Shown here: positions 1-39,756 of the stretch, one piece after another
Numbering within the stretch: position 1 is the stretch's first letter
How the letters are laid out: every line of letters starts with the position of its first letter
Source of the DNA: Treponema sp.
GTDB taxonomy: Bacteria > Spirochaetota > Spirochaetia > Treponematales > Breznakiellaceae
Assembly: GCA_031258305.1 (NCBI GenBank)
Contig: JAIRNA010000085.1
Span: forward strand, 1-39,756
Reading direction: 5' to 3'
Length of the DNA: 39,756 nt
Position numbers and translations under genes: made by a program
The notes under the pieces: model-generated
Told to the model about the DNA's origin: nothing
Databases searched by the model: none
Seen by the model: the letters and a program-made list of their open reading frames with translations, nothing else

Positions 1-1
1 T

Positions 2-214
2 CGTAAAAGCCTTGATAGAATATTTGAAGAACGAAAATTCCAGATGTCAGGAGAGGTAGATGATGATTCAGCAATATCAATTGGGAAATTCTTAGGCGCT
101 AATATTGTAGTGACGGGAAGTGTAAGCGGTACTGGTTCATTAAGAAGATTAAGAATTAAGGCACTTGATGTATTAACTGGAGAAATAGTATCAATGGCAT
201 CAGAACGATTTTAA
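2..214 (+). CDS. CsgG/LpoB-like protein, C-terminal fragment
   Basis: The window opens inside a reading frame whose last 70 residues are visible. They contain the motif GKFLGANIVVTGSVSG, then a basic beta strand RLRIKALDV and the ending LTGEIVSMASERF. This glycine-alanine strand followed by a DVxTGEIV strand is typical of the C-terminal part of CsgG/HfaB and LpoB-type (penicillin-binding protein activator) domains, which are exported or lipid-anchored envelope proteins. The start, signal sequence and upstream context lie outside the window, so lipoprotein status cannot be judged. The base composition (AT-rich) differs from the housekeeping genes downstream, and an attC-like dyad follows the stop closely, so the gene may be a captured cassette. 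Family call is by motif recognition only. Confidence 0.6.
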   Translation, partial: RKSLDRIFEERKFQMSGEVDDDSAISIGKFLGANIVVTGSVSGTGSLRRLRIKALDVLTGEIVSMASERF

Positions 215-420
215 TGTTATAATAAAAGCCTGCAACCTTCGCATAACAGGTCTGTTTACGCTTCGCCAGCAGTAGCGGGTTTGGACTCCATTCGGCTAGG
301 TCATTCCGCTACGCTCCTTCCCACGCCACACTCCACCCACATTTTGCCAGCCCTGGTCTTGTTGCGCAAGCCCTTATTCGGGCTACAAAAACGTCGTAAA
401 CAGCCGGAACATTATAAGTA
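213..420. other. integron attC-like imperfect dyad (possibly decayed)
   Basis: Directly after the stop at 214 lies a long imperfect palindrome. The left part GCATAACAGG (241-250) runs into CTGTTTACG (252-260). The right part CGTAAACAGCC (395-405) runs into GGAACATTATAAG. The inner arms (CTGTTTACG against CGTAAACAG) are complementary. The interior holds further short dyads such as GTAGCGG (272-278) with CCGCTAC (306-312). Spirochaete integron attC sites typically start ATAAC and end AACGTTAT; here the expected AAC-GTT cleavage triplet reads AACATT, so the site may be inactive. No integrase gene is present in the window. A simple REP-like or terminator structure is the alternative. Confidence 0.4.
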
Positions 421-660
421 CACGATAAAAGAAACGATATATTATCTGGGATGGCTGGAAGGTCCGAAATGCATTCCCAGTGATTGACCGCCAGAGGTAA
501 AAACGATATGGATAGGGCTGATGAGATTTTATATTCTTCTGGCGTACCGTGATCACCTCGTATTCTGTAGGTCAAGTTAGCACTTGGAGCAGGGGATTAT
601 TTATGCCATTTTCGTAATCTACCTCCTCGCCTTTAGTCGGGAGTTGTCAAATTCCTATCC
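421..660. other. 240 bp without a convincing gene
   Basis: No open frame here has both a plausible start and recognisable content. A minus-strand frame (309-575) would need a TTG start, has no Shine-Dalgarno site and runs into the attC-like dyad. It could be a remnant cassette gene, but nothing in its residues identifies it. Confidence 0.4.
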
Positions 661-690
661 TTGACATTCTTTCACGATATATTCTATCAT
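661..690 (+). promoter_or_regulatory. promoter abutting start of the 91-aa gene
   Basis: TTGACA (661-666), 18 bp spacer, TATCAT (685-690). The ATG follows after 6 bp and no Shine-Dalgarno sequence is visible, so the transcript is predicted to be leaderless. Confidence 0.55.
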
Positions 691-696
691 AACGGT

Positions 697-972
697 ATGA
701 TGAATTGTGACACCGCTGAAGAAACCGCTTTCCATAGATGGCGAGATGAAAAATACGAGGAAGTCTTTGAACAAGAGCTTCGAGGGCTTGAGCGCCGTAG
801 AACGAATACAGGCTGTACCGTTGAGGACATAGAAGGTTTACTTGAGAGTCTCTATCGGTTAGATGGGGATAACTGGCTTGGACGCGGCGAAGTGCAGGAT
901 ATTGTGACATCCGCTACCATAGCGGCTCACGAGCGTTTCATTGCTGAATGGAAGTCCGCACGTTGCTTATAG
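697..972 (+). CDS. hypothetical protein, 91 aa, charged
   Basis: This is an open frame with ATG codons at 697 and 700, placed immediately behind a good promoter, and ending TAG... no: ending at the TAG-free stop TAA-type codon at 970-972 after the residues KSARCL. The product is small, soluble and strongly charged, with the segment HRWRDEKYEEVFEQELRG predicted helical and a second helical stretch TVEDIEGLLESLYRL. There is no signal peptide or membrane segment. I do not recognise the family. Its position between an attC-like site and the start of a housekeeping block would fit a captured cassette gene, but it carries its own promoter and no second attC is seen after it. The TTG at 661 is not a likely start because it is the -35 box. 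Confidence 0.5.
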   Translation: MMNCDTAEETAFHRWRDEKYEEVFEQELRGLERRRTNTGCTVEDIEGLLESLYRLDGDNWLGRGEVQDIVTSATIAAHERFIAEWKSARCL

Positions 973-1095
973 CGGATCTACAGTTAGAAGAATCGCTATT
1001 GATAATGCTTATTTTTCAATGCTTTTATTATCTATTCTTTTATAAAATAATACATTCTTTCTTATTACCCACAGAAATCTATTCTCAAGAATTGG

Positions 1096-1125
1096 TTGAC
1101 AATCTCCTTGATAGTATTGTATAGT
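1096..1125 (+). promoter_or_regulatory. accD promoter, leaderless type
   Basis: TTGACA (1096-1101), 18 bp spacer, TATAGT (1120-1125), then 6 bp to the ATG at 1132. A transcription start about 7 bp past the -10 would fall on the start codon itself. No Shine-Dalgarno site precedes the ATG. Confidence 0.65.
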
Positions 1126-1131
1126 CAAGAC

Positions 1132-1902
1132 ATGAATGAAACTGTTTGTCCGAAGTGCGGCGCTGACCGCATAAACGATTTTTTCTATAAATTCAAAACC
1201 TGTCCTACGTGCGGGCATCATTTTCGTATGGAGCCGCGTGAACGTATCGCCTATCTTGTTGATGCGAACACTTTTATCGAATTTTCCGCGAATCTTCGCT
1301 CCCTGAATCCGATTGAGCTTGATGGTTATGAGGAGAAACTCTCTGAAGCCGAAGCAAAAGCTATGATGAAGGACGCGGTCATTACCGGTATGTGTGAAAT
1401 TGACGGCAAGCCCGCCGTGTTGGGGCTTATGTCCTTCAACTTCATGGGTGGTTCTATGGGGTCGGTCGTAGGGGAAAAAATAACACGGGCGCTCTTAAAG
1501 GGCGCGGATGAGAAACTGCCGGTCATCATTTATACGACTTCCGGCGGGGCGCGTATGCAAGAGGGCGTCTTTAGCTTGATGCAGATGGCGAAGACGTCAG
1601 CGGCCGCCGCGGAACTTGATAAAGCTGGTATCCCATTTTTCGTGGTTGCCTGCGATCCAACCACCGGTGGCGTTACCGCGTCTTTCGCCATGCTTGCGGA
1701 CGTGATTCTTGCCGAGCCTGATGCACTCATCGGCTTCGCTGGACCTCGCGTCATCGAAGGTACTATCCGCCAAAGCCTGCCTCCAGGGTTCCAACGCGCC
1801 GAATTCCAGCTCGAAAAAGGCTTTGTCGATATCATCGCACCTCGTAGCGAACAAAAACAGATATTGTCAATGCTGATGGAGCTTCATAAAAAGAGGGAAT
1901 AA
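1132..1902 (+). CDS. accD: acetyl-CoA carboxylase carboxyltransferase subunit beta
   Basis: AccD (256 aa) is the beta half of the carboxyltransferase that moves a carboxyl group from carboxybiotin to acetyl-CoA, giving malonyl-CoA for fatty-acid synthesis. The N-terminus has the family's four-cysteine zinc ribbon, C6/C9 and C24/C27. The crotonase-like core includes GGSMGSVVGEKITRA, TTSGGARMQEG and DPTTGGVTASFAM, which line the acyl-CoA site. The ATG at 1132 is chosen because it sits just before the zinc ribbon and exactly where the promoter predicts the transcript to begin; the upstream TTG at 1096 is the -35 box. accA follows after 87 bp with its own ribosome site. The biotin carrier and biotin carboxylase genes are not in this window. 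Confidence 0.95.
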   Translation: MNETVCPKCGADRINDFFYKFKTCPTCGHHFRMEPRERIAYLVDANTFIEFSANLRSLNPIELDGYEEKLSEAEAKAMMKDAVITGMCEIDGKPAVLGLMSFNFMGGSMGSVVGEKITRALLKGADEKLPVIIYTTSGGARMQEGVFSLMQMAKTSAAAAELDKAGIPFFVVACDPTTGGVTASFAMLADVILAEPDALIGFAGPRVIEGTIRQSLPPGFQRAEFQLEKGFVDIIAPRSEQKQILSMLMELHKKRE

Positions 1903-1989
1903 ATTTTTTGTTACGAGACATCGCTTAAAACAATCAAATCTCGTTTACTAACAACGAATTTATCTCTAATTCTCTAAAAAGGAGATACA

Positions 1990-2901
1990 ATGCCTGATTT
2001 ACAGGAAAGGATAACTGAACTAAAAAGACTGATAAAGTCTGCCGGCATCGACGCGGAGGAAGAACTACGCGTACTTGAGACAAAAGTTGCCACTCAAACG
2101 GAAACCGCCTGGAAAAAAGTGGAGCTTGCCCGTCATGCGGACCGCCCTTATGCGCTTGATTACATCAACCGTATATTTGACAACTTCATCGAACTGCACG
2201 GCGACCGCTGTTTCGGAGACGACCCGGCTATCGTGTGTGGAATCGGCGCTCTGAACGGCAGACCGGTTACGGTACTGGCAAATCAGAAGGGACGCACATT
2301 AAAAGAGAACGTGTTCCGTAACCATGGAATGGCAAACCCTGAAGGTTACCGCAAAGCTCTGCGCCTGGCGAAACAGGCGGAGAAATTTGGTCGTCCCATC
2401 GTTACTTTTGTGGACACGGCAGGAGCGTATCCCGGGATAGGTGCTGAAGAACGCGGCATCGGCGAGGCTATCGCCCGCAACCTCCGCGAATTCAGTCAGC
2501 TTAAAACCCCCCTCGTATGCGTCATTATCGGCGAAGGCGGTTCAGGAGGCGCGCTAGGACTGTGTGTTGGCGACAAAATCTATATGCTTGAAAATGCGGT
2601 CTATTCGGTCATAAGTCCTGAAGGATGCGCCTCCATTCTCTTGCGGGACGCAGGACGCGCCAAAGATGCGGCCGCTATGCTCCGCATCACAAGCAAAGAC
2701 CTCTTGTCTTTCAACATCATCAACGGCATCATCGAAGAACCGGAAGGGGGCGCTCACACTAACCCGGACAAAACCGCAGACTTCATAAAACAGATACTGG
2801 TCAAAGAGCTGGATGACCTCTGCTCTCGTAGTCCAGCGATTCTTGTCCGCTATCGCAATCAGAAAATCCGCAAAGCCGGTAGATGGGTGGAATCGCGCTA
2901 A
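1990..2901 (+). CDS. accA: acetyl-CoA carboxylase carboxyltransferase subunit alpha
   Basis: AccA (303 aa, close to the family norm) pairs with AccD to form the heterotetrameric carboxyltransferase. Typical motifs are the N-terminal helical arm (residues 1-50, ELKRLIKSAGIDAEEEL), then ELHGDRCFGDDPAIVCGIG, ANQKGRTLKENVFRNHGM, DTAGAYPGIGAEERGIGEAI and the oxyanion segment GEGGSGGALG. An AAGGAG-like Shine-Dalgarno site (AAAAAGGAGATACA) precedes the ATG, in contrast to the SD-less accD start. The gene is in the same direction as accD with an 87-bp AT-rich gap, so the two are probably co-transcribed and produced in balance. Nothing is unusual in the coding sequence. Confidence 0.96.
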   Translation: MPDLQERITELKRLIKSAGIDAEEELRVLETKVATQTETAWKKVELARHADRPYALDYINRIFDNFIELHGDRCFGDDPAIVCGIGALNGRPVTVLANQKGRTLKENVFRNHGMANPEGYRKALRLAKQAEKFGRPIVTFVDTAGAYPGIGAEERGIGEAIARNLREFSQLKTPLVCVIIGEGGSGGALGLCVGDKIYMLENAVYSVISPEGCASILLRDAGRAKDAAAMLRITSKDLLSFNIINGIIEEPEGGAHTNPDKTADFIKQILVKELDDLCSRSPAILVRYRNQKIRKAGRWVESR

Positions 2902-3115
2902 AATTTAAGCGTATACGAAACAAAGTCATAAACAGAAAAAAGTTAGTGGTAGGTATTTACGGATAATTTCCACAGGTGATATTCGCAAGGTCAATGTTTG
3001 CGTAAAAAGAAGCGGCGACGCCGACGGAGGTCTACCGTTATAACCGCTAGACTTGAACAAGTCCGTATCAGACGTTTCAAGCCCCAACGCAGTGGAGAAA
3101 AATCGTACGTTGTGC

Positions 3116-3144
3116 TTGCGTATTTGTGTTTTTTAAGATACTAT
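3116..3144 (+). promoter_or_regulatory. ubiA promoter
   Basis: TTGCGT (3116-3121), 17 bp spacer, TACTAT (3139-3144). The ATG at 3155 begins 10 bp later without a Shine-Dalgarno site, giving a leader of only 3-4 nt. The rest of the 2902-3115 gap holds no gene that I can recognise. Confidence 0.45.
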
Positions 3145-3154
3145 TTTGTGGAAA

Positions 3155-4000
3155 ATGTTACGGACAATTAGGCTTATTGGTGAAGCGGTGATGATTCGGC
3201 ATACGCTTTTTTCCCTGCCGTTTGCTGCAACGGCTGTTTTGCTTGAAACTAACGGGCATCCGCCTCTCAAAGAGAGTATCCTCATCCTCATCGCGGCGGC
3301 CGCGGGTAGAAACGCAGCAAACGCCTTGAACCGCGTTATAGACGCGGACATCGACAAGAAAAACGCCCGCACCGCTTCCCGACATATCCCCCAAGGCTTG
3401 CTTTCAAAAAAATCCCTGCTTGTCTTCAGCCTGATTATGTGCGTCATTCTCATTACCGCGGCGGGCTTCCTCAACTGGCTGTGCGTACTTCTCCTTCCGA
3501 TTGCGGCGATTCTCATTGGCGGCTACTCCTTCACCAAACGCTGGACATGGCTTTGCCACTATTGGCTGGGACTTGCCTGTTCATGCTCGGTTATGGGACC
3601 GTTTACGGCGCTTTCGGGGCAGTTTGCGCTCCGTTATTTCGTGCTTGCCGCGGCTCATTGCCTCTGGGTTGCGGGCTTCGACATCATCTACGCACTGCAA
3701 GATATAGAATTCGACAGAAAAGAGCGACTCCACTCCATCCCAGAGCGTTTTGGCGCAAAAAAAGCCCGCCTCATCGCCGCGTTCTCACATGCAGGCACTC
3801 TGGTGGGCTTGTTCTCCGTCCCGCTGTTCTGGCGCGTCTCGTTTGCGTACACCATAGGGGCGGGAATCGTAACGGTTCTTCTCATAATGGAACACATCAT
3901 CGCCCTGGGTAAAACGGAACGGCATATACGCGTCGCTAGTTACTCCATAAACGAAATTCTACCCATCATCATATTGATTGGAACCCTTATGAGTTTTTAG
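3155..4000 (+). CDS. ubiA: UbiA-family prenyltransferase
   Basis: This 281-residue polytopic membrane protein belongs to the UbiA superfamily, which transfers an isoprenoid chain onto an aromatic acceptor. The two Mg-pyrophosphate-binding motifs are visible: NRVIDADID (N59, D63, D67) and DIIYALQDIEFD (D176, D183, D187). About eight hydrophobic segments are spread over the length. In quinone pathways this step makes 4-hydroxy-3-polyprenylbenzoate or, in the futalosine branch, the MqnP product; a UbiD-type decarboxylase is encoded 32 kb away in this window and would act next. The ATG at 3155 is preferred over an upstream TTG because it lies just downstream of the predicted transcription start. 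Substrate is not determinable from sequence. It ends 3 bp from the convergent lipoprotein gene. Confidence 0.85.
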   Translation: MLRTIRLIGEAVMIRHTLFSLPFAATAVLLETNGHPPLKESILILIAAAAGRNAANALNRVIDADIDKKNARTASRHIPQGLLSKKSLLVFSLIMCVILITAAGFLNWLCVLLLPIAAILIGGYSFTKRWTWLCHYWLGLACSCSVMGPFTALSGQFALRYFVLAAAHCLWVAGFDIIYALQDIEFDRKERLHSIPERFGAKKARLIAAFSHAGTLVGLFSVPLFWRVSFAYTIGAGIVTVLLIMEHIIALGKTERHIRVASYSINEILPIIILIGTLMSF

Positions 4001-4003
4001 CGC

Positions 4004-4534
4004 TTATTTCAAGCCTTTGACGGTACGTTTCGTGGTTTTTTCCCTAGAGGCCCTGAGGTGTAGTAAATACGGCTCGTCGCGTCCCTTGTAGGCTACCGTG
4101 TAATACGCATCCCCATATTTTACCTTACCCCTTGGGTCTTTGTCTAAATAATACCGTCCTTCAGTAGCCCGACTTAATTTTTGAACAAATACTAGAGTCG
4201 GGATTGTCCCATCTTTCAACTGTTCGAATCCTATCTCGAATCTCTTTTCGGAAGGTTCTCCTTGAACGCGTCCAGCCGTTGAATGTTTTATCTGTATGAT
4301 GTCTCTTTCTATTTTGGTGGTAACAATCGTTGCCCTGTCGTTCACATCGGTACTGGTATCAACTTTTGTCAACTGAATATCTTTTGAAATATAAAACCTG
4401 AACTGAGAAAAAACATCCTTTCCGATTTCGTTATACAGATCCTGCGTTACCGGAGGACGGCTGACACAACCTATCAGCAAGACGCTTACCAATAGACAAA
4501 CGGTACAGAACCGATACGAAAAAATCTTTTCCAT
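4004..4534 (-). CDS. putative lipoprotein, unknown function
   Basis: The product (176 aa) starts MEKIFSYRFC and has a hydrophobic stretch ending in the lipobox LLIGC (C23), so it should be lipid-anchored in the envelope. The mature part begins with SRPPVTQDLYNEIG and is rich in beta-strand-like sequence, ending with a basic tail (EKTTKRTVKGLK). I do not recognise the domain. The ATG at 4534 is chosen because a Shine-Dalgarno-like AGGAG lies upstream and the signal sequence starts there; the longer frame to 4639 adds a non-signal extension. A TTGGAT/TATATC pair about 20 bp upstream of the ATG could be its promoter. It is convergent with the prenyltransferase gene. Confidence 0.75.
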   Translation of the reverse strand: MEKIFSYRFCTVCLLVSVLLIGCVSRPPVTQDLYNEIGKDVFSQFRFYISKDIQLTKVDTSTDVNDRATIVTTKIERDIIQIKHSTAGRVQGEPSEKRFEIGFEQLKDGTIPTLVFVQKLSRATEGRYYLDKDPRGKVKYGDAYYTVAYKGRDEPYLLHLRASREKTTKRTVKGLK

Positions 4535-4687
4535 ACTTCTTTTCACTCCTGATATATTGAAGAATTCGGCGTATCCAAAAATTCTACGTACCTGCGGCGT
4601 ATATAGATTTTTTAAAGCGCCATATTGACAGTATAACACAAAATATTAAAAATTCAAGGAGAAAGGCGTCTAGCGCCTCTTTTTTAC

Positions 4688-5404
4688 CTAGCTCATAAGC
4701 CACACAGATTCCCAATGGCAAAAAGCGCCCGCAAGCACGAATATGTGCCAAACGACGTGTGAACCACGCCGATGTTTTTGCATATAAAAAAAAGCACCCG
4801 CAGTATAGGCGAATCCGCCCGCGAAAAGGAAGACTATGCTCGAAATGGAGACCGCTCGCAAGAGACGGAATGAGCCGAAGACAATAGCCCAGCCCATCAA
4901 AATATAGACAAAGACTTCGGCTTTCTTCAAGATTTTGTTGTTGAGGGAAAAAAGAGTTATGCCCGTAGCCGCTAATGCCCATTCACAACCGAAAAACGCC
5001 CAGCCTAATGCGCCCTGAATGGCGATAAGACAAAACGGGGTATAGGTGCCGGCGATGAGCAGATATATGGCGGAATGGTCAAGCACACGGAATACTCGTT
5101 TTGCGCCTTCGTGGAAGAGAGCATGGTAGAGAGTCGACGCGAGGAACATGGAGAGCATGGTCGCCATAAACAGAGTATACGCGGTAACGGCAAGAGCGCC
5201 GCCGCCCCTGCCGTCCAAAAAACCATTTGCCCTCACCAATAAAAGTACGAGTCCAGCTATTGACAAGCATCCCCCTAGTCCGTGTAAAATGGAGTTGGCT
5301 ATTTCTTCACCCGGCGTCTGAAAAGGTAGAGGCAGGGGAATCGGATATTTTTTGTCCACATTCACGTATTTAAGACAACGTTGAGTGTGAGAAAGTTGCA
5401 TCAT
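4688..5404 (-). CDS. hemolysin III / PAQR-family membrane protein
   Basis: This 238-residue protein has seven predicted membrane segments and the conserved signatures of the hemolysin III (YqfA/PAQR) family: EEIANSILHGLGG at the first helix, STLYHALFHEG (S90, H94), RVLDHSAIYLLIAGTYTP (D109) and the C-terminal HVVWHIFVLAGAFCH (H216, H220). The His and Asp residues form the zinc site that gives the family its putative hydrolase activity. The name hemolysin is historical; membrane-lipid homeostasis roles are better supported for relatives. Two adjacent ATG codons begin the frame, and I cannot see a clear ribosome site. It is divergent from epmA with only 44 bp between the start codons. Confidence 0.9.
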   Translation of the reverse strand: MMQLSHTQRCLKYVNVDKKYPIPLPLPFQTPGEEIANSILHGLGGCLSIAGLVLLLVRANGFLDGRGGGALAVTAYTLFMATMLSMFLASTLYHALFHEGAKRVFRVLDHSAIYLLIAGTYTPFCLIAIQGALGWAFFGCEWALAATGITLFSLNNKILKKAEVFVYILMGWAIVFGSFRLLRAVSISSIVFLFAGGFAYTAGAFFYMQKHRRGSHVVWHIFVLAGAFCHWESVWLMS

Positions 5405-5448
5405 CTGACGAAAACATGCGATGAATAGAAACCAGCCGATGGGACTAT

Positions 5449-6420
5449 ATGGATATAGAATTCTTAAGAGAAAAAGCAGATATTTTTAAGAAAATCAGGC
5501 AATTTTTTGATGAGCGTGGGTATCTTGAGACAGTAACACCCGTTCTTTCGCCGAATCTCATACCGGAAACTTGTTTGGAAGTGTTTGAGACAGCTTACAT
5601 TCCACCTAAAGGCAGTAGGATACGCGAGAAACAATCGTTTTACCTGGTTCCTTCGCCTGAAATATGGATGAAAAAGTTCATATCAGCGCATAAGATCGAC
5701 ATTTACCAGCTCTGTCCTTGTTTCCGTAACGTGGAATCGACGGGTAGACTCCACAGTCCGGAATTCACTATGCTCGAATTTTACACGATGGGTGCGGACT
5801 ACGAGGACTCCATTGCTATAACCGAAGACTTGTTCGTTTTTCTTCTTGATGGAACCACGCGGAAAAGTCTCTGTCCGCCCTTTGAACAAATCAGCATAGA
5901 CGAAGCCTTCTCACATTTCGCGGGCTTCAGCCTCTACGCCGCGGCGGAGAAGAATATGCTTGAATCGGAAGCCCGCGGACTAGGACTTGACCCGCCGAAA
6001 GGCATTGACGCGGCTACGCTGTTTGATCTCATCTTTATTCATGCAGTTGAGCCGAATCTACCGCGCGACAAACCTGTGGTACTAAAAGATTATCCCAGTT
6101 TCGTACCGTGTCTCGCCCGAAAACGTCCAGACGGTAAGTCTGTCGAAAGATGGGAACTTTATGTGCGGGGCATTGAGCTTGCCAACTGTTATTCCGAAGA
6201 GACGGATCCGACAAATATCCGCGCTTATTTTGAGCACGAAGCGGCCGCCAAAAGGAAAAGCAGTCTTGTCCCCCACGAAATTGACGAAAATTTCTGGCAA
6301 ATATTCAACGACTTCCCTCGCTGTTCGGGCGTGGCAATGGGCGTAGACCGTCTTATCATGAGTCTGACTGGCAAAACGTCTATCGACAGCGTTTTACCTT
6401 TCCCCATAGGTAGACAGTAG
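5449..6420 (+). CDS. epmA: elongation factor P beta-lysine ligase
   Basis: EpmA (GenX/PoxA/YjeA) attaches (R)-beta-lysine to elongation factor P, using a class II lysyl-tRNA synthetase fold without an anticodon-binding domain. The 323-aa length fits (E. coli protein about 325). Class II motif 2 is CFRNVESTGRLHSPEFTMLE (residues 91-110) and motif 3 is GVAMGVDRLIMSLTG (294-308, R301). The substrate-site segments ELYVRGIELANCY and PSPEIWMKKF also match. No anticodon-binding OB fold precedes the catalytic core, which excludes LysS. The efp and epmB genes are not in this window. The start at 5449 has no obvious Shine-Dalgarno site, and the promoter was not identified. Confidence 0.92.
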   Translation: MDIEFLREKADIFKKIRQFFDERGYLETVTPVLSPNLIPETCLEVFETAYIPPKGSRIREKQSFYLVPSPEIWMKKFISAHKIDIYQLCPCFRNVESTGRLHSPEFTMLEFYTMGADYEDSIAITEDLFVFLLDGTTRKSLCPPFEQISIDEAFSHFAGFSLYAAAEKNMLESEARGLGLDPPKGIDAATLFDLIFIHAVEPNLPRDKPVVLKDYPSFVPCLARKRPDGKSVERWELYVRGIELANCYSEETDPTNIRAYFEHEAAAKRKSSLVPHEIDENFWQIFNDFPRCSGVAMGVDRLIMSLTGKTSIDSVLPFPIGRQ

Positions 6421-6475
6421 ACGGTATCGACTATAATTGCCTCTTAATGTTTCCTGCCCTTTAAATCAGTTTCAT

Positions 6476-6504
6476 TTGACAAAACCGCTGTTTCAAGGTA
6501 TTAT
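6476..6504 (+). promoter_or_regulatory. promoter of the HEAT-repeat gene, leaderless type
   Basis: TTGACA (6476-6481), 17 bp spacer, TATTAT (6499-6504), then 5 bp to the ATG. Transcription is predicted to begin on the start codon. Confidence 0.65.
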
Positions 6505-6509
6505 AAAGT

Positions 6510-7832
6510 ATGACTATAGAACGTTGGAGAATTTTTCTCTTTTTTTTCATTGCTTCCATTACTTTAAAAATCTCTGCGGATGAAGAATGGCAGGAGATCG
6601 TTAAATTCGGCACGGAAGCGGAAATCACCATACTGATTCAAAAGTTGAAGACGGACGCTTCGTATTCTGGAGAGCTTGATTCCGAATTTGTCAATCTGGC
6701 GCGAAACACCAAAAATCAGAAGATACTTGTTGGAGTTCTGTCGTTTTTTGGGAACAAAGCTAAAGACGGATTGGAAGATAAGGCGCTGTCCATATTGGAA
6801 AACCGCGAGAACGAGACACCCGAAGCGGTTTCCGCGGCCGTCGAGTACTTTGGGAAAATAAAAGGGCGAGAAGCCGTTTCGGTTCTCAAAGATGTCATAG
6901 ATAATGGTCTGCCCGACTTTCGAGGACAGAGCATTCGCGCCATAGGCAAAGCCGCGGATAAGGACAATGCTGACGACATAGCCGCGTATTTGATTGACCT
7001 CTACGAAAACCGCGACCCAGGCCCGGGGAACAACGGGGTACTCATCGAGGCTTTGGGAGAAATCGGCTCGAAAAATGCGGTTTCCTTTCTGGCGGACATA
7101 GTGAAGAACGCGGAGGATAGTTCCTCTCTGCGTATAGCGGCAATAAATGCGCTATCCAAAATAGGTGACGGGCTTGATGCGATAATGACAGCGTTATCTG
7201 CGACGGAGCCTTCGGTGCGGACCGCGGCCGCGGGAGCGCTGGGAACATTCTCCGGGTCGCAAGTTGACGATGCCATCATTGAGAATTTCCGCGATTCCTT
7301 TTTCCGCGTCAGGGCGGCCGCCGCGAAATCAGCGGGACAGCGCAAACTGGCATCCGCGGTACCCTACCTCAAATACCGTGCCGAAAAAGACGAAGCCCTC
7401 GTGGTGAAGGAGGAATCCATCAAGGCTTTAGGACAGATAGGTACTGCCGATGCGTTAAACGCGCTAGAGACTTTCTTTTCGGAATCGAAAAACCCTGATA
7501 AAATCCGCATTCTCGCGGCGGAAATGTTGTTGAATAATAAACCTGATGCGTATGTTGAAAATATCATAGTAACGATGGACGATGCTCAGAAAAAACGCCA
7601 AAACACCCTTTACAATGGGTTCTTGCGTGTGCTTTCCACCGCGAAATCGAGCAAGCTCGAAGACCTTGCTCGGCGTTTCTTTGCGTCAGGCGCCGCTTCA
7701 GAGAAAACATGCGCCCTTGACATAACGCTTAACAATAAATTTTCTTCACTTAAAGACCAAGTCGCCGCTCTCACCGATAAAAAGAATGGGTCCCTCGCGG
7801 CAAAGGCGGAAAAGGTATTGGCAAATCTGTGA
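6510..7832 (+). CDS. exported HEAT-repeat protein
   Basis: The 440-residue product begins with a signal peptide (RWRIFLFFFIASITLKISA, likely cut after A23). The rest is built of about ten helical HEAT-like repeats of 30-38 residues. Examples are EAVSVLKDVIDNGLPDFRGQ, NAVSFLADIVKN followed by SLRIAAINALSKIGD, PSVRTAAAGALGTF and LVVKEESIKALGQIG. These form a curved solenoid, usually a protein-binding scaffold. No catalytic residues are apparent, so it is not a bilin lyase by any visible motif. The start is fixed by the promoter that abuts it and by the signal sequence. It is monocistronic, running toward the 23-bp tandem repeats and the convergent FMN-binding gene. Precise partner unknown. Confidence 0.85.
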   Translation: MTIERWRIFLFFFIASITLKISADEEWQEIVKFGTEAEITILIQKLKTDASYSGELDSEFVNLARNTKNQKILVGVLSFFGNKAKDGLEDKALSILENRENETPEAVSAAVEYFGKIKGREAVSVLKDVIDNGLPDFRGQSIRAIGKAADKDNADDIAAYLIDLYENRDPGPGNNGVLIEALGEIGSKNAVSFLADIVKNAEDSSSLRIAAINALSKIGDGLDAIMTALSATEPSVRTAAAGALGTFSGSQVDDAIIENFRDSFFRVRAAAAKSAGQRKLASAVPYLKYRAEKDEALVVKEESIKALGQIGTADALNALETFFSESKNPDKIRILAAEMLLNNKPDAYVENIIVTMDDAQKKRQNTLYNGFLRVLSTAKSSKLEDLARRFFASGAASEKTCALDITLNNKFSSLKDQVAALTDKKNGSLAAKAEKVLANL

Positions 7833-7910
7833 TTTTAAGTTTTTAAAATGGTGAAAGATAGTGAATAGTAACAGCACACGTCGTAACTTGCTAAACTCTC
7901 AAACAACGGC

Positions 7911-8002
7911 GGGGGCTAGTTGACCCTACATGCGGGGGCTAGTTGACCCTACATGCAGGGGCTAGTTGACCCTACATGTGGGGGCTAGTTGACCCTACAT
8001 GC
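7911..8002. repeat. four tandem copies of a 23-bp unit
   Basis: The unit GGGGGCTAGTTGACCCTACATGC in shortened form is GGGGCTAGTTGACCCTACAT plus GC. It occurs four times head to tail (7911-7933, 7934-7956, 7957-7979, 7980-8002), with single changes in copy 3 only (first base G to A, last base C to T). There is no spacer, so it is not CRISPR. It lies between the 3' ends of two convergent genes. Confidence 0.95.
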
Positions 8003-8023
8003 GCTCATCGCTATTCATTAACG

Positions 8024-8473
8024 CTACCCGGAGACTTCGTTTTCGATGATTATCGGAGTAGTGTCGCCGTTTTGGGCGGCTTCGACCAACTTCTCGGCGT
8101 AGGCTTTAAACGATTCGGAGGAGTGGCTTGCGCCGGTTATGATGTCAATTTTAGCCGGATCCTGAACCTTCTGGAAATTCTTGGCTAACCGGGGAATGAA
8201 TTCTTTAGGACCAAGGCCGTTTACCTTTTTCATACTCGCTTGGTAGGCGTTATCCTTTGTCTTCGATCCCCCCTTATCGTTGACATTATCGTAGTTGACC
8301 TTTGTAATTTTGCCTTTCTTAACGATAATCTCAAAGACAACCCGGTATCCATGGTCGTAGTTTTTCTCTTCCAGCCTGTATGTTCCGTCTTTCAGTACTG
8401 TTTGTGCAAACGCCACCGGAGCAAAGGCAAACAAGACAATCACGCCCAATCCTAACAAAAATGCTTTCTTCAT
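8024..8473 (-). CDS. exported FMN-binding domain protein
   Basis: The 149-residue product has a clear signal peptide (cleavage after AFA, residue 23) and one FMN-binding (Pfam FMN_bind) domain. It opens with KDGTYRLEEKNYDHGYR and VKKGKITKVNYDNVNDKGG and ends with DPAKIDIITGASHSS. In this family a Ser/Thr in the (S/T)GA(S/T) motif is covalently flavinylated; here the candidate is S116 (or T113). Such proteins act in extracytoplasmic electron transfer or as treponemal membrane immunogens. The ATG at 8473 is supported by an AAGGA Shine-Dalgarno site and by the signal sequence; an upstream ATG adds 19 non-signal residues. No flavin transferase gene (ApbE) is in the window. No lipobox cysteine is present. 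Confidence 0.85.
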   Translation of the reverse strand: MKKAFLLGLGVIVLFAFAPVAFAQTVLKDGTYRLEEKNYDHGYRVVFEIIVKKGKITKVNYDNVNDKGGSKTKDNAYQASMKKVNGLGPKEFIPRLAKNFQKVQDPAKIDIITGASHSSESFKAYAEKLVEAAQNGDTTPIIIENEVSG

Positions 8474-8500
8474 AATTTTCCCATCCTTAAAATAGAATTT

Positions 8501-8554
8501 ATCTACACAAGTAGATATGTTCATTATCATATTCCCAAATATTTATAAAGTCAA
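8501..8554 (-). promoter_or_regulatory. promoter and leader dyad of the FMN-binding gene
   Basis: On the minus strand: TTGACT (8554-8549), 17 bp spacer, TATGAT (8531-8526). The transcribed leader contains ATCTAC-TTGT-GTAGAT (8516-8501), a perfect 6-bp inverted repeat that could be an operator or a small hairpin. Confidence 0.5.
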
Positions 8555-8665
8555 GTATTTTTATCATTTTTTACTTGAAATTTTGTATCATCCCTTCCGA
8601 GAGACTGGACTTGTTCAACAACCCGGGGTTATTGAACAATGCTGCTATTAAAATCCACGAAACTA

Positions 8666-8693
8666 TTGCATATTTTTCATGCTATGATATAAT
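8666..8693 (+). promoter_or_regulatory. probable original promoter of the LRR gene
   Basis: TTGCAT (8666-8671), 16 bp spacer, TATAAT (8688-8693). An ATG follows 8 bp later at 8702, but that frame stops after 16 codons, consistent with decay of the gene's 5' end. Confidence 0.45.
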
Positions 8694-8701
8694 AATCCAA
8701 C

Positions 8702-8993
8702 ATGAAACAAATCCATATAAAAAATGGTATGAACACTTCGGTTACCACTTGATATATTCGGCGGAATCCGTGTATAGAGAGCGCTCGTTGAGCGCGCCGT
8801 CAAAACGGCATGATTTTCGGATATGCGGTGGGCATTATTCTGCAATAGCGCTATGCCGGTGGTCAGGAGGGTGCTCTGGCTATATGTATGGAGGCAGGAT
8901 GAGTGTAGTATGAGCTTCGAGTTGTCCGCGCAGATTGCGGCGGATTTTGAGACAGAGGAGAATTGAGACGGAAGCCTAACCATTACCCGGTAT
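8702..8993 (+). pseudogene. decayed 5' end of the LRR gene
   Basis: An ATG at 8910 opens MSFELSAQIAADFETEEN, then meets TGA at 8964-8966, after which the same frame continues DGSLTITRYVGWDTTVVIP into the intact repeats. This N-terminal cap (ETEEN-x-DGSLTIT) is what precedes the repeats in related TpLRR proteins, so the TGA interrupts a once-continuous gene. Between the promoter and 8910 all frames contain stops, and no clean signal peptide survives, although fragments such as GMIFGYAVGIILQ in one frame look like a former hydrophobic leader. Frameshifts plus a nonsense codon are the simplest reading. Confidence 0.6.
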
Positions 8994-10088
8994 GTGGGCT
9001 GGGATACGACGGTCGTGATACCCGCACGGATTAACGGCAAGGGTGTTACCTCCATCGGGAAGGTGGCATTTAGCAGAGACTGGTTGACGAATGTGGTCAT
9101 CCCGGAGGGCGTTACCTCTATCGGGAATGAGGCGTTTTACGGCAGCCGGTTGACGAATGTGGTCATCCCGGCGGGTGTTACCTCCATCGGGAATAAGGCG
9201 TTTAGCGGCAACCAGTTGACGAGCGTGGTCATCCCGGTGGGTGTTACCTCCATCGGGGATGGGGCGTTTAGCGGCAACCGGTTGACGAGCGTGGTCATCC
9301 CGGTGGGTGTTACCTCCATCGGGGAGTCGGCGTTTAGCTTCAACCGGTTGACGAGCGTGGTCATCCCGGAGGGCGTTACCTCCATCGGGGAGTCGGCGTT
9401 TAGCGAAAACCAGTTGACGAGCGTAATTATACCGGAGGGCGTTACCTCCATCGGAGAGTCGGCGTTTCGCGGCAACCTGTTGACGAGCGTGGTTATTGGT
9501 AAGGGCGTTACCTCCATCGGGGAGGAGGCATTTCGCGGCAATCAGTTGACGAGCGTGGTCATACCGGAGGGCGTTACCTCCATCGGGAAAGATGCGTTTT
9601 GCGACAACCGGTTGACGAGCGTGGTCATACCGGACGGTGTTACCTCCATCGGGGGTTGGGCGTTTAGCGGCAACCAGTTGACGAGCGTGGTCATACCGGA
9701 GGGCGTTACCTCCATCGGGGAGTCGGCGTTTAGCGGCAACCGATTGACGAGCGTGGTCATACCGGAGAGCGTTACCTCCATCGGGAAGTCGGCGTTTCGC
9801 GACAACCAGTTGACGAGCGTAATTATACCGGAGGGCGTTACCTCTATCGGGGAGAGGGTGTTTGGCGGCAACCGATTGACGAGCGTGGTCATACCGGAGG
9901 GCGTTACCTCCATCGGGAAATATGCGTTTTGCGACAACCGGTTGACGAGCGTGGTCATACCGGAAGGTGTTACCTCCATCGGGAGAGAGGCGTTTGGCTA
10001 TAGCTTTGACGTCTTCTACAACAACAACGGCAAGAAGGCAGGGAAGTATACCTCCAGCGGCGGCACGTGGAGCTTCACGGCACGATAA
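8994..10088 (+). CDS. BspA-type leucine-rich repeat protein (N-terminus truncated)
   Basis: The open part encodes 364 residues made almost entirely of LRR_5/TpLRR repeats of 22 residues, consensus LTSVVIPEGVTSIGESAF. One irregular copy (VVIPARINGKGVTSIGKVAF) is followed by 14 regular ones. The protein ends in a non-repeat cap with FYNNNGKKAGKY and SGGTWSFTAR, the usual C-terminus of these treponemal proteins. Family members are surface or periplasmic adhesion-like proteins. Initiation is unclear: GTG at 8994 is the first start after the in-frame TGA but has no ribosome site, and the product would lack a signal peptide. The repeats are nearly identical at DNA level (66-bp period), so copy number probably changes by recombination. 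I regard it as a likely pseudogene with an intact repeat domain. Confidence 0.75.
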   Translation: MGWDTTVVIPARINGKGVTSIGKVAFSRDWLTNVVIPEGVTSIGNEAFYGSRLTNVVIPAGVTSIGNKAFSGNQLTSVVIPVGVTSIGDGAFSGNRLTSVVIPVGVTSIGESAFSFNRLTSVVIPEGVTSIGESAFSENQLTSVIIPEGVTSIGESAFRGNLLTSVVIGKGVTSIGEEAFRGNQLTSVVIPEGVTSIGKDAFCDNRLTSVVIPDGVTSIGGWAFSGNQLTSVVIPEGVTSIGESAFSGNRLTSVVIPESVTSIGKSAFRDNQLTSVIIPEGVTSIGERVFGGNRLTSVVIPEGVTSIGKYAFCDNRLTSVVIPEGVTSIGREAFGYSFDVFYNNNGKKAGKYTSSGGTWSFTAR

Positions 10089-10091
10089 AGC

Positions 10092-10116
10092 TCAAGAACC
10101 GCATAGCGGTTCTTGA
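10092..10116. terminator. hairpin after the LRR gene, no U-tract
   Basis: TCAAGAACCGC (10092-10102) and GCGGTTCTTGA (10106-10116) form a perfect 11-bp stem with a 3-nt loop just past the stop. No T-run follows, so it may stabilise the transcript end or act as a bidirectional terminator with the convergent ABC operon. Confidence 0.55.
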
Positions 10117-10173
10117 ATTGCTAAATAGAAGAAATGGAGCGTTGGACGTTGGGTGGAAAATACAGCGTATCCG

Positions 10174-10956
10174 CTATATTATATATTCCGGCGATGGATT
10201 GTCCATAACGAGATGAAGCGTCTGCAAAATATTCTTCCGCAAGTCGATGAAATCATCGTTATTCCTGTTTCTCTTACCCGACAAATCAACGTCAATCACG
10301 CTGACGATACGCCCCGGACGCGGCGTCATAATAACGATACGCTCGCTCATGTAAATCGCCTCGTCCACATCATGCGTTACCATAGCCATAGTAGCGCGTG
10401 TCTTGCGCCAAATATCAAGTAGTTGACCTTGCAGCTCTATGCGCTTAAAGGCATCCAGAGCGCCAAGCGGCTCATCGAGAAGCAGAATTTCAGGTTCGTT
10501 TATCAGAGAGCGAATAATGGCGGCCCTTTGCGCCATACCCCCGGAGATTTCATGCGGATAAGCTTTTTCAAAGCCCTGTAGGCCAATCATCTCGATGTAC
10601 TCCCGTATCAAATATTTTTTTTCATTATAGACGCCGCGCGCCTTCAATCCGATTGCGACGTTTTCGTAAACCGTGGCCCAGGGGAAAAGGGTCGGCTGTT
10701 GGAATATGAAGCCCTTTTTTTCACTTGGACCTGTTATCCCTTTCCCGTTAATCGAAAGTTCGCCTCTTTGCGGACGGTCGAGTCCCGCTATGAGGCGCAA
10801 CAGAGTCGTTTTCCCACAGCCTGAAGGTCCAATGAATGTTATAAATTCACCTTTACGCACATCCAGACTCACGTCTTTCAACGCCTCCAACGGCTCGCCC
10901 CCCGCGCCGTAGTAAATCCGCCTGATGTTGTTAATGGCAATAAGCGTTTCTTTCAT
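10174..10956 (-). CDS. NitT/TauT-type ABC transporter ATP-binding protein
   Basis: This 260-residue ATPase energises the importer encoded just upstream. It has Walker [10 protein letters not shown] (43-51), the Q-loop FQQPTLFPW, the signature SGGMAQR (138-144), Walker B ILLLDEP (157-163) and the switch histidine H195 in [17 protein letters not shown]. The FPW after the Q-loop and the DVDEA after the switch histidine are typical of the SsuB/TauB/NrtD group. The signature has M where most relatives have Q (SGGMxQR is common in this subfamily). Its ATG overlaps the permease stop as ATGA, which implies translational coupling. It is the last gene of the operon. Confidence 0.93.
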
Positions 10957-11966
10957 TTCAAAAATCCCCTCTGCCAGCGGAGAGCGCGGTTCCGCACTGC
11001 GCCTATAAGCGTAAGAATAAGGGTGAATTCTACCGCGATGATGATAATTGCACCGTATACTTTCGAATAGATGCCCCAGCCCTTTGCCCAGTTGATGTAA
11101 AACCCCAGTCCGGCCTTCGCGCCGACCATTTCCGAAACAATCAACGTGGTAAAGGAAAAGGCGGTTGCCGTCATCACACCGGTAAAGAGAGACGGCAAGG
11201 CGTGAGGAATTGCTACGCTGAACAGTAGAAACCGATTGTCGGCGCCCAGCGTTTTTGCGGCTTCAAAATAGGACTTTGGCGTGGAATGAACGCCTTGCGC
11301 CATCATAGACGAAACGGGAAACCATGACGAAATGACGATGAGAAAAACGCCGGTTGTAAAACTGGTCGGGAAAACCACCAAGGCTATAGGAAGCCACGCC
11401 ACGGCAGGAATAATGCCGGACACGCGGATGATAGGCGACAGCCAGTAGTTCCATTGGCGCATCCAGCCGATAAGCACGCCGGTAACAAGCCCTATAGTCG
11501 TGCCGGTAACAAGCCCTGCAAAGAAGAGCCTCAACGAATACAAGGCGCTTATTGCCAGAAGACGGCGGTCTTCAAACATGACGTTGATTATTTCCCCAAT
11601 GCTGGGGAAATAAGGCAGTGGTAAAAGACCAGTTTTAGCAGTGAGCACGTCCCATATGGTAAGCGTAATGCCGCCCGCGAAGATGAATTGCGCCTTGTGG
11701 TAGAACTTTTTGCGGAACTCGCTTCGTTTTAGGGCAAAAAGATATAGAATAATAAGAACAGCTATAAAACCAATCAGCATAACGCGGTAAGCCTTCGGCT
11801 TAACGGTTTCGGCAAACGGGACAAACACGTTTACGGCAAGGGTGAACACGAAAGAGAGGAACGCCAGCCAAACCCATATTTCAGATTTCGGTTTCCAATA
11901 CGCCGCGTCCCCCGCTATTTTCGGGTCCTCATACCAAGCGGTTTTGCGCTGTCTCTGTTTTGCCAC
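10953..11966 (-). CDS. NitT/TauT-type ABC transporter permease with extra N-terminal segments
   Basis: The 337-residue protein is a binding-protein-dependent permease of the SsuC/TauC group. The cytoplasmic coupling loop is EAAKTLGADNRFLLFSVAIP (235-254). The core of about six membrane segments starts near residue 95. Ahead of it are two additional hydrophobic segments (about 31-50 and 61-78) and a charged N-terminus, making it some 70 residues longer than typical SsuC. The start is GTG at 11966 with an AAGGA Shine-Dalgarno site about 10 nt upstream. It lies 15 bp after the cyclase gene and overlaps the ATPase gene by 4 bp. The substrate cannot be assigned from the permease. Confidence 0.92.
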   Translation of the reverse strand: MAKQRQRKTAWYEDPKIAGDAAYWKPKSEIWVWLAFLSFVFTLAVNVFVPFAETVKPKAYRVMLIGFIAVLIILYLFALKRSEFRKKFYHKAQFIFAGGITLTIWDVLTAKTGLLPLPYFPSIGEIINVMFEDRRLLAISALYSLRLFFAGLVTGTTIGLVTGVLIGWMRQWNYWLSPIIRVSGIIPAVAWLPIALVVFPTSFTTGVFLIVISSWFPVSSMMAQGVHSTPKSYFEAAKTLGADNRFLLFSVAIPHALPSLFTGVMTATAFSFTTLIVSEMVGAKAGLGFYINWAKGWGIYSKVYGAIIIIAVEFTLILTLIGAVRNRALRWQRGFLK

Positions 11967-11981
11967 GATACATATCCTTTT

Positions 11982-12794
11982 TTACTTGGGCGCTATGGCG
12001 AACACCCGGCTCGTGAACCCTGTTCCGCCCTTTATGCGGGGAAAGGTATCAAATACAATGGCGCCTATGGGCGGTACCTGATCGAGATTTTTAAGCAGTT
12101 CAACGTTGAGTTTTCCATGGTCAAGAACATAGTCTTCGCCGATAAAGCCCACAGTCGAACCTGTAACAGCCGAATCGGTATCCGGCGTTTCGTGTCCTAC
12201 GGCCGCAACGTTGCGCGTATCAATCAGGAATTTGAGGGCTTCTATATCCCAGCCCGGATAGTGGGCGTTTCCCTCAGCATCTTTGTTCTCATATTCCACC
12301 GCTTCACGTTTTGACCAATCGCTCCTGAACGCCACAAACGATCCTGCCGGTATCTGTCCGTGAATCTTTTCAAACTCAAGGATATCCTCTTTGGTAAGGA
12401 CATAATCGGGATTCGCCGCGACTGCCTTCGATTTATCGATCACCACCAGGGGGTAGGCAAACTCAAGGGGTCCATAATCATCCTGGAGCCGTCCCGGTGG
12501 GTCAAAATGGCCGGGAAAATCGGTATGGGTACCGTACTGCCCTGATAAGGTATACTGATAGGCAAGGAAAACCCCATCGGTATTTTCAAAGGTATACAGT
12601 GGTTTTACCTCAAGAGGGTCAAATCCATACCAATGGGGCGTTTCAGGGCTTACCTCAAAACTCAAGTCCACCCATCTATAATCGGATTGTAACCGGGCGA
12701 GTTCCTGCCATAAATCATTTTTTTCTTTTTTGCCTTCGGCAAATACAAATACCGAGCTTACCGTAAGCACGGCAATCAATAAAAGCTTTTTCAT
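11982..12794 (-). CDS. exported cyclase / kynurenine-formamidase-like hydrolase
   Basis: The 270-residue product has a signal peptide (MKKLLLIAVLTVSSVFVFA, cut near residue 19) and belongs to the Pfam cyclase family, which includes kynurenine formamidase and isatin hydrolase. The metal-binding motif GTHTDFPGH (H90, D92, H96) is intact, and a second conserved region GHETPDTD follows. Family enzymes are Zn/Mn-dependent hydrolases that open amide or lactone bonds. An exported member sandwiched between a solute-binding protein and its permease suggests that a substrate is hydrolysed outside the cytoplasm before uptake, or that the product is captured. The specific substrate is unknown. The start has a strong AAAGGAG site. 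Co-transcribed with its neighbours. Confidence 0.88.
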   Translation of the reverse strand: MKKLLLIAVLTVSSVFVFAEGKKEKNDLWQELARLQSDYRWVDLSFEVSPETPHWYGFDPLEVKPLYTFENTDGVFLAYQYTLSGQYGTHTDFPGHFDPPGRLQDDYGPLEFAYPLVVIDKSKAVAANPDYVLTKEDILEFEKIHGQIPAGSFVAFRSDWSKREAVEYENKDAEGNAHYPGWDIEALKFLIDTRNVAAVGHETPDTDSAVTGSTVGFIGEDYVLDHGKLNVELLKNLDQVPPIGAIVFDTFPRIKGGTGFTSRVFAIAPK

Positions 12795-12828
12795 ATTTTA
12801 CTCCTTTGCGCCTTATGCGCGCTCACAG

Positions 12829-12868
12829 GTGAGCAGTTATCGACAAGTTGTGCGTGGATACTGCTCAC
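12829..12868 (-). promoter_or_regulatory. intercistronic hairpin between binding protein and cyclase genes
   Basis: GTGAGCAG plus TATC (12829-12841, one bulged T) pairs with GATA plus CTGCTCAC (12857-12868), a 12-bp stem with a 15-nt loop. Such stem-loops after a binding-protein gene commonly protect the upstream mRNA segment or cause partial termination, so that binding protein is made in excess over transporter. Confidence 0.55.
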
Positions 12869-12875
12869 GAGTACC

Positions 12876-13883
12876 TCACTTATTCGCCGCTTCCAGGGCG
12901 AAAATGTCTACGTAGAGATCATCCACGAATTTTTGCACGTCAAGGTCAGCCGGCAGGTAACCGATTTTGGACAAATGATTGGCAAAGTAAACTGCGTCTA
13001 TTTTTGCCTTTTCGTCAGCCGCATGTCCAGCATGATTACCATACCTGTAATCTCCCAAAAGGCGCGTAACCAATTCCACATCATCGGTGGCGACCTTTTT
13101 TTCCGAAATCAGCAATTGCGCCGCTTCTGCTGGATTTGCTCCAATCCATGCAACTGCCTTGTGATAAGCGCGGAGGACCGCGGCTATCGCAGACGGGTTC
13201 TCCTTGACTAGCTTGCCGGAGGCAAACAGGAAACAGCAGGCTTTTCCTGCGAACAACGGGTGGTCGCTGATGTCGAGTAAAGTACGGTAATTGCCGGTCA
13301 GTTCAGCGATTGTAGCAAATGGGTCCCATGCCGCCGCGACATCGGCTTCACCTCCATCTACGGCTTGAAAAATCTGATCGGATGGGAAGGGAAGCCAAGT
13401 GATTTCAGTCTGCGGGTCTATACCCTCGCTTCCGGCCGCGACAGAAGCGACCGACATAGGTGTGCCGCCGATTTCGTCAACCGCGATACGTTTACCGCGT
13501 AGGTCGGCCAGCGTGGTTATAGGCGAGTCTTTTGGCACGAGTATCTTGATGCACCCCTCATGCAAGCCTCCGATGAGCTTCACGTCAACACCGTTGTAAA
13601 CGGACGGGAAGAACTGGAAATCCCCGTTGATAACCGGCATTTTACCAGCGGCAAGCGCGGCGCGGCTCGTCTCGAATGTGCTCCCGCTGACCAGCGTGAT
13701 TTTGACGCCTTCTTCGTCAAAGAAACCCTTCAGCACGGCAATGGAAACCGGTGAGCCGCAGGTTGATCCAGAATAGGCAATTTCATATTCTCCCTTAGGA
13801 TATTGGCTGGATTTCGCCTTCTTGCAGGAGAAAATCATCAGCGGCAGGATAACACAAGCCGCTACTAACACGATACGTTTCAT
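12876..13883 (-). CDS. NMT1/SsuA-type substrate-binding lipoprotein
   Basis: This is the 335-residue extracytoplasmic receptor of the importer. It starts with a lipoprotein signal ending in IFSC (C20). The mature protein has the NMT1/SsuA pattern: GSPVSIAVLKGFFDEEGVKI, a ligand-loop region with GSTFETSRAALAAG, LADLRGKRIAVDEIG and DVAAAWDPFATIAEL. Family ligands include sulfonates, nitrate, thiamine precursors and aromatic acids. The CCCFC motif of HMP-binding proteins is absent (only ACCF occurs), so the ligand is not assigned. A GGAGG Shine-Dalgarno site lies 5 nt before the ATG. It is the first gene of the four-gene operon, behind a strong promoter and an inverted repeat. Confidence 0.92.
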   Translation of the reverse strand: MKRIVLVAACVILPLMIFSCKKAKSSQYPKGEYEIAYSGSTCGSPVSIAVLKGFFDEEGVKITLVSGSTFETSRAALAAGKMPVINGDFQFFPSVYNGVDVKLIGGLHEGCIKILVPKDSPITTLADLRGKRIAVDEIGGTPMSVASVAAGSEGIDPQTEITWLPFPSDQIFQAVDGGEADVAAAWDPFATIAELTGNYRTLLDISDHPLFAGKACCFLFASGKLVKENPSAIAAVLRAYHKAVAWIGANPAEAAQLLISEKKVATDDVELVTRLLGDYRYGNHAGHAADEKAKIDAVYFANHLSKIGYLPADLDVQKFVDDLYVDIFALEAANK

Positions 13884-13900
13884 CGTATCCTCCTTAATTT

Positions 13901-13956
13901 GATAGTTTTCCTATCTATTTACTATGAAATATACCAGAAACTAAATTTTTTGTCAA
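13901..13956 (-). promoter_or_regulatory. ABC operon promoter with GATAG dyad in the leader
   Basis: Minus strand: TTGACA (13956-13951), 17 bp spacer, TATATT (13933-13928). The roughly 38-nt leader contains GATAG-GAAAA-CTATC (13915-13901), an inverted repeat placed between the transcription start and the ribosome site, a good position for a repressor operator. Confidence 0.65.
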
Positions 13957-14038
13957 GCGGATTTTTTAAATTTTTGTGAAATAAACGGATAAAACTTTTG
14001 CTTAATATCGATGTATTTCCATTCTTTTCATTTATAGG

Positions 14039-14067
14039 TTGCATAAACGAGAAGGACTCGGTATAAT
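14039..14067 (+). promoter_or_regulatory. guaA promoter
   Basis: TTGCAT (14039-14044), 17 bp spacer, TATAAT (14062-14067). The ATG at 14085 lies about 11 nt past the predicted transcription start, and no Shine-Dalgarno site is present. No purine riboswitch fits in such a short leader. Confidence 0.6.
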
Positions 14068-14084
14068 ACAACAGGTTTTAGAAA

Positions 14085-15740
14085 ATGGAAAAAATACTTA
14101 TCCTTGACTTTGGGAGTCAAACAACCGCGCTCATTGGGCGCCGCATCAGAGAATTCGGCGTGTATACAGAAATAATACCCGGCGATACGCCGCTTACGGA
14201 CTCGACGATAGAAAAACTTGAAAACATAAAAGGCGTCATCCTGTCAGGTTCGCCTGAGTCGGTCTATGCGGACGGTGCGGCTGTGGACAGGCGCGTCTAC
14301 GACTGGGGTCTGCCCCTGCTGGGCATCTGTTATGGTCTTCAACGTATGACTGCGGATTTAGGCGGACTCGTTGAACCATTGCCTAAACGCGAATACGGCG
14401 GCGTGGAAGTCTGTATTGAAAACAAAAGCCTGAAAACAAAGAACTGGGAAAAAGCAGAACGTTTTCTAAACAGCTTCAACTCTGAAGTCTCCTTGACTGA
14501 TATAATAAACAACACTCTCTCACGCCCATCCTCCAAGCCCTGTCCCCAAACCTTCATCGCATGGTTCAGCCACGGCGATACTCTCACACGGCTCGCTCCC
14601 GGGTTTCGTCAAATCGGCACAAGCGCCACCGGCTTTCCGGCGGTCGCGGTCCACGAGGAAAAGCCCTGGTTCGGGGTGCAGTTTCACCCAGAGGTGAGTC
14701 ACTGTCAACGCGGCGCCGAAATCCTCGCAGCTTTCGTATTTGGCGTGTGTAATGCGGTGCGGGACTGGACAATGGAACACTATGTTGAAGAAGTCCGTAC
14801 GGACCTTTCGCAAAGAATCGGAGCCAACCAGGTTTTGCTCCTCATTTCGGGCGGTGTTGATTCCACCGTTGCAGGTGCGCTGTTGTTAAAAACCCTGCCT
14901 GCGGAACAGGTTCACCTCATGTATGTTGACACAGGGCTCATGCGTAAGGATGAAACCGCGTCTGTAAAGAAAGCTCTTGAGAGACTCGGCGCGAAACAGG
15001 TACACATCGTCCACGCGGAGGACGAATTCCTCGCCGCGTTAAAGGGCAAGGAAGACCCGGAAATTAAGCGCAAGACCATAGGCGACCTATTCATAACGGT
15101 GCAGGAACGAGAAGTGGCGAAACTGGGTTTGCCAGATACATATTTTCTCGTTCAAGGCACGCTTTACACAGATTTGATAGAGAGCGGAAAAGGCGTAGGC
15201 AAGAAAGCGCACGTCATCAAGAGCCACCATAACGTGAGCAGTCCACTGGTGGACTCAAAACGTAAAGCAGGGCGTATCATAGAGCCGCTTGATAGACTCT
15301 ACAAGGACGAAGTTCGTAAACTGGGGCGACTCCTCGACGTTGACGAGCAAGTCCTGCGGCGGCATCCATTTCCCGGTCCTGGTCTTGCCATACGAATTCT
15401 GGGTGAGGTTACCAAAGAGAAATGCGGCATTTTACGGGAGGCGGACGCGGTTTTTATTGAGGAACTCAAGCGACGTGGGTTTTACGATGAAATTTGGCAG
15501 GCTTTTGCCGTGCTTTTATCGGTGCGTTCCGTAGGCGTGGCTGGCGACAGCCGTAAATATGGGTACGTGCTTGCGCTCCGCGCTATTACGAGTAGCGACG
15601 GCATGACCGCTGACGTATTCCCGTTCCCTTCGAAGGACTTGCTTGAAATTTCCACGCTCATCACCAACACTACGCCAGAAATCGGGCGCGTAACCTATGA
15701 CGTATCTTCTAAACCTCCGGCCACCATCGAATGGGAATAG
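14085..15740 (+). CDS. guaA: GMP synthase (glutamine-hydrolysing)
   Basis: GuaA converts XMP, ATP and glutamine to GMP. The 551-residue protein has the class I glutamine amidotransferase domain first, with the nucleophile in GICYG (C82) and H201/E203 in FHPEVSH completing the triad. The ATP-pyrophosphatase domain follows with the PP-loop SGGVDST (255-261), then the dimerisation domain ending DVSSKPPATIEWE. Between about residues 112 and 156 there is an insertion of roughly 40 residues (KSLKTKNWEKAERFLNSF...) that is absent from the 525-aa E. coli enzyme and contains many Ser/Asn residues. The reading frame is intact through the insert. It is monocistronic with its own promoter. Confidence 0.96.
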   Translation: MEKILILDFGSQTTALIGRRIREFGVYTEIIPGDTPLTDSTIEKLENIKGVILSGSPESVYADGAAVDRRVYDWGLPLLGICYGLQRMTADLGGLVEPLPKREYGGVEVCIENKSLKTKNWEKAERFLNSFNSEVSLTDIINNTLSRPSSKPCPQTFIAWFSHGDTLTRLAPGFRQIGTSATGFPAVAVHEEKPWFGVQFHPEVSHCQRGAEILAAFVFGVCNAVRDWTMEHYVEEVRTDLSQRIGANQVLLLISGGVDSTVAGALLLKTLPAEQVHLMYVDTGLMRKDETASVKKALERLGAKQVHIVHAEDEFLAALKGKEDPEIKRKTIGDLFITVQEREVAKLGLPDTYFLVQGTLYTDLIESGKGVGKKAHVIKSHHNVSSPLVDSKRKAGRIIEPLDRLYKDEVRKLGRLLDVDEQVLRRHPFPGPGLAIRILGEVTKEKCGILREADAVFIEELKRRGFYDEIWQAFAVLLSVRSVGVAGDSRKYGYVLALRAITSSDGMTADVFPFPSKDLLEISTLITNTTPEIGRVTYDVSSKPPATIEWE

Positions 15741-15920
15741 GGAAATAGGAAGGAGGCTTTGCGCGATACGGTTTCTCTTTGTACCTTGATACAAGCCTCA
15801 GTTTACAATTATTGGTGTTAGATGTTTTTAAGTATAACAACTCTATAACTCAATCCATAACATTCTATGCCTTTTGATGTAAGCGCGATGTTATTTCCGC
15901 GGTTACTACCGCTTCATTAC

Positions 15921-15949
15921 TTGACCTTACCGAAGTATGTCGCTATAAT
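15921..15949 (+). promoter_or_regulatory. deacetylase promoter, leaderless type
   Basis: TTGACC (15921-15926), 17 bp spacer, consensus TATAAT (15944-15949), then 7 bp to the ATG at 15957. This decides the start over the in-frame ATG at 15867, which is upstream of the promoter. Confidence 0.7.
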
Positions 15950-15956
15950 TCCGCGT

Positions 15957-17045
15957 ATGATTTTATACGATCCTGCTGTAACCACGGTTCACCAAGACTA
16001 CGGCGTTATGATACCTATATCCGCTTCTCGGGCGGATAAGATAATTGATTTTCTAAAACAAAGCAAATCGCTAAACGGTAAGGCAAAGGTCTATAACCTC
16101 ACACAAGCCGCAGCAGCTGTTGATGCGAGCCTTGTTTACCAGAATATAATTACCCGTGCCGACCTCGAACAGACGCATGATAAAACTTTTGTCGCGGACC
16201 TCTATGGGCAAGGACTTGAAAAACGTCTGCTCACGGCATGGGAACTCATCGACAAGGATGGCAAGCCGAATCGCTATAGTCCGGAACAGGCAAAGAAGCC
16301 ATTGTCCGCGCTTTTTAGTACTGTGCTTAAACAAATTGCGGGAACCTATCTTGCCTGTCGTCTTGCGATGCAGGGAACGGATGGGGATAATTTCTGTTAT
16401 TACCTTGGCGGTGGAATGCATCATGCCCGTTATGATACAGGCGCGGGTTTTTGCCTCCTGAACGACATTGTTATTGCGGCGCAAAAAATGCTTGCCGAGA
16501 TGGATATAAACCTCGTGTGGTTCATCGACGTTGATGCACACAAGGGATGTGGAAGCGCGGAACTTTTGCAATTTGCCCGTAAAGCCAGAAAATTGGGCAA
16601 GGAGAAAAACGTTTTCAATCTTTCAATCCATATGGCCCACGGATGGCCCCTTGACGACCAAACCATCGCGGCAACGCTCCCCGGACGCGCCCCGCTCATC
16701 CCCTGTGATGTTGAAATTCCCATTGACAAAAATAGAGAAGCCGAATATCTTCCGGAACTCAAGAAAGGCATCCGCAAACTTGAAGAGCTTTCTGACTGGT
16801 GCAAACCGGATTTTGTCATTGTGGTTGCCGGGACAGACCCTTATGAGCATGACGGACTTCTTTCAAGCGGACTATTGCGTCTCTCTTTGGACCAGTGTGT
16901 TGAGCGGGATTTATTCATATACGGGTATCTGGCGGAAAGAGGGATTCCTTCGGCATGGCTCATGGCAGGTGGTTATGGGGAGCGGGCGTGGGAGCCTGCT
17001 GCGCAATTTCTGAAAGCCATTCATTCTTATAATAGTAATTATTGA
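15957..17045 (+). CDS. histone deacetylase / AcuC-family hydrolase
   Basis: This 362-residue enzyme has the arginase-deacetylase fold of the HDAC superfamily, which removes acyl groups from lysine or polyamines using one metal ion. The catalytic His pair is GGGMHHARYD (H155/H156). The metal ligands are in FIDVDAHKGCGS (D191, D193, H195) and GTDPYEHDG (D294), and the transition-state tyrosine is in MAGGYGE (Y340). Unlike classic AcuC, the post-metal loop reads HKGCGSAE rather than HHGDGTQ, so it belongs to a divergent bacterial branch and the substrate is uncertain. The start at 15957 is set by the promoter directly before it. An IS256 remnant abuts its 3' end. Confidence 0.88.
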   Translation: MILYDPAVTTVHQDYGVMIPISASRADKIIDFLKQSKSLNGKAKVYNLTQAAAAVDASLVYQNIITRADLEQTHDKTFVADLYGQGLEKRLLTAWELIDKDGKPNRYSPEQAKKPLSALFSTVLKQIAGTYLACRLAMQGTDGDNFCYYLGGGMHHARYDTGAGFCLLNDIVIAAQKMLAEMDINLVWFIDVDAHKGCGSAELLQFARKARKLGKEKNVFNLSIHMAHGWPLDDQTIAATLPGRAPLIPCDVEIPIDKNREAEYLPELKKGIRKLEELSDWCKPDFVIVVAGTDPYEHDGLLSSGLLRLSLDQCVERDLFIYGYLAERGIPSAWLMAGGYGERAWEPAAQFLKAIHSYNSNY

Positions 17046-17310
17046 GGGAAACCCGTCAATCCGTTAACCGCGGCAAGGAGGATCTCCGTTACCCTACGGT
17101 TTTACGTTCGTTCATGATACCCCTCCAGAACTTGGCCCCTTCATTTTGTTCAATCCACAGTCCATACGAAACTTCGTTTCGCCAAGCTCCTTTTGGATGT
17201 CTAAGCGTATCGCAAGCGCCAAATGATTTTTTGACCGTGCAGATGTCTTTCAGGTGGTCTTTGATTTACCGGGTCATCAATTCGGTACTAACGAGAAAGA
17301 AACAACTGAT
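17042..17310 (-). pseudogene. IS256-family transposase remnant
   Basis: Reading the minus strand from about 17300 downward gives MTR-stop-IKDHLKDI, then SYGLWIEQNEGAKFWRGI and MNERKTVG. After a one-base shift it continues VTEILLAAVNGLTGFPQ. These match the N-terminal and central blocks of IS256 (Mutator-type) transposases: GMTTRxIxxHLxxIY, LGLWIxxxEGAKFWxxV and ILIAxVDGLxGFPEA. The intervening DDE region is deleted. There is at least one nonsense codon, one frameshift and one internal deletion, so it is inactive. It ends against the stop of the deacetylase gene; no terminal inverted repeats were identified. Confidence 0.75.
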
Positions 17311-17408
17311 TTTTAAATCGCTGTGAATCAAATTCCATAACAATCCCTTATAGTTTTCTATAAAAAAGACCTTGAAACATCGCCTGATTAGAGAATGGAG
17401 AAGAGAAA

Positions 17409-18959
17409 ATGTTTGTAACGTCTTACACGCCGTTTGGGATTGACGGCGTTATTATACGGGTTGAAGCGGATATACGTAGGGGCATACCGGGCATTGATAT
17501 AACTGGTTTGGCGCAAGGCGCGGTGAAAGAAGCCAAGGAGCGGGTGAGAGTAGCGTTCCGCAATTCTGGTTTCGTGTTTCCATCTGACCGAGTTCTCATC
17601 AATCTTGCGCCGGCAGGTGTGCGGAAGGAAGGCGCGGCGCTCGACTTACCCATCGCTATTTCGGTAATGGCGGCCGCTGGAATTGCACCGCCGCCAGATA
17701 ATATTATGGTTCTGGGTGAATTGGAATTGTCCGGCAGTCTCCGTCCTGTGCGCGGCGTCCTTGCCGCTACAGCCGCGGGACTTGCAAACGGCGTAGATAA
17801 CTTCATCGTGCCTATAGAAAACGCGGATGAAGCCCGCATACTGACGCGGAACGTCGCGGCCGTGGCAACGCTCAAAGATGCGCTCGACGCCCTCGTTGTT
17901 AGGCATGAAACAGGCTCTCTCCCCATAGTTCCTGTAACGCCGCAAAATGAAACTGATGAACAAAACAAACCGTCGTTTGCAGGAGACTTCGCTGAGGTGA
18001 GAGGACAGGCTGTTTATAAGCGAGCATTGGAGATAGCCGCGGCCGGAGGACATAACCTGCTCGTATTCGGGACGCCAGGTGCGGGCAAAACTATGCTCGC
18101 GCGGCGTATGCCGTCTATTATGCCTACGCTCACGCCGGATGAAGCCGTCGAGGTAACGCGCCTCCACAGTCTCGCGGGGCAGTTGCAAGGTGGACTGGTG
18201 ACACGTCCGCCTTTCCGTAGTCCACATCATTCGGCAAGCGCCGAGGGAGTTTTAGGCGGCGGCAAGAGCGTACGCCCTGGTGAAATCAGCCTCGCCCATT
18301 TCGGCACGCTCTTTATGGACGAAGCCCTACAGTTTCGCGTCAATGTCCTGCAAGCCTTGAGGGAACCTCTCGAAGACCGCGTCATAAGCATCAGTAGGGC
18401 GGAAGGGCAGGCGCATTTACCTGCTGATTTTCAGCTCGTCATGACCGCAAACCCCTGTCCCTGCGGTAAACTCGGTATAGAAAACAGCGCCTGCCTCTGC
18501 TCACCGGAGGAAGTTCACCGGTACTGGCGTAAATTTGGCGGTGCGCTCATGGATCGTGTAGAATTGCGGGTCGCCGTGAATTCGCCCATAGAAAGAATAG
18601 AAAAAAACGTTTCGCTTATGGGAAGGAACGGCGAAGAGACGAGCGAACAAGTGGCGAAGCGGGTGGCGCAAGTAGTTACTATTCAACGGGAACGGTTTAA
18701 AGGGACAGGCGTTCGGCGCAACGCTCGTATGACACCTGCTCTAATAGAGGAACATTGCGCTCTTTCGGAAAAGGCGGAAAACGTCCTACGCTCGGCGATA
18801 GATAGGCTCGGCGCATCAGGACGCGCCTTTCACGGCGTAATCCGCGTTGCCCGTACCATCGCGGATTTGGAAGGTGGTGGTGCGATTCAGGGGTGCCATA
18901 TTGAGGAAGCAGTTCAATACCGCCGTCTCGGAGACGACCCTTACGATATACTTTGCTGA
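17409..18959 (+). CDS. YifB/ComM-family AAA+ ATPase
   Basis: The 516-residue protein has the YifB/ComM architecture: an N-terminal ribosomal-S5-like (ChlI) domain (about 1-165, with GIPGIDITGLAQGAVKEAKE and LAPAGVRKEGAALDLPIA), a Mg-chelatase-type AAA+ core and a C-terminal domain (VRNARMTPALIEE replaced here by GVRRNARMTPALIEEHC). Walker A is GTPGAGKT (221-228), Walker B is LFMDE (301-305), and the family-specific ANPCPCG (347-353) with downstream cysteines is present. ComM is a hexameric helicase that helps branch migration during integration of transformed DNA in naturally competent bacteria. A GGAGAAGAG ribosome site precedes the ATG. No other competence gene is adjacent. Confidence 0.93.
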   Translation: MFVTSYTPFGIDGVIIRVEADIRRGIPGIDITGLAQGAVKEAKERVRVAFRNSGFVFPSDRVLINLAPAGVRKEGAALDLPIAISVMAAAGIAPPPDNIMVLGELELSGSLRPVRGVLAATAAGLANGVDNFIVPIENADEARILTRNVAAVATLKDALDALVVRHETGSLPIVPVTPQNETDEQNKPSFAGDFAEVRGQAVYKRALEIAAAGGHNLLVFGTPGAGKTMLARRMPSIMPTLTPDEAVEVTRLHSLAGQLQGGLVTRPPFRSPHHSASAEGVLGGGKSVRPGEISLAHFGTLFMDEALQFRVNVLQALREPLEDRVISISRAEGQAHLPADFQLVMTANPCPCGKLGIENSACLCSPEEVHRYWRKFGGALMDRVELRVAVNSPIERIEKNVSLMGRNGEETSEQVAKRVAQVVTIQRERFKGTGVRRNARMTPALIEEHCALSEKAENVLRSAIDRLGASGRAFHGVIRVARTIADLEGGGAIQGCHIEEAVQYRRLGDDPYDILC

Positions 18960-19002
18960 TTCAGATCATACAAGACCACAATAAATGCCTCAAACACCGA
19001 TT

Positions 19003-19446
19003 CTAAACCATTCCGGTTCGTCTCCATTTTTCGACTCGGGCAAACGCCGTATTGATACGTACCGATTTCTCAGTGGCTTTCCGTATGTTTTCGGGATTCC
19101 CGATGTGTCTGTCCGGGTGGTGAATTTTGAGTAGACGCTTATAAGCCGTCTTGCACTCCTCGGAAGACGCTCCAAAGGGCAGTTCGAGCTCCGCAAAATC
19201 CGCTCTCAAGGCTTCCGGCGCACTTTTCTCTTCTTTTGCCCTTGTTCCGGGCGTCTCTCTCTCCGTTTTTGCATATGTTTTTCGTTCATTTCTACCGGAC
19301 CTGAGAAATTCTTCCACCTCGGCTTGTGCTTCGAGGATATCAGGATCTATGAAATTCTTTCTGTATGAACGGCTTTCTTCCCTGGGACCGATATCTTCGT
19401 TGAGATAACTTTTGATAACATCACCCAGTCTGTCAAAAATCCCCAT
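19003..19446 (-). CDS. J-domain protein, 147 aa
   Basis: The C-terminal 65 residues form a J domain, with AYKRLLKIHHPDRHIGN containing the essential HPD (110-112) and a following helix IRKATEKSVRINTAF. J domains stimulate the ATPase of DnaK. The N-terminal 80 residues are charged and low-complexity (EESRSYRKNF, RKTYAKTERETPGTRAKEEK) with a short amphipathic helix MGIFDRLGDVIKSYL at the start. No Gly/Phe region, zinc domain or substrate-binding domain is present, so it is not DnaJ itself but a specialised co-chaperone of unknown client. An AAGGAAG ribosome site precedes the ATG. It is convergent with the yifB-like gene and lies downstream of nothing on its strand except PBP1A, 44 bp away in the same direction. 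Confidence 0.85.
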   Translation of the reverse strand: MGIFDRLGDVIKSYLNEDIGPREESRSYRKNFIDPDILEAQAEVEEFLRSGRNERKTYAKTERETPGTRAKEEKSAPEALRADFAELELPFGASSEECKTAYKRLLKIHHPDRHIGNPENIRKATEKSVRINTAFARVEKWRRTGMV

Positions 19447-19490
19447 TTTTTCTTCCTTGTTCTGGGAGTTAAAAATGTACTCCCAACCTT

Positions 19491-22034
19491 CTAGTCAAGC
19501 AACGGATTGTAATCCGGTATTTCAAGCCCTTCATTCGGGTTTCTCTTTGTTTCCGAATACTGTAGAGCAGGCCCCCCCCCTTCGGTCATATTCAGAATGT
19601 CATCGGAAAGACTTGGCATCTTCAAGGCGCTGGTCAGTTCATCCATGTTCACAAGTCCCTGTATTGAGGTCCGAAACCCACCTGTAATGGAAGAATTTCC
19701 CGAATGGATGTCGCAATACTGATCCGGACAGGCGTCAGCGAGGAATGTGAGTGTTACTCTGCCTTCATCGCAGGCTTTGGTGGGAATGAGACCGGAACGG
19801 GCGCATACGGTCACGTCGACCACACCTGAAGCGGGGCGTGTAAAGTTCTTATAGGGCAGTCCCTGATGAATGTCGCGCATAAAATCACCCCACACGGGTC
19901 CCGCAAGAGTCGCACCAGTGAGGTTTAGCCCCAGGGAATTGCCTGGTTTGTCGAATCCGAACCATATCGCGGTTGTATAGTACGGAGTGAACCCCACGGT
20001 CCACGCATCTGACCAGTTTTGAGTGGTACCTGTCTTACCGGCGGCCGGCATACGGAAAGTTTCGCCGTTTTCGTCCTTAAAGACGAATTTGGAACCATAG
20101 CCTGAGCCCGAATAGAGCGTTCCCATCTCCACGGTTTTTTTGAGGAGTTGGGTCATCACGTAGGCGTTCTGGGGGGTTATAATCTGGATGTTTTTACCCT
20201 TTTCCTGCTGTTCCAACCGGATGTTCCGCTCGTTGTCGATGATGATTTTTCCGTTTCGGTCTTCGATGACGCGTATGGCGATGGGTTGAACCTCCCTTCC
20301 TTGGTTGGCGAAGACCGCGAAAGCCCGCGCCATCTGTATCGGCGCGACTGAGATGATACCCAGCCCCATGGGGTAGACGCGGGGGAAGGTGCGTCGAATC
20401 ACATCTGTGTCCGTTATGCCCATAAGCGCGGACGCACGGTTAATCGCCGCGTCAAAACCGATGCCGTCAAGCACTTTGAGAGACGGTACATTCATAGAAT
20501 GCGCCAATGCGCTGTAGAGCAGGACGGTTCCCTTCCATTCGCCTTGGAAATTGAGGGGGATATAGGGCGTTCCATCCTCGTTATGAAAGACAATGGGAAT
20601 ATCATAAATAAGGGTGGCGGGCGTGAATTTTCGTGTATCAATCGCCGCAGAATAGTAGAGAGGTTTGAAGGAACTGCCCGGCATAATCCGCCCCTGCGTG
20701 GCGCGGATAAGCTGGTTGGTGGCATCGTATTTTGAGCCCCCCACAATGGCCGTGACGTAGCCGGTTTCATTCTCAATGGCGATGAGCGCGCCTTCGACCA
20801 CGTTCTGGTCGATGGTTTCCTTGAGGTCCGCGAAGCCTTTATTGGTGAGAGTCTTGAGGTCTTCTATGCCGAACATAAGCGCGGCCATATCAATAACCGG
20901 GTTTATGACCTTAGTATAGCGAGACATAGTTCGCGCCTGATTACGAGCCGCCGCGGTACCGCGTACTCCGGTCATGTTGAATGACAAGGATAAAAGGTTA
21001 ATGATGGGAATGTAGGTATTTTCCGCCCTCACTAAACGATTACCTTTTGATGCTCCATATTCCCTGTTCGCCTTGACAAGCCCGGCAGACATATATTTTT
21101 CCGCGGCCGCCTGATGCTCAAGGTTCAGCGTTGTCCGCACCGTGTATCCATCCCGATAATAATCCATGGAACCATACATCATATTGTCAAGTTCGCGGCG
21201 CACGTATTCACTGAACCACGGGGCTTTGTCGTCTCGGTTGTAGTAGGCGGAAATCGAAGCCCGCGTGTAATCATAGTTGTCCCAGTATTCGTTGAATGAC
21301 GCGTCCGCCTCTTCCTTTGTCGCATAACCGAGTTCCACCATTTTATCAAGCACGGAACGCTGGCGTTCTCGCGCTACGTTGGGGTTGTCAAGAGGGTTGT
21401 ATTTCGCAGGGCTTGATAGTTGAATGACCAGAAGTGCGGCTTCGGCAAGAGTGATATCTTCTATTCCATGATTGAAAAAATATTTGCTAGCGGCTTGGAC
21501 TCCGTAGACACCTGGTCCCATATACATATAATTAAGATAAATTTCAAGGATTTCGTTCTTAGTGTAGCGACGTTCCATTTGGATCGCGAACCAAAGCTCG
21601 CGGATTTTGCGGGAAAGTGTGCGTTCCGTGCGGTCGGTATAAAGCGTGCCGGCGACTTGCTGGGTGATAGTGGAACCTCCGCCAAGACTCTGTCCCGTGA
21701 ACTGCCCGTAAAAAGCGCGGGCAATGCCGCGGATGCTGAAACCGTGGTGCTTATAAAACTCTGGGTCTTCACGGGCAAGCACCGCGTTTATGAGTCGCTG
21801 AGGAATCGTTCCTAACGGCACAAGCTCCCGTTTTTCATCTGCGGAAAATTCTGTGATGAGAACACCGTTTATGTCAACGAGCTTTGTAGGCAAAGCTGGC
21901 GCAAACTCCTGAAAATTTTCCTGATTCTTCATGTTTACCGTCTCAGCAAGCGCCAATCCTACACCTGCGGACACCGCCCCAACGATAATAACGGTAAGAA
22001 CCGCGAAAAAGGAGACAACAAATTTCGAACTCAT
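19491..22034 (-). CDS. penicillin-binding protein 1A
   Basis: This class A PBP (847 aa) polymerises and cross-links peptidoglycan. A membrane anchor (residues 5-30) is followed by a GT51 glycosyltransferase domain with the catalytic glutamate in AREDPEFYKHHG (E89) and GGGSTITQQVAGTL. The transpeptidase domain has SSFK (S454-K457), SMN (513-515) and KTGT (667-670). Between the two domains is a linker of about 100 residues. The C-terminal tail beyond the transpeptidase holds four cysteines (VCARSGLIPTKACDEG, ADACPDQYCDIHSG). A run of nine G on the coding strand encodes GGG in the sequence TEGGGPALQ, about 25 residues from the end; slippage there would alter the tail only. The ATG is preceded by a promoter rather than a ribosome site. 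Confidence 0.95.
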   Translation of the reverse strand: MSSKFVVSFFAVLTVIIVGAVSAGVGLALAETVNMKNQENFQEFAPALPTKLVDINGVLITEFSADEKRELVPLGTIPQRLINAVLAREDPEFYKHHGFSIRGIARAFYGQFTGQSLGGGSTITQQVAGTLYTDRTERTLSRKIRELWFAIQMERRYTKNEILEIYLNYMYMGPGVYGVQAASKYFFNHGIEDITLAEAALLVIQLSSPAKYNPLDNPNVARERQRSVLDKMVELGYATKEEADASFNEYWDNYDYTRASISAYYNRDDKAPWFSEYVRRELDNMMYGSMDYYRDGYTVRTTLNLEHQAAAEKYMSAGLVKANREYGASKGNRLVRAENTYIPIINLLSLSFNMTGVRGTAAARNQARTMSRYTKVINPVIDMAALMFGIEDLKTLTNKGFADLKETIDQNVVEGALIAIENETGYVTAIVGGSKYDATNQLIRATQGRIMPGSSFKPLYYSAAIDTRKFTPATLIYDIPIVFHNEDGTPYIPLNFQGEWKGTVLLYSALAHSMNVPSLKVLDGIGFDAAINRASALMGITDTDVIRRTFPRVYPMGLGIISVAPIQMARAFAVFANQGREVQPIAIRVIEDRNGKIIIDNERNIRLEQQEKGKNIQIITPQNAYVMTQLLKKTVEMGTLYSGSGYGSKFVFKDENGETFRMPAAGKTGTTQNWSDAWTVGFTPYYTTAIWFGFDKPGNSLGLNLTGATLAGPVWGDFMRDIHQGLPYKNFTRPASGVVDVTVCARSGLIPTKACDEGRVTLTFLADACPDQYCDIHSGNSSITGGFRTSIQGLVNMDELTSALKMPSLSDDILNMTEGGGPALQYSETKRNPNEGLEIPDYNPLLD

Positions 22035-22040
22035 ACGACA

Positions 22041-22069
22041 AGCCTATGCAAACAATGACTTTTTGTCAA
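22041..22069 (-). promoter_or_regulatory. PBP1A promoter, leaderless type
   Basis: Minus strand: TTGACA (22069-22064), 17 bp spacer, TAGGCT (22046-22041), then 6 bp to the ATG at 22034. The -35 is perfect; the -10 is weak (three of six matches). Confidence 0.5.
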
Positions 22070-22076
22070 GAGGGTC

Positions 22077-22217
22077 TCATAAGGAGTCAACGTGAAAGGT
22101 ATGATAGTTCAACAGAAACGGCATTTTGATAGAGGAGGTTGGAAACTGGAATGTAACTGCGTCGTCTCCAATAAATTTCACCCGCGAGATGTTTCCCAAA
22201 GATGCGCCCCGTTATAG
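22077..22217. other. two overlapping candidate small ORFs, strand undecided
   Basis: On the plus strand GTG at 22092 follows AAGGAG at 22081-22086 and opens a 41-codon frame (VKGMIVQQKRHFDRGG...), ending in the 5' arm of a hairpin. On the minus strand TTG at 22199 opens 40 codons (GNISRVKFIGDDAVTFQFPT...) ending just before the PBP1A promoter; its composition looks more protein-like. Neither matches a family I know. The minus-strand frame may be a remnant. Confidence 0.25.
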
Positions 22218-22241
22218 AAAGCGGACTTACGTCCGCTTTCT
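22216..22241. terminator. hairpin downstream of the rubredoxin-fusion gene
   Basis: AGAAAGCGGAC (22216-22226), loop TTAC, GTCCGCTTTCT (22231-22241): a perfect 11-bp stem 11 bp past the stop of the minus-strand gene, with no T-run on either side. Confidence 0.6.
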
Positions 22242-22251
22242 GAGAAAACCG

Positions 22252-22908
22252 TTATTCTATTTTTTCGAATGTATCCTTGCCGACTCCGCAGAGTGGGCAG
22301 GCCCAGTCGTCAGGCAATTCTTCGAAAGGAATATCGCCATCGTAAACATAACCGCACATAGGGCAGCGCCATTGGGCTTTCTTTTCAACGGGCGGCTTGC
22401 CTGTTTCTTTGAATTTCTTGAAAGCTTCGCTGGCAGATGCCTTCATGTTCAACTGATAATCCGCATAGAGTAAGGGTTTTGCGTCGGTTTTGCCGTTTTG
22501 GGCGTCTGTTATCTCGCATATAAACAAGGTATGAGTTTCAAATTCCTTGGATTCAAGTACCTTGCATCGGATAGAGGCAATGGCGCAGTCGAGAACGGGC
22601 AATCCATCTGTGAGAGAATAAGGCACATTCGCCCATTTGTCTACATCTCGCGCTGATTGAAACCCGAAGTTCGCCACGACAAACGGGTCCACATTCACGG
22701 GTAAAACGGAAAGCGTAAATTCACCTGTGTTTTTTATGAGCGCATTGGTCAAGTTATTTTTCATGCTCGATAGAATGAGAGCAGGCTGGGTCCCTGTGGA
22801 CACTTGGGCGACCGCGTCCACAACGCTGCCGCCGAATCGCCCTTCTTCTTTCTTGACCCCAACAACGTAGAGCCCGTAGGAAAGTTTCCATAAAGCTGTA
22901 TTATCCAT
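22252..22908 (-). CDS. flavin reductase-rubredoxin fusion (high-molecular-weight rubredoxin)
   Basis: The 218-residue protein joins an FMN-binding flavin-reductase-like domain (about 1-160: [21 protein letters not shown], then [19 protein letters not shown]) to a C-terminal rubredoxin domain. The rubredoxin has [13 protein letters not shown] and [16 protein letters not shown] with iron ligands C182, C185, C204 and C207. This arrangement is that of Hrb from anaerobes such as Moorella, which passes electrons from NAD(P)H to flavodiiron NO/O2 reductases. The partner flavodiiron protein is not in the window. A TAGGAG ribosome site precedes the ATG. A 12-bp palindrome lies 38 bp upstream of the start; the promoter boxes themselves are not clear. 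Confidence 0.93.
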
Positions 22909-22945
22909 ATTAATCTCCTAAATTAAAAATAGAGGTACTACGAAA

Positions 22946-22957
22946 GTATAATTATAC
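22946..22957. promoter_or_regulatory. GTATAATTATAC palindrome upstream of the rubredoxin fusion
   Basis: A perfect 12-bp palindrome in the promoter region of the gene starting at 22908. It overlaps a possible TATAAT and could be an operator for an oxidative-stress or redox regulator. Its function is inferred from position only. Confidence 0.35.
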
Positions 22958-23089
22958 AACAAGTCAAGTGAAATTCAGGGGAGAGAAATAGAATTTTTCC
23001 TGGGAATGAAATTCCCGCCATCCTGCCACAGTTTGTTGTTTCAGTATACTCTCCAGAGTACCTTTGATAATCTATTATAAAGAAAGATA

Positions 23090-23118
23090 TTGAAAAAATC
23101 AAGGAGATTTATTAGTAT
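23090..23118 (+). promoter_or_regulatory. dus promoter, leaderless type
   Basis: TTGAAA (23090-23095), 17 bp spacer, TAGTAT (23113-23118), then 6 bp to the ATG at 23125. An AAGGAG at 23101-23106 falls inside the spacer, 18 nt from the ATG, too far to serve as a normal ribosome site. Confidence 0.5.
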
Positions 23119-23124
23119 ACACAA

Positions 23125-24147
23125 ATGTTTTACCGCCCAATTCAAATCGGCTCGCTTTCTCTGGATGGCAATCTGTTTCTCGCTCCGGTTGCCGGCTATA
23201 CGGACAGGGCGTTTCGCTCGATATGCGTGGAACAGGGCGCGAATTTCACGTTTACGGAACTCGTATCTTCTGAAGCCCTGGTGCGGAATCCGCTTCTCTA
23301 TAGAGCTGATTCGCTGAATTCGTCAAAGATGAACATTTTACGCCGAGCGGATAATGAAACGCGGTACTGCATACAGCTTTTCGGCGCGAATCCGAATACG
23401 ATGTTCAAGGCGGCCGCTATGCTTGAGCCGTGTCGGCCCTCAGCCGTTGACATTAACGCGGGTTGTCCTGTTCCTAAAGTGACGAAGACGGGCGCAGGCG
23501 CGGCTTTGATGAAAACGCCTGCATTACTGGGACGCATCGTGGAGTCAGTGGTCCGCGCTTCCGAAGCGTTTCTAGGAGGCGTTCCTGTTACGGTGAAGAT
23601 ACGTTCCGGATGGGATTCGGATTCCCTCAATTACGCGATAACGGCGCGTATCGCGGTCGAGGCGGGCGCGTCAATGATCAGCCTCCACCCTCGTACCAGG
23701 GCGCAAGTCTACACGGGTAAAAGCGACTGGCGTCTTATCACGGACTTGGTTTCATGTATAGGCGCACCGGTCGCCGGTTCGGGCGACCTCTATTCGCCTC
23801 AGGACGCGGAACGTATGTTCAGGGAAACCGGTTGCGCCACATTGATGTTCGCCCGCGGCGCTATGGGAAACCCTTTTATTTTCGCCGAAACCCGCGCATT
23901 TTTGACGGGAGCCATGTGGACAGCGCCGTCCATTACCGAAAGACTGGAGACCGGCTTTCGGCAACTAGTACTTTTGACGCAAGACATAGGGGAAAGAATT
24001 GCATGCCGCGAAATGCGTAAACAGTTTTGCGCCTACACGAAAGGCGCCGAACACGGTGCAGAAATGCGGAATTATCTTACCCATGCCGAAACCATTGATG
24101 ATTATAGAAAAATATTGGATGGCGGATGTCTTTTCAAACTCGTGTGA
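23125..24147 (+). CDS. dus: tRNA-dihydrouridine synthase (DusB-like)
   Basis: This 340-residue FMN enzyme reduces uridine to dihydrouridine in tRNA D-loops. The TIM-barrel motifs are present: LAPVAGYTDRAFR at the N-terminus, the catalytic cysteine in DINAGCPVPKV (C114), the FMN-contacting VKIRSGWD, HPRTRAQVYTGKSDW and GSGDLYSPQDAERM followed by ARGAMGNPFIF. The C-terminal helical domain (REMRKQFCAYTKG) binds tRNA. The pattern of HPRTRAQxYTGxxDW fits the DusB subgroup of bacteria. It carries its own promoter. Next to it lies an exported transglutaminase-like gene in the same direction but with a separate promoter. Confidence 0.94.
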   Translation: MFYRPIQIGSLSLDGNLFLAPVAGYTDRAFRSICVEQGANFTFTELVSSEALVRNPLLYRADSLNSSKMNILRRADNETRYCIQLFGANPNTMFKAAAMLEPCRPSAVDINAGCPVPKVTKTGAGAALMKTPALLGRIVESVVRASEAFLGGVPVTVKIRSGWDSDSLNYAITARIAVEAGASMISLHPRTRAQVYTGKSDWRLITDLVSCIGAPVAGSGDLYSPQDAERMFRETGCATLMFARGAMGNPFIFAETRAFLTGAMWTAPSITERLETGFRQLVLLTQDIGERIACREMRKQFCAYTKGAEHGAEMRNYLTHAETIDDYRKILDGGCLFKLV

Positions 24148-24255
24148 GCTGAAAGCGCATGGTTGTTGGAGCGCCCCTAGCGTCCGTGCGCTTGAAAATC
24201 TAGCGGCTCAATATTTCAAACCAATGGCTCTTTTGTTAATAGATGAAATCTCCTC

Positions 24256-24284
24256 TTGACAAAATCCTGCTTTGATATTAATAA
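24256..24284 (+). promoter_or_regulatory. promoter of the transglutaminase-like gene
   Basis: TTGACA (24256-24261), 17 bp spacer, TAATAA (24279-24284), 9 bp to the ATG. The leader would be 2-3 nt, and there is no ribosome site. Confidence 0.55.
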
Positions 24285-24293
24285 AGAATAATT

Positions 24294-25430
24294 ATGAATA
24301 AAATTTTCCCCATTTGGGTTCTTTTATGTATGCCGATGCTTTCCCTTCAAGCTTCTCCTCTTGCCTTTTCCGCGTGGGGCTTTTCCCTGGACTTGCCGGA
24401 AGAATATGAGCTTATAGATGGGGATTTACAGAACACATTCTCTTTTCAATCAAGCGCCGGGGCTTTTCTTGATATGAAGGTCGATGTCTCCGGCGTTTCG
24501 TTAGAAACGTTGTCGGAGACCGTACGGAAACAGCTCAAAAACGAGGGCGAAACGGAGATTTTTGACTATAGGGGTAGGAAAGCCTTTATCATAGAACTCA
24601 ATTTTATCATCGGAGGCGAAGGGATAACCGGGTATGGACTTGGGTTTGAACTGGAGAAAAAAGGAGACGCGGTACCCTTGCTGTTGGCGTTGGCGTACAA
24701 CAAGGTGGAAGCGGGTGATATGACGTTTCTGCATACATCGGCTCTGGATTCCATAGCGCCGGTTTACGCGGCGCGGCTTTATCCAGGCGCTATGACTGAC
24801 TACAGTTTCCCTCGAGGGGAATTCAAGACAGTACCCCTTGCCGGCGGGGAAGGATCGGCGCTTTTCCATGAAAACGACGCCGCGGCCGCGCAATATGTGA
24901 TTGACCGCGAAGACCTAGTGCTGTCGCGGTATGCCTCTTCGCCGTTGTGGAAAGAAGCGTGGCAACGTTTCTATCGGGTGGTTTACCGCGACTCCTTTGA
25001 CCGCATAAAACACGCGACATTCATACTGGAACGGAGATGGAATGTACCGACTCTGGATAACAGAAAGCTGGCGGACAGGGCATTACGGTGGGTGCAGACC
25101 TTCACCTACGAGCGGGACCTTGAAGGGAGTGATTTTGTCAACTTAGTGACGGCCGCGACTGAGGGGCGAGGCGACTGCGATAGCCGCTCTCTTTTGTGGG
25201 CGGTTATTTTGAGACAGGCGAATATTCCGTCGGCAATTATGGTTTCGCGGGAGCACAGTCATGCGATGGGGCTTGCCGATGTCACAGACGCCGAAAACGG
25301 CGATAACGCCCGTTTTCCCTTTGCTGACAAGAAGTGGCTTGTCGCGGAAACAACCGCAAAGATCGGTATTGGTCTCATCGAAGAATCAATGAAAGACCCG
25401 CGCCGCTGGCTCGGTGTGGAGCTTGAGTGA
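24294..25430 (+). CDS. exported transglutaminase-like protein
   Basis: The 378-residue product has a signal peptide (MNKIFPIWVLLCMPMLSLQA, cut near residue 20). The N-terminal half is beta-rich and unassigned. The C-terminal 130 residues carry a transglutaminase-like cysteine-protease fold: the nucleophile in GRGDCDSRSLLWAVILRQ (C295), the histidine in REHSHAMG (H323) and an acidic residue in WLVAETTAK (E352). In such folds the third residue is usually Asp, so E352 is a slight departure. Family members act as peptidases or cross-linking enzymes of the envelope. There is no lipobox. The substrate is unknown. It is convergent with the glyRS gene, with a terminator-like hairpin between. Confidence 0.8.
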   Translation: MNKIFPIWVLLCMPMLSLQASPLAFSAWGFSLDLPEEYELIDGDLQNTFSFQSSAGAFLDMKVDVSGVSLETLSETVRKQLKNEGETEIFDYRGRKAFIIELNFIIGGEGITGYGLGFELEKKGDAVPLLLALAYNKVEAGDMTFLHTSALDSIAPVYAARLYPGAMTDYSFPRGEFKTVPLAGGEGSALFHENDAAAAQYVIDREDLVLSRYASSPLWKEAWQRFYRVVYRDSFDRIKHATFILERRWNVPTLDNRKLADRALRWVQTFTYERDLEGSDFVNLVTAATEGRGDCDSRSLLWAVILRQANIPSAIMVSREHSHAMGLADVTDAENGDNARFPFADKKWLVAETTAKIGIGLIEESMKDPRRWLGVELE

Positions 25431-25444
25431 TTCAAACCTCAGCT

Positions 25445-25482
25445 ACCCCGCGACCTTTAGGGCATGCCTAAAGGCAGGGGGT
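25445..25482. terminator. bidirectional hairpin between convergent genes
   Basis: CCTTTAGG (25454-25461), loop GCATG, CCTAAAGG (25467-25474), flanked by ACCCC (25445-25449) and GGGGT (25478-25482) that can extend the stem. It lies between the stop of the transglutaminase-like gene and the end of glyRS, with no strong T-run. Confidence 0.6.
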
Positions 25483-25514
25483 GGGCGGCAGTTTTGATAA
25501 AAAATTTCTGTACA

Positions 25515-26873
25515 TTAAACGATAAGCTTATACGCCTTGATTTCCCGCCGTATACATTCGGCAAGATCGGCACGCGGTACGCGAATCTGCTCCATGCTGT
25601 CGCGGAAGCGGATCGTTACCGAGCCGTTTTCCTTTGTCTCATAGTCAACGGTTATGCAGAATGGCGTACCGACTTCGTCTTGCCGCCGATAACGCCTGCC
25701 GATAGCGCCGCCCTGGTCATAGTCTGTGGCAAAGTCGTCCATCAATTCGGCGCGAATGTCCCGCGCCAGTTCCGCAAGCCCGTCTTTTTTCTGCAAGGGC
25801 AGAACCGCCGCCGTTATCGGGGCAATGTTCGGGTGGAACCGCAGTACGGTACGGTAATCTTCGGCGTCTCCTTTGTCCGATACTTTTTCCTCGTCGTAGG
25901 CGTCACACAGCAACATTAACAAGGTACGAGTGAGTCCGGCGGATGTTTCAATGATAAACGGGATGTATCTTTTGTTACCGTCATCCTGATCGATGTATTG
26001 CAAATCCTTACTAGAAAACTGCGTATGTTGCGTAAGATCGTAGCTCCCACGGTTGTGGATCCCCTCAAGTTCTTTCCATCCCATGGGGAAGAGATATTCG
26101 ATATCGTAAGCGTCTTTGGCGTAGTGGGCAAGTTCATCCGGCCCATGCTGGTGCCACCGAAGGTTTTCCATTTTAACGCCGAGTCGTTCGTAATACGCCC
26201 ATCGTCGTTTTTTCCACTCGTGAAACCATTCGACATCGGCGCCTGGTTTCACGAAATACTGCATTTCCATTTGCTCGAATTCGCAGGTACGGAATATGAA
26301 GTTTTTCGTAACGATTTCGTTGCGAAACGCCTTGCCGATTTGCGCGATGCCGAAGGGTATTTTCATACGATTGCTCTGAATAATATTTTTGTAGTTGACA
26401 TAGATTCCCTGGGCGGTTTCCGGGCGCAAATAAATCACGTTATCGCCGCCCTCGATAGGTCCGATGTTCGTTTTGAACATCAGGTTGAATTTGCGCGTGT
26501 CGGTGAGTTCACCGCCACATTCCGGGCATTTTTTCTCCGACAGATTTTCCAATGTGATTTGGTCCGCGCGGAACCGCGCCTTACATTTCTTACAGTCCAC
26601 GAGCGGATCCGTGAAGTTTTCCACATGCCCAGACGCCTCCCATACGCGGGGGTGCATGAGAATTGCCGCGTCTATGCCGACTATCTCGTCATGCAATTGG
26701 GTCATTTCTTTCCACCAGTTCTGCGCTATACGGTTCTTCAGTTCGACGCCCAGGGGACCGTAGTCCCACGCGCCGTTTTGCCCACCGTATATTTCCGAAG
26801 ATTGAAACACGAAGCCCCTGCGTTTCGCCAGAGACGTTATTTTTTCCATTGTCGCTTTGCCTTGCTCGGCCAT
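25515..26873 (-). CDS. glyQS: glycyl-tRNA synthetase (dimeric type)
   Basis: This 452-residue class II enzyme charges tRNA-Gly. It is the single-chain alpha2 form. It has the N-terminal SLAKRRGFVFQSSEIYGG and WDYGPLGVELK, a zinc-ribbon-like insertion (VDCKKCKARF, KKCPECGGEL), LRPETAQGIYVNYKN, motif 2 IGKAFRNEI with RTCEFEQMEMQYF, and motif 3 in IETSAGLTRTLLML. The C-terminal anticodon-binding domain includes IAPITAAVLPL and DYDQGGAIGRRYRRQDEVGTP. An AAAGGAG ribosome site and a promoter (TTGTTA, 18 bp, TATAAT) precede it, giving an ordinary leader of about 20 nt. Confidence 0.96.
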   Translation of the reverse strand: MAEQGKATMEKITSLAKRRGFVFQSSEIYGGQNGAWDYGPLGVELKNRIAQNWWKEMTQLHDEIVGIDAAILMHPRVWEASGHVENFTDPLVDCKKCKARFRADQITLENLSEKKCPECGGELTDTRKFNLMFKTNIGPIEGGDNVIYLRPETAQGIYVNYKNIIQSNRMKIPFGIAQIGKAFRNEIVTKNFIFRTCEFEQMEMQYFVKPGADVEWFHEWKKRRWAYYERLGVKMENLRWHQHGPDELAHYAKDAYDIEYLFPMGWKELEGIHNRGSYDLTQHTQFSSKDLQYIDQDDGNKRYIPFIIETSAGLTRTLLMLLCDAYDEEKVSDKGDAEDYRTVLRFHPNIAPITAAVLPLQKKDGLAELARDIRAELMDDFATDYDQGGAIGRRYRRQDEVGTPFCITVDYETKENGSVTIRFRDSMEQIRVPRADLAECIRREIKAYKLIV

Positions 26874-26896
26874 GGTTGCTCCTTTTATGTTGAAGT

Positions 26897-26926
26897 ATTA
26901 TACTCTATATGCTGTAAAAATAACAA
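26897..26926 (-). promoter_or_regulatory. glyQS promoter
   Basis: Minus strand: TTGTTA (26926-26921), 18 bp spacer, TATAAT (26902-26897), followed by a short leader with a Shine-Dalgarno site. Confidence 0.55.
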
Positions 26927-27058
26927 GCCTTTCCTTTAGACACGGACGATGTATGATGTAGGCACGGTTAATTCAGGATGGACTTGAAACCGCAGACTAT
27001 ACCATTGGCGTCCTCTCCACTTGCCGTCTTTTCAGATATTTAAAATAAGAAAATAAGC

Positions 27059-27086
27059 TTGAAAATAGTAAAAAATATGATATATT
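27059..27086 (+). promoter_or_regulatory. promoter of the barrel-like gene and hisC
   Basis: TTGAAA (27059-27064), 16 bp spacer, TATATT (27081-27086), then 7 bp to the ATG at 27094, with no ribosome site. Confidence 0.5.
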
Positions 27087-27093
27087 TATTATT

Positions 27094-27693
27094 ATGAAGA
27101 TTAAAATAATAACGGTATTGTTTTTTTGTTCGCTTATTCCGCTTTTTGCGGAAAATCAAATTCGTTGGGATTTGGGAATTAGTGGGCTTATGATCCCTTT
27201 CTCCCCAGATGAAGATTTTTACTACACCGGAGACGAAAGCTGGAACATAGAATCCGACGAAATCGCGCAAGGTTACGCGGGGGCAGGCGGGCCCATTCTG
27301 CCAATCGGCGATATTGGACTCTTTGGGCAGTTTAATTTCGGCAAATGGCGGATAGGCGTGGGTATCCGGGACATCTCGGTCCTTTTCATCTTTAACATCC
27401 TGTATCCCCTTGCGTACATCGAAGCGGACGCGGGACCAGTCACCTTCAACTTTCAGGTCGGCGGAGGGGTTATCGGGGCAATGAGTCTTTTCGCAAGTTT
27501 CTATTTAGCGGGCCCCTACATTCTTCCCGAAGCTTCGGTATGGTTAAGGTTTTCGAATAAGTTCCGCTTGGGCGGCGGCGTACTGGTCGGCATAACGCCA
27601 AAAATAGCTGATGACGATATTGAAAAGTATCTTAAAAATTTCACTATCGGTTTCTTAGGCTTTAAATATCTCATCCAGAAGCCATGGCTGTAA
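27094..27693 (+). CDS. exported protein, possible small outer-membrane barrel
   Basis: The 199-residue product has a signal peptide (MKIKIITVLFFCSLIPLFA, cut near residue 19) and then alternating aromatic/glycine-rich strands: GLFGQFNFGKWRIGVGIRD, AGPVTFNFQVGGGVIG and KFRLGGGVLVGITPK. Its ending FTIGFLGFKYLIQKPWL is strand-like. This pattern suggests a small beta-barrel or lipocalin-like envelope protein, but I recognise no family. The start is set by the promoter that abuts it. The last 10 nt overlap the start of hisC, so the two genes are translationally coupled despite having unrelated roles. Confidence 0.75.
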   Translation: MKIKIITVLFFCSLIPLFAENQIRWDLGISGLMIPFSPDEDFYYTGDESWNIESDEIAQGYAGAGGPILPIGDIGLFGQFNFGKWRIGVGIRDISVLFIFNILYPLAYIEADAGPVTFNFQVGGGVIGAMSLFASFYLAGPYILPEASVWLRFSNKFRLGGGVLVGITPKIADDDIEKYLKNFTIGFLGFKYLIQKPWL

Positions 27694-28766
27694 AAAACTA
27701 TGGAGGAGAATTCTGGAATGAGCGAGTGCGCGGTCTCGCGCCCTACACCCCGGGCGAACAGCCGCGTAACCGACGATACGTCAAACTCAACACAAATGAG
27801 AACCCGTATCCGCCGTCCCCGCTTGTCATAGAGGCAATCAAACAGGCGGCTGACGACAGATTAAGGCTCTACCCGGACCCAGAATGTTGGGAACTGCGAG
27901 AGTCCATAGCCGAAAGATTCGGTGTTCAACCGGAACAGGTTTTTGCAGGCAATGGTTCGGACGAGATTCTTGCTTTTGCTTTTGGAGCGTTTTTTTCAGA
28001 TAAAGTTCTTTTCCCGGACGTTACCTATAGTTTCTATCCGGTTTACGCAAAACTGTGGGGCGTTCCCTTTGAGTGTCCCCCGCTGAATGACGATTTTTCC
28101 ATAAATCCTGATGATTATACGAGGGGGCGTCTTCACGCGGGCGTGGTTTTTCCGAATCCTAACGCGCCGACCGGACGAAGTATGGAGGTATCCACGATTC
28201 TGTCTATCGCTGCCGCACGGAAGGACCGCGTTGTTATCGTCGATGAAGCGTATGCGGCATTCGCTCAAGAAAACCTATCGGTTGCGTCGTATGCGGCGGC
28301 TGACGCCAACCTCCTCACGGTCCACACCTTGTCGAAGTTCGCTTCTCTTGCGGGGCTTCGAGTCGGCTTTGCCATAGGTAACGAAAGCCTTATCGAAGGA
28401 CTGCGCCGCATGAGGGACTCCTTCAACTCCTACACCCTCGATCGTTTGGCGCAAGCTGGGGCTATTGCAGTGATGAAGGACAGAGCCTACGACGAGGGCG
28501 TTACCCGCAAAGTCATTGACACACGCGAAAGAGTGTCCGCCGCGCTCTCTTCAATGGGATTTGAAGTTATTCCCTCGGATGCGAACTTCGTCTTTATTCG
28601 GCACCCTGCCCAAAAAGGCGCCGACTTTTTCGCGTATCTGCGTGAAAAAAGCATCCTCACGCGGCATTTCAACAATCCACCACGCATTACGGATTTCCTT
28701 CGCGTGAGCATCGGAACCGACTCTGACATGGATATGTTTCTGGAAGCCTGTCAGGAATCAAGATGA
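27684..28766 (+). CDS. hisC: histidinol-phosphate aminotransferase
   Basis: HisC transfers an amino group from glutamate to imidazole-acetol phosphate in histidine synthesis, and many relatives also act on aromatic amino acids. The 360-residue protein has the class II fold-type I pattern: LNTNENPYPPSP, AGNGSDEIL, VVFPNPNAPTG, VIVDEAYAAF and the PLP lysine in HTLSKFASLAGLRVGF (K218). Its ATG lies inside the end of the preceding exported-protein gene. No other his gene is in the window, so assignment to histidine synthesis rather than broad aromatic transamination is by family. It is convergent with the ACT-domain gene. Confidence 0.9.
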   Translation: MAVKNYGGEFWNERVRGLAPYTPGEQPRNRRYVKLNTNENPYPPSPLVIEAIKQAADDRLRLYPDPECWELRESIAERFGVQPEQVFAGNGSDEILAFAFGAFFSDKVLFPDVTYSFYPVYAKLWGVPFECPPLNDDFSINPDDYTRGRLHAGVVFPNPNAPTGRSMEVSTILSIAAARKDRVVIVDEAYAAFAQENLSVASYAAADANLLTVHTLSKFASLAGLRVGFAIGNESLIEGLRRMRDSFNSYTLDRLAQAGAIAVMKDRAYDEGVTRKVIDTRERVSAALSSMGFEVIPSDANFVFIRHPAQKGADFFAYLREKSILTRHFNNPPRITDFLRVSIGTDSDMDMFLEACQESR

Positions 28767-28812
28767 ACGTGAACAAAGCCGTATCGAACGCCTTTTCCCT
28801 TTTTACTGTTTG

Positions 28813-29232
28813 TTAAAATGCGGCTATGGTAACCATCCCGTTTTCGCGGACGATTTCAAGCCCTTTTTCATGGTCGGACAGCTTGAATATGACCGCGGCT
28901 TTTCCCGCTTTGCCCTCAAGCGATGCGTAAAGATACTCGATATTCACCTTGGACTGTTGAAAAAGCTCCATCACCTTTGCTAGACTGCCCGGTTTGTCCT
29001 CAATCTCTACCGCGGCGACATTGGTGAGGAGCGTAGTGAAGCCGTCCGCTTTCAAAGCCGCGACCGCTTTGTCCGTGTCGTCCACAATCAACCGTAAAAT
29101 GCCGAAGTCAGCCGTATCCGCGATACTAATAGCCCGCATGTTGATATTTGCCGCTGCAAGCACCTGGGTTACTTCTCCCAGCCGCCCTGCTAAATTCTCC
29201 AAAAATACCGAAATTTGTCTTAATTCTGCCAT
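28813..29232 (-). CDS. tandem ACT-domain protein
   Basis: The 139-residue protein consists of two ACT domains (about 1-66 and 67-139), each with the beta-alpha-beta pattern: ISVFLENLAGRLGEVTQVLAAANINMRAIS and VAAVEIEDKPGSLAKVMELFQQ (long strings abridged here in sense). ACT domains bind amino acids as allosteric sensors. Standalone tandem-ACT proteins of this type commonly sit beside phenylacetate-CoA ligase genes, as here, with 17 bp between the genes. It is the second gene of the pair, so it may tune the ligase or report aromatic amino-acid levels. No catalytic domain is attached. Confidence 0.9.
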   Translation of the reverse strand: MAELRQISVFLENLAGRLGEVTQVLAAANINMRAISIADTADFGILRLIVDDTDKAVAALKADGFTTLLTNVAAVEIEDKPGSLAKVMELFQQSKVNIEYLYASLEGKAGKAAVIFKLSDHEKGLEIVRENGMVTIAAF

Positions 29233-29249
29233 TGTTTTCTCCTTTTTCC

Positions 29250-30551
29250 CTATATTTTCCGTTTGTCAACCACCCGCTTGGCTTTGCCCAGAGAACGCTC
29301 GAAGGTTTTCGGCTCCACGAGCTTCACTTTTAAGCCGACTTGCAGTTTGGATTTCATCGCGCTTTCGATGCGGTGGCGCAAGCCTTCAAGGTCTTTGGTT
29401 TCATCGCTGAAGAATTCCTGTTTCACCTCGACTTGAAGCTCCACTTCATCCAAATGCGACGGACCTCGGTCTACGACAATCAGATAGTGGGGTTCGGTTC
29501 CCTCGATTTCTATGAGCGCGTGTTCGATTTGGCTGGGGAACACGTTGACTCCCCGAATGATGAGCATATCGTCCGTGCGTCCGAAAAGTCGGTGCATACG
29601 AATGCTGGTGCGTCCGCAAGAGCAGGGTTCTGGCATGAAGTAGGTGATGTCCCGGGTGCGGTACCGCAACAGGGGCGTGCCTTCTTTCGTGATAGTCGAA
29701 AATACCAGCTCGCCTTTTTCGCCCATGGGGACTTGTTTGCCGGTTTCTGGGTCGACGATTTCTGGGTAAAACAGGTCTTCATTGATATGTAAGCCGTTTT
29801 GCGCTTCACATTCGAAGGCTACGCCGGGGCCGATGATTTCCGTTAAACCATAGATGTCGTAGGCTTTCATACCGTAACGGGCTTCAATCTCCTTCCGCAT
29901 ATTTTCGCTCCAGGGCTCCGCTCCGAAACAGCCTTTGCAGATGGGCAATTTGTGGAGATCTACGCCATGTTCCCGCGCTTCTTCGGCCATATAAAGCGCG
30001 TAAGACGGGGTACAGGTGAGCATGGTCGAACCGAGCGCCTGCATTACCATTAGCTGCCGTTCCGTGTTACCGGAGGACATAGGCAGGACGTTTGCGCCTA
30101 TGGTACGAGCGCCGTAGTGGGCGCCGGGTCCGCCGGTGAACAGTCCGTAGCCGTAGCAGTTTTGCACCGTATCGTTCTTGGTACAACCCCCGCCAGCCAG
30201 GGTCCGCGCCATAGATTCGCACCAGATTTCGATGTCCGCGCGGGTGTAGGCGTCCATGACTGGTATGCCGGTCGTACCGGAGGACAGGTGAATCTCCTCA
30301 ATCATTGATTGAGGACACGCGAGGAACCCGTAGGGGAAATTATCGCGCATATCGTCTTTTGTGGTAAAGGGAAGTTTCTCGATGTCGGCAAGGCTGCGGA
30401 TGTCAGTCGTTTTGACGCCGAGTTCATCCATCTTTTTCCGGTAGAACGGAACCGCTTCGTAGAGCTTTTCCGTCAAGTTTTTGAGACGCGCGAGCTGGAG
30501 TTTTTGCCGAGTCGACGTCTCCATACATTCGTATTCGGGATTATAAATCAC
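29250..30551 (-). CDS. paaK: phenylacetate-CoA ligase
   Basis: PaaK (433 aa) activates phenylacetate or related aryl acids to the CoA thioester via an acyl-adenylate. The ATP-binding P-loop is SSGTTGIPV, followed by YGLTEIIGPG, the hinge region LFGRTDDMLIIRGVNVFP and the C-terminal lysine region RSLGKAKRV. The start is GTG at 30551, supported by an AAGGA site 8-9 nt upstream; an ATG nine codons later is the alternative. In fermentative anaerobes this ligase/ACT pair accompanies aromatic amino-acid fermentation through indolepyruvate:ferredoxin oxidoreductase, but that oxidoreductase is not in the window. The adjacent upstream DNA is the GTGTC repeat array. Confidence 0.93.
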   Translation of the reverse strand: MIYNPEYECMETSTRQKLQLARLKNLTEKLYEAVPFYRKKMDELGVKTTDIRSLADIEKLPFTTKDDMRDNFPYGFLACPQSMIEEIHLSSGTTGIPVMDAYTRADIEIWCESMARTLAGGGCTKNDTVQNCYGYGLFTGGPGAHYGARTIGANVLPMSSGNTERQLMVMQALGSTMLTCTPSYALYMAEEAREHGVDLHKLPICKGCFGAEPWSENMRKEIEARYGMKAYDIYGLTEIIGPGVAFECEAQNGLHINEDLFYPEIVDPETGKQVPMGEKGELVFSTITKEGTPLLRYRTRDITYFMPEPCSCGRTSIRMHRLFGRTDDMLIIRGVNVFPSQIEHALIEIEGTEPHYLIVVDRGPSHLDEVELQVEVKQEFFSDETKDLEGLRHRIESAMKSKLQVGLKVKLVEPKTFERSLGKAKRVVDKRKI

Positions 30552-30659
30552 AGGGTACCATCCTTGTATTGATTACAATAAGCATAATCTCTTTTTGCGA
30601 CAGCGTCAAGATAGCGAAATATTTTTAACGCCTGTCCCCTGTAGCCAGACGCGCTCGGC

Positions 30660-31335
30660 AACGGGTGTCAGACACGCTCGGTCGGCTGTGTCCGCGCTCG
30701 GCGGGTGTCGGACGCTCGGCGGGTGTCGGACATGCACGGCGGGTGTCGGACGCTCGGCACGGTGTCCTCGGCACGGTGTCCTCGGCACGGGGCGGCGGGT
30801 GTCGGACGCTCGGCGGGTGTCGGACATGCACGGCGGGTGTCGGACGCTCGGCACGGTGTCAGACACGCTCGGCGGGTGTCAGACGCGGCAGGTGTCGGAC
30901 GCTCGGCGGGTGTCGGACGCTCGGCAGGTGTCAGATACGCTCGGCAGGTGTCCGCGCTCGGCAGGTGTCCGCGCTCGGCAGGTGTCCGCTCGGCACGACG
31001 GCACGGTGTCAGACACGCGGCAGTACGACGGCACGGTGTCAGACACGCTCGGTGGTGTCAGACGCGCAGTGCTTATAGCCGCCCGCGTAACGGCAGACGG
31101 TTCGGTGTCAGACACGCTCGGTCGGCGGGTGTCAGACACGGCGGGGCAGACACGCTCGGCGGGTGTCGGACACGGCGGTGTCGGACGCTCGGCACGGTGT
31201 CCGCGCTCGGCGGGTGTCAGACACGGTAGGTGTCAGACGCTCGGTGGTGTCAGACGCTCGGCACGGTGTCAGACGCGCAGTGCTTATAGCCGCCCGCGTA
31301 ACGGAAGACGGTTCGGTGTCAGACACCACATACTT
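30660..31335. repeat. degenerate GTGTC(A/G)GAC repeat array, about 31 units
   Basis: About 31 direct copies of GTGTC occur in roughly 660 bp, on average every 21 bp, all in one orientation. The unit is approximately GCTCGGC(G/A)GGTGTC(A/G)GAC, and many copies complete the dyad GTGTCAGACAC. The last copy is the perfect 13-bp palindrome GGTGTCAGACACC. Two longer duplications are embedded: 30711-30766 repeated at 30805-30860 (56 bp identical), and 31054-31115 repeated at 31265-31326 (62 bp, one mismatch). There are no unique spacers, so it is not CRISPR. All three plus frames are largely open only because the repeat lacks stop codons. Confidence 0.9.
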
Positions 31336-31831
31336 TTCTCGTAAATTTACTTTTTTAATTTACTTTTTTCTCTTGCATATTTCACCATAAGGTATTAAAA
31401 TGGCTATGATATGAAAATAAATTCCTTACGCGGCAGTCCAGAGAACCCGGCGCACGGAACATGTCCGATACAAGCGTCTCTCTTCCTCAAAGTCTCTTCC
31501 TCCCCCCCCCCCCATATCATATTTTATTATATAGCGGGACAACCCGCACAATTTGGGAGGATTCCTCCGAGACTCTGCGGCATGGTACAAAGTCCGAAAA
31601 GGGCTTTCTATCTTGTATAAAGAGAGTTTCGTATCAAGGGAACGTCCGTTTTCCCCATACGGACGAATTTGGAAAGTGCGGGTCTGGAAACGCAACGTGC
31701 GGGTCGAGGAACGCGGCTTGCGGGTCTGGAAACGTTTGGTGTCAGACACGCTCGACAGGTGTCAGACACCACATACCTTTGGCAAATACGGGCTTACGCC
31801 CGCTTTGAAATAACTTTTTTGGAGGTTCTTT
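31336..31831. other. gap with poly-C tract, short GCGGGTCTGGAAACG repeats and dyad
   Basis: No gene is convincing here. The stretch holds a run of 12 C (31502-31513), three nearby copies of GCGGGTCTGGAAACG or close variants (about 31678-31735), two GTGTCAGACAC dyads (31739-31770) and a CGGGC-TTAC-GCCCG hairpin (31789-31802) before the next gene's ribosome site. A 69-codon plus frame at 31411-31620 follows a TTGCAT/TAAAAT pair but has no recognisable content. Confidence 0.5.
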
Positions 31832-32536
31832 ATGGATTGGTATCCACGTTCACGAGATGAACAGATCCACCTAGTCGAAACCTGGCTCCTGGTGTTCACC
31901 GCCAAAGCCGCACTCTGGGGAATCCCTCAGAACATCATCACCAGCCTCTCCGCCGCGCTCACCGCCGCGAAGGAGAAGCTGACCGTCGTCAAGAGCGGCG
32001 AGCGCACTACCGCCAGCGTCGTCGCATGTAACGAAGTCTTCAAGGAACTGGAGACCGAGGCGCGTTTCCTGAAGAAGCACTACTTGCTCTTGCCGCCCCT
32101 CGTATTGGCAGACCTGCCCGCGTTGCTCCTGCCCCTGCCGGACCAAATCCACACGCCCATCGGGACGCCGACCGGGCAGCCGGTCATCAGCGTTACGTAT
32201 CCTGGCGGTCCCCACGTGTTAAAGGCGCATCTGGCGCCGCTTGCCGGGACCGAGCCGCCTGACAGCCGCGGGGACTACGGCTTCGCGGTGTACAAGGGCG
32301 TGATGCCCCAGGGCGGGGCAACGGTGGAACAAGCCGCAGGTGTCAGACACTACCTGATGAAGGAGCCGCTTTCCGGGGATGAGTTGCTCCATTACCGGTT
32401 CACGCGGCGGAAGATGGAGCTGGTAGACTTTGCTGCTGAGGAGTCTGGGATGACCGCGTTCTTCTGCGCGCGGTACGAGAATCAGAAAGGCGGGTATGGC
32501 TCGTGGGGTCCCGTTGCCTCTGCGGTGATACCGTGA
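31832..32536 (+). CDS. lineage-specific conserved protein, 234 aa
   Basis: The start is backed by GGAGG at 31821-31825. The N-terminal half is helical (WYPRSRDEQIHLVETWLLVF, ACNEVFKELETEARFLKK), and the C-terminal half is beta-rich, ending in FFCARYENQKGGYGSWGPV and SAVIP. The ending resembles fibronectin-like or growth-promoting repeats that stop in WGPxxSAxxP. I recall this architecture in many uncharacterised proteins of treponemes and Bacteroidetes, but no function is known. There is no signal peptide. The codons for AGVRHYL include GGTGTCAGACAC (32339-32350), the same motif as the array upstream. A long hairpin follows the stop. Base composition is higher in GC than the genes nearby. Confidence 0.75.
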   Translation: MDWYPRSRDEQIHLVETWLLVFTAKAALWGIPQNIITSLSAALTAAKEKLTVVKSGERTTASVVACNEVFKELETEARFLKKHYLLLPPLVLADLPALLLPLPDQIHTPIGTPTGQPVISVTYPGGPHVLKAHLAPLAGTEPPDSRGDYGFAVYKGVMPQGGATVEQAAGVRHYLMKEPLSGDELLHYRFTRRKMELVDFAAEESGMTAFFCARYENQKGGYGSWGPVASAVIP

Positions 32537-32542
32537 AGAAGG

Positions 32543-32576
32543 GCAAAGGACGAGAAGGTTTCCTTCCGTCCTTTGC
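32543..32576. terminator. 15-bp hairpin after the 234-aa gene
   Basis: GCAAAGGACG (32543-32552), bulged A, GAAGG, loop TTT, CCTTC, CGTCCTTTGC (32567-32576). This is a near-perfect 15-bp stem starting 6 bp past the stop, again without a T-run. Confidence 0.6.
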
Positions 32577-32597
32577 GGTTAGTCGGTAAGGATATTG

Positions 32598-33335
32598 ATG
32601 ATGTTGATGATGAGGAGTATGAAAGCGCTTTTTGCCGTGGCGGTAGGAAGTGTGTTTACGAATGATAACACCGATGCGGGGGCGTATTACAACCGGGGTG
32701 TTACGTATTACAAGAAGGGAGATTACGACCGGGCTATTGTGGACTTTACCCAGGCCTTGCGGATCGACCCGAATTACATCAAAGCCTATAGGGAACGCGG
32801 CAATGCGTATTACAAGAAAGGAGACTATGACCGGGCTATCGCGGATTACAGCGGGGCGTTACGACTCGCCCCGAATGATGCGACGGCCTATTACAACCGG
32901 GGCAATGCGTATTACGACAAATGGGACTATGACCGGGCTATCGCGGACTACAGCGGGGCATTGCGGTTCGCCCCGAATGATGCGGCGGCCTATAACAACC
33001 GGGGCATTGCGTATAGGAACAAAGGGGACTACGACCGGGCTATCACGGACTACAACGAGGCGCTGCGGCTCGACCCGGATTATGCCGCGGCGTATGGCAA
33101 CCGGGGCATTGCGTATGACTACAAAGAGGACTACGACCGGGCTATCACGGACTACAACGAGGCGCTGCGGCTCGACCCGGATTATACGAGGGCGTATAAC
33201 AACCGGGGAGCTGCATATTACTACAAGGGGGAGTATGCCCGCGCCCGCGCGGACTGGGAGAAGGCCTTACAACTTAATCCCAACCATGCCGAGGCGCGGG
33301 ATAACCTTGAATTTCTACAAGATATGGGATATTAA
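32598..33335 (+). CDS. TPR protein, first of three tandem paralogues
   Basis: The 245-residue protein has six 34-residue tetratricopeptide repeats of the pattern AYYNRGNAYYKKGDYDRAIADY-ALRLxPN and a C-terminal capping helix (AEARDNLEFLQDMGY). The repeats are almost identical at DNA level, indicating recent expansion. A short hydrophobic start (MKALFAVAVGSVF) may be a degenerate signal sequence. TPR arrays bind proteins, and no enzymatic motif is present. Several ATG codons (32598, 32601, 32607, 32610, 32619) crowd the start; 32598 has AAGGA five nt upstream, while the paralogues begin at the ATGATG equivalent to 32607. It heads a run of three similar genes. Confidence 0.8.
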   Translation: MMLMMRSMKALFAVAVGSVFTNDNTDAGAYYNRGVTYYKKGDYDRAIVDFTQALRIDPNYIKAYRERGNAYYKKGDYDRAIADYSGALRLAPNDATAYYNRGNAYYDKWDYDRAIADYSGALRFAPNDAAAYNNRGIAYRNKGDYDRAITDYNEALRLDPDYAAAYGNRGIAYDYKEDYDRAITDYNEALRLDPDYTRAYNNRGAAYYYKGEYARARADWEKALQLNPNHAEARDNLEFLQDMGY

Positions 33336-33416
33336 AGAGAGCCCGTCAATAAACGACCATGTAGTGCGAGTCCATAGGCACGGCGTACATGGCGCGGCGT
33401 TTACGTTAGGAGGGTT

Positions 33417-33893
33417 ATGATGAGAAGTATGAAAAAGGCGCTTTTTGCCGTGGCCGTGGAAAGCGTGTTTACGAATGATAACACCGATGCGGCGGCGTAC
33501 TATAAACAGGGCAATGCGTATGCCGACCAAGGGGACTATGACCGGGCTATCGCGGACTACAGCGAGGCGTTGCGGCTCGACTCGAATCTTGCGGGGGTGT
33601 ATAATAACCGGGGTGTTGCGTATTACAAGAAAGAGGACTACGACCGGGCTGTCGCGGACTATAACGAGGCTCTGCGACTGGACCCGAATGATGCGCTGGC
33701 CTATAATAATCGGGGCAACGCGTATAGGAACAAAGGAGACTACGACCGGGCCATCGCGGACTATGCCCAGGCCCTGCGGCTCGACCCGAATCTTGCGGCG
33801 ACGTATTACAACCGGGTCCTCGCGTATGACGACCAAGGAGAATACACCCTCGCCCGTGCGGACTGGGAGAAGGCGTTACAACTCGATTCTTAA
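33417..33893 (+). CDS. TPR protein, second paralogue, C-terminus lost by frameshift
   Basis: The 158-residue product has four TPRs with the same leader (MMRSMKKALFAVAVESVF). It ends at EKALQLDS where its paralogues continue N-P-N plus a capping helix. Shifting one base after GAT TCT restores NNAEARNNLELLQDSS, so a single-nucleotide change has cut off the cap. The AGGAGGG ribosome site and the GGCGCGGCGTTTACGT stretch before it are duplicated upstream of the third gene. The remaining TPR solenoid is open and may still be made. Confidence 0.75.
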   Translation: MMRSMKKALFAVAVESVFTNDNTDAAAYYKQGNAYADQGDYDRAIADYSEALRLDSNLAGVYNNRGVAYYKKEDYDRAVADYNEALRLDPNDALAYNNRGNAYRNKGDYDRAIADYAQALRLDPNLAATYYNRVLAYDDQGEYTLARADWEKALQLDS

Positions 33894-33976
33894 TAATGCG
33901 GAAGCGCGGAATAACCTTGAACTTCTACAGGACAGCAGCACAGCGTACCTGGCGCGGCGTTTACGTAAGGAGGGTT

Positions 33977-34606
33977 ATGATGAGAAGTATGAAAAAGGCG
34001 CTTTTTGCCGCGGCCGCGGAAAGCGTGTTTGCAGATGACAACAACGATACGGCGGCGTACGGTAAATGGGTACTTGCGTATGACGACAAAAGGGACTACG
34101 ACCGGGCTATCGCGGATTACAGCGAGGCGATACGGCTCGACCCCAATGATGCGGCGGCCTATGTCAACCGAGGGCTTGCATATAGGAACAAAAAGGAGTA
34201 CGACCGGGCTGTCGCGGACTTTACCCAAGCCTTGCGACTGGACCCCAATGATGTGGCGGCGTATTTCAACCGGGGCAATACGTATGCCGACAAAAAGGAC
34301 TACGACCGTGCTGTCGCGGACTTTACCCAGTCCTTGTGGCTCAACCCCAATCTTGCTGAGGTGTATTTCAACCGGGGCCTTGCGTATGACGACCAAGGGG
34401 ACTACGACCGGGCTGTCGCGGACTTTACCAAGGCCTTGCGGCTCGACCCCAATAACGCGGCGACGTATTATAACCGGGGCATGGCGTATTACTACAAAGG
34501 AGATCATGCCCGCGCCCGCGCGGACTGGGAGAAGGCCTTGCAAGTCAACCCCAATTACACCGCTGCACGGGGGAATCTTGCAACCTTGCGGGGCATGGCG
34601 TATTAG
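33977..34606 (+). CDS. TPR protein, third paralogue
   Basis: The 209-residue product has five TPRs and an intact C-terminal cap (YTAARGNLATLRGMAY). The leader MMRSMKKALFAAAAESVF and the ribosome site AAGGAGGG are copies of those of gene two. The ATG at 33977 is chosen by homology and by that ribosome site; the open frame extends upstream to 33896 only because it runs into the frameshifted tail of gene two. The function is inferred to be protein binding only. Confidence 0.8.
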   Translation: MMRSMKKALFAAAAESVFADDNNDTAAYGKWVLAYDDKRDYDRAIADYSEAIRLDPNDAAAYVNRGLAYRNKKEYDRAVADFTQALRLDPNDVAAYFNRGNTYADKKDYDRAVADFTQSLWLNPNLAEVYFNRGLAYDDQGDYDRAVADFTKALRLDPNNAATYYNRGMAYYYKGDHARARADWEKALQVNPNYTAARGNLATLRGMAY

Positions 34607-34649
34607 GGGATGGTAAACCACAGGATTCTATGGGGGCGGTTTTGCGCTG

Positions 34650-34815
34650 CCTGTAGAATTCTATAACGTCCCGGCTGTTGCGAACCGCAAGGTTCGGTGA
34701 TGCAACAAACCTATGGGTTTGAAAGATATTTCCAAAAAATGGACAATGATGATGAGGGATTGGGATTCGGCGCTCAATCAATTTGCAATCGCCTATGGGG
34801 AAGACAGAATTCCCC
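34650..34815 (+). pseudogene. IS256-family transposase C-terminal remnant
   Basis: The frame from 34713 reads MGLKDISKKWTMMMRDWDSA then LNQFAIAYGEDRIP. This matches the C-terminus of IS256-type transposases, which typically reads YLGIMDISKKWTxxxxDWxxxxxQFAIxFxDRI. Just upstream, in a different frame, SVMQQTYG matches the DAVMKQxYLG that should precede it, so a one-base shift separates them. Only the last 50 or so codons survive, followed by a run of nine C. It is inactive and unrelated in position to the other IS256 remnant at 17 kb. Confidence 0.65.
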
Positions 34816-34947
34816 TCCCCCCCCCTATGATTTTCCGTTTACCCAAAATTTGTTACAAGCTCCAGAGGCGTTTGCCTCTTCGCGGTCTCTTTTTCAATTC
34901 CAACTATTCCCTATTCGCCTTTGTCGGTGTACGGCTTCCACCGACTG

Positions 34948-35637
34948 CTATTCCACATCCCATAGCTTGATGGTCTTATCATAGGACCCGGAGACTATTC
35001 TGCTCCCATCCGGGCTGAACGCTACAGAATTTACAGAACTCGTATGTCCTATGAGTGTTTGCAGTTCACGTCCACTTGCCACACCCCATATCTTGATAGT
35101 ATTATCCTAGTACCCGGAGACTATCTTGCGTCCATCCGGGCTAAACGCCGCAGAACTTACCGAATCGGTATGCCCCAGGAGTGTTTGCAGTTCACGTCCA
35201 CTTGCCACATCCCATAGCTTGACGGTCTTATCTTTTGACCCGGAGACTATCCTGCGCCCATCCGGGCTGAATGCTACAGACATGACAGAATCGGTATGCC
35301 CCGTAAGAGTGAGTAGTACACATCCACTCTCCACATCCCATATCTTGATAGTATTATCGTAGGACCCGGAGACTATCCTGCTCCCGTCCGGACTGAACGC
35401 CACAGAACTTACCGAATCGGTATGCCCCAGGAGTGTTTGCAATACACGCTCGTTCATCGTATCTCATACCTTGATAGTATTATCGTAGGACCCGGAGACT
35501 ATCTTGCGCCCATCCGGACTGAACGCTACAGAACTAACTGTCCATGTATGCCCCGCGAGTATCTGTAGTACATACCAGAGCGATTCATCTTGCTGTATTA
35601 AGGATACCGATTCCGACTGTTGATGGGACTTCTTCAT
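34948..35637 (-). pseudogene. WD40-repeat protein interrupted by two stop codons
   Basis: A single frame of 230 codons from ATG 35637 (AAAGGAG site upstream) encodes five WD40 repeats of the form [31 protein letters not shown]. It is broken by TGA at 35464-35466, exactly where the conserved Trp of IKxWD should be (TGG to TGA), and by TAG at 35107-35109 in SGSYDNT. No frameshift is present. The five repeats would form an incomplete propeller, since seven blades are usual. No signal peptide is visible. The gene lies 56 bp downstream of ubiD on the same strand. The three open pieces could give truncated products, but I regard it as a recent pseudogene. Confidence 0.75.
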
Positions 35638-35693
35638 ATAGTACTCCTTTGATAGTATTATACGTTTCCCGTTTGAAAACAATGAAGGCGCTC

Positions 35694-37154
35694 CTAAAGC
35701 CCGTATTCCGACCACCGCCTGTCCACCAATACGGCGGTTTGCGGATCGGTCTCAATAGGCGAGGGCCATTCGCGGGAATGTCCTTCGTCAGCGGCTTTGC
35801 GAGTGGCATCTACGCCGAGTCGTGTACCGTAACGCGGTAGAGGCGAGGAATGGTCGAGCGCGTCGAGAACGCCGTCGTTCAAAACAAGGTCACGCCGTGC
35901 ATCTATATTGTTGAAAGCGCGCCAGGCAACTTCAGACAAGTCTTGAACATTCACCTCAGCATCGACAACCACAATCAGCTTGGCGTTCATCATCTGCCCC
36001 ATACCCCAGAGGAAGTGCATCACCTTTCGCGCCTGCCCCGCAAATCGTTTCTCAATCGACACAATCACGCAGTTGTGGAAAACACCCTCAATCGGCATAT
36101 TCATATCAACGATTTCCGGGCAGAGCTGTTTAAGTAAAGGCAAAAACAGCCGCTCGGTTGCTTTTGCCATCCAACAATCCTCTTTCGGAGGACGCCCTAC
36201 CACCGTCGCGGGATAAACCGGCGCTTTCCTGCGCGTGATTCTTTGCAAATGAAACACTGGATAAAGGTCTTTCAATGAATAAAAGCCAGTGTGGTCACCG
36301 AAGGGGCCCTCTTCCCGCATTTCGGTAGGGTCAACATAGCCTTCAAGGACGAATTCCGCATCGGCCGGTACGAGCAAATCCGACAGGGTTGCCTTACACA
36401 CCTCCGCAGGCTTGCCCCGTAGAAAACCAGCCAAGACCATCTCCCATAAGCCTTCCGGCAGAGGCGCGGTCGCAGAGTAAGTTACGGCCGGGTCACACCC
36501 CAAAGCAACCGCAATCGGCATCCGTTGTCCTTTTTCACAGTATTTCTGGAAAAAATGAGCGCCGTCCTTGTTGATATGCCAGTGCATCCCTGCGGTTCGA
36601 TTGTCATAGACCTGCATCCTGTACATCCCTATGTTGCGAATACTTTGCCCGTCTTTAATGTTGTTTTCGGCGCACACGAGCGGTAACGTAAGGAAGCGCC
36701 CCCCGTCTTGAGACCAACACTTGAGAATCGGTAGACTGTCGAATCCGTCGTTATCGTCAATGACTTCCTGACATAGAGGGCGATTCACCTTTTTAGGGAT
36801 AAGGCTTAATGCAAGGGGCAGTTTTGGCACCGCCTCCGGGAGGGATTTGAGTAGGCTGAAATGACGCGCCGTCGCCCACAACCAGCCGAGTACGTTCTCT
36901 ATTTCCGCGGCTTTGGCATCCAGACTTTCCGCGCCAAGCGCCGTTGCCATGCGTCTTTCACTCCCTAATGCGTTTATCAATAGAGGGTAAACCGAACCTT
37001 TCACGTTTTCAAAGAGCAAAGCTGGTCCACCGTCCTTCATCACTCTACTGGCTATTTCGGCGATTTCGAGTTCCGGATCAACCGTCGCGGTTATCCGCTT
37101 GAGTTCGCCCATTTTTTCCAGTCTACCGATAAAATCTTGTAAGTCTGTATACAT
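35694..37154 (-). CDS. ubiD: UbiD-family decarboxylase
   Basis: The 486-residue protein is a prenylated-FMN-dependent decarboxylase of the UbiD family, which decarboxylates 3-polyprenyl-4-hydroxybenzoate and related aromatic acids. Landmarks are NIGMYRMQVYDNRTAGMHWH (cofactor and metal region), ALGCDPAVTYSATAPLPEG, EGYVDPTEMREEGPFGDHTG (catalytic acids) and TVVGRPPKEDCWMAKATERL. Length agrees with the E. coli enzyme. The ATG at 37154 is preferred because a promoter ends 6 bp upstream; the longer frame adds a hydrophobic stretch that is only the promoter region. The flavin prenyltransferase UbiX is not in the window. A UbiA-type partner is encoded at 3.2 kb. Confidence 0.92.
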   Translation of the reverse strand: MYTDLQDFIGRLEKMGELKRITATVDPELEIAEIASRVMKDGGPALLFENVKGSVYPLLINALGSERRMATALGAESLDAKAAEIENVLGWLWATARHFSLLKSLPEAVPKLPLALSLIPKKVNRPLCQEVIDDNDGFDSLPILKCWSQDGGRFLTLPLVCAENNIKDGQSIRNIGMYRMQVYDNRTAGMHWHINKDGAHFFQKYCEKGQRMPIAVALGCDPAVTYSATAPLPEGLWEMVLAGFLRGKPAEVCKATLSDLLVPADAEFVLEGYVDPTEMREEGPFGDHTGFYSLKDLYPVFHLQRITRRKAPVYPATVVGRPPKEDCWMAKATERLFLPLLKQLCPEIVDMNMPIEGVFHNCVIVSIEKRFAGQARKVMHFLWGMGQMMNAKLIVVVDAEVNVQDLSEVAWRAFNNIDARRDLVLNDGVLDALDHSSPLPRYGTRLGVDATRKAADEGHSREWPSPIETDPQTAVLVDRRWSEYGL

Positions 37155-37160
37155 TCTTTT

Positions 37161-37206
37161 ATTGTAGCAAAAAAAACTTGACATTTCAAGGATTTTAAAT
37201 GATAAT
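37161..37206. promoter_or_regulatory. overlapping divergent promoters of ubiD and the 540-aa gene
   Basis: For ubiD (minus): TTGAAA (37189-37184), 17 bp, TACAAT (37166-37161). For the plus gene: TTGACA (37178-37183), 17 bp, GATAAT (37201-37206). The two -35 boxes abut as TTGACATTTCAA, so polymerase bound at one would exclude the other. Confidence 0.6.
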
Positions 37207-37243
37207 GATAAAACTAGTAAAAATATTATCAAGAGGAGTATGT

Positions 37244-38866
37244 ATGTCTGATATGGATAATGCGATAGACCCAGAGCTTGCCGCATTGTTGGGGATTGAG
37301 GTGGATACGCCATCCGTTAATCAAGACGCGGTGGGAAGCGCGGTTCCAAATGAAAAGAATGAAAAGGTTGAGGTAGACCTGAATGAAAAAGGTTTTCCTG
37401 AAATAACAAGACGTTTTGCCGATACGCCGCACACGGCGTTTAACAACCCGGCGGCGTATTACAAGGAGGCTATAGCAAACGAAGGGGAAGGTTCAACGCG
37501 TTTGCAGGGCCTCCTTCAGAAATATGTCAATACTAAGGACCAAAAAGACAAGAGTGTTTACCGTCAACAGATGATTCCCGCATATTGGGAGTTTCTCAAA
37601 TCCATTGTCAAAAAAGCATCTGGTGAACTGCCGGAATCGAAGAAATATCTTCTCCGATTTGGGATGCTCCATCCTTCTTTTGTTGATGAGCAGACGCGTA
37701 CATTTTTCGCCAAAATCATCGTAGAAAACGAATACAATCAGCCTGTTTATTATCTTGACGAGTGGTTTAAAGCGGTCGGTTCCGGTACGATAAAAGCTTC
37801 CTCGACCGATGAAGTCGGTACTGTAAGGAGTAATGTGAGTGGTCAGCAGAAACAACTCTTTGATAAGGCGGTCGGTAAGTTCGAAGGCGTGAAAAACCTC
37901 CTCAAGGCAAAGGCTGGGGAACGGGTTAATCTGGAAGAATCGCTGATAACTGCGGTAAACATAGCGACTATGCGTATCCCAAGCACAAAAATACCGGAAG
38001 TAAGCGAATGTTACTCGGCACCCCAAAGGACGAGTTTCACCGAAATTCAAGACATTGTCAAGAAATTGCTCGGTATTGACCGAGAAATCAGCTCTCTGAT
38101 AAGAGAGCTGAATAATGCAGAAGAAGAGACGGAGGCTTTGCGAGCTAAGGTCGAGGCTAGTATGGTGGAGGCCTCCGTTGACATCAAAGCCGTTGATACC
38201 GAATTCGAGACCGTACGCCAAATGTCAAAAATGACCATCGGCCGCCAGGGCAACCATTATCCCATTCTTACCAAGGAATATTTCCACTGCGGACCAAACG
38301 ACATCGCCTCCCGCGAAAACGTAATATCGACGCTTGCGTGGATAGAAAGTATAGACGCGAAAGCATTCTACCGATATTACCGGAACAAGCTCAACCGCAT
38401 CGTTCCATTTGTGATTCTCCTGCCGAATTATGGTGATACAGGCTTCTGCTGGGAGCCATTCGACCGTTTCAACAGAGCGACGAGCCGTGGGCGTATAGCC
38501 ATTCCTATGTACCCCAAGAATCTACAGGAAGCTTTGCTTGCTGGTGTAGCCGACTTGAGATGGCATGTCGCTAAAGAAAAAGCCTCCTATTACTGGATGG
38601 AAGAAGGTTTAACTGGCTACTACTACCAGTGGTTCAATGCAAAAAAACTCAAGGGCGATGTGAAAGAAGCTTTCATTCAAGACTATATAACCTGGATAAC
38701 AAAGGAAAGCGAAGGCACACAGAAGCTCGACAAGGACTTGCGAGGCATCTTCTGGCGTTACATTCCCTTTGTCCAGTCTATCAAGGACAAACTCAAAGAC
38801 AGAAGCTTCATATATCAAGAACTTTACCAGAAAGACCTGAACCGCGCTATGTCTGACGGGTATTGA
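37244..38866 (+). CDS. conserved hypothetical protein, 540 aa
   Basis: The start is supported by an AGAGGAG ribosome site at 37232-37238. The N-terminus is acidic and disordered-looking (NAIDPELAALLGIEVDTP), followed by a largely helical soluble protein. Residues about 285-345 (REISSLIRELNNAEEETEAL, KVEASMVEASVDIKAVDTEF) look like a coiled coil. The C-terminal third is aromatic-rich (KASYYWMEEGLTGYYYQWF, RGIFWRYIPFVQSIKDK). There is no signal peptide or membrane segment. I do not recognise a domain, though the overall character suggests a conserved treponemal cytoplasmic protein. It is expressed divergently from ubiD. Confidence 0.8.
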   Translation: MSDMDNAIDPELAALLGIEVDTPSVNQDAVGSAVPNEKNEKVEVDLNEKGFPEITRRFADTPHTAFNNPAAYYKEAIANEGEGSTRLQGLLQKYVNTKDQKDKSVYRQQMIPAYWEFLKSIVKKASGELPESKKYLLRFGMLHPSFVDEQTRTFFAKIIVENEYNQPVYYLDEWFKAVGSGTIKASSTDEVGTVRSNVSGQQKQLFDKAVGKFEGVKNLLKAKAGERVNLEESLITAVNIATMRIPSTKIPEVSECYSAPQRTSFTEIQDIVKKLLGIDREISSLIRELNNAEEETEALRAKVEASMVEASVDIKAVDTEFETVRQMSKMTIGRQGNHYPILTKEYFHCGPNDIASRENVISTLAWIESIDAKAFYRYYRNKLNRIVPFVILLPNYGDTGFCWEPFDRFNRATSRGRIAIPMYPKNLQEALLAGVADLRWHVAKEKASYYWMEEGLTGYYYQWFNAKKLKGDVKEAFIQDYITWITKESEGTQKLDKDLRGIFWRYIPFVQSIKDKLKDRSFIYQELYQKDLNRAMSDGY

Positions 38867-38998
38867 TTATTGTGGATACAATTTGTTAATACGACATAAA
38901 AACTGAAATATTTTGTGCGGCACTGGTCGCTGCCTGCTTGCCAAACTCAAGATGGGAGGCGTATTATGCGGCGCATCCGCCTTCTCCATAGTTTCCTC

Positions 38999-39682
38999 CT
39001 ACTTCAGATTAAAAGGCTTCAAAATCTTGTCCACCTCTACGGGTTTCCCGTTGGCGTCATCCACCGTAACCTTGGCAAAGACCCAGCCCTCAATTTTTGA
39101 AGGATCAACACCCGCGGCGATAAACGGGTCGGGGTTAAGGACAAAGACAATATCCTTGTCGTTGGTACCCATATCCTTGGCCCACTCAAACAGGTTGCCG
39201 TCCCCCAAATTCACCCCGTAATGATCCAGCGCCATGTGGTAGCCGATTACGTTCCGCTTTAATTTTACAATCTGTTCATAAGAGGCAAGTGGCGTAACTT
39301 CCCCGGTGTACTTTAAAACTTCCTGACCAAGTTTTGTACCCACCATAATCATCCCCTCAAAAACCGTAAAATTTTCAGGCAGTTTGTCTGTATCAAGGCC
39401 GGCGTTTATAAAAGGCTGAGCCTCAAAAACGATCATCACGTCATGCAACGGGCTTTCCGCATAGTTTTTGCTCCAGATAAATTTAGTAGTTCTATCCGGC
39501 GAAAACAAAGCCCATCCCCCGGTCATTTCATCGGTACTAATTTCCTGGGGAGCCTTGTCCAAAATAGCGTTAAAGGACTTAACTGATTCCGTCCCCACCA
39601 CATCCAGTTTCCCGCAGGAAACAACCGCCAAAGAAAGCAGGGCAAAGAACCCGGCCCATATAATTTGTTTTGTTCTCTTCAT
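38999..39682 (-). CDS. putative lipoprotein, 227 aa
   Basis: The product begins MKRTKQIIWAGFFALLSLAV and has the lipobox VVSC (C23), so it should be an envelope lipoprotein. The mature part contains two similar strand-rich segments: FEAQPFINAGLDTDKLPENF and LNPDPFIAAGVDPSKIEGWV, each followed by an FEG/VFAKV strand. This suggests an internal duplication of a small domain. I recognise no family. An AGGAG ribosome site lies about 9 nt before the ATG. Upstream is CAGGTT-N7-AACCTG (39712-39730), a small dyad that may be a regulatory site. Adjacent 38867-38998 holds no gene. Confidence 0.8.
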   Translation of the reverse strand: MKRTKQIIWAGFFALLSLAVVSCGKLDVVGTESVKSFNAILDKAPQEISTDEMTGGWALFSPDRTTKFIWSKNYAESPLHDVMIVFEAQPFINAGLDTDKLPENFTVFEGMIMVGTKLGQEVLKYTGEVTPLASYEQIVKLKRNVIGYHMALDHYGVNLGDGNLFEWAKDMGTNDKDIVFVLNPDPFIAAGVDPSKIEGWVFAKVTVDDANGKPVEVDKILKPFNLK

Positions 39683-39756
39683 TTCATTTTACTCCTGTAA
39701 GTATAATTTTTCAGGTTCACACAAAACCTGTTAATGCGAAGCCTTAAACCGCTTGA

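Follow-up and report, generated by a model that had tools for sequence, protein, structure and literature searches.

Between a paaK-like phenylacetate-CoA ligase gene (29250..30551, minus strand) and a gene of 234 aa (31832..32536, plus strand), a dense array of short units built on GTGTC(A/G)GAC occupies the window, by which we mean the whole analysed stretch of 39,756 nucleotides from a Treponema genome. The question raised by this locus is what kind of repeat the array represents and how it arose. We consider it probable that the array arose by tandem amplification, specific to its lineage and now decaying, of the terminal palindrome (GGTGTC-A-GACACC) of a REP-associated tyrosine transposase (RAYT/TIRYT kind) that is spreading in termite-gut treponemes.

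The array extends from 30664 to 31327 and contains 31 GTGTC cores, every one on the plus strand, in agreement with the approximately 31 units in one orientation described by the first-pass annotation. The core is directly followed by NGAC, giving GTGTCNGAC, in 23 of the 31 units, and is shortened or altered (GTGTCCGCG, GTGTCCTCGG, GTGTCAGATAC) in the remaining eight. Over both strands of the window, GTGTCNGAC is matched 38 times, against 0.62 +/- 0.90 in shuffled sequences, and GGTGTCAGACACC with up to two mismatches 30 times, against 0.45 expected. The unit length of about 21 bp initially proposed holds as the mean spacing, although the majority of the units measure 16-20 bp and two measure 50 bp; similarly, the dyad ascribed to the best copies is present, but the perfect 13-bp form, GGTGTCAGACACC, is found in only one array unit, the last (31315-31327). 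Outside the extent first given to the array lie two further palindromes, GGTGTCAGACACG at 31738 and GGTGTCAGACACC at 31758 (31738..31770, plus strand), which form a small cluster in a segment shared with another contig, C67. Past the array, before the 234-aa gene begins, there are also small direct repeats at 31344-31369 (13 bp, two copies) and 31676-31734 (21 bp, 2.8 copies). Elsewhere in the window, the repeat regions 9040-9995, 32673-34498, and 34953-35572 include a 66-bp array of 14.5 units and TPR-like 102-bp and WD40-like 126-bp coding repeats, whose unit lengths are all multiples of three. A search of the array region against Rfam found nothing.

None of the array units carries a unique spacer, as had been noticed from the outset; the spacers are copies of one another, which indicates that the units do not stem from separate insertions. 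With its copied spacers and degenerate repeats, the array is not a CRISPR, as had also been stated, and this candidate was rejected. Two blocks are repeated inside the array on the plus strand, one of 68 bp (30699-30766 and 30793-30860, 100% identical) and one of 81 bp (31035-31115 and 31246-31326, 90% identical), which is a sign of tandem duplication. The earlier view that this is not an ordinary tandem repeat therefore needs to be divided: the array grew as a tandem repeat, as its copied spacers and duplicated blocks attest, but its recurring unit is the dispersed palindrome of a mobile element.

The array lies on the upstream side of the paaK-like gene, and it is absent from the equivalent site in 11 congeners, three of which (G009, G010, and G011) keep recognisable flanking sequence there. 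At this same site, G010 has a different short repeat, CACCCTTCGGGTG / ACGGGGTGTTATAAGAAAGG (locus L180), which suggests that the site collects repeats. The gene downstream of the array, originally described as lineage-specific, proved to belong to a multicopy family of unknown function that is represented in each of the 12 genomes of the genus by 2 to 24 matches, and whose product in the window has no Pfam match. The segment 31734..32142 (plus strand) has a paralogue with 85% identity over 419 bp on contig C67, where a paralogue of the 234-aa gene is preceded by a sister array with units of 46-50 bp; that gene copy is cut by the contig end, and its start is kept together with the array. The 50-bp unit of the 81-bp block resembles the C67 unit, and since the window array retains two units of this type, the unit length has turned over.

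The retention of array and gene start at C67, together with the few other members of the gene family that have palindromes within 1.5 kb, is what could be expected of a regulatory or phase-variation repeat of the downstream gene, carried along when the gene was duplicated. A conserved array was, however, not found upstream of most homologues of the family, and none of the closest ones, which come from six other genomes and share about 70-75% identity, has a palindrome in the 76-1500 bp of upstream flank examined, which makes this explanation quite improbable. The palindrome inside the gene, at 32339, corresponds to matching residues without an insertion in the homologues, and thus gives no sign of having been inserted. 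Compared across these genomes, the window array reads as lineage-specific in its place and decayed in its form, with the dyad lost from most of its units.

The motif is not confined to this locus. There are 102 exact copies of GGTGTCAGACACC in the 2.48-Mb genome, against none of the reversed control, and the palindrome also occurs in related Treponema MAGs. The copies are mostly intergenic, with six of 28 palindrome clusters inside open reading frames of at least 120 aa, against 20.7 expected, and they occur as singles, as inverted pairs, and as many one-orientation arrays. The members of the inverted pairs are 3-4 bp apart and show strong single-strand folding (z of -8.7 and -7.2), and these pairs are outnumbered by the direct arrays. 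Unit lengths differ between arrays (about 18, 25, 28, 35, 42, 45, and 63 bp); spacers of the same array resemble one another, and those of different loci mostly do not. In 11 of 13 arrays the columns of the palindrome are better conserved than those of the spacer, the window array being one exception. One spacer is common to three arrays (L033, L041, and L046, on contigs C27, C50, and C80), and those on C27 and C80 also have part of their flank in common, as though units bracketed by palindromes had been copied from one locus to another.

The distribution of these copies bears on the suggestion that the array binds a protein (for partition, nucleoid organisation, or regulation) and is kept by selection. 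A 13-bp dyad is typical of a dimer site, and both the intergenic bias and the better conservation of the palindrome in most arrays are in keeping with such a role. Nevertheless, congeners have anywhere from 0 to 207 copies of the palindrome, 11 relatives lack the array at the equivalent site, nearly all homologues of the downstream gene lack it on their upstream side, and the unit length varies between arrays, so that they have no common helical phasing. The partition or nucleoid reading is thus strongly disfavoured, and we regard a selected binding array as very improbable. When 294 genomes from the order were scanned, the palindrome was found only in this family.

A different alternative is that dispersed palindromes were stacked by short-read assembly. 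Many palindromes are near contig ends, and the contigs of the relatives have k119-type names that point to assembly from short reads, for which reason the array lengths are provisional and the true length could differ. On the other hand, the units are degenerate enough to assemble, arrays are found in several independent MAGs, and the related array of C67 lies on another contig; an assembly artefact is consequently a very remote explanation for the array as such.

The search for a Y1 transposase whose distribution matches that of the motif, which had been recommended as a check, gave a positive result. The genome has eight Y1 transposase genes, none of them in the window, where no RAYT gene is present. 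At four of these loci the palindrome lies on both sides of the gene, at two, near contig ends, it lies on the remaining side, and at two there is none. Among 53 RAYT loci of relatives, all from Treponema or Spirochaetales MAGs, the palindrome was found upstream of 47 and downstream of 44 (up to two mismatches, within 250 bp upstream), against about 0.2 in shuffled sequences, and the upstream copy frequently lies some 47 bp ahead of the start codon. The number of palindromes follows the number of close RAYTs, tallied by hand among the matches listed, with a Spearman coefficient of 0.77 over 60 genomes and 0.80 in the genus. In 49 RAYT left ends, the outer side of the palindrome is A-rich and the inner side carries AAGCAATT; GGCGTC/GACGCC pairs are present in the dyad, and the count of compensatory changes is not above that of shuffles. 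Together, the genome-wide palindrome and the RAYT flanks support the REP/RAYT-like cluster that was among the first readings of the array. Sequence comparison thus shows that the palindrome brackets RAYT genes, marks the edges of the copied unit, and is scattered intergenically in numbers that follow those of the RAYTs.

Related palindromes (GGGGACAGACCCC, GGGTCAGACCC, GTGCCAGACAC) flank the RAYTs of other subfamilies in these genomes, as would be expected of a transposase and a palindrome that change together. A second RAYT subfamily, in G021 (L213, L216, L220, L223, and L238-L240), has GGGTCAGACCC beside all seven copies examined. Two genomes, G021 and G024, have many Y1 genes, yet few or no copies of the GGTGTCAGACACC-type palindrome, a mismatch that is explained in part by other RAYT subfamilies with other ends. 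G024 has 115 first-look Y1 transposase candidates, many of them a divergent subfamily (L225-L237), and no palindromes of the GGTGTCAGACACC type were found near 13 copies of its RAYT subfamily.

The assignment of the transposase was made with one of the Y1 proteins of the genome as representative. This protein scores 95.8 bits against the NCBIfam RAYT model NF047646, above the cut-off of 80, and 24.9 bits against the IS200 model NF033573, below the cut-off of 55. The HUH motif (H59-I-H61) and the Y---NP motif (Y119-x3-N-P) are both present in alignment A2 and match the class-2 signature described for Y1 transposases (PMC6006769). Pfam recognises Y1_Tnp alone in these proteins of about 155-166 aa. 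The closest solved structure by sequence is 4er8, E. coli TnpAREP bound to a REP hairpin, which is also the best fold match of the predicted structure of a close relative, L088 (mean pLDDT of 84). By motifs, model score, and flanking palindromes, the transposase is a RAYT.

Copy number and the edges of homology suggest that these genes move. There are 22-39 RAYT matches, among the matches listed, in four congeners. In the MAG Cc175_bin106, 15 RAYT copies lie at unrelated sites and their homology stops at the palindromes: on the left, identity falls from about 0.8-0.97 to the chance level of about 0.25 past the palindrome and a short A-rich stretch, and on the right it is about 0.25 just beyond the palindrome (12 copies). 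Of the copies, 14 were aligned over the gene; all of these are intact and their dN/dS is about 0.07, and the mean dS between copies, about 0.5, indicates that they are not all recent. Mixed bins were rejected as the source of the copies, since these are intact and several share one 92-kb contig. The RAYT elements apparently transpose as units. A base-exact empty site was not found, the intergenic DNA downstream of purL being too diverged to align; after purL, most relatives with enough sequence have no RAYT, and G004 has one about 450 bp further on. RAYT insertions showed no strand preference relative to local GC skew, a weak test because skew measured across a few kb is noisy.

The described kind that comes closest is the TIRtron/TIRYT and, in a broader sense, the REPtron. 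TIRYTs have GGGGWSAS ends, and in some of their families the TIRs are self-complementary and are found as dimers or in clusters (PMC3733652); these TIRYTs (Di Nocera 2013) are probably subclass 2.1 of PMC6006769. In both systems a Y1 transposase is flanked by repeats, and GGTGTCAG fits GGGGWSAS at seven of eight positions, with T for G at position 3; other RAYTs of the family carry GGGGACAGACCCC or GGGGTCAGACCCC, and related ones have exact GGGGACAG/GGGGTCAG. Unlike TIRYTs, the proteins here have no C-terminal HTH (Bac_DnaA_C, HTH_23, HTH_28) found by Pfam, there are 20-40 matches per genome in several relatives, among the matches listed, and the arrays are long and in one orientation. With REPtrons (PMC2817692, PMC6006769, PMC8266576), the element shares an NF047646 transposase with HUH and Y---NP motifs, the 4er8 fold, and a dispersed intergenic palindrome that flanks the gene. 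Classical REPs, however, have a 5' GT(A/G)G tag at the foot of the hairpin, and no such tag was found beside the palindrome in the columns around the 49 RAYT left ends; the tag-reading residues of the E. coli protein are partly replaced (Q95 by G, E100 by S, and H101 by R, read off the structure-match alignment with the numbering of PMC6006769). As neither the tag nor the C-terminal HTH was found, we do not file the element as a classical REPtron or TIRYT, although it looks as if it works like one.

Tandem REP arrays that include flanking sequence and run in one orientation are known in Pseudomonas fluorescens SBW25 (PMC3116915). Both inverted pairs that fold as hairpins, as in the REPINs of that strain, and one-orientation tandem arrays occur here, but the inverted pairs are a minority, the arrays are more numerous, and their unit lengths and spacers are mostly locus-specific. 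The element also resembles IS200/IS605 in having a single gene, hairpin ends, and multiple copies per genome; it differs in its class-2 tyrosine motif, and membership was rejected because its protein falls below the IS200 cut-off. A published survey reported class-2 RAYT genes to be of low copy number with no evidence of mobility (PMC6006769), and the high-copy, apparently mobile RAYTs are new relative to these and to the REPtrons described so far. A literature search for the palindrome returned nothing on repeats or transposons, as judged by title and abstract; the palindrome family is new, as are the large one-orientation arrays.

Against the preferred reading as a whole count the missing tag, the absence of a RAYT gene from the window, the lack of a strand preference and of a base-exact empty site, and the mismatch in G021 and G024. 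A mechanism in which the RAYT takes part would have three steps. The transposase would recognise the palindrome as a single-stranded hairpin with a 5-bp stem and a 3-nt loop; by cutting and joining near it, it would seed palindromes and palindrome-bracketed segments at new sites; and where two copies came to lie in direct orientation, palindrome and spacer could be amplified together by slippage, by unequal recombination, or by the RAYT through repeated strand transfer. Only this last step is disputed by the reading of the array as an ordinary minisatellite, in which a stray RAYT end brought the palindrome to the site a single time and the array was then built by replication slippage or unequal recombination alone. 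Ordinary slippage without the RAYT could have done so: the 68- and 81-bp blocks, the spacers shared within but not between most arrays, and the turnover of unit length seen at C67 all speak for it. That arrays of one 13-mer occur at many loci in several species with little else in common, and that the palindrome is better conserved than its spacers in nearly all arrays other than that of the window, speaks against it, and we give this account of the amplification a little under an even chance. More tentatively still, the class-2 RAYT lineage of termite-gut treponemes may be a true autonomous transposon with 13-bp palindromes as its ends, in which any palindrome-bracketed segment can be mobilised or amplified and the RAYT itself builds the long one-orientation arrays of palindrome and spacer at many loci.

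For the organism, the array of the window is best seen as a by-product rather than an organ of the cell. Because they lie near many contig ends, such arrays may fragment the assemblies of termite-gut treponemes. For the RAYT family, the many intact copies per genome with palindromic ends in common make the mobility of the unit and the recognition of the palindrome directly testable.
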